42,926 bases of DNA, from IMG/VR virus record IMGVR_UViG_3300024273_000359, positions 1 to 42,926 of that record, one strand, 5' to 3'. This DNA is from a virus. Positions 1-42,926 of this stretch are shown in pieces. Both the position numbers and the translations under genes were made by a program. Numbering within the stretch: position 1 is the stretch's first letter; each line of letters starts with the position of its first letter. The notes under the pieces were generated by a model. The model was not told where the DNA came from, did not search any database, and saw nothing but the letters and a program-made list of their open reading frames with translations.

Positions 1-72
1 GTTGGGTTGAAAGGGTCGCCAGCCAAGTCAGGCGGCTACTTTGGCGTTGCGCTCTTCAGCCGCCAGCGCGTC
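1..72. repeat. Terminal direct repeat, left copy
   Basis: These 72 bases recur at 42855-42926 with a single mismatch (T at 56, A at 42910). The repeat contains the 3' end of the small early gene 28-279. The simplest reading is an assembly overlap of a circular or terminally redundant molecule. The mismatch would change a Glu codon (GAA) to Val (GTA) near the end of that gene, so it is either a read error or a population variant. Confidence 0.9.
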
Positions 73-279
73 CGCTTTGTTGAGTGCATGGCAAAGGTCG
101 ATTACCTCAATATTCGAGCCACAAACGACCTTCCAGTCGCGTCGTTTCAAGTTGTAGCTGTCGGCGTGGTATCCACCTTCCTCGTCTACCGCATCTCGGT
201 CATAGTCGCCAAATTGAAGCGCCCAGCTTCCCTCTTCACGGGCAATGAGGCAGTAATAAGGTTTGTTCGTTTTACGCAT
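28..279 (-). CDS. Small early hypothetical protein (83 aa)
   Basis: The start at 279 is chosen because GGAGCTATCAAC lies directly before this ATG; the longer reading frame to 333 lacks such a site. The protein starts MRKTNKPYYCLIAREEG and has an aromatic, acidic middle (FGDYDRDAVDEEGG). It ends in an Ala/Glu-rich helix (ALNKADALAAEERNAKVAA). I do not recognise a domain. Similar short proteins that read 'KPYY.LIAR..G.W...FGDYDR' occur in early regions of many proteobacterial phages, to my recollection without assigned function. If the contig is circular, this gene lies directly upstream of the 42591-42836 gene in one early operon. Confidence 0.75.
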   Translation of the reverse strand: MRKTNKPYYCLIAREEGSWALQFGDYDRDAVDEEGGYHADSYNLKRRDWKVVCGSNIEVIDLCHALNKADALAAEERNAKVAA

Positions 280-353
280 GTTGATAGCTCCTAATAACCG
301 GGTAAGACACCCAGTAAACGCTCGCGTGTGCAAGCGCTTACAGGGATCACACC

Positions 354-1085
354 CTATGCAGCCAACGACAGCGCAAAGCGCTTCTGAAGCGATCCATGCA
401 CGACGATCACGGGATCAGCTTTGCGCGATGCAGTACCACCCGCACATGCACCGCAGTCGGCACACGTTTTCGTTTTGCCCGCCTCGGCGCTTGCTGGGCA
501 TACGAATTCACCCGGCATTACTGGTGCATCACTTGTACGCACACGGAACGTGCGGAACCCCAGCGAACGCGCCAGATCGCGATCAGCCTCGGTGTCCGCC
601 GATGCCATACAAAACCCACGCACAGCCAAACCCAGCGCGTTGCGCCATTGGTGCGTATAGCCAGTGGATCCGGCAGCGTTGGTCAATAGGAATTTCCAGA
701 CCGATGATGGAACGGCTGCGGGATCCCCGTAGGTTCCCAAGCGCACCATGCGTTGCGCGATCAGTTGGGTAACCTTGCTGGCTGCGGTAAAAGGGTAGAT
801 ACCACGGTTAACACCGTCTAGCACCGCCCGTGCACCTTGGCCAAGATTTACATAACAACTACCGCCCATGCCTCGGCGGTGCGGACAATCACCGCATATG
901 GCAGCGTCGCTCAAATCCCGTGCGCTTTCAACTGGGCTTTTGCCGTTGTCAGCCAGAATATACGTTTGCACCATGTTGCCTGTCTTGACGTTGCTGCTGC
1001 TAACAATAGCGACGACGACGATGGGCGCACCGTTCAACAGTGAAGCGCCGCGGTAGATGATGTAGCCTGATGGTTTTTTGGTCAT
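354..1085 (-). CDS. Conserved phage early protein with two Cys clusters (243 aa)
   Basis: The ATG at 1085 follows AACTGGGGATCTCAC. The protein opens with GYIIYRGASLLNGAPIVVVA. A first cysteine group follows around residues 63-77 (ICGDCPHRRGMGGSCYV), then RLGTYGDPAAVPSSVW and GYTHQWRN, and a second group near the C-terminus (CADCGACAG). The spacing suggests metal or iron-sulfur binding, but no catalytic motif is evident. From memory, proteins with the GDCPHR..CYVN and RLGAYGDPAAVP blocks are common and uncharacterised in aquatic and proteobacterial phages. It is the largest early gene, which fits a takeover or counter-defence role, although that is inference only. Confidence 0.85.
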   Translation of the reverse strand: MTKKPSGYIIYRGASLLNGAPIVVVAIVSSSNVKTGNMVQTYILADNGKSPVESARDLSDAAICGDCPHRRGMGGSCYVNLGQGARAVLDGVNRGIYPFTAASKVTQLIAQRMVRLGTYGDPAAVPSSVWKFLLTNAAGSTGYTHQWRNALGLAVRGFCMASADTEADRDLARSLGFRTFRVRTSDAPVMPGEFVCPASAEAGKTKTCADCGACAGGTASRKADPVIVVHGSLQKRFALSLAA

Positions 1086-1098
1086 GTGAGATCCCCAG

Positions 1099-1206
1099 TT
1101 AGGTGTTGGTTAAAACGTCGAAATAAGACAACATGCAAACAAGCAGGCCGCCAGCGAAAAAGGCAAAAGTGATGGCAGTTAAAACGGCTTCTTTTATTTT
1201 GTTCAT
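1099..1206 (-). CDS. Early single-pass membrane microprotein (35 aa)
   Basis: A 35-codon frame starts at an ATG preceded by TGGAAACCAATACC and stops at TAA 14 bases before the next gene's ATG. After a charged start (MNKIKEA) it has one long hydrophobic segment (about residues 8-28, including AFFAGGLLVCML). It is therefore predicted to be an inner-membrane microprotein. It shares its leader with three neighbouring small genes, which supports it as a real gene. The function is unknown; inhibitors of host membrane or cell-wall processes are typical of this size and position in T7-like phages. Confidence 0.65.
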   Translation of the reverse strand: MNKIKEAVLTAITFAFFAGGLLVCMLSYFDVLTNT

Positions 1207-1286
1207 GGTATTGGTTTCCAGTTGGTAACAGTTGGTTAAAAAAACACACTGGAAAGCCCCTAGGGCTTTGCGCTGTGCTTTATGGG

Positions 1287-1511
1287 TTACAGCACCCAGT
1301 CAGGCGGTAAACGGCTGCTGTAGTCTTGGGCTTTGGCTGCTGCGCTGTTGATATGGTCTAGCGCATCCTCAACACGGTTGGCATGGCGGTAACTCAAAGC
1401 GTTAGGGTCTAGCAACTCATCAGTAACAAATACGAATTTGTCCTGCTTTGCCGCATAGGCTTGGGCATGCTCTAGGGTTAGGCTTGCGATCAATTGGTCG
1501 ATGGTTAGCAT
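1287..1511 (-). CDS. Small early hypothetical protein (74 aa)
   Basis: The start is placed at 1511, where ACTAGGAAACCAAACC precedes the ATG; the longer frame to 1625 overlaps the neighbouring 41-aa gene and lacks a ribosome site. The protein begins MLTIDQLIASLTLEHAQAYA and looks mostly helical, with an Ala-rich stretch (HINSAAAKAQDYSSRLPPDW). No domain is recognised. It is the second member, in transcription order, to use the GGAAACCAAACC leader. Confidence 0.65.
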   Translation of the reverse strand: MLTIDQLIASLTLEHAQAYAAKQDKFVFVTDELLDPNALSYRHANRVEDALDHINSAAAKAQDYSSRLPPDWVL

Positions 1512-1530
1512 GGTTTGGTTTCCTAGTTGG

Positions 1531-1656
1531 TTAGTTGAACTTGTGGCGCATGCACTCGGCATATGAACCACGGAAAAATATGGTGTAGCTGTTGCGTTGC
1601 TCACTACCCTTGCAGACGATGACATTACCGTGGGCGTTGCGTTGTGCGGTGTACAT
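1531..1656 (-). CDS. Small early hypothetical protein (41 aa)
   Basis: A 41-codon frame starts with MYTAQRNAHGNVIVCKGSEQ and ends at a TAA 20 bases before the next start. The ATG is preceded by AAGGAAACCAAACC, the same leader as the 1287-1511 gene. It is short, polar and basic, with two cysteines. A compact beta-type fold is possible, but no family is recognised. Position and leader are the main evidence that it is coding. Confidence 0.55.
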   Translation of the reverse strand: MYTAQRNAHGNVIVCKGSEQRNSYTIFFRGSYAECMRHKFN

Positions 1657-1668
1657 GGTTTGGTTTCC

Positions 1669-1767
1669 TTATGCGGTTTTGAATACAGCGACGGTGATCA
1701 AAGCGACATGCGCTAAGACTATGAATAGATACAAGGCTGTATCAAATTTACTGGTTTTGTTGGTCAT
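1669..1767 (-). CDS. First early gene: membrane microprotein (32 aa)
   Basis: A 32-codon frame starts after CCGGAAACAAATACC and stops with TAA 12 bases before the next start. It has a polar N-terminus (MTNKTSKFD) followed by one hydrophobic helix (about residues 11-29, with LYLFIVLAHVALITVAVF). It is the most promoter-proximal gene after the large control region and would be the first product made on entry. No homologue is recognised. Confidence 0.6.
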   Translation of the reverse strand: MTNKTSKFDTALYLFIVLAHVALITVAVFKTA

Positions 1768-1890
1768 GGTATTTGTTTCCGGTTGGTAATGAGTAGTGAT
1801 ACTAGCACACTCTCAGAATACTTTTGTGCCTTTATGAAAAAAATAGAACATTTAAACCCTTACGTATAAACCCTAGTGGCAGTAGCAGCC

Positions 1891-1920
1891 GTAGGAGACC
1901 GTAGGAGACCGTAGGAGCGC
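1891..1920. repeat. Three tandem 10-bp repeats (GTAGGAGACC)
   Basis: GTAGGAGACC occurs twice exactly and a third time as GTAGGAGCGC, with no spacer. The 10-bp period is about one helical turn. It lies about 125 bp upstream of the first early gene. Confidence 0.85.
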
Positions 1921-2376
1921 CCGTCCTGTCTCTTGGTGCAACTGTATCCACGCGGTAACTATAGGAGCGTGTGGCACGTTCTAGTGCGGACTATGGATGC
2001 TTTGGTGTCGTTGGGTTTGTTGGGGTCGCTGGGTTCGTGGTGAAAAAAATAGTGAGTCAAATACACGGTCGCGAACCTCGCGGTGTCACGCCGTTAACCT
2101 GGCACTAGCATGCACCCTACGCCCCGCAAACTACAGCACCATGTGCCATCAGTGGATACAGGAACCGATGCGATGTCATATGGATCAACAGGTTACGCGA
2201 GACTCGCTGGGAAATGGCACAATTTTGGCCAGCAATTGGGCGCATGTGCGCGTTGCGTGTTGATGTGTGCGCGTGTGCGTGTGCGCGCCAGCGTGTTGAT
2301 GCCTAGGGGGGTGCGCGGGCGAAGACTTCTCGAGGTTGCCGTTTCATATTTTTGTAGCAAATTATTTCCTCAGGAA

Positions 2377-2412
2377 CCCACCGTCCCCTCAGTCCCCACC
2401 GTCTCCTCAGTC
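2377..2412. repeat. 18-bp tandem duplication
   Basis: CCCACCGTCCCCTCAGTC is followed directly by CCCACCGTCTCCTCAGTC, with one mismatch. Shorter echoes of the CTCAG and TCTCC blocks flank it (2368-2373, 2416-2428, 2535-2545). On the minus strand it contains GGAGAC and CTGAGG blocks. Confidence 0.85.
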
Positions 2413-2551
2413 TCCCAAGTTTCCTCACGCTCCCCAATGCTTCCACACACCAGCAATGATGTGCACACAGGTCACCACCTCTAACAGGCGTACCCATGGC
2501 AGCTTCAGTAGCCAAAGAATCCTAGGCATCCAATGTCTCCTCAGGTTGTCC

Positions 2552-2583
2552 AAAAGGAAGCATAAGTCAATGCTTATGCCTCC
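2552..2583 (-). terminator. Hairpin and short T-run downstream of terL
   Basis: On the minus strand GGAGGCATAAG pairs with CTTATGCTTCC (11 pairs with one mismatch) around a 6-base loop, followed by TTTT. It begins 13 bases after the terL stop. The T-run is short, so this may be a weak terminator or an RNase III-type processing hairpin. Its 5' arm overlaps the promoter-like motif at 2582-2595. Confidence 0.55.
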
Positions 2584-2595
2584 TAATGTGCAACT
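2582..2595 (-). promoter_or_regulatory. Candidate phage RNA polymerase promoter, right end
   Basis: Minus-strand AGTTGCACATTAGG differs from the consensus GGTTGCACATWAGG at one position. Together with downstream bases it shares 19 identical bases with the site at 26633-26651. It abuts the terL stop and has no gene immediately downstream. In T7 the promoter phiOR sits in the equivalent place downstream of the terminase gene near the right end, where it is linked to replication and packaging. Confidence 0.6.
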
Positions 2596-4263
2596 CTAGC
2601 GGAATGCGGAGTTGTATGAGTTCCAGTTGGTTCCATCTGCCTTAGGTTTCCCAAGGATCCCATGCATGAATCTCTTCAACTCTTTATCTAGAGCAGCGTC
2701 GAGGATGGACTTAGCAGCCTTACCAGTGTCTCTAGCCATGGACTCTGACCAGTAAGCGACGGCGATTGCTAGAGCGTCTAAGCGGTCATCGTTGGTGATC
2801 GCTCCACGCTCTCTAGTTATCCTAGTTAGCTGATAGAACAAGGAGTACTTGAGTTCCTTAGCGGTCTCGTAGTCCTTCTTGATTAATCTCTCATCGACGA
2901 CTAAGCGGTGTGTAGAAATCACAGGCTCTAAGGTATCTATGATCCGTGCTTCCTTGTTGCTGGAGTGCTTAACTTCCTCAACGGTGCATGGGTAGATGCG
3001 TCCTAAGAATGGCTTGAGAAGCTGGGTGTACATACCGTCACCGAAGTTAGCCTCGACGATGATCTGCTTGACCTGATGCTTCTTAGCTATGTGAGCTAGG
3101 GACTCAAGAGTCTCGTCGCTATAGCCTCCTAAGATACCTCCGGCATCCACAAGGAACAGCATGCCTCCCAGTGCTTTGATAACAGCGTAGCCGGTCTCAT
3201 CGTTACCACGACCTGAGGGGTCGATGGACATAACGCAGCCGGTGAAGTCTGACATGTCATCAGCCATCCACATGGGTCTGTAGTACTTGTCGCCTGTTAG
3301 GGCAACGTTGGGTAGGTCATTGATCACTAGCTCTGGTGATGCTGCCCATGCGATCTTCAGGTGACCCATGGTTGGGTTCAGGTTCATTACTATCAGGTCA
3401 GCTACCTTTAAGGGATACCTGTCGCCGTCGCTCAAGGCCGTATCAAGCATGAACTGTAGAGCGAAGCCAGCACGTCCATAGGAGGCTGCACGTTCCATCA
3501 GATCCTTGTCATCGAAGCGCTTAGGGTCTACAGGTTTACCTACGAGGCTTGAGTCTCTTTCGAGGTCTCTAGTGATCATAGGAGCCAAACGGCCTTGGTA
3601 CTTAACTACCTGAGCTAACTCTGGATACCTAGATGTCCAGATGCGTACATCGTAGCCACGCTCTGGCAGCTGGTTGTATAGGGACATCTCTGTCTGAGGT
3701 GTACCTAGGTAGATGATGCGACCCCCAGGTTTAAGGATAGCGTCGAACTCTTTGACTGCCTCAGAGAGCTTGTCGCGCATCATCTGGGTAGCTGAGTTGT
3801 TGGGTACTTCTACGTCGTCGGCAATGAGTACATCAGCACGACTGCCGGTGATCTGACCTGTAATACCTACAGACTTCACTGAGGGTGAGTGGTCTGGTAA
3901 GGATGGCGCTACGTCGAAGGCAACCATGGAGTCCCTTTGGTTGTCTGTAGCAGCTAGGTGGTTCAGGATCTGGATGTCATTGATCAGCCTCTTAACGAAG
4001 CTGGAGAATGCATCTGCACGTTCCTTGGAAGCTGAGACCACTAGGATCTTTAGCTGTGGGTTGTTGAGTAGTAACCAACATACGAATGCGGATGTTAGCC
4101 ACGACTTGCCCACTCCTCGAAAAGCTTCGATAACCGAACGCCTATCAGCATGCTGGAGGTATGAGGCTATGTCGTACTGAACGGGTGTGGGGTCGGGTAG
4201 GTTTAGTTCTTTCCAGATGTGGTAAACGAACTTTCTAAAGTCTTCTTGAATTGGATGCTTCAT
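2596..4263 (-). CDS. terL: Large terminase subunit (T7 gp19-like)
   Basis: This is the ATP-driven DNA packaging motor and nuclease, which translocates concatemeric DNA through the portal into the prohead. It has 555 aa (T7 gp19 is 586). The Walker A motif FRGVGKS lies at about 48-54 and the Walker B motif DVLIADDVE at about 144-152. A coupling-type LGTPQTE motif follows. The C-terminal RNase H-like nuclease half carries SIDPSGRGNDETG and ends with DRLDALAIAVAYW. Its start overlaps the small terminase stop (TAGATG context). It is the last gene of the rightward (late) transcript, followed by a hairpin and promoter-like site. Confidence 0.97.
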   Translation of the reverse strand: MKHPIQEDFRKFVYHIWKELNLPDPTPVQYDIASYLQHADRRSVIEAFRGVGKSWLTSAFVCWLLLNNPQLKILVVSASKERADAFSSFVKRLINDIQILNHLAATDNQRDSMVAFDVAPSLPDHSPSVKSVGITGQITGSRADVLIADDVEVPNNSATQMMRDKLSEAVKEFDAILKPGGRIIYLGTPQTEMSLYNQLPERGYDVRIWTSRYPELAQVVKYQGRLAPMITRDLERDSSLVGKPVDPKRFDDKDLMERAASYGRAGFALQFMLDTALSDGDRYPLKVADLIVMNLNPTMGHLKIAWAASPELVINDLPNVALTGDKYYRPMWMADDMSDFTGCVMSIDPSGRGNDETGYAVIKALGGMLFLVDAGGILGGYSDETLESLAHIAKKHQVKQIIVEANFGDGMYTQLLKPFLGRIYPCTVEEVKHSSNKEARIIDTLEPVISTHRLVVDERLIKKDYETAKELKYSLFYQLTRITRERGAITNDDRLDALAIAVAYWSESMARDTGKAAKSILDAALDKELKRFMHGILGKPKADGTNWNSYNSAFR

Positions 4264-4523
4264 CTAGCATTTCGTAAGGGAATGATGTTGTCGTCGTCGA
4301 AGATGGGGAGGTCTGCTAACCCAGCTAGGGGTGAGCCTTGGACAGCTTGCGCTTCTATGCGGTTGTCTTTCAAGAACTGTCTTGCGACGTTCAAGATAGC
4401 GGCAGGAGGGGGAATCTTGTTCCCCTCTCCGTCCACATACTCCTGACCAATTGCTTTGCTCAGGATGTCGGCAAGCTGACCGTGAAGACCCCCAAGGGCT
4501 TTCTCGTCAGCTTTGTTCATCAT
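4260..4523 (-). CDS. terS: Small terminase subunit (T7 gp18-like)
   Basis: The assignment rests mainly on position directly before terL and on size: 87 aa against 89 aa for T7 gp18. The central helical block (AILNVARQFLKDNRIEAQ) resembles the DNA-recognition part of phage small terminases. It would bind phage DNA and load the large subunit. Two ATGs in tandem (4523 and 4520) could start it; the first overlaps the stop of the preceding 20-codon frame. Confidence 0.85.
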   Translation of the reverse strand: MMNKADEKALGGLHGQLADILSKAIGQEYVDGEGNKIPPPAAILNVARQFLKDNRIEAQAVQGSPLAGLADLPIFDDDNIIPLRNAR

Positions 4524-4582
4524 TTCTTTGGTTTCTTATTTTTAGTAGCACGCGCATTGCGTACTGGTAAAGGTCGTGACAT
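4520..4582 (-). CDS. Possible 20-codon basic peptide between holin-like gene and terS
   Basis: An ATG preceded by AGGAAAGTAACA opens a 20-codon frame ending in the Lys-rich stretch ATKNKKPKK. Its TGA overlaps the terS ATG, and its start follows two bases after the previous gene's stop. Without it this spot would be the only noticeable gap (about 60 bp) in a cassette whose genes otherwise touch or overlap. Coding is therefore plausible but unproven; it may simply be a translational bridge. No function is recognised. Confidence 0.45.
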   Translation of the reverse strand: MSRPLPVRNARATKNKKPKK

Positions 4583-4584
4583 TG

Positions 4585-4815
4585 TTACTTTCCTGTTTTT
4601 AGTTCTGTGTACAGCACACCAAATGCGGCGATCAGTGCGCCTATAAAGATTAAAGGTTTTGCTAGTTTCCCAATCCACCCAAGGACAGTGAAGGCTCCAT
4701 TCAGAGCTGAGAATGCTTCAACCAGCGATTTAGTGCTTGAGTGAATCTCATCTACCTTGTCCTCAACTGCCCTTAGTCTCTCCATGATCTCTTTGTGGCT
4801 AATATCGTTTGTCAT
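4585..4815 (-). CDS. Small membrane protein, holin/XhlA-like (76 aa)
   Basis: The N-terminal half is a charged coiled-coil-like helix (HKEIMERLRAVEDKVDEIHS). The C-terminal half has a hydrophobic segment (KPLIFIGALIAAFGVLY, about residues 55-71) with a short charged tail. This matches the layout of XhlA-type haemolysin/holin-associated proteins. T7 has its holin (17.5) immediately before the small terminase, so position supports a lysis role. A second, better holin candidate lies at 23326-23736, so the two may work together or this may be an accessory. The start overlaps the previous gene by ATGA. Confidence 0.6.
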   Translation of the reverse strand: MTNDISHKEIMERLRAVEDKVDEIHSSTKSLVEAFSALNGAFTVLGWIGKLAKPLIFIGALIAAFGVLYTELKTGK

Positions 4816-5513
4816 AAATACTGCCTGTCTTTAATCGCTTTTACTAACTCGGTTGTAGGAACGTGGTCGAAGTCCAGACCCATGTTTACGCGGACACCTC
4901 CGGCTGAGAAGTTATGAACGCTGTGCCACGCTTGGTGGTTGAAGACATACCAACGGTACGGCTGCATCACTGCGGTGACAACGTGTTCAATCTTGTCGTG
5001 GTCTGGGATGCGGTATGGGTCTATGTATTCAAAATCTGCCGTGGGGCGATACCAGCGTGTCTCTTGCTCTTGACCTTGGAGGAGCATGAACAATGAGCTT
5101 TGCCGGGCATGTCCCATATGGGTTGGTAAGTACTCACCCCCAAAGGATGTTTGCACTGTCGATTTCGGTTCGTTGGCGTACATCTCAAAAAGCCACGGCG
5201 GTACATTTGAATAAAACTCTGCATCAAGGTTCTCAGGTAAGAACCACTGCAAGAATTTAATCGGCTTCTTTCCGGGGTTGTACTGCTCAAACTGGAGCTT
5301 ACGGCGGTTTAGTTCACGGGCGTTTTCTACCCCGACCAATTTAACAAGGTCTTTGTAGGTGTTACCTCTGTTGTACTTAATCCGCTGAGTAAACTGTTCT
5401 GGGTTTGTATCTACTTCATAAAGAAGTTTTTCCCCAAACTCTTTACCGAAATCTAACGATGTTTCATAGCAGTAGTCGTCTGGGTTAACGTCTGGTTTAT
5501 GTGCGACGATCAT
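4812..5513 (-). CDS. Putative 2-oxoglutarate/Fe(II) oxygenase (Asp/Asn hydroxylase-like)
   Basis: This 233-aa protein has a C-terminal block, FNHQAWHSVHNFSAGGVRVNMGLDF. It fits the second iron-binding His and the 2-oxoglutarate-binding Arg on successive strands of a double-stranded beta-helix oxygenase. An upstream THMGHARQSSLFMLLQG could supply the first His. The absence of an obvious HxD pair recalls the two-His aspartyl/asparaginyl hydroxylase and LpxO type. The substrate is unknown. The gene is translationally coupled to the desaturase upstream (ATGA-type overlap at 5510-5513) and to the membrane protein downstream, suggesting joint action on lipid or envelope substrates. A non-enzymatic cupin fold is the main alternative. 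Confidence 0.5.
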   Translation of the reverse strand: MIVAHKPDVNPDDYCYETSLDFGKEFGEKLLYEVDTNPEQFTQRIKYNRGNTYKDLVKLVGVENARELNRRKLQFEQYNPGKKPIKFLQWFLPENLDAEFYSNVPPWLFEMYANEPKSTVQTSFGGEYLPTHMGHARQSSLFMLLQGQEQETRWYRPTADFEYIDPYRIPDHDKIEHVVTAVMQPYRWYVFNHQAWHSVHNFSAGGVRVNMGLDFDHVPTTELVKAIKDRQYL

Positions 5514-6250
5514 ACGTACTTAACCGCATCACGGTCTTTGCTCCTGATAGCTCTCACAACTAATGAACCCATATCAATGTGATACCAGCGGGTTGAGAAC
5601 TTCCAAGACCTCCAGTGCTTGTGGTGGTAACCATGCAGCCACTCTCCCGAAGACGGGAAGATGTACTCAAGGAACCATAGGTCGTTAGGCTTCCCACCGA
5701 TGTGACTGAACGTCTGGTGGAATGCAGCAACTAGGTGTGCAGTGCCTACTGCGGGTAGGTAGCAGTACAGGAACACTTCTGGAGAAACCAGAAAGATCGC
5801 TGCTGCCATGAGTGCCCAAAGAAGTGCGTAGTACTTGTCAACAAACAAGTGCATAGGGTCTCGCAATAAACGTCTGGATAAGATCGTTTTTAGCGGCACG
5901 TTCCTGTACCCTTTTCTGAAAATGGATGCCAGCTTCATCGCCCCTTCATGGGGGTCTTTATCCGTATCTGTGTGGACATGGTGTGTTGCATGTGTAACAA
6001 CCCATTGGAGTGGGCTGCTATACATGAACAAGATGCCAAAGGTTGAGAAGGCGTAGTGCCAGAAACGTGAGGTTTCAAAAGCACCGTGACAGAACAACCT
6101 GTGATACCCGACACTTAGTGTCACACCAGCCATCAGGTACAGGATAAAAGAGTAAGCCAGCATCGATGGTTCTAAGAACACAGCAGCAACAAATGCCGCC
6201 ATACCAACGTAATAGGCTACGTTAGCCATCCATGCTTTATGCCTAAACAT
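5510..6250 (-). CDS. Membrane fatty-acid desaturase
   Basis: This 246-aa protein carries the three histidine boxes of membrane di-iron acyl desaturases: HRLFCH at 50-55, HATHH at 87-91 and HGYHH at 206-210. Hydrophobic segments lie around 12-45, 65-85 and 140-180. The box spacing and the GYHRLFCH..F wording match delta-9 type acyl-CoA/acyl-lipid desaturases, which insert a double bond in acyl chains using O2 and an electron donor. At about 246 aa it is near the short end of the family. The start overlaps the stop of the tail-associated gene upstream (TAATG), so it is part of the late operon. It is an auxiliary metabolic gene, perhaps changing host membrane fluidity before lysis. Confidence 0.93.
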   Translation of the reverse strand: MFRHKAWMANVAYYVGMAAFVAAVFLEPSMLAYSFILYLMAGVTLSVGYHRLFCHGAFETSRFWHYAFSTFGILFMYSSPLQWVVTHATHHVHTDTDKDPHEGAMKLASIFRKGYRNVPLKTILSRRLLRDPMHLFVDKYYALLWALMAAAIFLVSPEVFLYCYLPAVGTAHLVAAFHQTFSHIGGKPNDLWFLEYIFPSSGEWLHGYHHKHWRSWKFSTRWYHIDMGSLVVRAIRSKDRDAVKYV

Positions 6251-6768
6251 TACTTTTTCCGATCAAATAATAGTCCGTATGAATCCGTTACAGCAGATAT
6301 TGTCAGACTTGAATTTAGCAATTCAATGGGTAGCGGCTCATCGCCGTATGTAATCCCATCAATTGAAAAAGAGCCGCCCACCATAAACAGCAGCGTCCCA
6401 ACATCAAACGTCTGTGAGTCTCCAGCATTGATAACTACTGAAGTTAATGCGGGTGATTCACCACCGTTCACATGCTCAGGCAAGCACCACCATTCGGTAG
6501 CTTCCTCAACAAGGTACTCATACACACCGGCAGGTATAACCCTTGAGTGGTCTGTGAAACTCCCGGCTACTCTAGGAGGTGTTACTACACCAGTGGTTAC
6601 GTTCAGACCTGTTATCAAGCCTTTAACCCAAAGAGTCGTCAGACCTACATCGGCAAACGTTGTCTGAGATTCAATGGTTGTTTGATACTCCTCTCCAGTT
6701 GGTAAGGACTTCTTAAATATGTCCCAGCCAAAACTGTCGTAGCGCTTAAACTCATTGATGGCGTTCAT
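6250..6768 (-). CDS. Hypothetical tail-region protein, possible cupin-like fold (172 aa)
   Basis: The protein is mostly beta-strand in character, with a central block SRVIPAGVYEYLVEEATEWWCLPEH followed by a Gly-rich turn and a second sheet-like half (INAGDSQTFDVGTLLFMVGGSFSIDG). Layout and wording recall small beta-barrel or cupin-like proteins next to tail fibre genes in marine podoviruses. I cannot assign a function. It overlaps both neighbours by a few bases (6765-6768 and 6250-6252), so it is co-translated with the tail accessory genes and the desaturase. Confidence 0.6.
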   Translation of the reverse strand: MNAINEFKRYDSFGWDIFKKSLPTGEEYQTTIESQTTFADVGLTTLWVKGLITGLNVTTGVVTPPRVAGSFTDHSRVIPAGVYEYLVEEATEWWCLPEHVNGGESPALTSVVINAGDSQTFDVGTLLFMVGGSFSIDGITYGDEPLPIELLNSSLTISAVTDSYGLLFDRKK

Positions 6769-7049
6769 CGTGATATACCTACCACTTTGATTGCTGCCTC
6801 AATGACATCAGGTACAACTGCTGGAAGTGCTTCAAGTTCGACCTCAATTGCTGGAACAGTGCCAGCGTTTGTCTCGCCCCAAAGACTGAACGGCGCGTAA
6901 TCACGCAACACTTCATACAGGTCTTTACCGGGTTCAGGGGAGGGCACACTACATAAGAAGTCAGGAAAACCTGCTTTTTTAAAAAGTACCACCACACAGT
7001 TGTTTACGTTATCAACAACTTTAATTTCATACTCAAATTCTGTAATCAT
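6765..7049 (-). CDS. Small tail-accessory hypothetical protein (94 aa)
   Basis: The start at 7049 is preferred: GGAGGAGTAGTCTG precedes this ATG, and it overlaps the upstream stop (TGATG). The protein reads MITEFEYEIKVVDNVNNCVVV and contains a Pro-rich end (VELEALPAVVPDVIEAAIKVV). No domain is recognised. Its place directly after the glycine-rich adhesin gene suggests an assembly or chaperone role for that protein, by analogy with tail-fibre assembly genes. Confidence 0.6.
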   Translation of the reverse strand: MITEFEYEIKVVDNVNNCVVVLFKKAGFPDFLCSVPSPEPGKDLYEVLRDYAPFSLWGETNAGTVPAIEVELEALPAVVPDVIEAAIKVVGISR

Positions 7050-8110
7050 CAGACTACTCCTCCATTTCGTGTTCCAAGATTTTGCCAAGTTATAAAACTA
7101 TTCCCACTGACAGACTTACCACCAGCGCCACCAGCACCACCCGCGCCAGTTCCGTTTGCTCCCCAAGTACCTCCGGCAGAACCAGCACCTGCGGTATAAA
7201 CATCGGTTCTGTAAACTGCTGCTGTATACTCAGTCGCAGCTCTAGTCATCACCCTAACTGTGTAGTAAATTGAAGCGCCACCACCGCCAGCAGTAGCTAG
7301 GGTTCCTGCTACACCAGCCCTTGCACCACCGGCAGAGTTAGTTAGGCCGGTACGTCCACCGCCACCACCGCCACCCTGACCACCGTTGCCGTTAGCTCCA
7401 GCGCCACCACCGCCACCACCACCTGCGATGGTTCCGTTGTTGCTTAGGCTTACTGCGGACTGAACAAGTAGCGCAGAGCCTCCAGCAGCGCCAGCGCCGT
7501 TACTTCCTACACCGCCGTTACCACCCATTCCAAGAATGTTTCCGTTGTTTATGAACGAGACACCGCCGGGGAAACTTCCGTTAATAGTGACACCAGCAGT
7601 TCCTGTGCTGTTCGAGGTTAGGTAGACACCCGGCGCAACCGTCACAATAAGTTCTGATACGCCAGTCCAACCGTTTGCGCTTGCCCATGAGTGCAGGTTA
7701 AAGTTGGTCTGGTTTGTAGATACAGTTAGTTCAGTAACGCTGATACCACGGGTCAACAGGTCGTTATCAAGTGTTAACTTACCGTTTGAGCCTAAGATAG
7801 CTTTACTGACGTTGTTGTAGCGGAACGTTAGGTTTCCACTGATAGCCTGAACTGACCAGTCGCCACTTTGGAAACCATCCATCCCATCGATCTGCGTTTG
7901 GATTGCGGTTAACTGGTTACCAACTGTCGTGTTAACAGAGTTTTCGACTTCTGCTATTTGCGTACCAATAGCTGTGAGTTGGGTGTTTACGGTAGTAGAT
8001 ACTTCGGTCTGTAAGGCAGATAGGTCGTTATGCTCAACAAGTCCTGTTTCTGCATTCTGCCGTATCAAAGCAAACCAATCCGCTGCTAGGCGCGAACGTG
8101 ATCTAAACAT
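7049..8110 (-). CDS. Glycine-rich tail tip/receptor-binding protein (353 aa)
   Basis: The start at 8110 follows GGAGGTGTCTA. The protein has a short N-terminal anchor (RSRSRLAADWFALIRQNAETG) and a coiled-coil-like region with two TTV..QLTAI..QI repeats (about 40-80). A beta-rich middle follows (ELIVTVAPGVYLTSNSTGTAGVTINGSFPGG). The last half is very glycine-rich, with runs such as GGGGGGGAGANGNGGQ. This layout resembles adhesins in which a polyglycine-II sandwich carries variable receptor loops, as in T-even gp38-type tips. The Y-rich loop (TVRVMTRAATEYTAAVYRTDVY) between Gly blocks would be an exposed binding loop. It probably sits at the end of the gp17-like fibre. Confidence 0.7.
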   Translation of the reverse strand: MFRSRSRLAADWFALIRQNAETGLVEHNDLSALQTEVSTTVNTQLTAIGTQIAEVENSVNTTVGNQLTAIQTQIDGMDGFQSGDWSVQAISGNLTFRYNNVSKAILGSNGKLTLDNDLLTRGISVTELTVSTNQTNFNLHSWASANGWTGVSELIVTVAPGVYLTSNSTGTAGVTINGSFPGGVSFINNGNILGMGGNGGVGSNGAGAAGGSALLVQSAVSLSNNGTIAGGGGGGGAGANGNGGQGGGGGGGRTGLTNSAGGARAGVAGTLATAGGGGASIYYTVRVMTRAATEYTAAVYRTDVYTAGAGSAGGTWGANGTGAGGAGGAGGKSVSGNSFITWQNLGTRNGGVV

Positions 8111-8345
8111 TAGACACCTCCACAATTGTTTTAAGAGTCGCTACATTCTCAGCGGCATTAATGGAGTCCTGCATCTCATCGTATTTAGTACGAATTAAAG
8201 CACGGGCTTCTTCTACAGCAACCGCATCTGTACCCGGTATCTTCTTCATAATCACTTCATCTAATGGAGCGAACTCAGCAGACCTTGCAGTACGGCGTTT
8301 GTCATGGCTAATTACTTTAGCCTTATCGATGTTGACCGTTATCAT
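8103..8345 (-). CDS. Tail-fibre accessory/assembly-like protein (80 aa)
   Basis: The sequence MITVNIDKAKVISHDKRRTAR and the following helix matching PLDEVIMKKI resemble short domains ('INIDKAK.IHRDR.R..R...L..LD') at the C-terminus of many phage tail-fibre assembly proteins. It is probably entirely helical. It overlaps the upstream gene by ATGA-type coupling and the downstream adhesin gene by 8 bases, so the three are made together. Confidence 0.65.
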   Translation of the reverse strand: MITVNIDKAKVISHDKRRTARSAEFAPLDEVIMKKIPGTDAVAVEEARALIRTKYDEMQDSINAAENVATLKTIVEVSNV

Positions 8346-8599
8346 TCTGTAACCTCCTCTGGGAATTCATTGCTGTCAGCGCCAACCCCGTCTGTCAAGG
8401 ATGCTTCATCAACCTCCCATGCACTGCGAAATGTTCTGTCGCTAGGTACATCAGCAACATCAACAATCTTGTAAGCCTTGCCAGCGGGTACATCCTTAGC
8501 TGCAATTGCTTCAATGGTGTGTGTAGCAAGGCAGTCTGGTGCTGGGATAAGAACGGAAACACCGCCTTCATCGTTTTGGTAAATAATTCTTTTTGTCAC
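8342..8599 (-). CDS. Conserved small tail-fibre-linked protein (85 aa)
   Basis: The frame starts with GTG (8599) after AAAGGATAAAA. The text RIIYQNDEGGVSVLIPAP...IAAKDVPAGKAYKIVDVADVP..RTFRSAWEVD is a recurrent small protein beside tail-fibre genes in diverse tailed phages. It usually pairs with an assembly-type protein like the one at 8103-8345. Its biochemical role is not known to me. Confidence 0.7.
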   Translation of the reverse strand: MTKRIIYQNDEGGVSVLIPAPDCLATHTIEAIAAKDVPAGKAYKIVDVADVPSDRTFRSAWEVDEASLTDGVGADSNEFPEEVTE

Positions 8600-8612
8600 T
8601 TTTATCCTTTGT

Positions 8613-10946
8613 TTAGCGGAAGATGCTAATTGTTAAGTGTGGGTTGTCCGAAAACGATGGCGCAGCTGCCGCAGTGGTAGCAGCTATCCTGCAAGAAGAT
8701 GCCGTCCAGTTAGGCGCAGTTGTATCGTTCGCTCCGTTTCCAGTCAATATTCTGCCAATTCTCCCGTGCATGCTTGAAATTGCGTAGTTTGAGTCAGGCA
8801 TTGCAGTAGTAAAGTTAACTGTATAATCACCATTCCCATTGTCCGAAATTGAACTCACATTACCACTGCCACGAATAGCCACAGTTCCTGCGCCATTAAA
8901 GTTAACCCAAGCACGACAGCCGTATGCAGTTGCAGCAGAGCCGTAGCCTGAGTTGAATTGCAAGTTGCTGCTTTCATCAATAATTGCAGAAACAGTCCCA
9001 CCATATCCACCACGCCAAAAATAAATTGCGCCAGCACCCTTTGCTGACAACGCTAAATTAACACTTGCATTTCCACCAGTTGCTTCAACCCTAGCAGTGC
9101 CGCCACCCCCAAGCAAAGATACTTGGTCTGTTTGATCTGTTCCCGCTGCTATTGTTCCAGCAACAGCCAGCTTGCCGTAGTTTTGTGGAGAACTTGTCCC
9201 AATACCCACATTGGAATTAACAATTAGGTTTCCCGTAATCGTGTCGCCACTCTTAGAAACTTTACTAGATAAGTCCACGCCAGCAACTGCTGTATCTGTG
9301 TAGCTATTTGCACCAGCAATTAAAGAATCCGCTTGAGCCTTGCTATATGTATCTGCAATTAAGAAATTACCAAATGCATCTACAACTAACTCATCCCCAA
9401 GGGAGGCGGCTGCTATTAACGTAATGTTCACACCATCGGTAGCTGTATAGTCCTCGCCGGGTCGTAAACGGATACCGTTCAAAGCGACTATTACCGCAGG
9501 AGCTGTGTAGCTTAAAGTTTGACCATCAGCGTCAGTGCCTGTGAAGACCGTCTGACTCGCCGTTGCTACAAACTCAAAGGTTGCTAAGGTTGCTACAGAT
9601 GCACTTGATGAAGAAAGCCAACCACTAGATGTGTAAATTTTCATCACACCATCTGGCGTATTGAAATACAAAGCGCCAACAATAAGGGTGTCACCATCAT
9701 TGTCCAAAGCTGGGTCAGATGTTTTTGCTCCTAAATAGCGATCATCAAAGTTATCAAGGATTGACGCCGCAGAAGCCGCAGATTGAGCCGCTTGAACAGC
9801 ACTGGCTGCTGCGCCTGAAGCTTGGTTAGGAGCATCAATAATTGCTGCGATGTTTGAGGCAACTGTGGTTACATCAGCGTTAATACCTGCAACAGTGTTG
9901 ATGTTTGTAGCGTTAGCCACAACAGCGTTAATGTTGGCAGTGTTGGCTACTGCTGAATTGATGTTCGTCGTATTACCGGCGACAGTATTAACGTTGGCAG
10001 CGTTGTTTGCCACAGCTGTGACATTGGCGTTGTTAGTTGCTACGGTCGTAACGTTTCCAGAGATCCCAGAAACTGTTGACACTGCGCTACTGATACCCGC
10101 GACTGTTGTCACATTGGCATCGTTGTTAGCGACTGTAGTTACCTTAGTATCTATCGCTCCAACTTTGCTTACGTTGGCGTTGTTGCCAGCAACGGTGTTT
10201 ACGCTTGTGATATTAGCGGCAACCGTATTGACGTTAATGATCGCAGCGCCGACAGTGTTGACGTTTACGATGGATCCTGCGGCAGTGTTAACTGATGCAA
10301 TAGAACCAGCAACTGTGGTGACGTTTGCGTCGTTGTTGGCTACGGTCGTAACCTTAGCGTCTACTGCGGCTACCTTGTTCACGTTGCTGATAGCAGCGCC
10401 GACAGTGTTGACGTTTGTAATGCTACCGGCGACAACACCTACGTTACTGATAGCAGCGCCGACGATGTTTACGTTACCGATACTACCGGCGACTGTGGAT
10501 ACAAATGGGTATAGGTTATCTATAGTCCCCTTGTTCACAGCGTCCCCAGCGTCTACTGGGTTGCCTACGTTCTTGATAACGAATGATGATGCTTCCCACT
10601 TACCTGTGGCTGTGTCAAACCCTAAGGATTGATCAGCGCGGTCGTAGGTTTCCTGAGACACATAGGTCGAGAAGATCGCTAGTGTGTCTAGGTCAGCTTC
10701 ACGCAGGATAGAACCATCAGAGAAGTCCACAGGTACGGATACCTTAGGTGTCTGACGGGCTATGGTTATTCGAGCGCCTGAGGCTGCTGCGGTGTCTAAG
10801 GTGATTGTGTTTGTGTTGTCGAAAACAAAAGCTACAGCATCGACACCAACGGTTACAACAATGTGATCCTGAGATACATACGGAAAGGGAAAGCTGTAGG
10901 TGCGCGAACTGCCATCACCTACGAACTGGACAATACTAAATGCCAC
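8613..10946 (-). CDS. Tail fibre protein (T7 gp17-like N-terminus)
   Basis: The frame is open to 10979, but the likely start is GTG at 10946: GGAG lies 8 bases before it and the frame then reads MAFSIVQFVGDGSSRTYSFP. Residues 1-150 match the T7 gp17 tail-attachment domain, including VDFSDGSILREADLD. Roughly residues 155-370 are an 11-residue repeat (xxVAxNxANVT type), likely a long trimeric coiled shaft. An Ala-rich stretch, two beta domains (TASQTVFTGTDADG...; GNLIVNSNVGIGTSSP) and a C-terminal head follow. At 777 aa it is longer than T7 gp17 (553). It mediates host recognition and attaches to the tail tube. Confidence 0.9.
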   Translation of the reverse strand: MAFSIVQFVGDGSSRTYSFPFPYVSQDHIVVTVGVDAVAFVFDNTNTITLDTAAASGARITIARQTPKVSVPVDFSDGSILREADLDTLAIFSTYVSQETYDRADQSLGFDTATGKWEASSFVIKNVGNPVDAGDAVNKGTIDNLYPFVSTVAGSIGNVNIVGAAISNVGVVAGSITNVNTVGAAISNVNKVAAVDAKVTTVANNDANVTTVAGSIASVNTAAGSIVNVNTVGAAIINVNTVAANITSVNTVAGNNANVSKVGAIDTKVTTVANNDANVTTVAGISSAVSTVSGISGNVTTVATNNANVTAVANNAANVNTVAGNTTNINSAVANTANINAVVANATNINTVAGINADVTTVASNIAAIIDAPNQASGAAASAVQAAQSAASAASILDNFDDRYLGAKTSDPALDNDGDTLIVGALYFNTPDGVMKIYTSSGWLSSSSASVATLATFEFVATASQTVFTGTDADGQTLSYTAPAVIVALNGIRLRPGEDYTATDGVNITLIAAASLGDELVVDAFGNFLIADTYSKAQADSLIAGANSYTDTAVAGVDLSSKVSKSGDTITGNLIVNSNVGIGTSSPQNYGKLAVAGTIAAGTDQTDQVSLLGGGGTARVEATGGNASVNLALSAKGAGAIYFWRGGYGGTVSAIIDESSNLQFNSGYGSAATAYGCRAWVNFNGAGTVAIRGSGNVSSISDNGNGDYTVNFTTAMPDSNYAISSMHGRIGRILTGNGANDTTAPNWTASSCRIAATTAAAAPSFSDNPHLTISIFR

Positions 10947-10958
10947 TATGGATACTCC

Positions 10959-10987
10959 AAAAAGAAACCCGGCTTTCACCGGGCTTT
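10959..10987 (-). terminator. Intrinsic terminator after the gp16-like gene
   Basis: On the minus strand AAGCCCGG and CCGGGTTT form a stem (five GC pairs plus flanking A-T pairs) around TGAAAG, followed by CTTTTT. It lies between the gp16-like stop (10991) and the fibre Shine-Dalgarno. It would reduce read-through from virion genes into the fibre/lysis cassette. Confidence 0.7.
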
Positions 10988-10990
10988 AAA

Positions 10991-13900
10991 TTAATCAGGA
11001 ACTTGCTTATCGCTTGTTGGGAAGGTTCCCGCGATACCGTTAAGAATTGTTGAGAATGGAGGCACACTGCTTAGGGGTACTACCGTCCTGCCCCATGTTC
11101 GGATGTCACGGCTCGTTGTTTGATATTCATCAGACGCTGAGTTACGCACGATCTTCTGCATGGAGATCAGAGAGTTGATTGCTGACAGAGTTGGGTTGGA
11201 CGCAATCGATGACAAGTCCGACGTAGTACGCATGCCAGAGAACAGAGGCTGTCCTGTCATGGTTCCTATGGTGGTGTCATACGCCGTTGGTAACAGTGAT
11301 GCTTGGCTGATACGACCGAAGCCGTTAGCCATCACTTGCCCAAACGTCATACGCTCTTCCATGAACTTGCGTCGATCATCGTCGCTCATGCCAAGCGCAC
11401 TTAACTGGCTGCGTCCCATGTATGCTAAGGATCCGAAGAACCCGCCGTACATCACGGTCATAAAGGTAGACATGTCCGCATGGTGTATGCCATACATCAA
11501 TGACTTGTTCCAAGCTTGCATCGTGAAGTTCTGGAATTGGAATACTGTCTGACCCAATGAGCTACCCATAATGGGGATCATTGCTGCCAGATCGTTTTCC
11601 TGAACTACACGCCGGGATTCCCGCTGCACTGCCAATATAAAATCAGCGTGTGTCTTTGGGTCATCCAGTTGCCACTTGTCAAAGTCAACAGCCTTGGTCG
11701 TTGAGAACTCACCTTTAACATCCTTAGAGTAGCGAACGATAGCTTCCTTCATGTTAGTGAAGTCCACCTCGTCCAACCCCATCATTGCCAAACGATCCTT
11801 GGTTAGAAAAGTGTTCTCCTTACCATGTGCTAGTCCAACGAAGTGGTTTGTCAAAGCTGTTGCATGTGTACGCTTCTGCTGCACCATTGCTCCAGTCATG
11901 CCGGTGTTGTTCAACACACCTGATGCGAGGTTGCCTAGCTTGGTATCCAAGCCATCCAGAAACCTGTTCATCTTTGTGTCACCAAACTTGCGAACCCATG
12001 TGTCGCTATCAGCAAAGTTCATCCTTTGGACAAAGTCTGCACCGGCTCCACCCATGGTGTTCTCAAGGTGCTCTAGTAGTTCAGTAGGAGCCGCGCCTGT
12101 AACCAAGTCACGGCGAAGCTTACTCAGACCTGGAGTTGCCTCAAGGGTCGCACGGAGACCAAGGGTTCCGACGATCTGTGACGCTTCTACTAACTGGTTG
12201 AACACCGCACCGCCCATAAGACGTGCCACGTTGAACTTACGCCACATCTCCATTACCTTCTTGAACTTGGTAACTTCCTCCTGAGGTACGCCCATGATTC
12301 TTTCAAACGCGAACTTTAGTGCTTCCGTGCTTTTAGCTTGGGATCCTTCAGTGGTTAAACCATCACCAATCTCCACGCGAGTAGCAGCTGAAATGGCTGA
12401 GTCAATCTCTGTTGACTTGTAGATGTTCACATGATTTGCAAGAGCTACAGAGCCAGCCATCCGGCGTGAGTAGTTCTTAAAGTTGTCAAGGATCCGCGTA
12501 TCGAACAGGTCGTTAAACCCAATCTCAAACGAGTTGCCCTCTTTATCAATCCATGTCTCCTTGTGAAGTTCGTCTAAAGAGTTGCGGTGCTTCAGGCTTG
12601 AACTGAGTGCGCCGGTATCGCTAGGCTTACTTGGGAACATATCATTGAGAATCTCATCCGCCTCAAACGAATTGATCTCAAGTTTTTCCATTAAGGATGT
12701 CTTGAGACCCTCACGATCCTGACCCTTCAACATGTTGTCTACAAGCTCGTTAGCGCGGTTACGTCTGCCTTCCCATGTAGTCCTCACATACCACTTAGCA
12801 AACCTCGCAGAGCGCTCCTCAGTGGCTCCTGAGACCTTCCTAAAGCTGTTGGCAAACCAGCCCTCGAATGCTTCAATGCCGAACTTAGAAACTAGTGGAT
12901 CCCACTTCTGCATATCGCCTATTCGTGTGATGTAACGTAGGTTCTTTGCAAGCGGCGGAGTCATCATCTTTTCGCCAGTCTCAGGATCAATGAACTCACG
13001 CTGGGTCAGACCTTTTTTGGTTTCACCTGTATGTAGACCGGGGTTGTTGACGTGATCAACCACACCGCCCATCACCTGTTGATACTGCTGACCGGATTTG
13101 ATTACTGATGGGTGGTAGTCACCCTCAACGCCAAGCACGTAGTTTTGTATCTGCTCTTGGAAAGCCTCCCAAGCTTTACCCCTTTGATACCATTTGTAAC
13201 CACCAACCTCTTTGAACTCGTTAAACCGGATGTCCATGCCTACGAACATTTTCTTGTCCCAAGACAGGTTTAGTTGGATCGTGCTGTCCCAAGCATTGCG
13301 CTTGACAACGCCGTGACCTTTGTAACCTACGGTTGTCCCGAAGAGACTTGATGCAAGGTTCTTAACGCTTTGGGATATACCCTTACCACTAAGAATATTC
13401 TCTAAAGCCAGACCCCATCCATACACATCGCCTATGTCTTCACGCGAGGCAACTTGAGCGGTGATTTGATCTGCATACTCGTTGGCTGGACTCAGGTTGA
13501 TACCTCTTGTTGATCCATCCTTACGGGCAAGTGATACATCCAACCTGCTATCCATCATCTGACCTAGGAGGTCATAGGACTTTAATAGCGCGTTAGTCTC
13601 CTTTGCGCCCATGCCAAACATCTTGCGAACAATGTCAACGATCTTGTGTACGAGGTTCTTGTCAGCAACCTTGATGCCCTTTAGCAAGTCAAGAAACTCT
13701 ACTTCTCTAGAACCTTTGGAACCTGAGAAAAGGCCAGCAGTGAATTCATAAATGTTAGTTAGGTAGTAGTTACCGTTATCACCCGTACCACTACGACCGT
13801 ACTTCTTTTTATATTCCTTTAAAGCCAGCTTGTACAAATCCTGCAACTCTGCGGTTTGCTTTCCTAATGTGGTTCCGACGTTCTCCATACCGTAGTCAAG

Positions 13901-15844
13901 CTTGTGAACAGTTGCGGAATGCAGCATCTCGTGAACAATAGTTGGGTAATCCTTTTTCCCACTGTCAGGCATGAAGACACGGTGCGAAGCGCGGGTGTAG
14001 TAGCCAGCCCAATTTCTATTGGCATGCTTGTTCCACTCCGTAGAAGGCAACCATGACACAGGAAGATCTTCTGGGATTGAGTCATGTAAGAATTGACCAA
14101 GCTGCTTAATATGGGGGTCGGTGCTGTTATTCACCGCCTCAAGAAGAACCGCTTTAGCTGAAGTCGTGTCAGGATACCTAAGCGTTTCGGAAAACTCTTT
14201 CCTTGATTTCGTATTGAAGTCTTTATGTAAACGCTCAAGGTCTTGCTTAGTGTTTATTCCTAAGCTTTTCCAAGTTTGAGCATTTAATTTATTACCCGTA
14301 TAAAGGGTTGCCGAAATTGAACCATCAGGTGCAAAGACGAAATTTCTTAGTAACGACGGGAGGTCTGTAAAACTTCCACCAGCGAACAAGTCATAAACTA
14401 CACGCTCACCAGCACCTGTTGTTGAAGCGTCGTTGTCAAACCAAGATGCATAAGATTTTGACTCGTACTCATCTTTTAAACCACGTATAAACAGCGGTGG
14501 TACTTCAACCTTGTCTACGTTAGAAAAGTTCGTATTGATGTACAGCGCTGTGTCACGCTCTAGATCATTAGCAAACTTAGCACTCCAGCCAGATAGGTCT
14601 GCGTCAACCTTTGCTTTGAACGCCTTACCTGAATCAGTAAGCATGTCCTCGAACCCTGCGATGTCCGCCTCTTGCTTACGCAATCGGATGAGATCTTCAA
14701 GGGCTGCGGCTTCTACAGATTCAGCTTTTCTTGCAGCGGCAAGATCGTCATAGTCAACCAGCTTTCCCGCCTTCTTACTCAGGAGTCCTAAGGGAGTTGC
14801 GATGTAAAGACCCATCAGTGCTGCGTACTTTATATCCTCAGGTAACCCTATGGTCTTCGTGTTGTTTGTGACTGCTTCAAAGGCAGTGTTGGAAGCTGCT
14901 GCTACTAATCCCATCTCAATAGCCCTAGCAACACGGGATGCCTTTGCAAGGAACAAAGGCGCACCAAGTGCTGGAACCGCAATCGATATTGCCGTATCGA
15001 CATCAACCATCGACCCGCCCATCACACCTGCCATACCCGGAACCCCGTAGGCTGCTGCATCTCCGGTTTTCTTTAGAAGATCACGAACCCGGTTAGACCC
15101 AAGGGTAAGCCCTTCGTTAGAGAACGATGAGTTAGCAATCTTGCTGTGGTATATCTGAGGGATACCTTCAAAAGCAACTTCATAATCAGCAATCGTTGGC
15201 GCGTAGTCAGGATCTGCCTTACGGCTGTTGACTATGTTTTCACCCAAGCCGTACCAAGATGTCTGCTGTACACCAGCGGCTACACCTTTACCAAAACCAA
15301 CAAAACTGTTTCCAATACCGTCATACTTTGCTGCTGATTTTGCATCATCAAGTATCTCCCTGCCGGGATTCCCCATCATCGTTGGGGCATCGGATACTAC
15401 GGGTTCTACGGGAGTGTTAACGGCGGGGCTGGGCATCATGGATGCTTGCAGCGGTGTACCATTAAACTTTGCTAAGTAGCCAGCGGTTTCCTTAAAAGGC
15501 TTACCGGCATCTAACGCTTTAACTGCGGGTTTGCCGCCGTTGTAATAAGCGAGTGAGCGGTTTACATCACCGCCGTGCATCTTCAGTACATCAGATAAAA
15601 ATCTAGCTGCACCATCTGCTGATTGGTTGAAGTCTGTGGGGTCGGTAACCCCATACTGTTTAGCTGTCGCTGGCATGAACTGGAACCAGCCCTTTGCTGA
15701 CTCACCGGACTTTGTTACAGGCCCGACTGCATCACCTCGGTGACTGGATTCAATACCGGAGATTTTCCACAAGATGCCCTCAGGCAAATTGTTTTGCTTC
15801 TCCAGTTCTGATGCCTTCTTACGATACTCATCAAGAGTAGGCAT
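10991..15844 (-). CDS. Internal virion/ejection protein with transglycosylase and HExxH motifs (T7 gp16-like)
   Basis: At 1617 aa this is the largest gene; T7 gp16 is 1318 aa. Residues about 20-130 are a lytic transglycosylase domain with catalytic Glu in GIESSH (E32), GWFQFMPATAKQYG and AYYNGG, as in gp16, which cuts peptidoglycan and forms the trans-envelope ejection channel. An added feature is TIVHEMLHSATVH, with the zinc-protease signature HEMLH at about residues 638-642 (13919-13933). It sits in a block (about 600-740) not found in T7 gp16 as I recall it. The C-terminal third is helical with small hydrophobic segments (e.g. YGGFFGSLAYMG). It overlaps the gp15-like gene by one base. Confidence 0.95.
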   Translation of the reverse strand: MPTLDEYRKKASELEKQNNLPEGILWKISGIESSHRGDAVGPVTKSGESAKGWFQFMPATAKQYGVTDPTDFNQSADGAARFLSDVLKMHGGDVNRSLAYYNGGKPAVKALDAGKPFKETAGYLAKFNGTPLQASMMPSPAVNTPVEPVVSDAPTMMGNPGREILDDAKSAAKYDGIGNSFVGFGKGVAAGVQQTSWYGLGENIVNSRKADPDYAPTIADYEVAFEGIPQIYHSKIANSSFSNEGLTLGSNRVRDLLKKTGDAAAYGVPGMAGVMGGSMVDVDTAISIAVPALGAPLFLAKASRVARAIEMGLVAAASNTAFEAVTNNTKTIGLPEDIKYAALMGLYIATPLGLLSKKAGKLVDYDDLAAARKAESVEAAALEDLIRLRKQEADIAGFEDMLTDSGKAFKAKVDADLSGWSAKFANDLERDTALYINTNFSNVDKVEVPPLFIRGLKDEYESKSYASWFDNDASTTGAGERVVYDLFAGGSFTDLPSLLRNFVFAPDGSISATLYTGNKLNAQTWKSLGINTKQDLERLHKDFNTKSRKEFSETLRYPDTTSAKAVLLEAVNNSTDPHIKQLGQFLHDSIPEDLPVSWLPSTEWNKHANRNWAGYYTRASHRVFMPDSGKKDYPTIVHEMLHSATVHKLDYGMENVGTTLGKQTAELQDLYKLALKEYKKKYGRSGTGDNGNYYLTNIYEFTAGLFSGSKGSREVEFLDLLKGIKVADKNLVHKIVDIVRKMFGMGAKETNALLKSYDLLGQMMDSRLDVSLARKDGSTRGINLSPANEYADQITAQVASREDIGDVYGWGLALENILSGKGISQSVKNLASSLFGTTVGYKGHGVVKRNAWDSTIQLNLSWDKKMFVGMDIRFNEFKEVGGYKWYQRGKAWEAFQEQIQNYVLGVEGDYHPSVIKSGQQYQQVMGGVVDHVNNPGLHTGETKKGLTQREFIDPETGEKMMTPPLAKNLRYITRIGDMQKWDPLVSKFGIEAFEGWFANSFRKVSGATEERSARFAKWYVRTTWEGRRNRANELVDNMLKGQDREGLKTSLMEKLEINSFEADEILNDMFPSKPSDTGALSSSLKHRNSLDELHKETWIDKEGNSFEIGFNDLFDTRILDNFKNYSRRMAGSVALANHVNIYKSTEIDSAISAATRVEIGDGLTTEGSQAKSTEALKFAFERIMGVPQEEVTKFKKVMEMWRKFNVARLMGGAVFNQLVEASQIVGTLGLRATLEATPGLSKLRRDLVTGAAPTELLEHLENTMGGAGADFVQRMNFADSDTWVRKFGDTKMNRFLDGLDTKLGNLASGVLNNTGMTGAMVQQKRTHATALTNHFVGLAHGKENTFLTKDRLAMMGLDEVDFTNMKEAIVRYSKDVKGEFSTTKAVDFDKWQLDDPKTHADFILAVQRESRRVVQENDLAAMIPIMGSSLGQTVFQFQNFTMQAWNKSLMYGIHHADMSTFMTVMYGGFFGSLAYMGRSQLSALGMSDDDRRKFMEERMTFGQVMANGFGRISQASLLPTAYDTTIGTMTGQPLFSGMRTTSDLSSIASNPTLSAINSLISMQKIVRNSASDEYQTTSRDIRTWGRTVVPLSSVPPFSTILNGIAGTFPTSDKQVPD

Positions 15845-18222
15845 TACTTACCTTTCATGTTTTTAGTTCGCTCTGCGCGGACGTTAGCTAACATCTCATC
15901 AAGCGGGAGTTGATCCCAGCCCTTATCCATGATTAGCTGTTTGTTTCTGTCAATGATTGAACTTGTGTATGGGTTTACGTCGGCTCCGTAAAGACGCTCT
16001 CGACCGACACCTTGCACAGCCTTTGGCATCTTCCTGATCAGACGCGCTTCTTCCAGCTTGATATGCTGTTCAAACGTGTTTGACCTCATCTCTGTCTGTG
16101 TTGTCTGTAGCGCCCAATCACCAATTTGTTTATTTCCAATACGCACTTCCTTACCATCACTGCCCTGCATGAAAGTGCTGCCGCCTATATAAACCACATA
16201 GCCGCCGGGTGACTTTTCAAGACGGACTTTGTCGGTGCTGTATCCGGCTGTCGTAGCTATTGGAAACACAACTTCTTTGATGTACCCTTCCATCCATTCA
16301 GCTGGGGTACGTGTGTCTTTTACTGTCGCTGGGATTTCTGGTAAGTCTTTCTTTAGATACTTGAAGTTCCCAACACGCACAGAGTTCTTCTGTATATGCT
16401 CTAACGCCCCAGCTACAGCTTCTTTGGCATTCGCCGATGAACCTGTAACAACGTTGAACATTGCGTAATCCCTGATGACGGACGAGAAGTGAAGCACGTT
16501 GGACATGTCACTCACACCCTCAAAACCCGGAAGTATTGAAGCTACTTTCTCAAGGAAGCTTGGATCCAATAAATCGTCAACAGCTACCTGAACGCTTTTG
16601 TTAAAACCTTGGTACTGCGGCGAGGTTATGCCTAGCCCTTTGATGCGCGCCATGCCGATAGCAACTTCATCTATGCTGCGTCCCATCTCCAACTGACTTG
16701 AAGCGAGTACAAGCCGGTCAAAGCTGTCTGAGTCTCCAACAAGGCTTTTTGTGTATGCGTAGTTGTTATCAAGAAGTGACTTGAATTGCAGTAAACCTTC
16801 AGCCGTACCATTAGCAACTGCTCCCTGTTCTTTACCGCTAGTGCCTATGGTCACTTCAGCAAGTCCTACAGACAGCTTTGCTAATGAGGCTTGAGCCTGT
16901 GCATCAATCAGACCGTTCTGGGCGAAATGGTGCATACGTGTTACAGGGTCTGCATCCTTTAGCTTTTCCTGTAAGTAACGTTGTGCAGAAGCCTTCATTT
17001 CAGAAACTGAAACAGGTGTGGTTCCACCAGAATTGTTTGGTATTGTTAAAGTAGAACCCTGACCCGCAAAGAACTCTGGAAGATACTGCCCTTCGATTGC
17101 AGCAAAAAGCATTGCGTCGTTGTTCGCCTTAGCTACCTCTACTGAGTTATCAAATATTTGCTGACTAAATGCTTTTTGCATTCCCGCCATAGATGACTGT
17201 TGAGAATTTAGGATCTGTAGCTTTGACGATGCAGGAAGGTATTTATCAAACCGACTCCACAATTCTTCAAAGCGCTTTAGCTTCTGACCTGTCAGCTGCC
17301 CATCTGCGGCGGCAAAGGCGAACTCTTTAGACAAGTCCACCCAGTTCTTAACTTGCTGCTGGTCAAAGTTCCCACTTGCTTGCGCTGAGAACAATGCTGA
17401 ATGTTCTGCACCAACGATGTCGCGTACACGGTGACCATCAGAGGTACGTGTGTCCAACATTGCATCCAACAGATCTTTGTTACCGCCGGGTATCAGTGAC
17501 CGCATAGCGCCTGTAAGGATCTTCTTGCCCTCCTCTTTGGCGACTACGTTGTTCTTAACCATGGTGTCGTAGACATCACCAAGAAGCTGCGCTCCTTCAG
17601 CTGGGGTTCCTTGGAACTGCTTAGGATCCGAAACATACGCAAGGTACGAGGTCATCGCTGCGTTGCCTTGTTCGGCTGCATCGTTAATGGCTGTCTGGTC
17701 ATTTGTCGTGCGAACAAACTCACCTAAGGCAGTGCGGGATTCGTTGAACGCCTTGTCGTAACCTGCAACAGTAAAGTTATCTTTACCTGACAAGAACTCA
17801 TTACGCTGTTCTAAGAAGTAAGCGTCGAAATCCTTAGAGCTATCGAACTTCAGTTCACCTGTGGCAAGCTTAGATTTAAGATCGGATACGGTTTCAGCTA
17901 ACTGACGACCGCCTTGGATGTTGCGAACCGCAGCGACGAAGACTGGGCTTTCACTGGGTAGCAAGGTCTTATTAGAAATTGCGCTATTTATATCAGCCGT
18001 GGATGTGCCGTTTGCCCATGCGATAGCGTCCTCCTGCACCTTAGAAACTTGGTTTGCTTTAAGGGCTGCTAGAGGTGCTTGAGTTGCCCCAAGAGCCGCA
18101 GCTAAAGCGTATGACTTGTCTGCACCTGATGAACTAAAGACCTGCGTTTCCATCTGTGGAGCGTTGCTCCTACGAAGCTGTGCAGGGTTGTTTTGGTATT
18201 GAGGTTGTACTCTTGTTGCCAT
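15844..18222 (-). CDS. Internal virion protein (T7 gp15-like)
   Basis: This 792-aa largely helical protein lies between gp14- and gp16-like genes, and T7 gp15 is 747 aa. It starts MATRVQPQYQNNPAQLRR, typical of podoviral gp15 N-termini, then an Ala-rich helix. It would form the periplasmic segment of the DNA-ejection conduit together with gp14 and gp16. No enzymatic motif is seen. The identification rests on order, size and N-terminus. Confidence 0.88.
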   Translation of the reverse strand: MATRVQPQYQNNPAQLRRSNAPQMETQVFSSSGADKSYALAAALGATQAPLAALKANQVSKVQEDAIAWANGTSTADINSAISNKTLLPSESPVFVAAVRNIQGGRQLAETVSDLKSKLATGELKFDSSKDFDAYFLEQRNEFLSGKDNFTVAGYDKAFNESRTALGEFVRTTNDQTAINDAAEQGNAAMTSYLAYVSDPKQFQGTPAEGAQLLGDVYDTMVKNNVVAKEEGKKILTGAMRSLIPGGNKDLLDAMLDTRTSDGHRVRDIVGAEHSALFSAQASGNFDQQQVKNWVDLSKEFAFAAADGQLTGQKLKRFEELWSRFDKYLPASSKLQILNSQQSSMAGMQKAFSQQIFDNSVEVAKANNDAMLFAAIEGQYLPEFFAGQGSTLTIPNNSGGTTPVSVSEMKASAQRYLQEKLKDADPVTRMHHFAQNGLIDAQAQASLAKLSVGLAEVTIGTSGKEQGAVANGTAEGLLQFKSLLDNNYAYTKSLVGDSDSFDRLVLASSQLEMGRSIDEVAIGMARIKGLGITSPQYQGFNKSVQVAVDDLLDPSFLEKVASILPGFEGVSDMSNVLHFSSVIRDYAMFNVVTGSSANAKEAVAGALEHIQKNSVRVGNFKYLKKDLPEIPATVKDTRTPAEWMEGYIKEVVFPIATTAGYSTDKVRLEKSPGGYVVYIGGSTFMQGSDGKEVRIGNKQIGDWALQTTQTEMRSNTFEQHIKLEEARLIRKMPKAVQGVGRERLYGADVNPYTSSIIDRNKQLIMDKGWDQLPLDEMLANVRAERTKNMKGK

Positions 18223-18250
18223 TTTTATTTAACCTAATTTATTGAACCAA

Positions 18251-18808
18251 CTAAATGGTGAACTTAGCTGGTAAGAACATATCTGCGGTGTTACCAAACA
18301 GACCCTGTCCTGTCGTCTTAGTCAGGTTTGCATCAACCGCAGCAATACTGAGTGCAGCACTGAAGTAGTCGGGACGTTTAACTGGTGGAAGACGGGCGAT
18401 AGTGTTAGCTTCAGTAATAAAGATGTTCTGGTACTGGGCATCTATTGACCCGCTCTCTCGGACGAAGTTAGTCATTGAGGTAACGATGTCTGAAGAACCT
18501 TGAGCGCCAAGCTCTCTCAGTTGAGCTAAAGCAGATCCGCCCATAGCCACACCAGATTCGCCAGCGGCGACGATTCCGGTTGATATAGCCTTATTGGCGG
18601 CAGCGTTAGCACTGTTGGCTGCGTCAGACGCATCAACATAGCTTTCTTTGCGCTGGATGTTTGATAAAGCAATGTCGTTTCTTGTCTTACCTTGGGCAGC
18701 AGCTGTTGCCGCTGCGTTGGAAGCTGACTGCGCGTCAGCCCCCTTTCTTTCTGCATCTAACTTACCTACAGCAGCGGCAACCTGTAGCGCTGTCATCGGA
18801 TCACACAT
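18251..18808 (-). CDS. Internal virion protein (T7 gp14-like)
   Basis: This 185-aa protein (T7 gp14 is 196 aa) starts MCDPMTALQVAAAVG and continues with Ala/Gln/Asn-rich helices. In the middle, TGIVAAGESGVAMGGSALAQLRELG resembles the gp14 block with IGES.L.GSS. It is predicted to be ejected and to form the outer-membrane portion of the channel. Order 13-14-15-16 is conserved here. Confidence 0.87.
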   Translation of the reverse strand: MCDPMTALQVAAAVGKLDAERKGADAQSASNAAATAAAQGKTRNDIALSNIQRKESYVDASDAANSANAAANKAISTGIVAAGESGVAMGGSALAQLRELGAQGSSDIVTSMTNFVRESGSIDAQYQNIFITEANTIARLPPVKRPDYFSAALSIAAVDANLTKTTGQGLFGNTADMFLPAKFTI

Positions 18809-18811
18809 AAT

Positions 18812-19273
18812 TTATTTCCTTGAAGTGAACTGGAGGAACTCTTCCCCGTTGAGGGTGAGCTTCTCTCCTGTAAAACTAAACCCTAGCCACTTGATCCAGC
18901 GGATGTGGGTCTTGTTTCCAGACCACACATAGTTCATTAGTAATGGGTACTTATCGGACAACTCAGCTTTGACAGCGGTTGCCCACGTTAATGTTTCTCT
19001 TCTGACTTTTGACATCGAAGGCGTTCCCATCATCCAAGGTACAGCGACCCCCACTCCGGGACAAACACCATAGACACAGACAAGCTCGTCACCTAGGAAT
19101 GCTGCGTAGCAAACCTCGGATAACTCGAATGACTGTAGGAGCCCACTCAGCGGATCAAGTCCGTGGTGGTGCATCTCCAGACGATCAGCCTCGCGCAGGT
19201 TTGCCGCTAGGTCTCTGATGTCTTCTATGGTTGCTTGTTGTAGGGGTTTAAGATGGACGGCTGCGTCTGGCAT
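18812..19273 (-). CDS. Internal core protein A, GNAT-like (T7 gp13-like)
   Basis: This 153-aa protein has the C-terminal block LLMNYVWSGNKTHIRWIKWLGF, close to T7 gp13 (LWNYVWVGNTSHIRFLKTIGA). The overall layout is an acetyltransferase-like (GNAT) fold; whether it binds acetyl-CoA is unknown. In T7, gp13 is needed for internal core assembly. It overlaps the end of the tail tube B gene by 26 bases. Confidence 0.87.
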   Translation of the reverse strand: MPDAAVHLKPLQQATIEDIRDLAANLREADRLEMHHHGLDPLSGLLQSFELSEVCYAAFLGDELVCVYGVCPGVGVAVPWMMGTPSMSKVRRETLTWATAVKAELSDKYPLLMNYVWSGNKTHIRWIKWLGFSFTGEKLTLNGEEFLQFTSRK

Positions 19274-21575
19274 AGAAGCCTTCCCACTCAGCGTTAAGCA
19301 GCGCGACAGGCTTTGGGTTGTCCGAAGATACTTCGATGGTTACGTTCTCACTGCGACCCAGAATTGGGAAGCGGAACTTGCCAGTCTTGATGGCGGTTTG
19401 TCCTAGTGTTGCGGAAGCATCACCAAGCGTTGTTCCAGAGAAAACATAGTTGAACTCTTGGCGACCTAAGTTACCTACAGAAACTTTAAAGAACCCTGTC
19501 TCTGCGTAGTTAACTATCATGTTGCGAAGCTGTAGACGGCCTGAGGTTTCTGACACCTGACCTTCGCCCTGCTGCTTCTTAATACTGATCGTGCTGAAAC
19601 GGTAACGCAGTGTGTAAGGTTCACCGACGATTACGGACTTACCTAACCAGTTTCCCGGAATGTAACTACCGACACCGTCTGTCTCTATATCAAATAGGGA
19701 ACCAGCTTGTGTACCTGTGTCCGTACTCAGTACAGCTTTCATACTCGCTGTGACACCGTAGGGAACTGTGATGTACGTTTTGCCTAAAGCGTATGAAGTT
19801 CCTGAAGCGGTTGCCTTACGATCCAGATGGATGATGTACGGCTCACCGGCAGTTGGTGTAGTCTGAGAGGCGACGTTCATCGACTCAATAAATGTCTCAC
19901 CATTCCTGTTGATGATCAGGTACATGGTTGACTCAATGAAGTCCACGCTTAACACCTCACCACCAAAGTTCCAACGTGACCAGCTTGACTGCAACTTCTG
20001 AGAGTTGTTGAAGTAGTACTTGTAGACGTACAGGCTTGTTGGGTCGTTAGGTGTCAGTGCTACTAATATGTCTTCATTCAGACCAGCAACGAGCCTTGAG
20101 ACACCTTCGGGTATATAGGTCGGTACGTGGGCTGTGATGTCTAAGGCATCGTTGGTTCCAGTGTTTGAATCAACATAGAACTCCCGTACACCTGAGTAGT
20201 CACCACGGGGAACCGCGAAGTACACAACGTTACCTACACCTAAAGGCTTGGCATCTGTGTTGCACTCGAACTCGGTTGTCTGCTTGATCGATATGGTCTT
20301 AGGGGTCAGTAGGTCACCTGACTCAACTACGAACTGTGTTTGGCTAGAGAACAGCAACAGCTGCTTCGAGAACGGCACAGCGTGAACCAGCGTCGATACC
20401 TTCGTGTGTGACACCGCAGCGTCGATGGGGGCTGAGTCTAAGAGCGCCGTCGCTGTGGGGTTATAGAACTTAAAGAACTGTGCAGCTTCAGAGAAGATGA
20501 CAGAGTCCTCTGACAGGAAACCTAGACGGTTGCGGTAGAAGAAGACATCGCTTATCGCACGTCCTACGAACGATGGGTCTGGGGATGAGTCTTCATCACC
20601 GGCTGTACGCTTACCGTAGTCAAGCTCTTTAAATGTGAATGTGCCGTCTGCCTCACGCACTAAAGCATGGGGCATTGTGCTGTCCATAAAACCATTGGAG
20701 ATGCCGGGTTCTACAGCTTCCTTCCAGATACCGGAGGCGGAGCCGTCCTCGACATACTTGACCCAGTAGTTGTCAAACCCAGAGTTAGCATCACCTGCGA
20801 TTTCTATAGTGAAGCCGTTCACGACACCGTTGTTCGGTAGGTCAGAGAACTGCTGAATGTTACCTTTTAGGGCAACCGCTGCACCGTTGTTAAATCCGTC
20901 GAACACCTCAAGCTTGAAGTCGTTGCCAGCGGATATATAGATTACTGAGCCGCTGCGGATTGCAGACTTACCAGATGCAATCAAACCGTTGTACAGGTTC
21001 TTTGCAATGGTGTCTGTGTTCAGGTCAACACTGTGGGATGCGCTTGTACCATCACGGGTGGTGAAGCTTGCAACCTGCACGTCGTTAATCTTGATGGAGT
21101 AAACCTTACCGTAGTTACCACCAGTGATGCTCACCAAGCCCTCGTAGGGGCGGGATGCGGTTAGCTCAGTAGCCTTAGTTACTGTCACACCCTTGTTTAC
21201 TAGGAACGTGTAGTCAGCTACCGTCACAGTTCGGAAGGCTGTCTTAGGACTGTCTGATGTTAGGTAAGCCACACCGTCTGGTGTGTTAACTGTTAGTTCA
21301 GTTCCAAGAAGATTCCAAACACGGATTGCTCCGTTGGTTACAGCGACGATGTACTTTTCGTTCTTGTCACGGTTGATGGTGTGTAGGTACGCATCTTGTA
21401 GTTGTGTACCTGTTAGTCGAGCAATGTGCTTAGTCGGCGGTCGCTTCTTCATACCCTTAGCAACTGTACTAATACCGTTCTCTTGCACTTCAGCTTGAGA
21501 GGTTAAGCGAAGGGTTGGGGGCTGTTGAGATATACCGTTGACTAAATTTGGAATTGAAGAAGAGATGAGAGACAT
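19248..21575 (-). CDS. Tail tubular protein B / nozzle (T7 gp12-like)
   Basis: The 775-aa size matches T7 gp12 (794 aa). The start, SSIPNLVNGISQQPPTLRL, is the hallmark of gp12-type proteins, and beta-propeller-like repeats follow. It forms the hexameric nozzle under the gatekeeper protein, to which the fibres attach. The first ATG overlaps the stop of the tail tube A gene by one base. Confidence 0.95.
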   Translation of the reverse strand: MSLISSSIPNLVNGISQQPPTLRLTSQAEVQENGISTVAKGMKKRPPTKHIARLTGTQLQDAYLHTINRDKNEKYIVAVTNGAIRVWNLLGTELTVNTPDGVAYLTSDSPKTAFRTVTVADYTFLVNKGVTVTKATELTASRPYEGLVSITGGNYGKVYSIKINDVQVASFTTRDGTSASHSVDLNTDTIAKNLYNGLIASGKSAIRSGSVIYISAGNDFKLEVFDGFNNGAAVALKGNIQQFSDLPNNGVVNGFTIEIAGDANSGFDNYWVKYVEDGSASGIWKEAVEPGISNGFMDSTMPHALVREADGTFTFKELDYGKRTAGDEDSSPDPSFVGRAISDVFFYRNRLGFLSEDSVIFSEAAQFFKFYNPTATALLDSAPIDAAVSHTKVSTLVHAVPFSKQLLLFSSQTQFVVESGDLLTPKTISIKQTTEFECNTDAKPLGVGNVVYFAVPRGDYSGVREFYVDSNTGTNDALDITAHVPTYIPEGVSRLVAGLNEDILVALTPNDPTSLYVYKYYFNNSQKLQSSWSRWNFGGEVLSVDFIESTMYLIINRNGETFIESMNVASQTTPTAGEPYIIHLDRKATASGTSYALGKTYITVPYGVTASMKAVLSTDTGTQAGSLFDIETDGVGSYIPGNWLGKSVIVGEPYTLRYRFSTISIKKQQGEGQVSETSGRLQLRNMIVNYAETGFFKVSVGNLGRQEFNYVFSGTTLGDASATLGQTAIKTGKFRFPILGRSENVTIEVSSDNPKPVALLNAEWEGFYARRSRPS

Positions 21576-22165
21576 TAGCGTTCCAGTGATCGGGCAACAG
21601 AGTAGCTGCCTGAGAGAATGTTGTAGTCCCCAGTGATGCCTTCAGACCGCTTGAGTTCTATATGTGCCTCTACCTCATCACGCGCTGTGAATTGGAACAA
21701 GAGGTCTGAACCTACGGCTCTGCTTTGGAATACACGGGCAGCACGTACCGCGATGTACTGACGGGCTGTTTGGGGAAGCTGGGTGAACGGGAGAAGGGTT
21801 ACCATCTCGACCGTGATTGACTTATCGAACACATAGGTTCTGTTGGTCTTGTTGTAGACAGTGCTGGCACGTTGAACGATGTCAATCTGTACGCTGTTAC
21901 CTACGGTATCTACACGAAGGCAGTTGCCCGGTAGAACTATTTGTTTGGAGTTCGCCTCTGGATGGAGGGTCACATTTGTTTCGACATTGAAATGCCAGCC
22001 ATGAGCTTGAACACTGCGGTTAACCTCGTTCAGCACTTGGTTCGCCAAGACAGCGTCAGCAGATGCAGATACAGCATCAAGACTAGCTAGGGGCGACTCA
22101 CCAATTACAGACAGGATTAGATTCAGCGCCTCAAGTTCCGATAACGGAGTCGTTGAAGTGGTCAT
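21575..22165 (-). CDS. Tail tubular protein A / gatekeeper (T7 gp11-like)
   Basis: The protein has 196 aa, the same length as T7 gp11. Characteristic pieces are LEALNLILSVIGESPLASLD, VLNEVNRSVQAHGWHFNVE and RQYIAVRAARVFQSRAVGS. It forms the dodecameric ring between portal and nozzle. It follows the capsid gene after an intrinsic terminator, as in T7. Confidence 0.95.
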   Translation of the reverse strand: MTTSTTPLSELEALNLILSVIGESPLASLDAVSASADAVLANQVLNEVNRSVQAHGWHFNVETNVTLHPEANSKQIVLPGNCLRVDTVGNSVQIDIVQRASTVYNKTNRTYVFDKSITVEMVTLLPFTQLPQTARQYIAVRAARVFQSRAVGSDLLFQFTARDEVEAHIELKRSEGITGDYNILSGSYSVARSLER

Positions 22166-22176
22166 ATATCTTTTTT

Positions 22177-22211
22177 AAAAAAAAGGGGAACCCCGTTTTA
22201 TGGAGTTCCCC
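22177..22211 (-). terminator. Strong intrinsic terminator after the capsid gene
   Basis: On the minus strand GGGGAACTCC pairs with GGGGTTCCCC (ten pairs, one G-U) around a short A-rich loop, followed by eight Ts. It is the clearest terminator in the window. Its place between capsid and tail tube A matches the T7 terminator T-phi after gene 10. It would favour capsid over downstream virion proteins. Confidence 0.92.
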
Positions 22212-22239
22212 TTGGACTAACTAAACCTTGCGGCTCAGA

Positions 22240-23172
22240 TTAGAGTTTGATTTCGATGGCAGCTTGTGGATTCAACAGGCCGTGACCCATTGCGTACTTA
22301 GCCAACATCAAAGTACCTTGACGACGCATGTCGTACTCTGATTCCATTGCCAGATCCATCAACTTGACGGAACCGATGGCACCTTTTTGCATGACCAAAG
22401 CTTGCACACCAGTGAAGTCACCAGCGTACTTGTTGTCAGTACCAGCATCTAAAGTGCCGTTAGCGATAACGGTGTTAGGCAAGTGGTTGGTCTTCACTAA
22501 AGTGATACCGCCGACGCGCAATACTTTTGCATCTGCGTATACACCAGCACCACCCCAATCCTTGTTCAGGAGTTCGGTCTTTTGTGCCAAGGCGTAGTAC
22601 TGAGCAGGACGGATGAAAGCAACGCGGTCTTCATCAGGTACGTCTTTCTCATCGAAGATTTGTGAAGCATCAAACAATGAAGCAACCAACTGGTCAACTG
22701 AACCACCAGTGGTGATTGTTGCGCCGCCTGTTTCACCAACGATACGTGCAGCTGCGCGTGAAGCGAGTACACCCATCTGGATCAAGTGCTTGTCCAAAGT
22801 CTTGGCCAACACGCGACCCAACTCGGTTGAGTACACGGAACGCACGTCGTAGTGGTTCATCGCTTCGTCGATGTTTGAGATGAAGGTATCAGCGATCAGC
22901 AAGTCATCGATGGTGATTACAACTTCGCCAGCGGCGATGTTCTTACCAACGATTTCAGTACCGGGAACGTGGTATGCGGCTGCGGCTTGACCGACAACTG
23001 CGAATGAAGCGGACTTACCGCTAGTGATCGTGCGTGAACGAACGTAAGGCAGAACCACATTGGTTTCTGCGAATGAGGTCATCACTTCGCCAGTGAAGAC
23101 TTTTAAGAAGAGAGCTTTAGTATCACCGGCAAGTTGATCTTGACCAAGGCGACTAGGATTTGCATTTGACAT
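22240..23172 (-). CDS. Major capsid protein (T7 gp10A-like)
   Basis: This 310-aa protein (T7 gp10A is 345) starts MSNANPSRLGQDQLAGDTKALFLKVF and continues with FAETNVVLPYVRSRTITSGKSASF and DDLLIADTFISNIDEAMNHYDVRS, all typical of the podoviral HK97-fold capsid. It is followed directly by the terminator. I saw no frameshift product equivalent to gp10B. A TTGGAAAAATAAA leader precedes the ATG. Confidence 0.96.
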   Translation of the reverse strand: MSNANPSRLGQDQLAGDTKALFLKVFTGEVMTSFAETNVVLPYVRSRTITSGKSASFAVVGQAAAAYHVPGTEIVGKNIAAGEVVITIDDLLIADTFISNIDEAMNHYDVRSVYSTELGRVLAKTLDKHLIQMGVLASRAAARIVGETGGATITTGGSVDQLVASLFDASQIFDEKDVPDEDRVAFIRPAQYYALAQKTELLNKDWGGAGVYADAKVLRVGGITLVKTNHLPNTVIANGTLDAGTDNKYAGDFTGVQALVMQKGAIGSVKLMDLAMESEYDMRRQGTLMLAKYAMGHGLLNPQAAIEIKL

Positions 23173-23325
23173 TTTATTTTTCCAATGATTTTAGAGAGAG
23201 AGAAAAGAAGAGAAGCAACTTTCCAAACGCGCATAACGAACCACAGGATTGCCCACCTCAGTGGATCACGGGAGATATGAGTTTTGTTGTTATTGCAGAG
23301 CCACCGCAAAGGATTGCAAGTGCGA

Positions 23326-23736
23326 CTATTTATTCTTCAGAACTTCAGCGACAGAAGAAGCGATCTTCTCGCCGGAGCGTCCGATTACATAACCACCTAG
23401 ACCAAGCTCGACGATGTCCCATACGTTGACAGGAACCTCAAGATAGATCACAGGCAAGCCAAAGGCTTTGAAGTACGGGTATAGAACCCAGTTGTTAAAA
23501 ATAATGAATACGAAGGAGAGCATCGTGATTGGTCGCCAATTAGCAGCCAACCACGAATCACTCTGTGCTTCAGCAACCACAGCGGACATGCGGACTTTTA
23601 GTTCCTCAAGTTCGCCAGTGGCTTGCATCTGCAATAGTTCGAGTGTTGCTTTGTCCTTCTCCGCCTGATTGGGGAAGAGCCTGTCGATCAGCTTAGAGCC
23701 GATCTCAAACAGACCCCCCACTACTAGAGGAGCCAT
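23326..23736 (-). CDS. 3TM holin family protein, misplaced between scaffold and capsid (136 aa)
   Basis: The protein has a charged N-terminal helix with FEIGSKLIDRLFPNQAEKDKA, then SDSWLAANWRPITMLSFVFIIFNNW, VPVNVWDIVELGLGGYVIGRSGEKI and a short tail. This arrangement matches the 3TM holin family known from gene-transfer agents and many phages. In T7 the holin lies in the packaging cassette, so a holin between scaffold and capsid is unusual. It would release the amidase (35312-35743) to the cell wall or act directly as a pore. The alternative is a virion membrane protein. Confidence 0.8.
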   Translation of the reverse strand: MAPLVVGGLFEIGSKLIDRLFPNQAEKDKATLELLQMQATGELEELKVRMSAVVAEAQSDSWLAANWRPITMLSFVFIIFNNWVLYPYFKAFGLPVIYLEVPVNVWDIVELGLGGYVIGRSGEKIASSVAEVLKNK

Positions 23737-23743
23737 AGGAGCC

Positions 23744-24532
23744 TTAGAAGATTGAGGAGCGGGAGATCTTTGCTTCCACCTTGCGGCGGAAAGCGGGGTC
23801 AGTTTTGTATGCCGGACTCTTCATGTCTGTGGTCATCTGCTGTACAGATTCATAGAGGTCACTAGCGGTTGTACCGTTAGCGCCAGTTAGAAGCTTCGGC
23901 TCTGAACCCCGGCTATCCTTATATTGGGCATGCATACCTTGTAAGGCAAGCTTGATCAGTGATTGGTCTTTAGACTCCATAGCCTTGTTGTAAGACGCGA
24001 GTGATTCATTGCTTGCATTAGCGGATGCCCATGCGGACATGCTTGCAAACTCTGCGTCACCACCCACAACCGACTTGATATTCTGAAGGTCTATCTGGCG
24101 TTTAGCCACACGTCCCTCAATGAATTGATCCACTGTGTCGCGTGGGTAACCACCAGCAATAAGCTCGTCATACTCCGCCTGATTGATCTCACCATTGGCT
24201 TCATAAGATGCTACGAACTTGGATAAATCCAAACCCTTAGAACTTAGTTCACTAGCCAATGCAGCATCGTCGGTGACGACTGCATTAGGATCCACAGGAT
24301 CTGGTGTGACTACAGGATCTACAGGAGCTTCGGGTTCCTTCACTCCAAGCTTGGACTCAAGAGACTTATAGGCGTTAGCCATCTCTTCAGCCGACTTGAA
24401 TTTCTCAGGCAACCACTCTGGGCGGGAGTCTGCCGCTGGGGATGCTGCGCCATCGGCGAGGGCAACCATCTTCGCGATGTGTTCCGGGTCGTCGCCAGCT
24501 GGCTTCTCGTTAATTACTACAGTTTCTGACAT
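23744..24532 (-). CDS. Capsid assembly scaffolding protein (T7 gp9-like)
   Basis: This 262-aa acidic protein (T7 gp9 is 307 aa) has an N-terminal block RPEWLPEKFKSAEEMANAYK. A Pro/Asp-rich linker (PEAPVDPVVTPDPVDPNAVV) and a helical C-terminus ending FRRKVEAKISRSSIF follow; that basic tail is expected to contact the capsid shell. It guides procapsid formation and leaves before DNA filling. Its ATG overlaps the stop of the small gene upstream (TAATG). Confidence 0.93.
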   Translation of the reverse strand: MSETVVINEKPAGDDPEHIAKMVALADGAASPAADSRPEWLPEKFKSAEEMANAYKSLESKLGVKEPEAPVDPVVTPDPVDPNAVVTDDAALASELSSKGLDLSKFVASYEANGEINQAEYDELIAGGYPRDTVDQFIEGRVAKRQIDLQNIKSVVGGDAEFASMSAWASANASNESLASYNKAMESKDQSLIKLALQGMHAQYKDSRGSEPKLLTGANGTTASDLYESVQQMTTDMKSPAYKTDPAFRRKVEAKISRSSIF

Positions 24533-24666
24533 TAGTGCTGTTCAATGATCCGACCGTCAGGACGGACAATCCTTTTGTTGGTTGGTGTTTCCTGTGGGGC
24601 TGGGGTGACCAGAGCTTCTGGCTCAGGCACTTCTACTTCCACAGGTTTTTTCTTACTGGTTTTCAT
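24532..24666 (-). CDS. Small basic/Pro-rich protein between portal and scaffold (44 aa)
   Basis: A 44-codon frame starts inside the portal gene's last codons (14-base overlap) and stops in the scaffold start (TAATG). It begins with a Lys cluster (MKTSKKKPVEVEVPEPEA) and ends TNKRIVRPDGRIIEQH. The tight overlap on both sides argues that it is translated in a coupled series. No homologue is recognised; it may aid portal or scaffold assembly. Confidence 0.7.
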   Translation of the reverse strand: MKTSKKKPVEVEVPEPEALVTPAPQETPTNKRIVRPDGRIIEQH

Positions 24667-26197
24667 TAGCCATTCCTTGTTGCATCATCTTGCTTGCCTC
24701 TTGCATTCCTGGCACTGCCATCTGTTGCATCATCTGTGCTTCTTGGGCTTGCTGTCGGGCTGCATCAACTTCCTCTTGGGACTTAATGAGTCCCTTCATA
24801 TCAATACCTAAAGACGTACCGACACGGGTGATGTAATCACTTATGTTCATGTACTCAGCTAGAGCTTGTGGGCCTAGTGGTGAGAGGTTCTGTAAGAAGA
24901 TGTTGAGCTTGTTTAGATCGTGTCCACGTCCAAGTGCTTCCATGCCTGTGACGATCACTGGCGATACCGTACCGTCAGGTAAAGCTGGCAGACGCTTTTG
25001 ACGCTCCATTGCAAACATCAAGCGTTTGACTAATGGCAGCTGCATCTCTTGGGACAGGATTGAGTAGATACCACCCAGACCATCCTCAAGTTCACTAGCC
25101 ATGAACCGGATCTCTTCGGCAGTCACACGGTCTCCACTGCGTTGCACAGCAGAGTTCAGCATGAATGCATAACTCAGGCGCTCAGTGATACCGTTGATGG
25201 TGTCGTGGGCTACACGGAAGTCGTTGAACTTCTGGAGTTGCAGGACATTAACGTCTTGGACATTGCCATCGACGAATGCACCGTTCTCACTAGAAGCTAG
25301 GTCAGCCTTGTCCGTAGTACCGTTGGGGTTCACTAGGAACACCAGCTTGGCAGCGGCTGCGGAGCCTTCAACGATTGCCTGTGTCAAACCTTCGAGCGAC
25401 TTGAGGTCACCTAAGTATTCTTCAACATAGCCACGACCGTAGTCTTCACCGTCGATCTTAGAGAACCGCACAGGAACCCATGGGGACTTATCGATTGGAT
25501 AGTCACCATCAGATCCGGGGACTCGGATACCTTTGACCTCTTGGTACACACGCCACTTTTTACCGTCGCGCCATACGTGAGTGAACATCTCAATGCTCTT
25601 GTCTACGGTTGTGCTGTCATCACCTTCGCCAAGCACTGCTGCCCTCATCTCCTCAGGAATCGTTAGGGGACTAACGTTCTCTTTGACGATGATGTCCAGC
25701 ACATTACCCATTGGGTCACGTCTGGTTACAAAGCGGTCTAGGTGGAATACACGTACACCACCTTCAGTGGGCAGGTACATCAGTACGTTGCCTGAGACCA
25801 AGAGATGCTTGAGAGCCTCGAAGCCGCCGACACGTAATGCCGAACCTTCGATCTCTGCCATGACTGATCGCTCAATCTTATTCAGACCTTCTTCAACCTT
25901 GGCTCTCATACCTTCTTGCTGTGTCAATTTTTCGAGTGTGAAGTCGTCGATTGCCAGACGGAAGAACGGAGTGTTCGGTGGGAAGAGCGCCAACAGTAGC
26001 TTGGATGCAAGGTTGTTTACACCCCTCGCACCAATGCCCTGCCATGGGGTCGTCAGTTTAGATGTGCCTGTGTGACCACTACGTGGGATCAGTGCAGGGA
26101 TCGTCAACAACGAACACTCTCTAGCTCGGTCTAAGAAAGGTTGGCGGCTGGATTCTAGCTGTCCATAAATGGAAGCGCATGTTTTGTTGTTTTCCAA
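24653..26197 (-). CDS. Portal / head-tail connector protein (T7 gp8-like)
   Basis: This 514-aa protein (T7 gp8 is 536) has the blocks TTPWQGIGARGVNNLASKLLLALFPPNTPFF, GRGYVEEYLGDLKSLEGL and RVTAEEIRFMASELEDGLGGIYS that define podoviral portals. It forms the dodecameric packaging vertex. The start is the rare codon TTG at 26197, supported by AGGAGCAGGGA directly upstream; no in-frame ATG is nearby. The C-terminus is rich in Gln/Met (QAQEAQMMQQM). Confidence 0.95.
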   Translation of the reverse strand: MENNKTCASIYGQLESSRQPFLDRARECSLLTIPALIPRSGHTGTSKLTTPWQGIGARGVNNLASKLLLALFPPNTPFFRLAIDDFTLEKLTQQEGMRAKVEEGLNKIERSVMAEIEGSALRVGGFEALKHLLVSGNVLMYLPTEGGVRVFHLDRFVTRRDPMGNVLDIIVKENVSPLTIPEEMRAAVLGEGDDSTTVDKSIEMFTHVWRDGKKWRVYQEVKGIRVPGSDGDYPIDKSPWVPVRFSKIDGEDYGRGYVEEYLGDLKSLEGLTQAIVEGSAAAAKLVFLVNPNGTTDKADLASSENGAFVDGNVQDVNVLQLQKFNDFRVAHDTINGITERLSYAFMLNSAVQRSGDRVTAEEIRFMASELEDGLGGIYSILSQEMQLPLVKRLMFAMERQKRLPALPDGTVSPVIVTGMEALGRGHDLNKLNIFLQNLSPLGPQALAEYMNISDYITRVGTSLGIDMKGLIKSQEEVDAARQQAQEAQMMQQMAVPGMQEASKMMQQGMANENQ

Positions 26198-26209
26198 TCC
26201 CTGCTCCTA

Positions 26210-26437
26210 TTAACCGCGAGGGATGTTTAAGCCAGTACCGCCACCTAAGCCACCCATGGCAACTTGTTGACGGTCAATACGCAAACCCTTTGTACCCATC
26301 TTTCCTGACTCTGATAAGCCGCCGTTCTTGTTAGCTTCATTAACTGAAGTCTGCAAGATTGGTGGTGGAGCCGCTGGTGCTGGTGTGGGAGGTGGCGCTT
26401 GTGGTGGGGGTGGTTTCGGTGTTGAACCTACACACAT
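26210..26437 (-). CDS. Small virion/tail assembly protein (T7 gp6.7/gp7.3-like)
   Basis: This 75-aa protein starts MCVGSTPKPPPPQAPPPTPA and ends SESGKMGTKGLRIDR...GLGGGTGLNIPRG. The Met-Cys opening with Lys/Pro resembles T7 gp6.7, and the SGRK..GLRI..GGGLNI ending resembles gp6.7/gp7.3, both minor virion proteins needed for particle function. The Pro-rich middle is probably disordered. It lies just before the portal gene as expected. Confidence 0.8.
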   Translation of the reverse strand: MCVGSTPKPPPPQAPPPTPAPAAPPPILQTSVNEANKNGGLSESGKMGTKGLRIDRQQVAMGGLGGGTGLNIPRG

Positions 26438-26442
26438 ATTAA

Positions 26443-26631
26443 TTACTCCATTATGTTTTTGTTTTGTTGGTCATACGCTGTACGCAATAACCTAACGACC
26501 GACAACTGACCCTGCATAAACCGGATCTCTTCAAGAGTCAGATATGTCGAGGGACACTTGTCAGGGAAATTAGTTTCTAGTACCTCAAGGAGTGCTTGAG
26601 GAACTGGAGGGATAACCTTAGTTTTAGCCAT
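26443..26631 (-). CDS. Small hypothetical protein, first gene of the virion transcript (62 aa)
   Basis: The start at 26631 is chosen because TTAGGAGGCATC, a near-perfect Shine-Dalgarno, precedes this ATG. The protein begins MAKTKVIPPVPQALLEVLET and contains YLTLEEIRFMQGQLSVVRLL, probably two helices. No family is recognised. Its ribosome site forms part of the 19-base sequence shared with the region after terL, so it is the first gene after a candidate phage promoter. Confidence 0.75.
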   Translation of the reverse strand: MAKTKVIPPVPQALLEVLETNFPDKCPSTYLTLEEIRFMQGQLSVVRLLRTAYDQQNKNIME

Positions 26632-26638
26632 GATGCCT

Positions 26639-26652
26639 CCTAATGTGCAACC
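26639..26652 (-). promoter_or_regulatory. Candidate phage RNA polymerase promoter, virion genes
   Basis: Minus-strand GGTTGCACATTAGG is an exact match to the consensus and is preceded by AT-rich GGTATTTA. The right half CACATTAGG lines up with the T7 core CACTATAGG, so transcription would begin at the first G after TTA. It sits between phoH and the structural genes. This is where a class III-like promoter is needed. Confidence 0.75.
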
Positions 26653-27356
26653 TAAATACCTACCGCATCGAACGCCCGTACCCACATGCCACAGATACCT
26701 GAACGCACGATGTCGTCTGAAGTAAATTCAATGTGAGGTACATCCATTCGTTGGTTGTAAGCCATGTCGATGATTGTCTTTAGACCTGAAGTTGTCTTCA
26801 GATCTGTCTGGCGAACGTCACCGTTGATAACGATGCGTGTACCGTCTCCGATACGTGTCAAGAACATCTTCATCTCGCTGGGAGTTGTGTTCTGACCTTC
26901 GTCTAGGATCACGAATGAGTCATCGAATGTGCGACCACGCATGACCTCGAATGGGACGATCTCAATGTTGCGACGCTTCACAGCTATCTCGTATGCGGCG
27001 GTTCCCAAATGCTTGGTGATCACGTCGGTAAACGGGATAACCCAAGGAGCCATCTTGTCTTCCATCGTTCCCGGAAAGAAGCCCAGTGAGCGACCTGAGG
27101 CAACGTTAGGACGTGTGAGGATGATCTTCTTGATCTTGTTCTCTAGGAACATCTTTGCTGCCCATGAAGCTGCAATGTATGTCTTACCTGTACCAGCGCT
27201 GCCGGTAACTATCACTTGCTCTGAATCTTCAAGCGCATCGATGTACTCCTGCTGCCGATCAGTCTTGGCTTCGAGGTGTACGGTGCGTGTTTTAAATTTG
27301 TCAGCGACGTAGCGACCGGGCTTCTGATCACTATCCCGTTGGCGGTTCTTAGTCAT
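26652..27356 (-). CDS. phoH: PhoH-like ATPase
   Basis: The protein is a P-loop ATPase (234 aa from the ATG at 27356; a TTG two codons earlier is possible). Walker A is GSAGTGKT (about residues 52-59 from that start) and Walker B is FVILDEGQN. LTRPNVASGRSLGFFPG and RIVINGDVRQTDL complete the PhoH signature. PhoH-like genes are frequent in marine and freshwater phages; a helicase/RNA role or link to phosphate stress has been proposed, but the phage function is unsettled. It lies after a large hairpin downstream of RNR, with the virion promoter at its stop codon. Confidence 0.93.
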   Translation of the reverse strand: MTKNRQRDSDQKPGRYVADKFKTRTVHLEAKTDRQQEYIDALEDSEQVIVTGSAGTGKTYIAASWAAKMFLENKIKKIILTRPNVASGRSLGFFPGTMEDKMAPWVIPFTDVITKHLGTAAYEIAVKRRNIEIVPFEVMRGRTFDDSFVILDEGQNTTPSEMKMFLTRIGDGTRIVINGDVRQTDLKTTSGLKTIIDMAYNQRMDVPHIEFTSDDIVRSGICGMWVRAFDAVGI

Positions 27357-27386
27357 ATGCAATTGCTCAATGTAAAAGTGATGGGC

Positions 27387-27422
27387 GCACCCCGTCCTAG
27401 GACTAGCCTATAGACAGGGTGC
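27387..27422 (-). terminator. Large hairpin after RNR (terminator or processing site)
   Basis: On the minus strand GCACCCTGTC pairs with GACGGGGTGC (ten pairs, one G-U), and an inner TAGG/CCTA stem extends it. Only a loose TTTT follows 8 bases later. It starts 12 bases after the RNR stop. It may be a terminator or an RNase III-type cleavage site as used in T7 transcripts. Confidence 0.6.
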
Positions 27423-27434
27423 TGTTGGTTTAAG

Positions 27435-29396
27435 TTAGCGGATAGGACATGCGCCAGTGGCACAGTCATCGTCTAGCGTGTCAGACACGGTGGTCTCGTC
27501 TAGCTCGAAGTCAACAATGTTGGCAACGTACTTTTCGTAAACCTCTTTGGTAACTACCTCCTGTGGCAGGTATGGGTAGCCAAGGTCGGCAGCGGTCTTG
27601 GTTGGGTCGTTGCGAAACAGGAAGCTGACACCGACGTAGTTGTCCCAGTTGTTTAGTAACCAATCCACAATGACAGGAACTTCGTCTGCGTCATAGCTAA
27701 TGGTTGCCGACACGTTCTGTTGACACCAATTGGTCATCAGCATCTTGTAACGCTCCAGCTGATCTACGGCTGACTCAAGGTTCACTTCCATGCCCTTGTT
27801 GACATCGAACTCAACCGTGTCCCACTTGACAGGCAGTGCAACTAAGACTGACTCTTTATCAAACGGATGGTCAAAGACTTTGTAGCCAGCGCCGCGCAAC
27901 TTAGGAACCACTAGATCGAACTTGCTGAAGACAACGTTGTTGATGATGTACTTGCCCAACGGCTTGTGCACACCTTCTGTTGTGTCCATGATCTTGCTCA
28001 ATGTACCGCTTGGCTTGACGGTCGTGATGTTCTTTGGACGTGGGGTTCCAAGCTCATCCGCCATTGCATAAGCAGCACTGGTCGCTGTGCGTTGTAGTTC
28101 TGCATAGTCATAGGCTTGCAGGTCTGGACGGGTAGCGATACCAGTCAAGCCAACACCACACAAACGTAGGAACTCGTTGTTCATGTGCCATGCTTCTTGC
28201 AAGATACCGTCCCTCAAGTTCACGCAGGTTTGTCGGTAGTTAGCACGGGCGGCAATCTCAACCGCACGACGCAGTCCGGCACTGTCACCATGAAATTTAT
28301 TTAAATCTATTTCGGTCAAGTTACAGAACGATTTGTTTCCCAACAAGATCTCAACGCAGGGGTTAGAACCCTTGAACCACGGTGCGCGTTTGGTAGCTGC
28401 CTGTCCATTAATAAAGCCGGGTTCGCTACCACCAGAGGCAACCATCAAACCAAAGATCTTCTCAAGCTCTGTCTTCAAAGGCTTGGTGTTGAACACCAGA
28501 GAGTTGTTGGACTGAGCGCGTTGTTCGTTGGCAATCCAGAAGTCTTTCTTAGCAACAGCGAACTGCTCCCATTCATCTTCACCGAAAGTAAACAAGGCGA
28601 TCTCAGCGCTACGGCGTGACGACAGTACAGTACCCATCCAGTTGACTAAGTCGAGGATGTTCATGCGTGTCAACAGAGACCCTGCACGGCGGTTCAACAG
28701 CTTATGTATAGCTGTGTATGCCTTGCACAATGAAGCGTCACCTGAGCTTATCCAGCCGTACCCAGCAAGCCTATCGCCGGATGGTCGGATCTCGGAGAAA
28801 TCGAGTACAAGTTCACGGGCGGGAAACTTATGAGCGACCAACTTACCGATGGACTTAGCCCAAGCTTCGGCACTGTCGCCAACCTTGATTGTCCAGACAC
28901 CTGTTGTTGCATCAAAGGTTTCCTCGTTGTTGGCAGCGCCACCTTTTTCTGTACGCACACTGCGTACAACGGTCAGCTTGGGGATTGGTTTTTGATAGCC
29001 GGTCAACTGACCAACGATGGGACGGAAGCCCACGCCGCAACCTTGCAGCAGTAACCACAATGCATCCACGCAGTCCATGACTGTCTCGATGTTTGTAAAT
29101 GAGCAATTGAACTGGGAGGCTTCACGACGCTTGGCTACTTCAGTGCCGCCAAGCCATAAGGTTCGGCCTGATGTAAGCACCTTGCGGTCTAGCATCAGCT
29201 GTCGTAGTTCAGCAAGCTCTTCTCTATTACCGTCGTTACTCCACTTGGCTCGCTCCCAAAGCCATGCTTGATGACCAATGACACGGTCAACTGTTTGTTC
29301 CCAAGATTCAAAGCCGCCTTCTATAAGCGGTCGGTTATATGTACGTCGTGTAATTACTTGTGCACGGAGAGATGGTGTGTTTGTTATTTGTTGCAT
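27435..29396 (-). CDS. nrdJ: Ribonucleotide reductase, adenosylcobalamin-dependent (class II)
   Basis: This 653-aa enzyme converts ribonucleotides to deoxyribonucleotides for phage DNA synthesis. Key features are FNCSFTNIET with the active-site Cys, NPCVEILL..KSFCNLTEIDL carrying the catalytic Cys-x-Glu, and TVKPSGTLSKIMDTTEGVHKP. The C-terminal redox tail ends in DDDCATGACPIR. No ATP-cone or separate small subunit gene is present. Lack of NrdB and similarity to monomeric RTPR-type enzymes indicate B12 dependence. The phage would therefore depend on host cobalamin, a trait shared with cyanophages and roseophage SIO1-type viruses. Confidence 0.9.
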   Translation of the reverse strand: MQQITNTPSLRAQVITRRTYNRPLIEGGFESWEQTVDRVIGHQAWLWERAKWSNDGNREELAELRQLMLDRKVLTSGRTLWLGGTEVAKRREASQFNCSFTNIETVMDCVDALWLLLQGCGVGFRPIVGQLTGYQKPIPKLTVVRSVRTEKGGAANNEETFDATTGVWTIKVGDSAEAWAKSIGKLVAHKFPARELVLDFSEIRPSGDRLAGYGWISSGDASLCKAYTAIHKLLNRRAGSLLTRMNILDLVNWMGTVLSSRRSAEIALFTFGEDEWEQFAVAKKDFWIANEQRAQSNNSLVFNTKPLKTELEKIFGLMVASGGSEPGFINGQAATKRAPWFKGSNPCVEILLGNKSFCNLTEIDLNKFHGDSAGLRRAVEIAARANYRQTCVNLRDGILQEAWHMNNEFLRLCGVGLTGIATRPDLQAYDYAELQRTATSAAYAMADELGTPRPKNITTVKPSGTLSKIMDTTEGVHKPLGKYIINNVVFSKFDLVVPKLRGAGYKVFDHPFDKESVLVALPVKWDTVEFDVNKGMEVNLESAVDQLERYKMLMTNWCQQNVSATISYDADEVPVIVDWLLNNWDNYVGVSFLFRNDPTKTAADLGYPYLPQEVVTKEVYEKYVANIVDFELDETTVSDTLDDDCATGACPIR

Positions 29397-29599
29397 TCGC
29401 GTTCAATGAGGTATTCGATGTAATGTTTGCACTTGCGTAGATCCTCAACACCGCCCTTGTATGGGTAGCGCAGGAGATATTTAAGTGCGTTGCCTTGCCA
29501 GAAGTCGAGTTCCCACGCTTCAATGATTAGCCACGGCTGCATGGCTTTGTCTTTGTCGTTGTAGTGAGAGCCGCCTACCTGATATGTGGTGGATTCCAT
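29384..29599 (-). CDS. DUF3310 protein (T7 gp1.7-like)
   Basis: This 71-aa protein has the full family signature VGGSHYNDKDKAMQPWLIIEAW...FWQGNALKYLLRYPYKGGVEDLRKCKHYIEYLIE. T7 gp1.7, which contains this domain, acts as a nucleotide kinase, so a role in nucleotide metabolism beside RNR, ThyX and exonuclease is reasonable. It overlaps the exonuclease gene upstream by 25 bases and RNR downstream by 13. Confidence 0.92.
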   Translation of the reverse strand: MESTTYQVGGSHYNDKDKAMQPWLIIEAWELDFWQGNALKYLLRYPYKGGVEDLRKCKHYIEYLIERECNK

Positions 29600-30324
29600 A
29601 GGATTACTTCTTGAGTTATTGGGTTGAAGTCGGAGGCGCGGCAGATACGTGCGACTCTTGCTTGTTGGATGGCTGCTGATTCAGGAAGCTTTGCTTTGGC
29701 AAATGCCTTAACGATCACAGCCCACATTTCTTCGTAAGAAAGACCTTCGAGTAACCTTGCTGCACTGACTGGGCCGATGCTGGGACACCCTGCGTAACCA
29801 TCGGTCGTATCGCCTGTCAGGGTCTGGAAGAAGTGGTTGTAGTTAGCTTCGTCTTCGATGACACGGGACAACTGGCGGGTGGTCAGGTGGTAGTGGTCAC
29901 CCGGCACTGTCTTCAGATCCTTGTCGAGGCTGATGATCAACGCAGGAGCCATCGTTGTCGATAGGATTCCTAGGATGTCGTCACCCTCAAGCCGTGGGAT
30001 AGCTAACGTGGTGTAGTTGTCTACAAGGTACTGACGCAGGAACGGCAAGAGGATCGGCTTACGAGTCTTCTTCCGGTTCATCTTGTACGTAGGTAGTACA
30101 TCCACACGCCAGTTGTTGATACTGGTCAGTGCCATCAGTAAGTTGTTTACACCTGTCACTTCCTTGATGGTTGTGATGGCGTTCTCAAGATGAGCGATAG
30201 CTTCATTCTCAAAAGCATGGAGAGTCCACAGACCGTTACCCCAATCAAAGGGTTGCTCTACTGCTGCGGCTGCTTGATAGGCGATGATGTCGGCATCGAC
30301 CAACCCTGTAATTGTTGTTGTCAT
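29575..30324 (-). CDS. 5'-3' exonuclease (T7 gp6-like)
   Basis: This 249-aa protein (T7 gp6 is 300) is of the FEN/PIN type. Acidic metal ligands appear in GLVDADIIAY (N-terminus), LEGDDILGIL, ISLDKDLKTVPG and LTGDTTDGYAGCPSIGPVSAARLL, the last a helix-hairpin-helix-like element. In T7 gp6 degrades host DNA, removes RNA primers and aids recombination. The start overlaps the ThyX stop by ATGA-type coupling. Confidence 0.9.
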   Translation of the reverse strand: MTTTITGLVDADIIAYQAAAAVEQPFDWGNGLWTLHAFENEAIAHLENAITTIKEVTGVNNLLMALTSINNWRVDVLPTYKMNRKKTRKPILLPFLRQYLVDNYTTLAIPRLEGDDILGILSTTMAPALIISLDKDLKTVPGDHYHLTTRQLSRVIEDEANYNHFFQTLTGDTTDGYAGCPSIGPVSAARLLEGLSYEEMWAVIVKAFAKAKLPESAAIQQARVARICRASDFNPITQEVILWNPPHIR

Positions 30325-30965
30325 TTGATAAGGTATTTAGAAGCCACGGGGAACGCAGCTTCGATATGGGTTTTGATAAGACGGGCAACGTCGCCAGCTT
30401 CTTCTTGTGCGCCCTCACCAAGTCTTAGGTTGACCATGTCAGTGAAGGCTCCAAGCGATCCACTCCAGTACCAAGAGGTCATCATGTTCTGGGGGAGGAT
30501 CATCCGGGCTTGCTCAGGACACACACCACGCTCAAGCAATGCGTCGAACTCAATCAAGAGTTGAAGCACCGCATTGGTTGGTGATGAACTACCAAGGTCT
30601 GCTGGCTGGTCACTACTGCCCTGCTTGACATTGGCTGCACGTTTTCTCCACACCTTTGGGATGTAGATGTCTGGCTCTGTATCGACGTAGCGGCGTGACA
30701 CTTCGTTCCATACGAGGAACTTGTGCTTGACCAACTGACGTGCAACAAAGAGCGGTGCGGTCACACGGAACTGTAGGAACGCATGGTTGAAGGGTGACGT
30801 GTGGTTGTGCAAAGCTAAGTAGCGGAGCAGCTTCTCGTCTGATAGCTTTAAGAACCCGTTCTCTAGCTCGGACTCTTTCTCAAAGCTCACACGGGCGGCG
30901 TTCACGATAGTCAGGTCTGTACCAAGCTTGTCTAGGAACTGGACTTTTGGTGCACTGACAATCAT
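30321..30965 (-). CDS. thyX: Flavin-dependent thymidylate synthase ThyX, altered signature
   Basis: This 214-aa protein makes dTMP from dUMP with methylene-tetrahydrofolate and FAD/NADPH. Typical blocks are NAARVSFEKESE, LRYLALHNHTSPFNHAFLQFRVTAP, WNEVSRRY and MILPQNMMTSWYWSGSLGAFTDMVNLR. The hallmark RHR-x7-S is KHK-x7-S here (K80, H81, K82, S90). This keeps the charge but replaces both arginines that contact flavin/substrate in studied enzymes. Rest of the active site looks intact, so the enzyme may still work. Confidence 0.93.
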   Translation of the reverse strand: MIVSAPKVQFLDKLGTDLTIVNAARVSFEKESELENGFLKLSDEKLLRYLALHNHTSPFNHAFLQFRVTAPLFVARQLVKHKFLVWNEVSRRYVDTEPDIYIPKVWRKRAANVKQGSSDQPADLGSSSPTNAVLQLLIEFDALLERGVCPEQARMILPQNMMTSWYWSGSLGAFTDMVNLRLGEGAQEEAGDVARLIKTHIEAAFPVASKYLIK

Positions 30966-31153
30966 TGGTAAACCGTACCCTCTGGTACTTCTTCGTCGTC
31001 CCCCTCCAACAGCAAGTCAACCATCTTTATTAATGAGATGGTGCATGTCTGGCAGAAGGTGACGGGTCGGATACCAAACTCAGCTTGGATCCCACCTTCA
31101 TCTTTTAGGCTGAAGGTATCGGTACACAGGGTGCACTTATTTCTTTTTGTTGA
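30962..31153 (-). CDS. Small zinc-ribbon-like protein (63 aa)
   Basis: Two CxxC pairs (KCTLCTDTF and FCQTCTISL, about 27 residues apart) indicate a structural zinc site, followed by an acidic tail (EGDDEEVPEG). The frame has no ATG; a GTG at 31153 or a TTG at 31198 could start it, each overlapping the upstream metallopeptidase-like gene. I prefer the GTG because the overlap is shorter. The stop overlaps the ThyX start. Function unknown. Confidence 0.65.
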   Translation of the reverse strand, partial: STKRNKCTLCTDTFSLKDEGGIQAEFGIRPVTFCQTCTISLIKMVDLLLEGDDEEVPEGTVYQ

Positions 31154-31487
31154 CACGGGGAGCCTGTACTTTCTTGGTGGTCTCTGCGATGTACGCAAGC
31201 AGACTTGGGTTGTCTAAGAACACACCAGCTAAACCTGTACCCATCATGTGGACTACGGTCTCTTCGGCGTCTTGATTTTGAAAAGGGACATTCATCACAT
31301 GACAGATCGCATGCAACAGTTCATGGAGGACGGTATCCAACTCTTCTGCTGGTGTCATGCCCTCAAGAATGGTGATTGAGTTGCCTACAGATCTACACAG
31401 CCCAAGGGTGTTGGATTCAAAGTCGTCCTCAAGGAACTTCACTTCAAAGGGTTTACCGAAGATTCGGATGCTTGTTAAATTAGTCAA
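31137..31487 (-). CDS. Small HExxH metallopeptidase-like protein (116 aa)
   Basis: DTVLHELLHAICHVMN gives H55-E56-x-x-H59 with a further H63, the form of a gluzincin/metzincin-like zinc site. A downstream acidic helix (AEETVVHMMGTGLAGVFLD) may supply another ligand. Small proteins of this kind are common in phage replication regions and look like the ImmA/SprT group, but no substrate is known. The frame starts at TTG overlapping the upstream stop (TTGA), indicating coupling. It is more likely expressed early to middle than packaged. Confidence 0.75.
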   Translation of the reverse strand: MTNLTSIRIFGKPFEVKFLEDDFESNTLGLCRSVGNSITILEGMTPAEELDTVLHELLHAICHVMNVPFQNQDAEETVVHMMGTGLAGVFLDNPSLLAYIAETTKKVQAPRVNKKK

Positions 31488-31687
31488 AGGTAGTTCTCGT
31501 TTTTAAGGGTTGTGAGTGCAAGCGCAGTACAGCGCCATGTCTTTCCAAATAGCTCCTTCCCCTCCACAGTTGTCAGGTAACCAGTGCTTGCCAGCAGCGC
31601 GATGTGAACCGCGTTGCGTCGTGCAAAGTTAGACTGGACTGTGAAGGGGGTTAGGTATGCTTGCTTTAGAACTTCGGGTATTGACAT
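31484..31687 (-). CDS. Small winged-helix-like protein (67 aa)
   Basis: The start at 31687 is supported by GGAGACACATTG before the ATG and by overlap with the DNA polymerase stop (TGATG). The sequence MSIPEVLKQAYLTPFTVQSN...FARRNAVHIALLASTGYLTTVEG is arranged like a helix-turn-helix followed by a wing. No named family is recognised. It probably binds nucleic acid in the replication region. Confidence 0.6.
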   Translation of the reverse strand: MSIPEVLKQAYLTPFTVQSNFARRNAVHIALLASTGYLTTVEGKELFGKTWRCTALALTTLKNENYL

Positions 31688-33474
31688 CAATGTGTCTCCG
31701 CCCAGTTCTTTCCGATCTTTGCTTCGCCAGCCGTGGCGCATCGGAAGTTAAATGCCAGTCCTGCTTGGACTGCTTGTTCGCAGCAGACCTTGGCTACGTA
31801 CTCGGCTATCTCTAGAGTCCTACAGCCGTGCTGGGTCTCATCGTGTGACCAAGCACACAGCACGTAGTCGCCGTCCCACCCGTGCTTCAGGGTCTTACTA
31901 AGCTCTTGCTCAACCAGCACGATCCACTTCTTACAGAGGACTGCACCAGCACCCTGAAGGAGTGCGTTGAGAGAACTGAAGGCTGCACGTATGTGAATGG
32001 TTCTGCCATCCAAACCGATTAACTTCTTCTCGTTCTCTGCCTTTAAGACAACAGCATTGCGGAGTTCTTTGATGGATGGGTTAGCTTTCAGGAAGCGAGA
32101 CTTTATCTTGCGTCCTTCCTTGTCCCCACCACCAACGATGTTGCCGACCAACTCATCACCGCCGCCGTACAACCAAGCATAAATAAATGTCTTAGCCTCG
32201 GCTCGTGTTGCCAGACCTGCGGCATGTTGGTTAAGCGTGTGGACATCGCCGTTGACCACAGCCTCTGCGTATTGCCCACCATCTAATCTTGCAAGGAAGT
32301 GGGCAAGGCATCTCAATTCGAGGCCGGATTGGTCGCTCCCAACAAGGAACCAACCTTCGGGGACGGTGAAGAGGGAGCGACACTCGGTGCCATAAGGAGA
32401 GCCGCTGTTTGGGACTTGGCTAATATTGGGATAGCTATGGGACGCCCGCCCAGTAATACAGCCATTCGTCGTAACTGAGCCATGTATTTTTCCTTTGTTA
32501 ACTACACGCATCCAAGCTTGGTTGCCGTTTGCGAGTTGTGATAAACGCTTCTCGACCGTTAGGTACTCGTTAAGAATTGGGCATGGCGGATACGTCAGTG
32601 AGCCGATGACCGTCTCGTCCACCTTCACTGATCCGCCATCGGTAAACACAGTCGGTGTCCAGCCGTACAAAACCATCAGTCGGTTTGCAATATGCAGACG
32701 TGAATTTGGGTTAAATACGATTGTTTGACTGCGCTTGACCGGAACCCCTGCGAGGTAACCTTTGGTTTTGTTAGCGCGCTTTGGAATGAAGTCAGGGAGT
32801 GGGGACTCCCAAGATCCGAAGAACGTTTCAAGCTCAAGCTGTAGCTCTGACTGGCGCTTCAGTAACTTTGTGAATAGAGTTACTGCTGCGGCTTCATCAA
32901 AACAAAAGCCGTTGCGCTCCTGCTGTGCAATCAACCACGCTACTTCATGCTCAAGAGTGAGTGCGGTCTTCGGATAGTTCTTTGACTTAATCTTTTCCCA
33001 GAGTTTTGTGGTGACCTGAACGTCCTGAATACAGTAGTCAATCATGTCTTGGTTCACTGTTTCCCAACCTCCGGCATACTCTCCCTTCATCTCGCCCAGC
33101 CTGTAGCCGAATGCTTCTAGTGCGAAGCTTCCGAAACGTTTGCCGGGCAGCTTACCTTGGCGGAGTAAACCCGCATCGGTGTCTTTGATGTTTGTCCAGA
33201 TTAGACGTGCAGCGATCAGTGTGTCGAACACCTTTGCTGGGTCAATCTTGAATGTGTGGGGGTACAGTTTCTGGAGAACGGGGATGTCGTACTTGATCAC
33301 GTTGTGTCCCCCAATGAGGGGGGCATCCATGATGCTTCTGATTCCGGTCTCTAGATCACCGGCAAGCGAAGAGTAGATCCGCGCTTCAGATGTCTGTGTA
33401 TCGTAGGTTGCGATGCAGTGAAGAGTGCTGACTTGATCTAATAGTCCGTTGGTCTCTAGGTCAAACAGTAGCAT
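31687..33474 (-). CDS. DNA polymerase I family (T7 gp5-like)
   Basis: This 595-aa replicative polymerase (T7 gp5 is 704) has a 3'-5' exonuclease domain: FDLETNG (D5, E7), GHNVIKYDIPVL and DYCIQDVQV. The polymerase domain has motif A VGSDQSGLELRCLAHF, motif B AKTFIYAWLYGGGDE and motif C WSHDETQ. The motif B residue equivalent to E. coli Phe762 is Tyr (as in T7), a feature associated with fast lytic phages. The overall length suggests a reduced thumb/thioredoxin-binding region compared with T7. It pairs with the primase-helicase upstream. Confidence 0.96.
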   Translation of the reverse strand: MLLFDLETNGLLDQVSTLHCIATYDTQTSEARIYSSLAGDLETGIRSIMDAPLIGGHNVIKYDIPVLQKLYPHTFKIDPAKVFDTLIAARLIWTNIKDTDAGLLRQGKLPGKRFGSFALEAFGYRLGEMKGEYAGGWETVNQDMIDYCIQDVQVTTKLWEKIKSKNYPKTALTLEHEVAWLIAQQERNGFCFDEAAAVTLFTKLLKRQSELQLELETFFGSWESPLPDFIPKRANKTKGYLAGVPVKRSQTIVFNPNSRLHIANRLMVLYGWTPTVFTDGGSVKVDETVIGSLTYPPCPILNEYLTVEKRLSQLANGNQAWMRVVNKGKIHGSVTTNGCITGRASHSYPNISQVPNSGSPYGTECRSLFTVPEGWFLVGSDQSGLELRCLAHFLARLDGGQYAEAVVNGDVHTLNQHAAGLATRAEAKTFIYAWLYGGGDELVGNIVGGGDKEGRKIKSRFLKANPSIKELRNAVVLKAENEKKLIGLDGRTIHIRAAFSSLNALLQGAGAVLCKKWIVLVEQELSKTLKHGWDGDYVLCAWSHDETQHGCRTLEIAEYVAKVCCEQAVQAGLAFNFRCATAGEAKIGKNWAETH

Positions 33475-33688
33475 CTAGTGAATACTCTGCGTAGCTTGAG
33501 AGCGTGACAGGGTGGATGCGTCGTCGCATGGTGATACGGTGATTAGCTATACGCAGCTTTGCGATAACGGCGGTGAGGTTTGCGATATTGTGGTCAACCC
33601 AAGCTTCGCGGCGGGTGATTGAACCAGCCAAAGTCATGTGGGTCACAACTGCTAGTTGTTGATTAGAAATCTTGTTGTACTGTTTCAT
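33461..33688 (-). CDS. Helix-turn-helix (HTH_39-like) small protein (75 aa)
   Basis: The block THMTLAGSITRREAWVDHNIANLTAVIAKLR...HRITMRRR follows the pattern of the phage winged-helix family with 'G.IT..EA....I..L.A.I..LR..G..I'. It is most likely a DNA-binding helper in the replication region. It overlaps the primase-helicase upstream by 26 bases and the polymerase downstream by 14, so it is strictly co-translated. Confidence 0.75.
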   Translation of the reverse strand: MKQYNKISNQQLAVVTHMTLAGSITRREAWVDHNIANLTAVIAKLRIANHRITMRRRIHPVTLSSYAEYSLDATV

Positions 33689-35285
33689 CTTTGAACTCCG
33701 ATTTAGATATAGGTTTGACTGTCTCGGATAGCCGACCAGTCACTGGGTCGTAGGCAAGGTAGATCAATGAGCCAGTTGCTTGGCCTGTGAATCGATCCTT
33801 GAGAACGCGAAACGTTGTTGTTGAACTAATTAAGGGATCTTCGTGTTGCTGGTCTCTCTCAAGACCGAACATGAAGTAACTCCAGAAGCCTATGGATCTG
33901 CTGCCCTTGAAGTTTTTGATAGAGACCCTGCCGCCTTCCTCATGGCTGCGGCCTTCTGATGGTGTGGACAGGTGGGAAACGAAGGTGATTACGACCTGTA
34001 GGGCGTTAGCTAAACCCGCAAGTTCCTTCATAATTTTTTCCAAACTTTCGCGTTCGGATTCTGTGTTCGCCATCGCTGTCAGGTGATCCACATAGAAGAG
34101 TTGGACACCTTCAGACACCGCTAGGTATCTGATCTTTGCTTTGACAACTGCCCAGTCTGTTTCACCAAACGAGTTGTACATGTACAGATATTCATCAAGC
34201 CCCTTGGCGGTGCTTATGAGTTCCTCTGTTGTCCAGTCCTCGCCGGGTACATGGAAGCGTTTCCCTGCGATCTTCCCGCTGATCCGCTTGACTGTCTCGC
34301 TAGGCTGTTGCTCAAGGAACACCACGCCTACCTTCATCTTCAGCACCTGAACGTCGTAGGCAATCTGCTGGGTAATGAAGTCGGTTTTCCCAACCCCCGT
34401 ACCTGCGCCCACCCCGTACACCTCCGTAAGCCTTCTACCGTGGGTCAGCTTGGTGAGCGTTTCGAGGAACCATGGGAACCCGGTTTCTAATGGCTTACTG
34501 ATTTGCTCAAGCACATCACTAACCGTGACGATGCCGTCGGGTCTGAAGGTCTTAGCTTCCCAGATTGCCCTGACAAGCTCATCTTCTCTACGAGCTACCA
34601 GCATGTCGTTGGCATCTTTAAGTGGTAGGGTCGCCACCTTCGCCTTGCCGGGTGTGAACAGCGTCACACATTCAGCCGCAGCCTCCTGCCCACTGGTGTC
34701 TTGGTCAAACATTAACACCACTTCATTGAAGGACTCAAGGTACTCCAGGTTCGCAGCTAAGGCTTTCTTAGCGCCTGAGGATCCCGTGGGTACTGACACT
34801 GTCGCCCACTTATTTCCCTGCGCCTGAGAGGCTGACATCGCGTCTATCTCGCCTTCGCAGACGATGATCCGCTTACCACCTGCTGCCCACAGACGTTGAC
34901 CAAACAACTGTCCGCTACTGAGCTTTCCAATAGCCCAGAAATCCTTGGATGCAGTGCGTACCTTCTGGGCAACCATCGCACCGTCCTTATCGAAATAGGG
35001 TGCGAGTTGAACCTTGCGTCCATCCTCTGTCATGCCAACTCGGTAACCAAACTTGCGACAGGTCTCTTCAGTAATTCTTCTCTTGCTTAATGCAGCGAAG
35101 TCGCCGCTTATGAAATCGCTACTCATCTTTGCTTTCTGAATTGTTGGTACTGACCCGTCACCTTTTTCATGGTGCTGACAGCCGAAGCAGTAGCCGTGAC
35201 CATCGGTGTAACGGGCAAGGTTGTTCTTGGATCCACAGCTGGGACAAGGCTCATGCTGTAGGAAGTCACTGTCGGTTTGTTCCAT
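33663..35285 (-). CDS. Primase-helicase (T7 gp4-like)
   Basis: This 540-aa protein has an N-terminal zinc-binding domain (C14, C17, C33, C36 in CPSCGSK...YCFGC), a Toprim primase core (IIVCEGEIDAMSAS at about 140-153; LMFDQDTSGQEAA) and a RecA-like helicase (Walker A GAGTGVGKT at 293-301; later FLEQQPSE, FYVDHLTAM). It unwinds and primes at the replication fork. The ATG at 35285 is one base after the T-run of a hairpin and has no Shine-Dalgarno, yet the zinc motif position relative to T7 gp4 supports this start. Confidence 0.96.
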   Translation of the reverse strand: MEQTDSDFLQHEPCPSCGSKNNLARYTDGHGYCFGCQHHEKGDGSVPTIQKAKMSSDFISGDFAALSKRRITEETCRKFGYRVGMTEDGRKVQLAPYFDKDGAMVAQKVRTASKDFWAIGKLSSGQLFGQRLWAAGGKRIIVCEGEIDAMSASQAQGNKWATVSVPTGSSGAKKALAANLEYLESFNEVVLMFDQDTSGQEAAAECVTLFTPGKAKVATLPLKDANDMLVARREDELVRAIWEAKTFRPDGIVTVSDVLEQISKPLETGFPWFLETLTKLTHGRRLTEVYGVGAGTGVGKTDFITQQIAYDVQVLKMKVGVVFLEQQPSETVKRISGKIAGKRFHVPGEDWTTEELISTAKGLDEYLYMYNSFGETDWAVVKAKIRYLAVSEGVQLFYVDHLTAMANTESERESLEKIMKELAGLANALQVVITFVSHLSTPSEGRSHEEGGRVSIKNFKGSRSIGFWSYFMFGLERDQQHEDPLISSTTTFRVLKDRFTGQATGSLIYLAYDPVTGRLSETVKPISKSEFKDETVQQDF

Positions 35286-35286
35286 G

Positions 35287-35306
35287 AAAAAAGGGGCTTG
35301 CGCCCC
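35287..35306 (-). terminator. Hairpin and T6 run abutting the primase-helicase start codon
   Basis: On the minus strand GGGGC-GCAA-GCCCC is followed by six Ts, one C and then the primase-helicase ATG. The stem is all GC with a GNRA loop. It lies 5 bases after the amidase stop. It looks like an intrinsic terminator but, by position, could instead be an attenuator or a processing hairpin that leaves the next gene nearly leaderless. Confidence 0.75.
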
Positions 35307-35311
35307 GTTTG

Positions 35312-35743
35312 TTAGTTGGTTGATTTAAGCCAAGCTCGAACATCAAAAGATGGACAAGCCTTGGCAACGTCTGGGAAGTCGCGGTGTCCTAGGACTTCCG
35401 CATCTGGGTATTGAATCTGGAGACGTTCGAGCAGCGTTCGCAGCGTCGAGAACTGTTCTTTAGTAAAGTTGTTCTCAGCTTTAGACACATCATCTGCATC
35501 TACGCCGCCCACTAGACACACACCAATGGACACGGCGTTGTAGCCTTGCACATGTGCGCCGATCTCATCTTCATCTCGACCTATTTCAAGCTGACCACTA
35601 CGGCGGATAACGAATTGGTAACCAATTTTCAGGAACCCTTTCTGGCGATGCCAGCGGTCGATCTCTTTAACTCCAATGTCCATCCCGGCAGGAGTAGCAG
35701 CGCAGTGCACCGCGATATATTTAGTTTCTTTGCGTTTAGCCAT
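35312..35743 (-). CDS. N-acetylmuramoyl-L-alanine amidase / RNAP regulator (T7 lysozyme gp3.5-like)
   Basis: The start at 35743 follows GGAAAAGAAAA and gives 143 aa (T7 gp3.5 is 151). Zinc ligands match H13 (AVHCAAT), H120 (GHRDFPDV) and C130 (KACPSFDV), and catalytic-type Y42 and K128 are present. It cleaves the amide bond of peptidoglycan during lysis. In T7 the same protein binds and inhibits the phage RNA polymerase, which likely applies here. The longer upstream frame overlaps the endonuclease gene and is not homologous. Confidence 0.94.
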   Translation of the reverse strand: MAKRKETKYIAVHCAATPAGMDIGVKEIDRWHRQKGFLKIGYQFVIRRSGQLEIGRDEDEIGAHVQGYNAVSIGVCLVGGVDADDVSKAENNFTKEQFSTLRTLLERLQIQYPDAEVLGHRDFPDVAKACPSFDVRAWLKSTN

Positions 35744-36155
35744 TTTTCTTTTCCGCGATCCATGAATCGGGAATATCTTTATCGGAGAACTGGTAGCCGT
35801 GTTTTTTGCACCAGTCTGCGTATGTTGTTTTGGATCCCTTGGAAATCTTGGTCTTGCTGTTGCTGAATACAAACCTGATGTCAAGTTCGGGGTGCTGTGC
35901 TTTAACTAAGATGTGCTTCTGCCGATCAGCGGTCAGGAAGCGTCCCTTGGTTTCAATAATGAGCCCGTTAGCCAACACGAAGTCTGGTGTGTAGCGGCAT
36001 GCTTTACTAGGTTTAGTGAAGCGCAGAATCACCTGTTCGTACAAGTAATCTGCACCTCGCTTTGTTAAGGAATCCGCAACAGACTCTTCCAAGCCGCTGC
36101 GGAAACCTAACGAGAACCCGACATCCAATTTAGAAGTCTGCGTCTTCTTCTTCAT
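35736..36155 (-). CDS. Holliday-junction endonuclease I (T7 gp3-like)
   Basis: With the start at 36155 (139 aa; T7 gp3 is 149) the protein reads FRSGLEESVADSLTKRGADYLYE, then YTPDFVLANGLIIETKGRFLTADRQKH and HPELDIRFVFSNSKTKISKGSKTTYADWCKKHG. This contains the PD-(D/E)xK-type acidic and Lys residues of endonuclease I. It resolves branched DNA before packaging and degrades host DNA. The ATG lies inside the SSB gene's acidic C-terminal codons (26-base overlap). Confidence 0.95.
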   Translation of the reverse strand: MKKKTQTSKLDVGFSLGFRSGLEESVADSLTKRGADYLYEQVILRFTKPSKACRYTPDFVLANGLIIETKGRFLTADRQKHILVKAQHPELDIRFVFSNSKTKISKGSKTTYADWCKKHGYQFSDKDIPDSWIAEKKNG

Positions 36156-36735
36156 CACGCGCAGGAGCCTTTGCTGGTGCTGAATTCTGAGCAACTTCAG
36201 GTTGGGCAGTGAAGCCCTCTTCAACACCGAAGCCTAAGTTGCCGCCGCCGCCGCCTTGAGACAACGTGAGAACCTGCACACCTTGGAGTCGCATGGACAA
36301 GCCAGCGCCTACGAGGGCGGTGTGATACGGGGCTGTGGTGAACGCAACCTTGATTCGGCTACCACCACCTACATTGACGTTGCAAGGCGTTCCCTTGGCA
36401 TCCACGATGATCGGGGTGAGCGTCATCTCACGCCCCTCTCTAGTCTTGATCTTGGCGCGCATCTTGAATCGAACCATCAAGCTGCCGTCGTCTTGGATCG
36501 TCCAAGGTGGGTCAGCCTTCTTGATTTTTTTGCCGGGCTGTTCTGCCTTGATCGTCTCTTGAGCTTCGTCGTATAGACCCTCAAGGATTCCGATGAATTC
36601 CTGAGCATCAGCAGCTGGGATTACCAGACCTGTTTTGTACTCACCTGCCTCATTAAATTTGTAATCAGGCTCGTTCAGCCGGGGATACAAAGCAACACCC
36701 GCAGGTGTGACGAATCGTTTGTTTACTGTTGTCAT
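36130..36735 (-). CDS. ssb: Single-stranded DNA-binding protein (T7 gp2.5-like)
   Basis: This 201-aa protein (T7 gp2.5 is 232) has the OB-fold pattern FVTPAGVALYPRLNEPDYKF...YKTGLVIPA and WTIQDDGSLMVRFKMRAK. A Gly-rich linker and the acidic, aromatic-ending tail DEEEDADF follow; that tail is needed for interaction with polymerase and helicase. It overlaps the 47-aa gene upstream by ATGA. Confidence 0.92.
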   Translation of the reverse strand: MTTVNKRFVTPAGVALYPRLNEPDYKFNEAGEYKTGLVIPAADAQEFIGILEGLYDEAQETIKAEQPGKKIKKADPPWTIQDDGSLMVRFKMRAKIKTREGREMTLTPIIVDAKGTPCNVNVGGGSRIKVAFTTAPYHTALVGAGLSMRLQGVQVLTLSQGGGGGNLGFGVEEGFTAQPEVAQNSAPAKAPARDEEEDADF

Positions 36736-36875
36736 TGATTGAAGTAATGGTTTTCAAGTGAAGGAAGGTCATAACCCTCCTCCATGAGTTTTGTTGCGAG
36801 AACGAGGCTGATGTGTCGGCCTGATTCCCAAGTGAAGATTGCTTGCGCCAAAGCGCTGGTTTCTGTGTCGTGCAT
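36732..36875 (-). CDS. Small hypothetical protein, first gene of the replication transcript (47 aa)
   Basis: A 47-codon frame begins at an ATG preceded by AAGGAAAAGGAGCCAGTAA and ends overlapping the SSB start (ATGA). It reads MHDTETSALAQAIFTWESGR and is helical with an amphipathic middle (HISLVLATKLMEEGYDL). Small proteins in this position in T7 include the host RNA polymerase inhibitor gp2, but I see no convincing similarity. It is the first gene after the candidate phage promoter at 36891-36904. Confidence 0.75.
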   Translation of the reverse strand: MHDTETSALAQAIFTWESGRHISLVLATKLMEEGYDLPSLENHYFNQ

Positions 36876-36890
36876 TTACTGGCTCCTTTT

Positions 36891-36904
36891 CCTTATGTGC
36901 AACC
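36891..36904 (-). promoter_or_regulatory. Candidate phage RNA polymerase promoter, replication genes
   Basis: Minus-strand GGTTGCACATAAGG matches the consensus GGTTGCACATWAGG exactly, and the flank is AAGCAAA. It lies between the RNA polymerase stop (36927) and the first replication gene, where a class II promoter is expected. The start would be at 36892. AAGGAAAAGGAG immediately downstream doubles as ribosome site. Confidence 0.75.
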
Positions 36905-36926
36905 TTTGCTTACCACGTGGTAAGTA

Positions 36927-39440
36927 CTAGGCAAAACAATATTTGGACTCAAGTACTCCTTGAATATCCAAACTTCCAAAAGCTGGCAGTGGTTGAAGCT
37001 TGTGCCTCGACTCCTCACTCAGCTGGTTCTCAATTTCAATTCGAAAGTTGTCCAACACATTGACCTGTGTGTAGATCTCTACGAATGATTCCCTAACGAT
37101 CCTAAACAAGTGCTCAGTGTCTGCCGCCGTCGTGGCAAACGAATCGTGAATCATGGCAAAGTTAGTAATGCCCTGATCCCGTGCGTCTGATACCGTTTTA
37201 AGCAGATGGGCTGCGTCACAAGAATGGATGAAGTTTGGAGAAATGGCTGACTTCATACGGCGCTTGTCAAGTGAGTCCGTCTCGTCGTTCATGGATATGT
37301 AGACAAGCTTTCCCGACAAGTGCGTCTTCACTCTACGAGCTTCGACGTTCATGTAGCTTTGCTGCACAGGGAAGCCAATCGGTGTCGTCCAGCTTACTGG
37401 CAGACCCTCTTGAACCACAAGTGACGCAGCACCCTGCAACCACTCCATCGCTTGGACAGGAGCTACCAATGTTGTAGCAACTGACTTCCACAACACCTTA
37501 GCCATGTAGATTGCCGCCCTGTACCCATCTGCTTGGAACGGAAACCCACCGCCCGTACCTGCGGCTGCGTAGGCTGGCTTCAGGATGTCCTCCATGACCT
37601 GATCCTTAAACCCAAACTCCTTAGCACCGTAGCTCAGTGTCATCACTGGGCGCTTGCATGTCTTGCGGGTAATACCAAACTTCAACCACTGAGCAGCTAA
37701 CGTCTTAGTTCCCTCAAGGATGTAAGGAACCCCAAGGTCGTTATGCATCAATGAATCTTCTGTACCGCTAACAAGGTCTTGGTTCGCTTGCTCAACACAT
37801 TGCGCTGCGACCATCGCATACACATCTGATGGCTTGTCAGCTGGGGTCAGGTTGACACAAGCGCCTGTCTCAGATTTGAGCATGGCGGAGAAATGTTGGA
37901 TGCCGCTGGCGGAGCCGTCTAGCGCCACAGGTAGCTTAGATATAAAGCTCTCACCCTGCGCTACATAGCCAGCCCACTCTTTGCAAAATGCAAGGAACTG
38001 CCACGGCTTATCTATCTTCATACCACCAACCTCATTCGCCCAGCCTTTTTCACCATACGGATCCGCTGCTATGGCACATATCTCTGATTCATTTTCGAGA
38101 GTCCATTGAACTCTGTCTTCCAAGCTGCACTTGTCGTTACCTGCCAAGTTCGCGCCATGCATTGCTAACCACTTCCAACCTTCAGAACCCAATGGTTTGC
38201 CATTCGCAAAACGCAAAAGACCCTTTTGGTAGTCAGCACCCTGAGGGTTTAAATGCGGCACAGCGTAAACCCTGCCTCTGAAGTCAAGCTGATAAGGAAA
38301 GGCTATCTTTCGGAACCCCTTGTAACGTGAGGCGATGTCGATAGCCAGTTGGAAACCAATGCGCTGACCCATCAAGGAGACGTTCAGTTGATGGGCTTTA
38401 GCGGTGTCACGCCTAAACGCTTTACGGGCATCTTCGTTCGTATCGATGTCATGCGGTATGGGCGGCAAAGGCAAGCCATCTTTGGGCGGTATGCCCCCAA
38501 GGTCAGAGCTGGTTTCCCAGAGGTGGTTCATCACCTCGTAGACCTCCGTATTGATCTGCCACGGCGTTCTTTGCAATGCATTGACACCGTTGTAGACCAT
38601 AGGCATATCAGCGTTTTTAAGCTCCTCAAAGTAGCCGCTGTTTTTAACCTTGACCAACCGCAGGGGTTCGATACAACTACTGACATAGCCACCACCTATC
38701 GGCGATGTCCAATCCATTGGCTGAACAACCATCGGTTCGTAGACCGGGCGCAGGTGTTGAACAAAGTTGTTGCGCTTGTCAATCCACTCTAAAGTTTCTG
38801 GCAAAGCTCTGACGATGTTGGCGGACTTTTTGAGACCCAATTTGACATGGGTAACTTCAACCAAACCTATGGTCTCCATGATGATGTCCAGCAGCTTTAC
38901 GCCAAGGTGAAGACGGTCTGTCTTACTCCATGCGGAAAACCCCGCTACAGCGTCTGAAGCCCTAATGGCATACATACGTCTATGAAATGTACTGCCGCGC
39001 TTTGTAGCCTCCTTTAGGAGCCTCTTGTAGCCCGCCTCTTCGACATCTCTCACGGCTTGCATGCGGTACTCGGTTTCGATCAGAGAGCCGATAGCCATAC
39101 CAACAAATTGGATGGTTTTGGTCTTTGATACGCAACTCATAACCGCCTTCATCGCGAGGAAAGAAACCTTCCTTGTGTCAGCACCTTTAAGCAAGCCAGC
39201 AGCGATAGAAGATCGACCCCCTTTGCCGCTATTGGCTTCAGACAACCAAGTGCCTATCGCTTCGGATAAGACATCCATGCGACCACTGATGATCTTTTGA
39301 CCATAGCTTGTCTCATCCTCTCGCCCTGCCTCTTTGGCATCGTTTAGGTTTTTCCAGAAGCGCTTAACGCCTCTTGCTGACATGCCTTCTTCCAGACTTA
39401 TCTGAAGTTGCATAAGGTCTTGAGTATCTTGGGTTGCCAT
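36927..39440 (-). CDS. Single-subunit DNA-directed RNA polymerase (T7 gp1-like)
   Basis: The 837-aa enzyme (T7 RNAP is 883) has the catalytic blocks ALDGSASGIQHFSAM (first catalytic Asp), RPVMTLSYGAKEFGFKDQV (active-site Tyr, O-helix) and MIHDSFATTAAD (second Asp). The N-terminal domain is shorter. The region corresponding to the specificity loop (VSWTTPIGFPVQQSYMNVEARR) differs from T7 at the positions that read promoter bases, consistent with a different promoter sequence. It drives middle and late genes. A weak AAAGAAAGAG precedes the ATG, and two candidate cognate promoters lie upstream, suggesting self-amplification. Confidence 0.97.
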   Translation of the reverse strand: MATQDTQDLMQLQISLEEGMSARGVKRFWKNLNDAKEAGREDETSYGQKIISGRMDVLSEAIGTWLSEANSGKGGRSSIAAGLLKGADTRKVSFLAMKAVMSCVSKTKTIQFVGMAIGSLIETEYRMQAVRDVEEAGYKRLLKEATKRGSTFHRRMYAIRASDAVAGFSAWSKTDRLHLGVKLLDIIMETIGLVEVTHVKLGLKKSANIVRALPETLEWIDKRNNFVQHLRPVYEPMVVQPMDWTSPIGGGYVSSCIEPLRLVKVKNSGYFEELKNADMPMVYNGVNALQRTPWQINTEVYEVMNHLWETSSDLGGIPPKDGLPLPPIPHDIDTNEDARKAFRRDTAKAHQLNVSLMGQRIGFQLAIDIASRYKGFRKIAFPYQLDFRGRVYAVPHLNPQGADYQKGLLRFANGKPLGSEGWKWLAMHGANLAGNDKCSLEDRVQWTLENESEICAIAADPYGEKGWANEVGGMKIDKPWQFLAFCKEWAGYVAQGESFISKLPVALDGSASGIQHFSAMLKSETGACVNLTPADKPSDVYAMVAAQCVEQANQDLVSGTEDSLMHNDLGVPYILEGTKTLAAQWLKFGITRKTCKRPVMTLSYGAKEFGFKDQVMEDILKPAYAAAGTGGGFPFQADGYRAAIYMAKVLWKSVATTLVAPVQAMEWLQGAASLVVQEGLPVSWTTPIGFPVQQSYMNVEARRVKTHLSGKLVYISMNDETDSLDKRRMKSAISPNFIHSCDAAHLLKTVSDARDQGITNFAMIHDSFATTAADTEHLFRIVRESFVEIYTQVNVLDNFRIEIENQLSEESRHKLQPLPAFGSLDIQGVLESKYCFA

Positions 39441-39471
39441 AGATTTCTCTTTCTTTATCGACGACGTCGAA

Positions 39472-39563
39472 TTTAGTTTCTTTAGTTCTCTTTAGGTCTT
39501 TTGGATCCTAAGGAGTCTTTAGTTTCTTTAGTTGTCTTTAGGTCTTTAGGATCCTAAGGAGAC
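39472..39563. repeat. Tandem 46-bp repeat in the RNA polymerase leader
   Basis: Two adjoining 46-bp copies (39472-39517 and 39518-39563) differ at three positions. Each has a GGATCC centre in TWGGATCCTAA and, on the minus strand, repeated CTAAAGA heptamers spaced about 9-10 bp. The unit length is not a multiple of three and no frame is conserved, so the repeat acts as DNA or RNA rather than protein. It lies 32 bp upstream of the RNA polymerase ATG. Confidence 0.92.
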
Positions 39564-39659
39564 TTTTGTGCCTTTTTGTGCCATTTCGGGGTATGCAAAG
39601 ACATTACCACTCACAGCTTCTTTTCCTTGTGTGCAACCCTTCCCAATCGGTATATTCAT
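39546..39659 (-). CDS. Possible small leader ORF upstream of RNA polymerase (37 aa)
   Basis: An ATG after TTAGGCGAC opens 37 codons (MNIPIGKGCTQGKEAVSGNV...) that stop inside the second 46-bp repeat. The ribosome site is weak, and the frame spans a promoter-like motif, so it could be chance. It is the only extended minus frame between the tRNA and the RNA polymerase gene. Confidence 0.3.
   Translation of the reverse strand: MNIPIGKGCTQGKEAVSGNVFAYPEMAQKGTKVSLGS
39625..39638 (-). promoter_or_regulatory. Candidate phage RNA polymerase promoter upstream of RNAP, proximal
   Basis: Minus-strand GGTTGCACACAAGG differs from the consensus at the two bases after GCACA (CA for TW). Flanks are GGGAA upstream and AAAAGAAGC downstream, similar to the 36891 site. 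It lies about 190 bp before the RNA polymerase ATG. Confidence 0.55.
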
Positions 39660-39663
39660 GTCG

Positions 39664-39677
39664 CCTAATGTGCAACC
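39664..39677 (-). promoter_or_regulatory. Candidate phage RNA polymerase promoter upstream of RNAP, distal
   Basis: Minus-strand GGTTGCACATTAGG is an exact consensus match between tRNA-Leu and RNA polymerase. Its upstream half takes part in an imperfect inverted repeat (GCAAACCAA / TTGGTTGC, 39672-39692), which may be regulatory or accidental. Confidence 0.7.
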
Positions 39678-39721
39678 AATGCTTTGGTTTGCTCATAAAA
39701 ACTATTCTTTAGAGGGGGGTT

Positions 39722-39809
39722 TGGTGCGACTGGCGGGAATCGAACCCGCATGGGCGTTAGCCCGACAGATTTTAAGTCTGTTGTGTATACCTGTTTCCAC
39801 CACAGTCGC
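39722..39809 (-). tRNA. tRNA-Leu(UAA), complete with encoded CCA
   Basis: The minus strand folds as a full class II tRNA of 88 nt including CCA. The acceptor stem is GCGACTG/CAGTCGC, and a D-arm and anticodon stem ACAGA/TCTGT follow. The 7-base loop CTTAAAA contains anticodon TAA. There is a long variable arm (GGGC/GCCC), T-arm GCGGG/CCCGC with TTCGATT, discriminator A and genomic CCA. No defect is visible, so it may be a functional phage tRNA reading UUA/UUG. Its place beside the integrase gene also makes it a candidate integration (att) site, since T7-like temperate pelagiphages use tRNA genes. A typical attP would hold only the 3' part, so completeness is notable. Confidence 0.95.
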
Positions 39810-39903
39810 TTGTGTGCTGCTACCTTGGATGCATTTAACATCGCGGACACAGCGGGTTTTAAGACCTCCGTTCTCCAATTAAAACAACAACTTAGCATGG
39901 GAT

Positions 39904-40003
39904 TTGCCATTCATGGCATCTCACAATGGCAACTATATACATAATTCCTAATAGAAACATAGGGTTAGGGATGTGCCATTGCGAAATGCCATAGTGGCAC
40001 ATC
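39904..40003. repeat. Cluster of TGCCAT sites in two inverted repeats next to integrase
   Basis: The hexamer TGCCAT occurs five times in about 90 bp: plus orientation at 39905, 39974 and 39987, minus orientation at 39913 and 39926. A sixth near-copy lies at 39995. They form two dyads: TTGCCATT...AATGGCAA (39904-39932) and GATGTGCCA...TGGCACATC (39970-40003), the latter touching the integrase stop. This looks like integrase arm-type binding sites or a regulator operator rather than a terminator, because no T-run follows. Confidence 0.7.
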
Positions 40004-41030
40004 ACAAAACAAAGTCTTCTAAATCTGATGTTCCGGCGCTGAGTGTATCAGGTGCTAGGTGCATGTACCGCTCAGTTGTCAGGATGCTTGCATGCCCCAT
40101 CCAAGCTTTTATAAACGCTGAGTTCTTACCCTTCATGGCAAGCCGACTGGCACAGGTGTGCCGCAGCATGTGTACGACAAACTGAGGGTCTTTAGCGAAC
40201 CCCAGCTTATCGACCATAAGCTCCCAATGACGACGCAGCTGTGAATCAGTGAAGTCTTCAAAGATGCCAACCAAGCCGCTCAACCGTCTACGCTCAATGA
40301 TCTCTGTGACCCTCTTGGTAGTTGGAACCGCTCTGGCTTTGTTGGTCTTGGTCTCACCATGTTCTAAATGCAGCATGCCATTATAAAACTGATCAAACCT
40401 AACGTTCAAAAGCTCACTGCGACGGAACCCGCTATCTATTGCACATGCAGTGAAATCAGCCAGATCATGCGCCCCAGTCTTGGCACACCAGTCAAAGCAC
40501 TTCTTCTCTTCGTGGGGGTTTATAAACCGGATGCGATGCTCCGACTCTTTACGCCTTGGGAGCCTAGGTCGCCGATCAATAATTCCGTCCTCTTCAGCAA
40601 TCCTCAATAGGACTGAAATTGCCGACAGTTTACGGTTGATCGTCGCCCCAGTATTGCCAAGCTCCGCCAGCCTCACTGTGGCATCCCGTAGCACCTGTGT
40701 TGTCACATCCTTCGGGTGCATACGGTGATCAATGACGTTTAGGATTCCGCGAGTGGTTCCCTTGAGTTTGTCCTTCGACTTCGCATCCGCCCAGACGGTT
40801 TTCAATGCGATGTCAAACAACTTCTCAAGTGTTACACCAGCTGTGCTTACCGTATGTGCAACCTTTGGTTTTTGTGGTGAACTCTTAATGTTAGGCAACA
40901 TTCCCCGAACGGTAAGCTCACGGCGTTCCAAAGTTTCCGCAGCCCTGAGTGTGGATGCAGAACCTCGGTAGCGCTTGTCACCCGTCCCGATGGTCACGTA
41001 GAACCTGCCACGTCTTTCAACAATACTCAT
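40002..41030 (-). CDS. int: Tyrosine recombinase / integrase
   Basis: This 342-aa site-specific recombinase has an N-terminal arm-binding part (about 1-65), a SAM-like core-binding domain (65-160) and a catalytic domain with R203 (DSGFRRSELLNVR), K228, H287-x-x-R290 (HMLRHTCASRLA), H313 (MGHASI) and nucleophile Y322 (TTERYMHL). All catalytic residues are present, so it should be active. It would integrate or excise the phage at a tRNA or other site. It follows the small HTH regulator gene by 2 bases and probably shares its transcript. A promoter-like motif lies in its 5' third. Confidence 0.96.
   Translation of the reverse strand: MSIVERRGRFYVTIGTGDKRYRGSASTLRAAETLERRELTVRGMLPNIKSSPQKPKVAHTVSTAGVTLEKLFDIALKTVWADAKSKDKLKGTTRGILNVIDHRMHPKDVTTQVLRDATVRLAELGNTGATINRKLSAISVLLRIAEEDGIIDRRPRLPRRKESEHRIRFINPHEEKKCFDWCAKTGAHDLADFTACAIDSGFRRSELLNVRFDQFYNGMLHLEHGETKTNKARAVPTTKRVTEIIERRRLSGLVGIFEDFTDSQLRRHWELMVDKLGFAKDPQFVVHMLRHTCASRLAMKGKNSAFIKAWMGHASILTTERYMHLAPDTLSAGTSDLEDFVL
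40850..40863 (-). promoter_or_regulatory. Promoter-like motif inside the integrase gene
   Basis: Minus-strand GGTTGCACATACGG has one mismatch (C for A at position 12) and shares AAAGGTTGCACATA with the 36891 site. It encodes K-V-A-H-T of the integrase, so the match may be constrained by coding. If active, it would transcribe the integrase 3' half, tRNA and RNA polymerase from the phage enzyme. Confidence 0.35.
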
Positions 41031-41032
41031 GG

Positions 41033-41350
41033 TTATTCTCCCAATATCATTTTGACTAATTTTTTACCGGAATCGGTACAAGAGACATATCGAATCCTGC
41101 GATCCATCATGTCCTCTGTGTACTCAATAGCGCCCTTGCCCGTCCGTTTCTGACGGTTCCATGCGCTCCAATAGGACAAATGCCTACTGGCGGTAGCCAA
41201 GGTTAAATTTAAACTGTCAGCAACCTTCGATGGTGTCGTCTGACCTGCGTTGTAAACTTCTAGTATCACTGCTAATTTCGTCACCGACATGTCACTGTCG
41301 ATGGCGATCAAGCGGTTAACCAAATTCGTCATGTCCTGTATTTTCAACAT
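41033..41350 (-). CDS. Winged-helix (MarR-like) regulator upstream of integrase (105 aa)
   Basis: The protein reads SVTKLAVILEVYNAGQTTPSKVADSLNLTLATASRHLSYW, a typical helix-turn-helix with recognition helix LATASRHLSYW. A wing ending RRIRYVSCTDSGKKLVKMIL follows, the usual closing of MarR-type domains ('..R...V.LT..G..L'). AAGGAAAAATCCT precedes the ATG at 41350. Placed directly before integrase, it may control the lysis-lysogeny choice or integrase expression. No ligand or operator can be shown; nearby dyads at 39904-40003 are candidates. Confidence 0.8.
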   Translation of the reverse strand: MLKIQDMTNLVNRLIAIDSDMSVTKLAVILEVYNAGQTTPSKVADSLNLTLATASRHLSYWSAWNRQKRTGKGAIEYTEDMMDRRIRYVSCTDSGKKLVKMILGE

Positions 41351-41510
41351 AGGATTTTTCCTTCTCGCGAACCCTGCTAAGGGTTATTACAGTGTAGAGC
41401 CAGTTAATTTCTAGCCCTGAATTATGTACCAAGTACGTGGGGATTAGGTGTCGCCACCCCGCTCGTCCGATTTCAATAAATATCTCAATTCCAGTAAATT
41501 TAGCAAACAT
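41316..41510 (-). CDS. Possible small protein overlapping the regulator gene (64 aa)
   Basis: An ATG at 41510 follows AGAAGGGACAAGCAAAC, a reasonable ribosome site, and opens 64 codons (MFAKFTGIEIFIEIGRAGW...). It ends 35 bases inside the regulator gene in another frame. The aromatic-rich text with LVHNSGLEINWLYTVITLSR looks protein-like rather than random. Without it, 41351-41539 would be an untranslated leader of about 190 bp for the regulator. No family recognised. Confidence 0.45.
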   Translation of the reverse strand: MFAKFTGIEIFIEIGRAGWRHLIPTYLVHNSGLEINWLYTVITLSRVREKEKSYVENTGHDEFG

Positions 41511-41539
41511 GTTTGCTTGTCCCTTCTTCTAAATACTGA

Positions 41540-41776
41540 TCAAAGAATGATGAAAAAACATGTTAAGTTTCTTTCCATCGTATATTTTATGCTTTTGGTA
41601 AGCATTTCCAAACTAAGCGGATTTTCCATCCATTCAACCGCCGATGGTGTCATCGGTGTGACTTTGTAGTCTTGATCAACCCTGAACGTCCGTGGTTCGT
41701 CGCCGTTTGGCAGCGTGAACTCAATGAGCCAAGATTCCTGTATGACTTTAATGTCAACGCAGTACTCTATAGACAT
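41540..41776 (-). CDS. Small early hypothetical protein (78 aa)
   Basis: The start at 41776 is chosen because CAAAGGAGAAAAC precedes this ATG; the frame is open further upstream without a site. The protein starts MSIEYCVDIKVIQESWLIEF and continues FTLPNGDEPRTFRVDQDYKVTPMT, a beta-rich layout, then an amphipathic helix and a hydrophobic end (TCFFIIL). Function unknown. Confidence 0.7.
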   Translation of the reverse strand: MSIEYCVDIKVIQESWLIEFTLPNGDEPRTFRVDQDYKVTPMTPSAVEWMENPLSLEMLTKSIKYTMERNLTCFFIIL

Positions 41777-41817
41777 GTTTTCTCCTTTGGTCTTGGGGAA
41801 AATGCCCCAGAGAGACC

Positions 41818-41833
41818 TCAGCCAAGTGGCTGA
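41818..41833. repeat. Short hairpin carrying the early-region gene-end repeat
   Basis: TCAGCC-AAGT-GGCTGA is a 6-bp hairpin 28 bases after the 41861-42385 gene. Its minus-strand core ACTTGGCTGAGGTC is shared with sequences at three other early gene ends (near 42398, 42606 and 20/42874). No T-run follows, so it is not a standard terminator. Confidence 0.6.
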
Positions 41834-41860
41834 AGGCAATCTGTGGAACTCTCAGTTGTT

Positions 41861-42385
41861 TTACTTTGGTTTAGCGCCGGATAGCGAGGACATTTTGGAT
41901 AGTAAGGCGTTCAAGGGTTCATGCATGAGCGCTCTGGCGCAGCTAACAGTGATTGGGTAGAACTCCGTGCCGCTGTCACTCTCCTCTACCCGGTTGAGAT
42001 ACCGCTCAAAGAACTCCTTCACACACACCCGCAGTTCAGCGTCGCGCTGTTCCTGCTTTTTAATCCGCTCAACGATCAACTCAGCGAACTTTAGCTGTGA
42101 CGCTGTCAAGCTCGTCGGGTCAAAGCCGTTCGGCTCTGCTGCGATTAGTCCAGCCTCAATAGCTATTTGTTTAATCCGCTTTGTGAACTTCGTGGGTAGC
42201 TCTTCCGCTGCCGGGTTTAGGCGTTCAGCTTCCCCAATTCCCGCCTGTATGGCAGTTAATATTCCCAGCCTTGTTAGTGCAGCCAGTGCCTCCGGTGGGA
42301 AGTCAAACTGATAGTCTGCGCTGCCGTCTGCGTTCTCACGAATCAGTGACACAGAGCCGTTGCTCTTCATTGTTTCATCAGTCAT
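41861..42385 (-). CDS. Early hypothetical protein (174 aa)
   Basis: The protein is acidic and helical. It begins MTDETMKSNGSVSLIRENAD, followed by YQFDFPPEALAALTRLGILTAIQAGIGE and LKFAELIVERIKKQEQRDAEL. It ends LNALLSKMSSLSGAKPK. The N-terminal YQFDFPPEALAAL.R.GI resembles short host-takeover proteins in proteobacterial phages, with no known role. Its ATG overlaps the previous gene's TGA (ATGA). Confidence 0.75.
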   Translation of the reverse strand: MTDETMKSNGSVSLIRENADGSADYQFDFPPEALAALTRLGILTAIQAGIGEAERLNPAAEELPTKFTKRIKQIAIEAGLIAAEPNGFDPTSLTASQLKFAELIVERIKKQEQRDAELRVCVKEFFERYLNRVEESDSGTEFYPITVSCARALMHEPLNALLSKMSSLSGAKPK

Positions 42386-42594
42386 GCTTTGACCCCAGCC
42401 AAGTCAGCATCAAACGCCGCCTCAACCTCAACCTCATCCGCCAGCTTGCGTACAAAGTTGCAGCCTTGATGCACCCACGCACCATTAACCCATGTACGCT
42501 TAACCCAGATGCGCCCAGCAGACCCGTTGTAGTCGGCGATGCGTGATGTGTATTTTGTGTAGCCTCTTATAAAAGCTTTACTAGCCGCTTTCAT
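42382..42594 (-). CDS. Small early hypothetical protein (70 aa)
   Basis: A basic N-terminus (MKAASKAFIRGYTKYTSRI) is followed by RIWVKRTWVNGAWVHQGCNFV, a Trp-rich sheet-like segment, and an acidic tail ending DADLAGVKA. The C-terminal codons are shared with the 42591-42836 gene (DLA-x-VK). ATGA overlaps link it to both neighbours. No domain is recognised. Confidence 0.7.
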   Translation of the reverse strand: MKAASKAFIRGYTKYTSRIADYNGSAGRIWVKRTWVNGAWVHQGCNFVRKLADEVEVEAAFDADLAGVKA

Positions 42595-42836
42595 ACTTTG
42601 ACCTCAGCCAAGTCAGCCGCCTCGCCCTTGCCCCAATAGGTCTCAAGGTACTCACGCGCCACAGCTTCGCCCATGCGTTTGATCATGTGGTTGTAGCGGT
42701 CAGCGAGGTCAGCCATGCGCTTTAGCTCGGCTGTGGCTGCGTGTGCACCCTCTGGTGTGCCGAACTCGACGGTATGGCACAGCAGCGGCGTGATGTTCGA
42801 CCATGTGGGCGTGATGTCAATGTGCTTTGTTTTCAT
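42591..42836 (-). CDS. Small early hypothetical protein (81 aa)
   Basis: The protein starts MKTKHIDITPTWSNITPLLC and continues EFGTPEGAHAATAELKRMADLADRYNHMI. It is a helical type that I recall as frequent and uncharacterised in phages of Burkholderiales and related hosts. It ends AADLAEVKV, the repeated gene-end sequence. The ATG is preceded by AAGAGTAAACAAC. In a circular genome its upstream neighbour is the gene at 28-279. Confidence 0.75.
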   Translation of the reverse strand: MKTKHIDITPTWSNITPLLCHTVEFGTPEGAHAATAELKRMADLADRYNHMIKRMGEAVAREYLETYWGKGEAADLAEVKV

Positions 42837-42854
42837 GTTGTTTACTCTTGATGT

Positions 42855-42926
42855 GTTGGGTTGAAAGGGTCGCCAGCCAAGTCAGGCGGCTACTTTGGCG
42901 TTGCGCTCTACAGCCGCCAGCGCGTC
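42855..42926. repeat. Terminal direct repeat, right copy
   Basis: This is the second copy of bases 1-72, with one substitution (A at 42910). It carries the last codons of the gene annotated at 28-279, so no separate gene is called here. Confidence 0.9.

Follow-up and report, generated by a model that had tools for sequence, protein, structure and literature searches.

The virus record analysed here over its whole length of 42,926 bases, hereafter called the window, encodes a gp16-like ejection protein in which an initial annotation had marked a HExxH zinc-protease motif. This raised the questions of whether the motif is real or a chance match, what kind of domain it belongs to, and on which side of the host envelope such a domain would act once the protein has been ejected.

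The gp16-like protein and its gene block

The window has T7-like gene content, and its T7-type RNA polymerase is 55% identical to the counterpart in Bordetella phage BB8. The internal virion gene block lies on the minus strand (Table 1), and the gene of the gp16-like protein (P0001) is the largest in the window. The protein is homologous over its full length to phrog_342, a family with the database name 'internal virion protein with endolysin domain', and its gene follows the gp14- and gp15-like genes, as expected of a T7 gp16-like ejection protein. It is 42% identical to a protein of Limnohabitans phage YIMV22061. The N-terminal transglycosylase that the initial annotation had placed in the same polypeptide was recovered as an SLT domain above the Pfam cut-off. 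No wall-cutting domain was found in the gp15-like protein, for which the Pfam scan gave no match.

Two further observations were made on this block and its relatives. A tail-fibre-like protein (8613-10979, minus strand) contains many degenerate NVNTVAxNxxxVTTVA repeats, and the gp16-like protein of BB8 (L012, 4522-9174), which is among the closest relatives, has no recognisable SLT domain in its first ~130 residues.

Table 1. Features of the internal virion gene block, with positions in the window
Feature	Position	Strand	Basis
gp16-like internal virion/ejection protein, 1617 aa	10991..15844	-	phrog_342 E=1.3e-143, residues 6-1613
SLT lytic transglycosylase domain, residues 13-110 of the gp16-like protein	15515..15808	-	Pfam PF01464 E=1.2e-9, above cut-off
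Hydrophobic segments, residues 282-300 and 338-356; counterpart of T7 gp16 TMH I	14777..15001	-	hydropathy scan and T7 gp16 alignment
Zincin-like metallopeptidase domain (predicted), residues 555-768	13541..14182	-	alignments; AlphaFold models; N4 vRNAP profile phrog_2206
HExxH motif (HEMLH, residues 638-642)	13919..13933	-	direct translation; invariant in 65 sequences
Glu700 in TNIYEFTAG, predicted third zinc ligand	13745..13747	-	invariant in 65 sequences; modelled on the second C-terminal core helix
gp15-like internal virion protein, 792 aa	15844..18222	-	phrog_23202 E=7.5e-67
Probable gp14-like internal virion protein, 185 aa	18251..18808	-	position and size only

Conservation of the HExxH motif

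Direct translation placed HEMLH exactly where the initial annotation had put it, within the sequence TIVHEMLHSATVH, which begins at residue 635. A bare HExxH count was dropped as evidence, since the motif occurs in 2.2% of shuffled copies of the 1617-aa protein and T7 gp16 (L044) itself contains HERLH at residue 559. The latter is not found in the relative Kvp1 and has no zincin profile match; on these comparisons, it is a chance match.

The motif of the window is raised above chance because it is conserved across homologues. A tblastn search with the domain as the query returned 40 phage records, and all of the representatives translated from them kept both HExxH and a downstream Glu. Further scans widened the homologue set to 65 diverse sequences, in which the mean column identity was 18% and the only invariant columns were H638, E639, H642 and E700. 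Part of the set was retrieved through one or the other half of this pattern. In the 20 metagenomic homologues retrieved via the Glu motif, HExxH is an independent observation, and it was kept in every one; in the set retrieved partly via HEAVHAAT, greater independence attaches to the Glu motif, which was present in all tabulated members. Judged from these alignments, the HExxH motif is real and lies in a discrete domain spanning residues about 555-768, close to the range of 550-760 proposed initially.

We also considered the metzincin pattern (HExxHxxGxxH, with a third His as ligand), which was rejected: the spacing in HEMLHSATVH is wrong, and H647 is not conserved and so is not a ligand. The ligand pattern, as read from the alignment, is gluzincin-type, consisting of HExxH and Glu.

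The same four columns bear on whether the domain is catalytic at all. The domain of the PhiM1 ejection protein helps form grooves for DNA spooling (PMC11440229), which would suit a fold kept in the internal core as a catalytically dead structural spacer. However, a structural role gives no reason to expect strict conservation of precisely these His and Glu residues at so low a mean identity, and dead relatives should then turn up among the 65 sequences, where none was seen. We consider the spacer reading improbable.

Predicted fold of the domain

Two AlphaFold runs were in agreement, and the better model had a pLDDT of 86.1 and a pTM of 0.81. In its own numbering, the N-terminal part of this model comprises helices 8-18 and 22-34 and strands 40-44, 60-62 and 67-71. 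HExxH (83-87) lies on helix 78-99 and Glu145, which corresponds to E700, on a short helix (143-149); a long helix (104-127) between the two was read as a variable insert. The HExxH helix and the Glu700 helix thus appear in zincin order with a predicted third ligand, as far as the order of elements in a model can tell, which was the structural check suggested by the initial annotation. The order also agrees with the topology described for the metallopeptidases (MPTases) of polyvalent proteins (PMC5512222): the model places HExxH on the first C-terminal helix and Glu on the second, and in predicted element order only, it contains the three-stranded sheet with an N-terminal helix.

Foldseek searches against predicted viral structures retrieved internal core proteins (BB8, RSB3, Ab05) and virion RNA polymerases. 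Searches of the PDB with the two models gave no significant match; the zincins jannalysin (4jix), collagenase H and LTA4 hydrolase appeared only as insignificant hits, and 8VB2 was not among the hits listed, although the sequence profile finds it. The basis of the fold assignment is therefore the predicted topology together with sequence homology. Taken together, these indicate that residues 555-768 very probably have a zincin-type fold whose active site is intact.

Relation to other zincins of injected proteins

The profile of the virion RNA polymerases (phrog_2206) was matched by 51 of the 65 members (best 1.6e-16) and by the window domain itself at E=1.7e-4 to 5e-4, over profile positions 2023-2151. 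The genome of N4 matched the domain within its vRNAP (E=1.3e-7). The N4 zincin, which lies in the C1 domain with HELVH at 2228, resembles that of the window in its homologous sequence, its HExxH and its location in a protein of very large size that is packaged and ejected. The two differ in their fusion partners: the N4 zincin is joined to a T7-type RNA polymerase, whereas that of the window is joined to an SLT domain and a T7 gp16-type DNA-translocation hub.

Profile-profile comparison with MPTase-PolyVal gave probabilities of 83% and 92% over about 42 columns. The window domain had no direct match to the corresponding Pfam family (PF18818) at the curated cut-off, and the best relative reached 0.0022. 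The polyvalent-protein MPTases (Iyer et al. 2017, PMC5512222) share with the window domain the predicted topology, HExxH with a helix-borne Glu, and the behaviour of a module shuffled among multidomain injected proteins. On the strength of these profile matches, the window domain is homologous to the N4 vRNAP zincin and to the polyvalent-protein metallopeptidases. Peptidase M78 (ImmA/IrrE, PF06114) was tried and rejected at a profile-profile probability of 2.4%, obtained against a small six-sequence alignment. Scans with NCBIfam and PADLOC gave nothing convincing, and a plasmid search with the window domain gave no match.

Zincins in injected phage proteins were already known, among others in N4 vRNAP and in lysozyme-MPTase fusions (PMC5512222), and the domain described here is thus of a familiar kind. 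Of a zincin in T7-like gp16 proteins we found no report in the open literature (subscription papers fell mostly outside the search); the main text of PMC5512222 nowhere mentions 'internal virion'.

The endolysin label of the PhiM1 ejection protein

A profile search found three PDB chains: 8VB2, the tetrameric ejection protein (TEP) of PhiM1; 9SFN, a phiKMV-like internal virion protein; and 23SG, a gp10. All three contain the domain of the window, in gp16-like or similar-sized proteins. No N-terminal SLT domain was detected in the proteins of phiKMV, KP34 and PhiM1, unlike that of the window.

In PhiM1, the authors labelled Asp268-Asp528 as endolysin/exotransglycosidase-like from BLASTP and DALI (PMC11440229), and databases name such proteins 'with endolysin domain'; on both grounds the domain might be taken for an endolysin or a transglycosylase. 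We found, however, that residues 268-528 of the PhiM1 protein (L052, JX290549; AFQ22528) contain HEAAH at 385 and DTHEF downstream and match the zincin profile with 97-98% probability, versus 0.2-0.3% for SLT. The window domain, compared with two SLT alignments, likewise gave 0.1-0.2%. The name suits T7 gp16, where an SLT domain is N-terminal. The profile comparisons do not support the label of PhiM1, and an endolysin or transglycosylase identity is very unlikely for the domain. We suspect that the label was inherited from database names such as that of phrog_342. This reading would correct a published and widely propagated label in a solved ejectosome, and several well-studied phages would likewise carry the zincin-like domain under the wrong name of a wall-cutting enzyme.

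Position of the domain relative to T7 gp16

T7 gp16 resembles the window protein in its overall family, N-terminal SLT domain, membrane segment and hub, and differs from it in being without the zincin. In the alignment of the two, residues about 361-720 of the window protein are matched in T7 gp16 by a stretch of about 60 residues only (404-465), which bears out the proposal that this region accounts for much of the extra length over T7 gp16. The composite model of T7 gp16 assigns residues 1-228 to the periplasm, 243-410 to TMH I and 411-1118 to the cytoplasmic hub (PMC8954989). The zincin insertion, at T7 gp16 about 404-465 and behind two hydrophobic segments, falls where TMH I ends and the hub begins. 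Because it is inserted after TMH I and before the hub, the zincin would emerge on the cytoplasmic side of the inner membrane. With the topology carried over from the T7 composite model, the domain probably acts there and not in the envelope.

The initial annotation had offered two possibilities, that the ejected protein carries two envelope-cutting activities or that it cuts host cytoplasmic proteins. For the first, the domain would cut envelope proteins or peptidoglycan peptides and so aid the SLT domain in opening the wall, and the two do occur in one polypeptide, in the window, Paku, L026, L032-L034 and L037. They are not tied to each other, however, as all four combinations of presence and absence of SLT and zincin occur among the gp16-like proteins compared. 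The domain bears no resemblance to an SLT wall hydrolase, and its predicted position beyond TMH I also argues against action in the envelope. Envelope cutting thus seems a poor candidate, and the cutting of host cytoplasmic proteins fits the predicted location better.

Distribution and loss of the module

The zincin is carried by phiKMV gp37, KP34 gp48, PhiM1 and many phages of Pseudomonas, Achromobacter, Burkholderia, Providencia and Bordetella. It was absent from the proteins or genomes of T7, SP6, P-SSP7, HTVC134P, Pasto, yong1, JG068, SBP5phi1 and SVOphi44 that were compared. Two proteins of more than 2000 aa (L040, 1700-8323; L043, 2-6223) have the zincin region alone in common with the gp16-like proteins.

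The loci of SVOphi44 (L055, 2736-6467) and PSTNGR1 (L018, 3924-8291) were compared. SVOphi44 gp44 lacks PSTNGR1 residues about 296-580, which contain the whole zincin, and has about a dozen residues in their place; the flanks of the missing module are 51% and 47% identical. No zincin was found anywhere else in the SVOphi44 genome. These comparisons suggest that the zincin module is accessory in gp16-like proteins, with SVOphi44 pointing to its dispensability in that lineage only.

Proposed role of the ejected zincin

The computed support covers the presence and conservation of the motif, the order of elements in the predicted fold, the homology to ejected zincins, the insertion point and the modular loss; zinc binding, proteolysis, topology and target are what we infer. 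His638, His642 and Glu700 would hold a zinc ion and Glu639 would activate water. The gp16-like protein would be packaged intact in the internal core, be ejected at infection and cross the envelope like T7 gp16. Its SLT domain would then lie in the periplasm, and its zincin would come out directly behind the first membrane segment, on the cytoplasmic face of the inner membrane, where it would most probably cleave a protein in the first minutes of infection. An early defence protein or an inner-membrane protein of the host would be a candidate target.

An alternative target is the ejectosome itself. The zincin might cut its own or a partner ejection protein during or after ejection and so set the cytoplasmic hub free or take the channel apart. 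Auto-processing has been proposed as a main role of polyvalent-protein MPTases, for example P1 DdrB (PMC5512222), and the stretch between membrane segment and hub is a sensible place for such a release. However, the linkers that flank the domain show some of the lowest conservation in the protein (43-48%, versus 59% for the domain, in the comparison with L004; dN/dS for the window and L004 was saturated and was set aside), and no fixed cleavage site stands out in them. In the virion model of the PhiM1 ejection protein, the disordered stretches named for its domain are short loops (PMC11440229). In addition, the proteins of SVOphi44, T7 and SP6 manage without the domain, and it occurs in L040 and L043, which have nothing but the domain in common with the gp16-like proteins. 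Self-cleavage is the less probable reading on this evidence, though a rival to be taken seriously.

Action on the host is favoured over a fixed step of gp16 maturation because the module is an accessory one that shifts among injected proteins of unrelated kinds. A host target is thus given somewhat better odds than ejectosome self-processing, and it is the patchy distribution that mainly suggests it. The reading as a whole, of an ejected gluzincin-type protease acting early in the host and on a host target, stands in our judgement at about an even chance. More tentatively, and with the balance leaning against it, many T7-like phages may inject, alongside the first DNA, a protease that docks where their own entry channel opens into the cytoplasm. 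It would destroy a protein of the host, such as a defence sensor, before the expression of any phage gene, and gain or loss of the module would tune gp16-like proteins to particular hosts or defences.

If the domain is active, a large T7-like group that includes the model phages phiKMV and KP34 would deliver an enzyme ahead of phage gene expression. Its function has become testable, as the residues to mutate are known and the virion structures of relatives have been solved (8VB2, 9SFN). ErraM, which carries the module, and SVOphi44, which does not, are both recorded from the laboratory strain P. putida KT2440 and offer a natural comparison pair.
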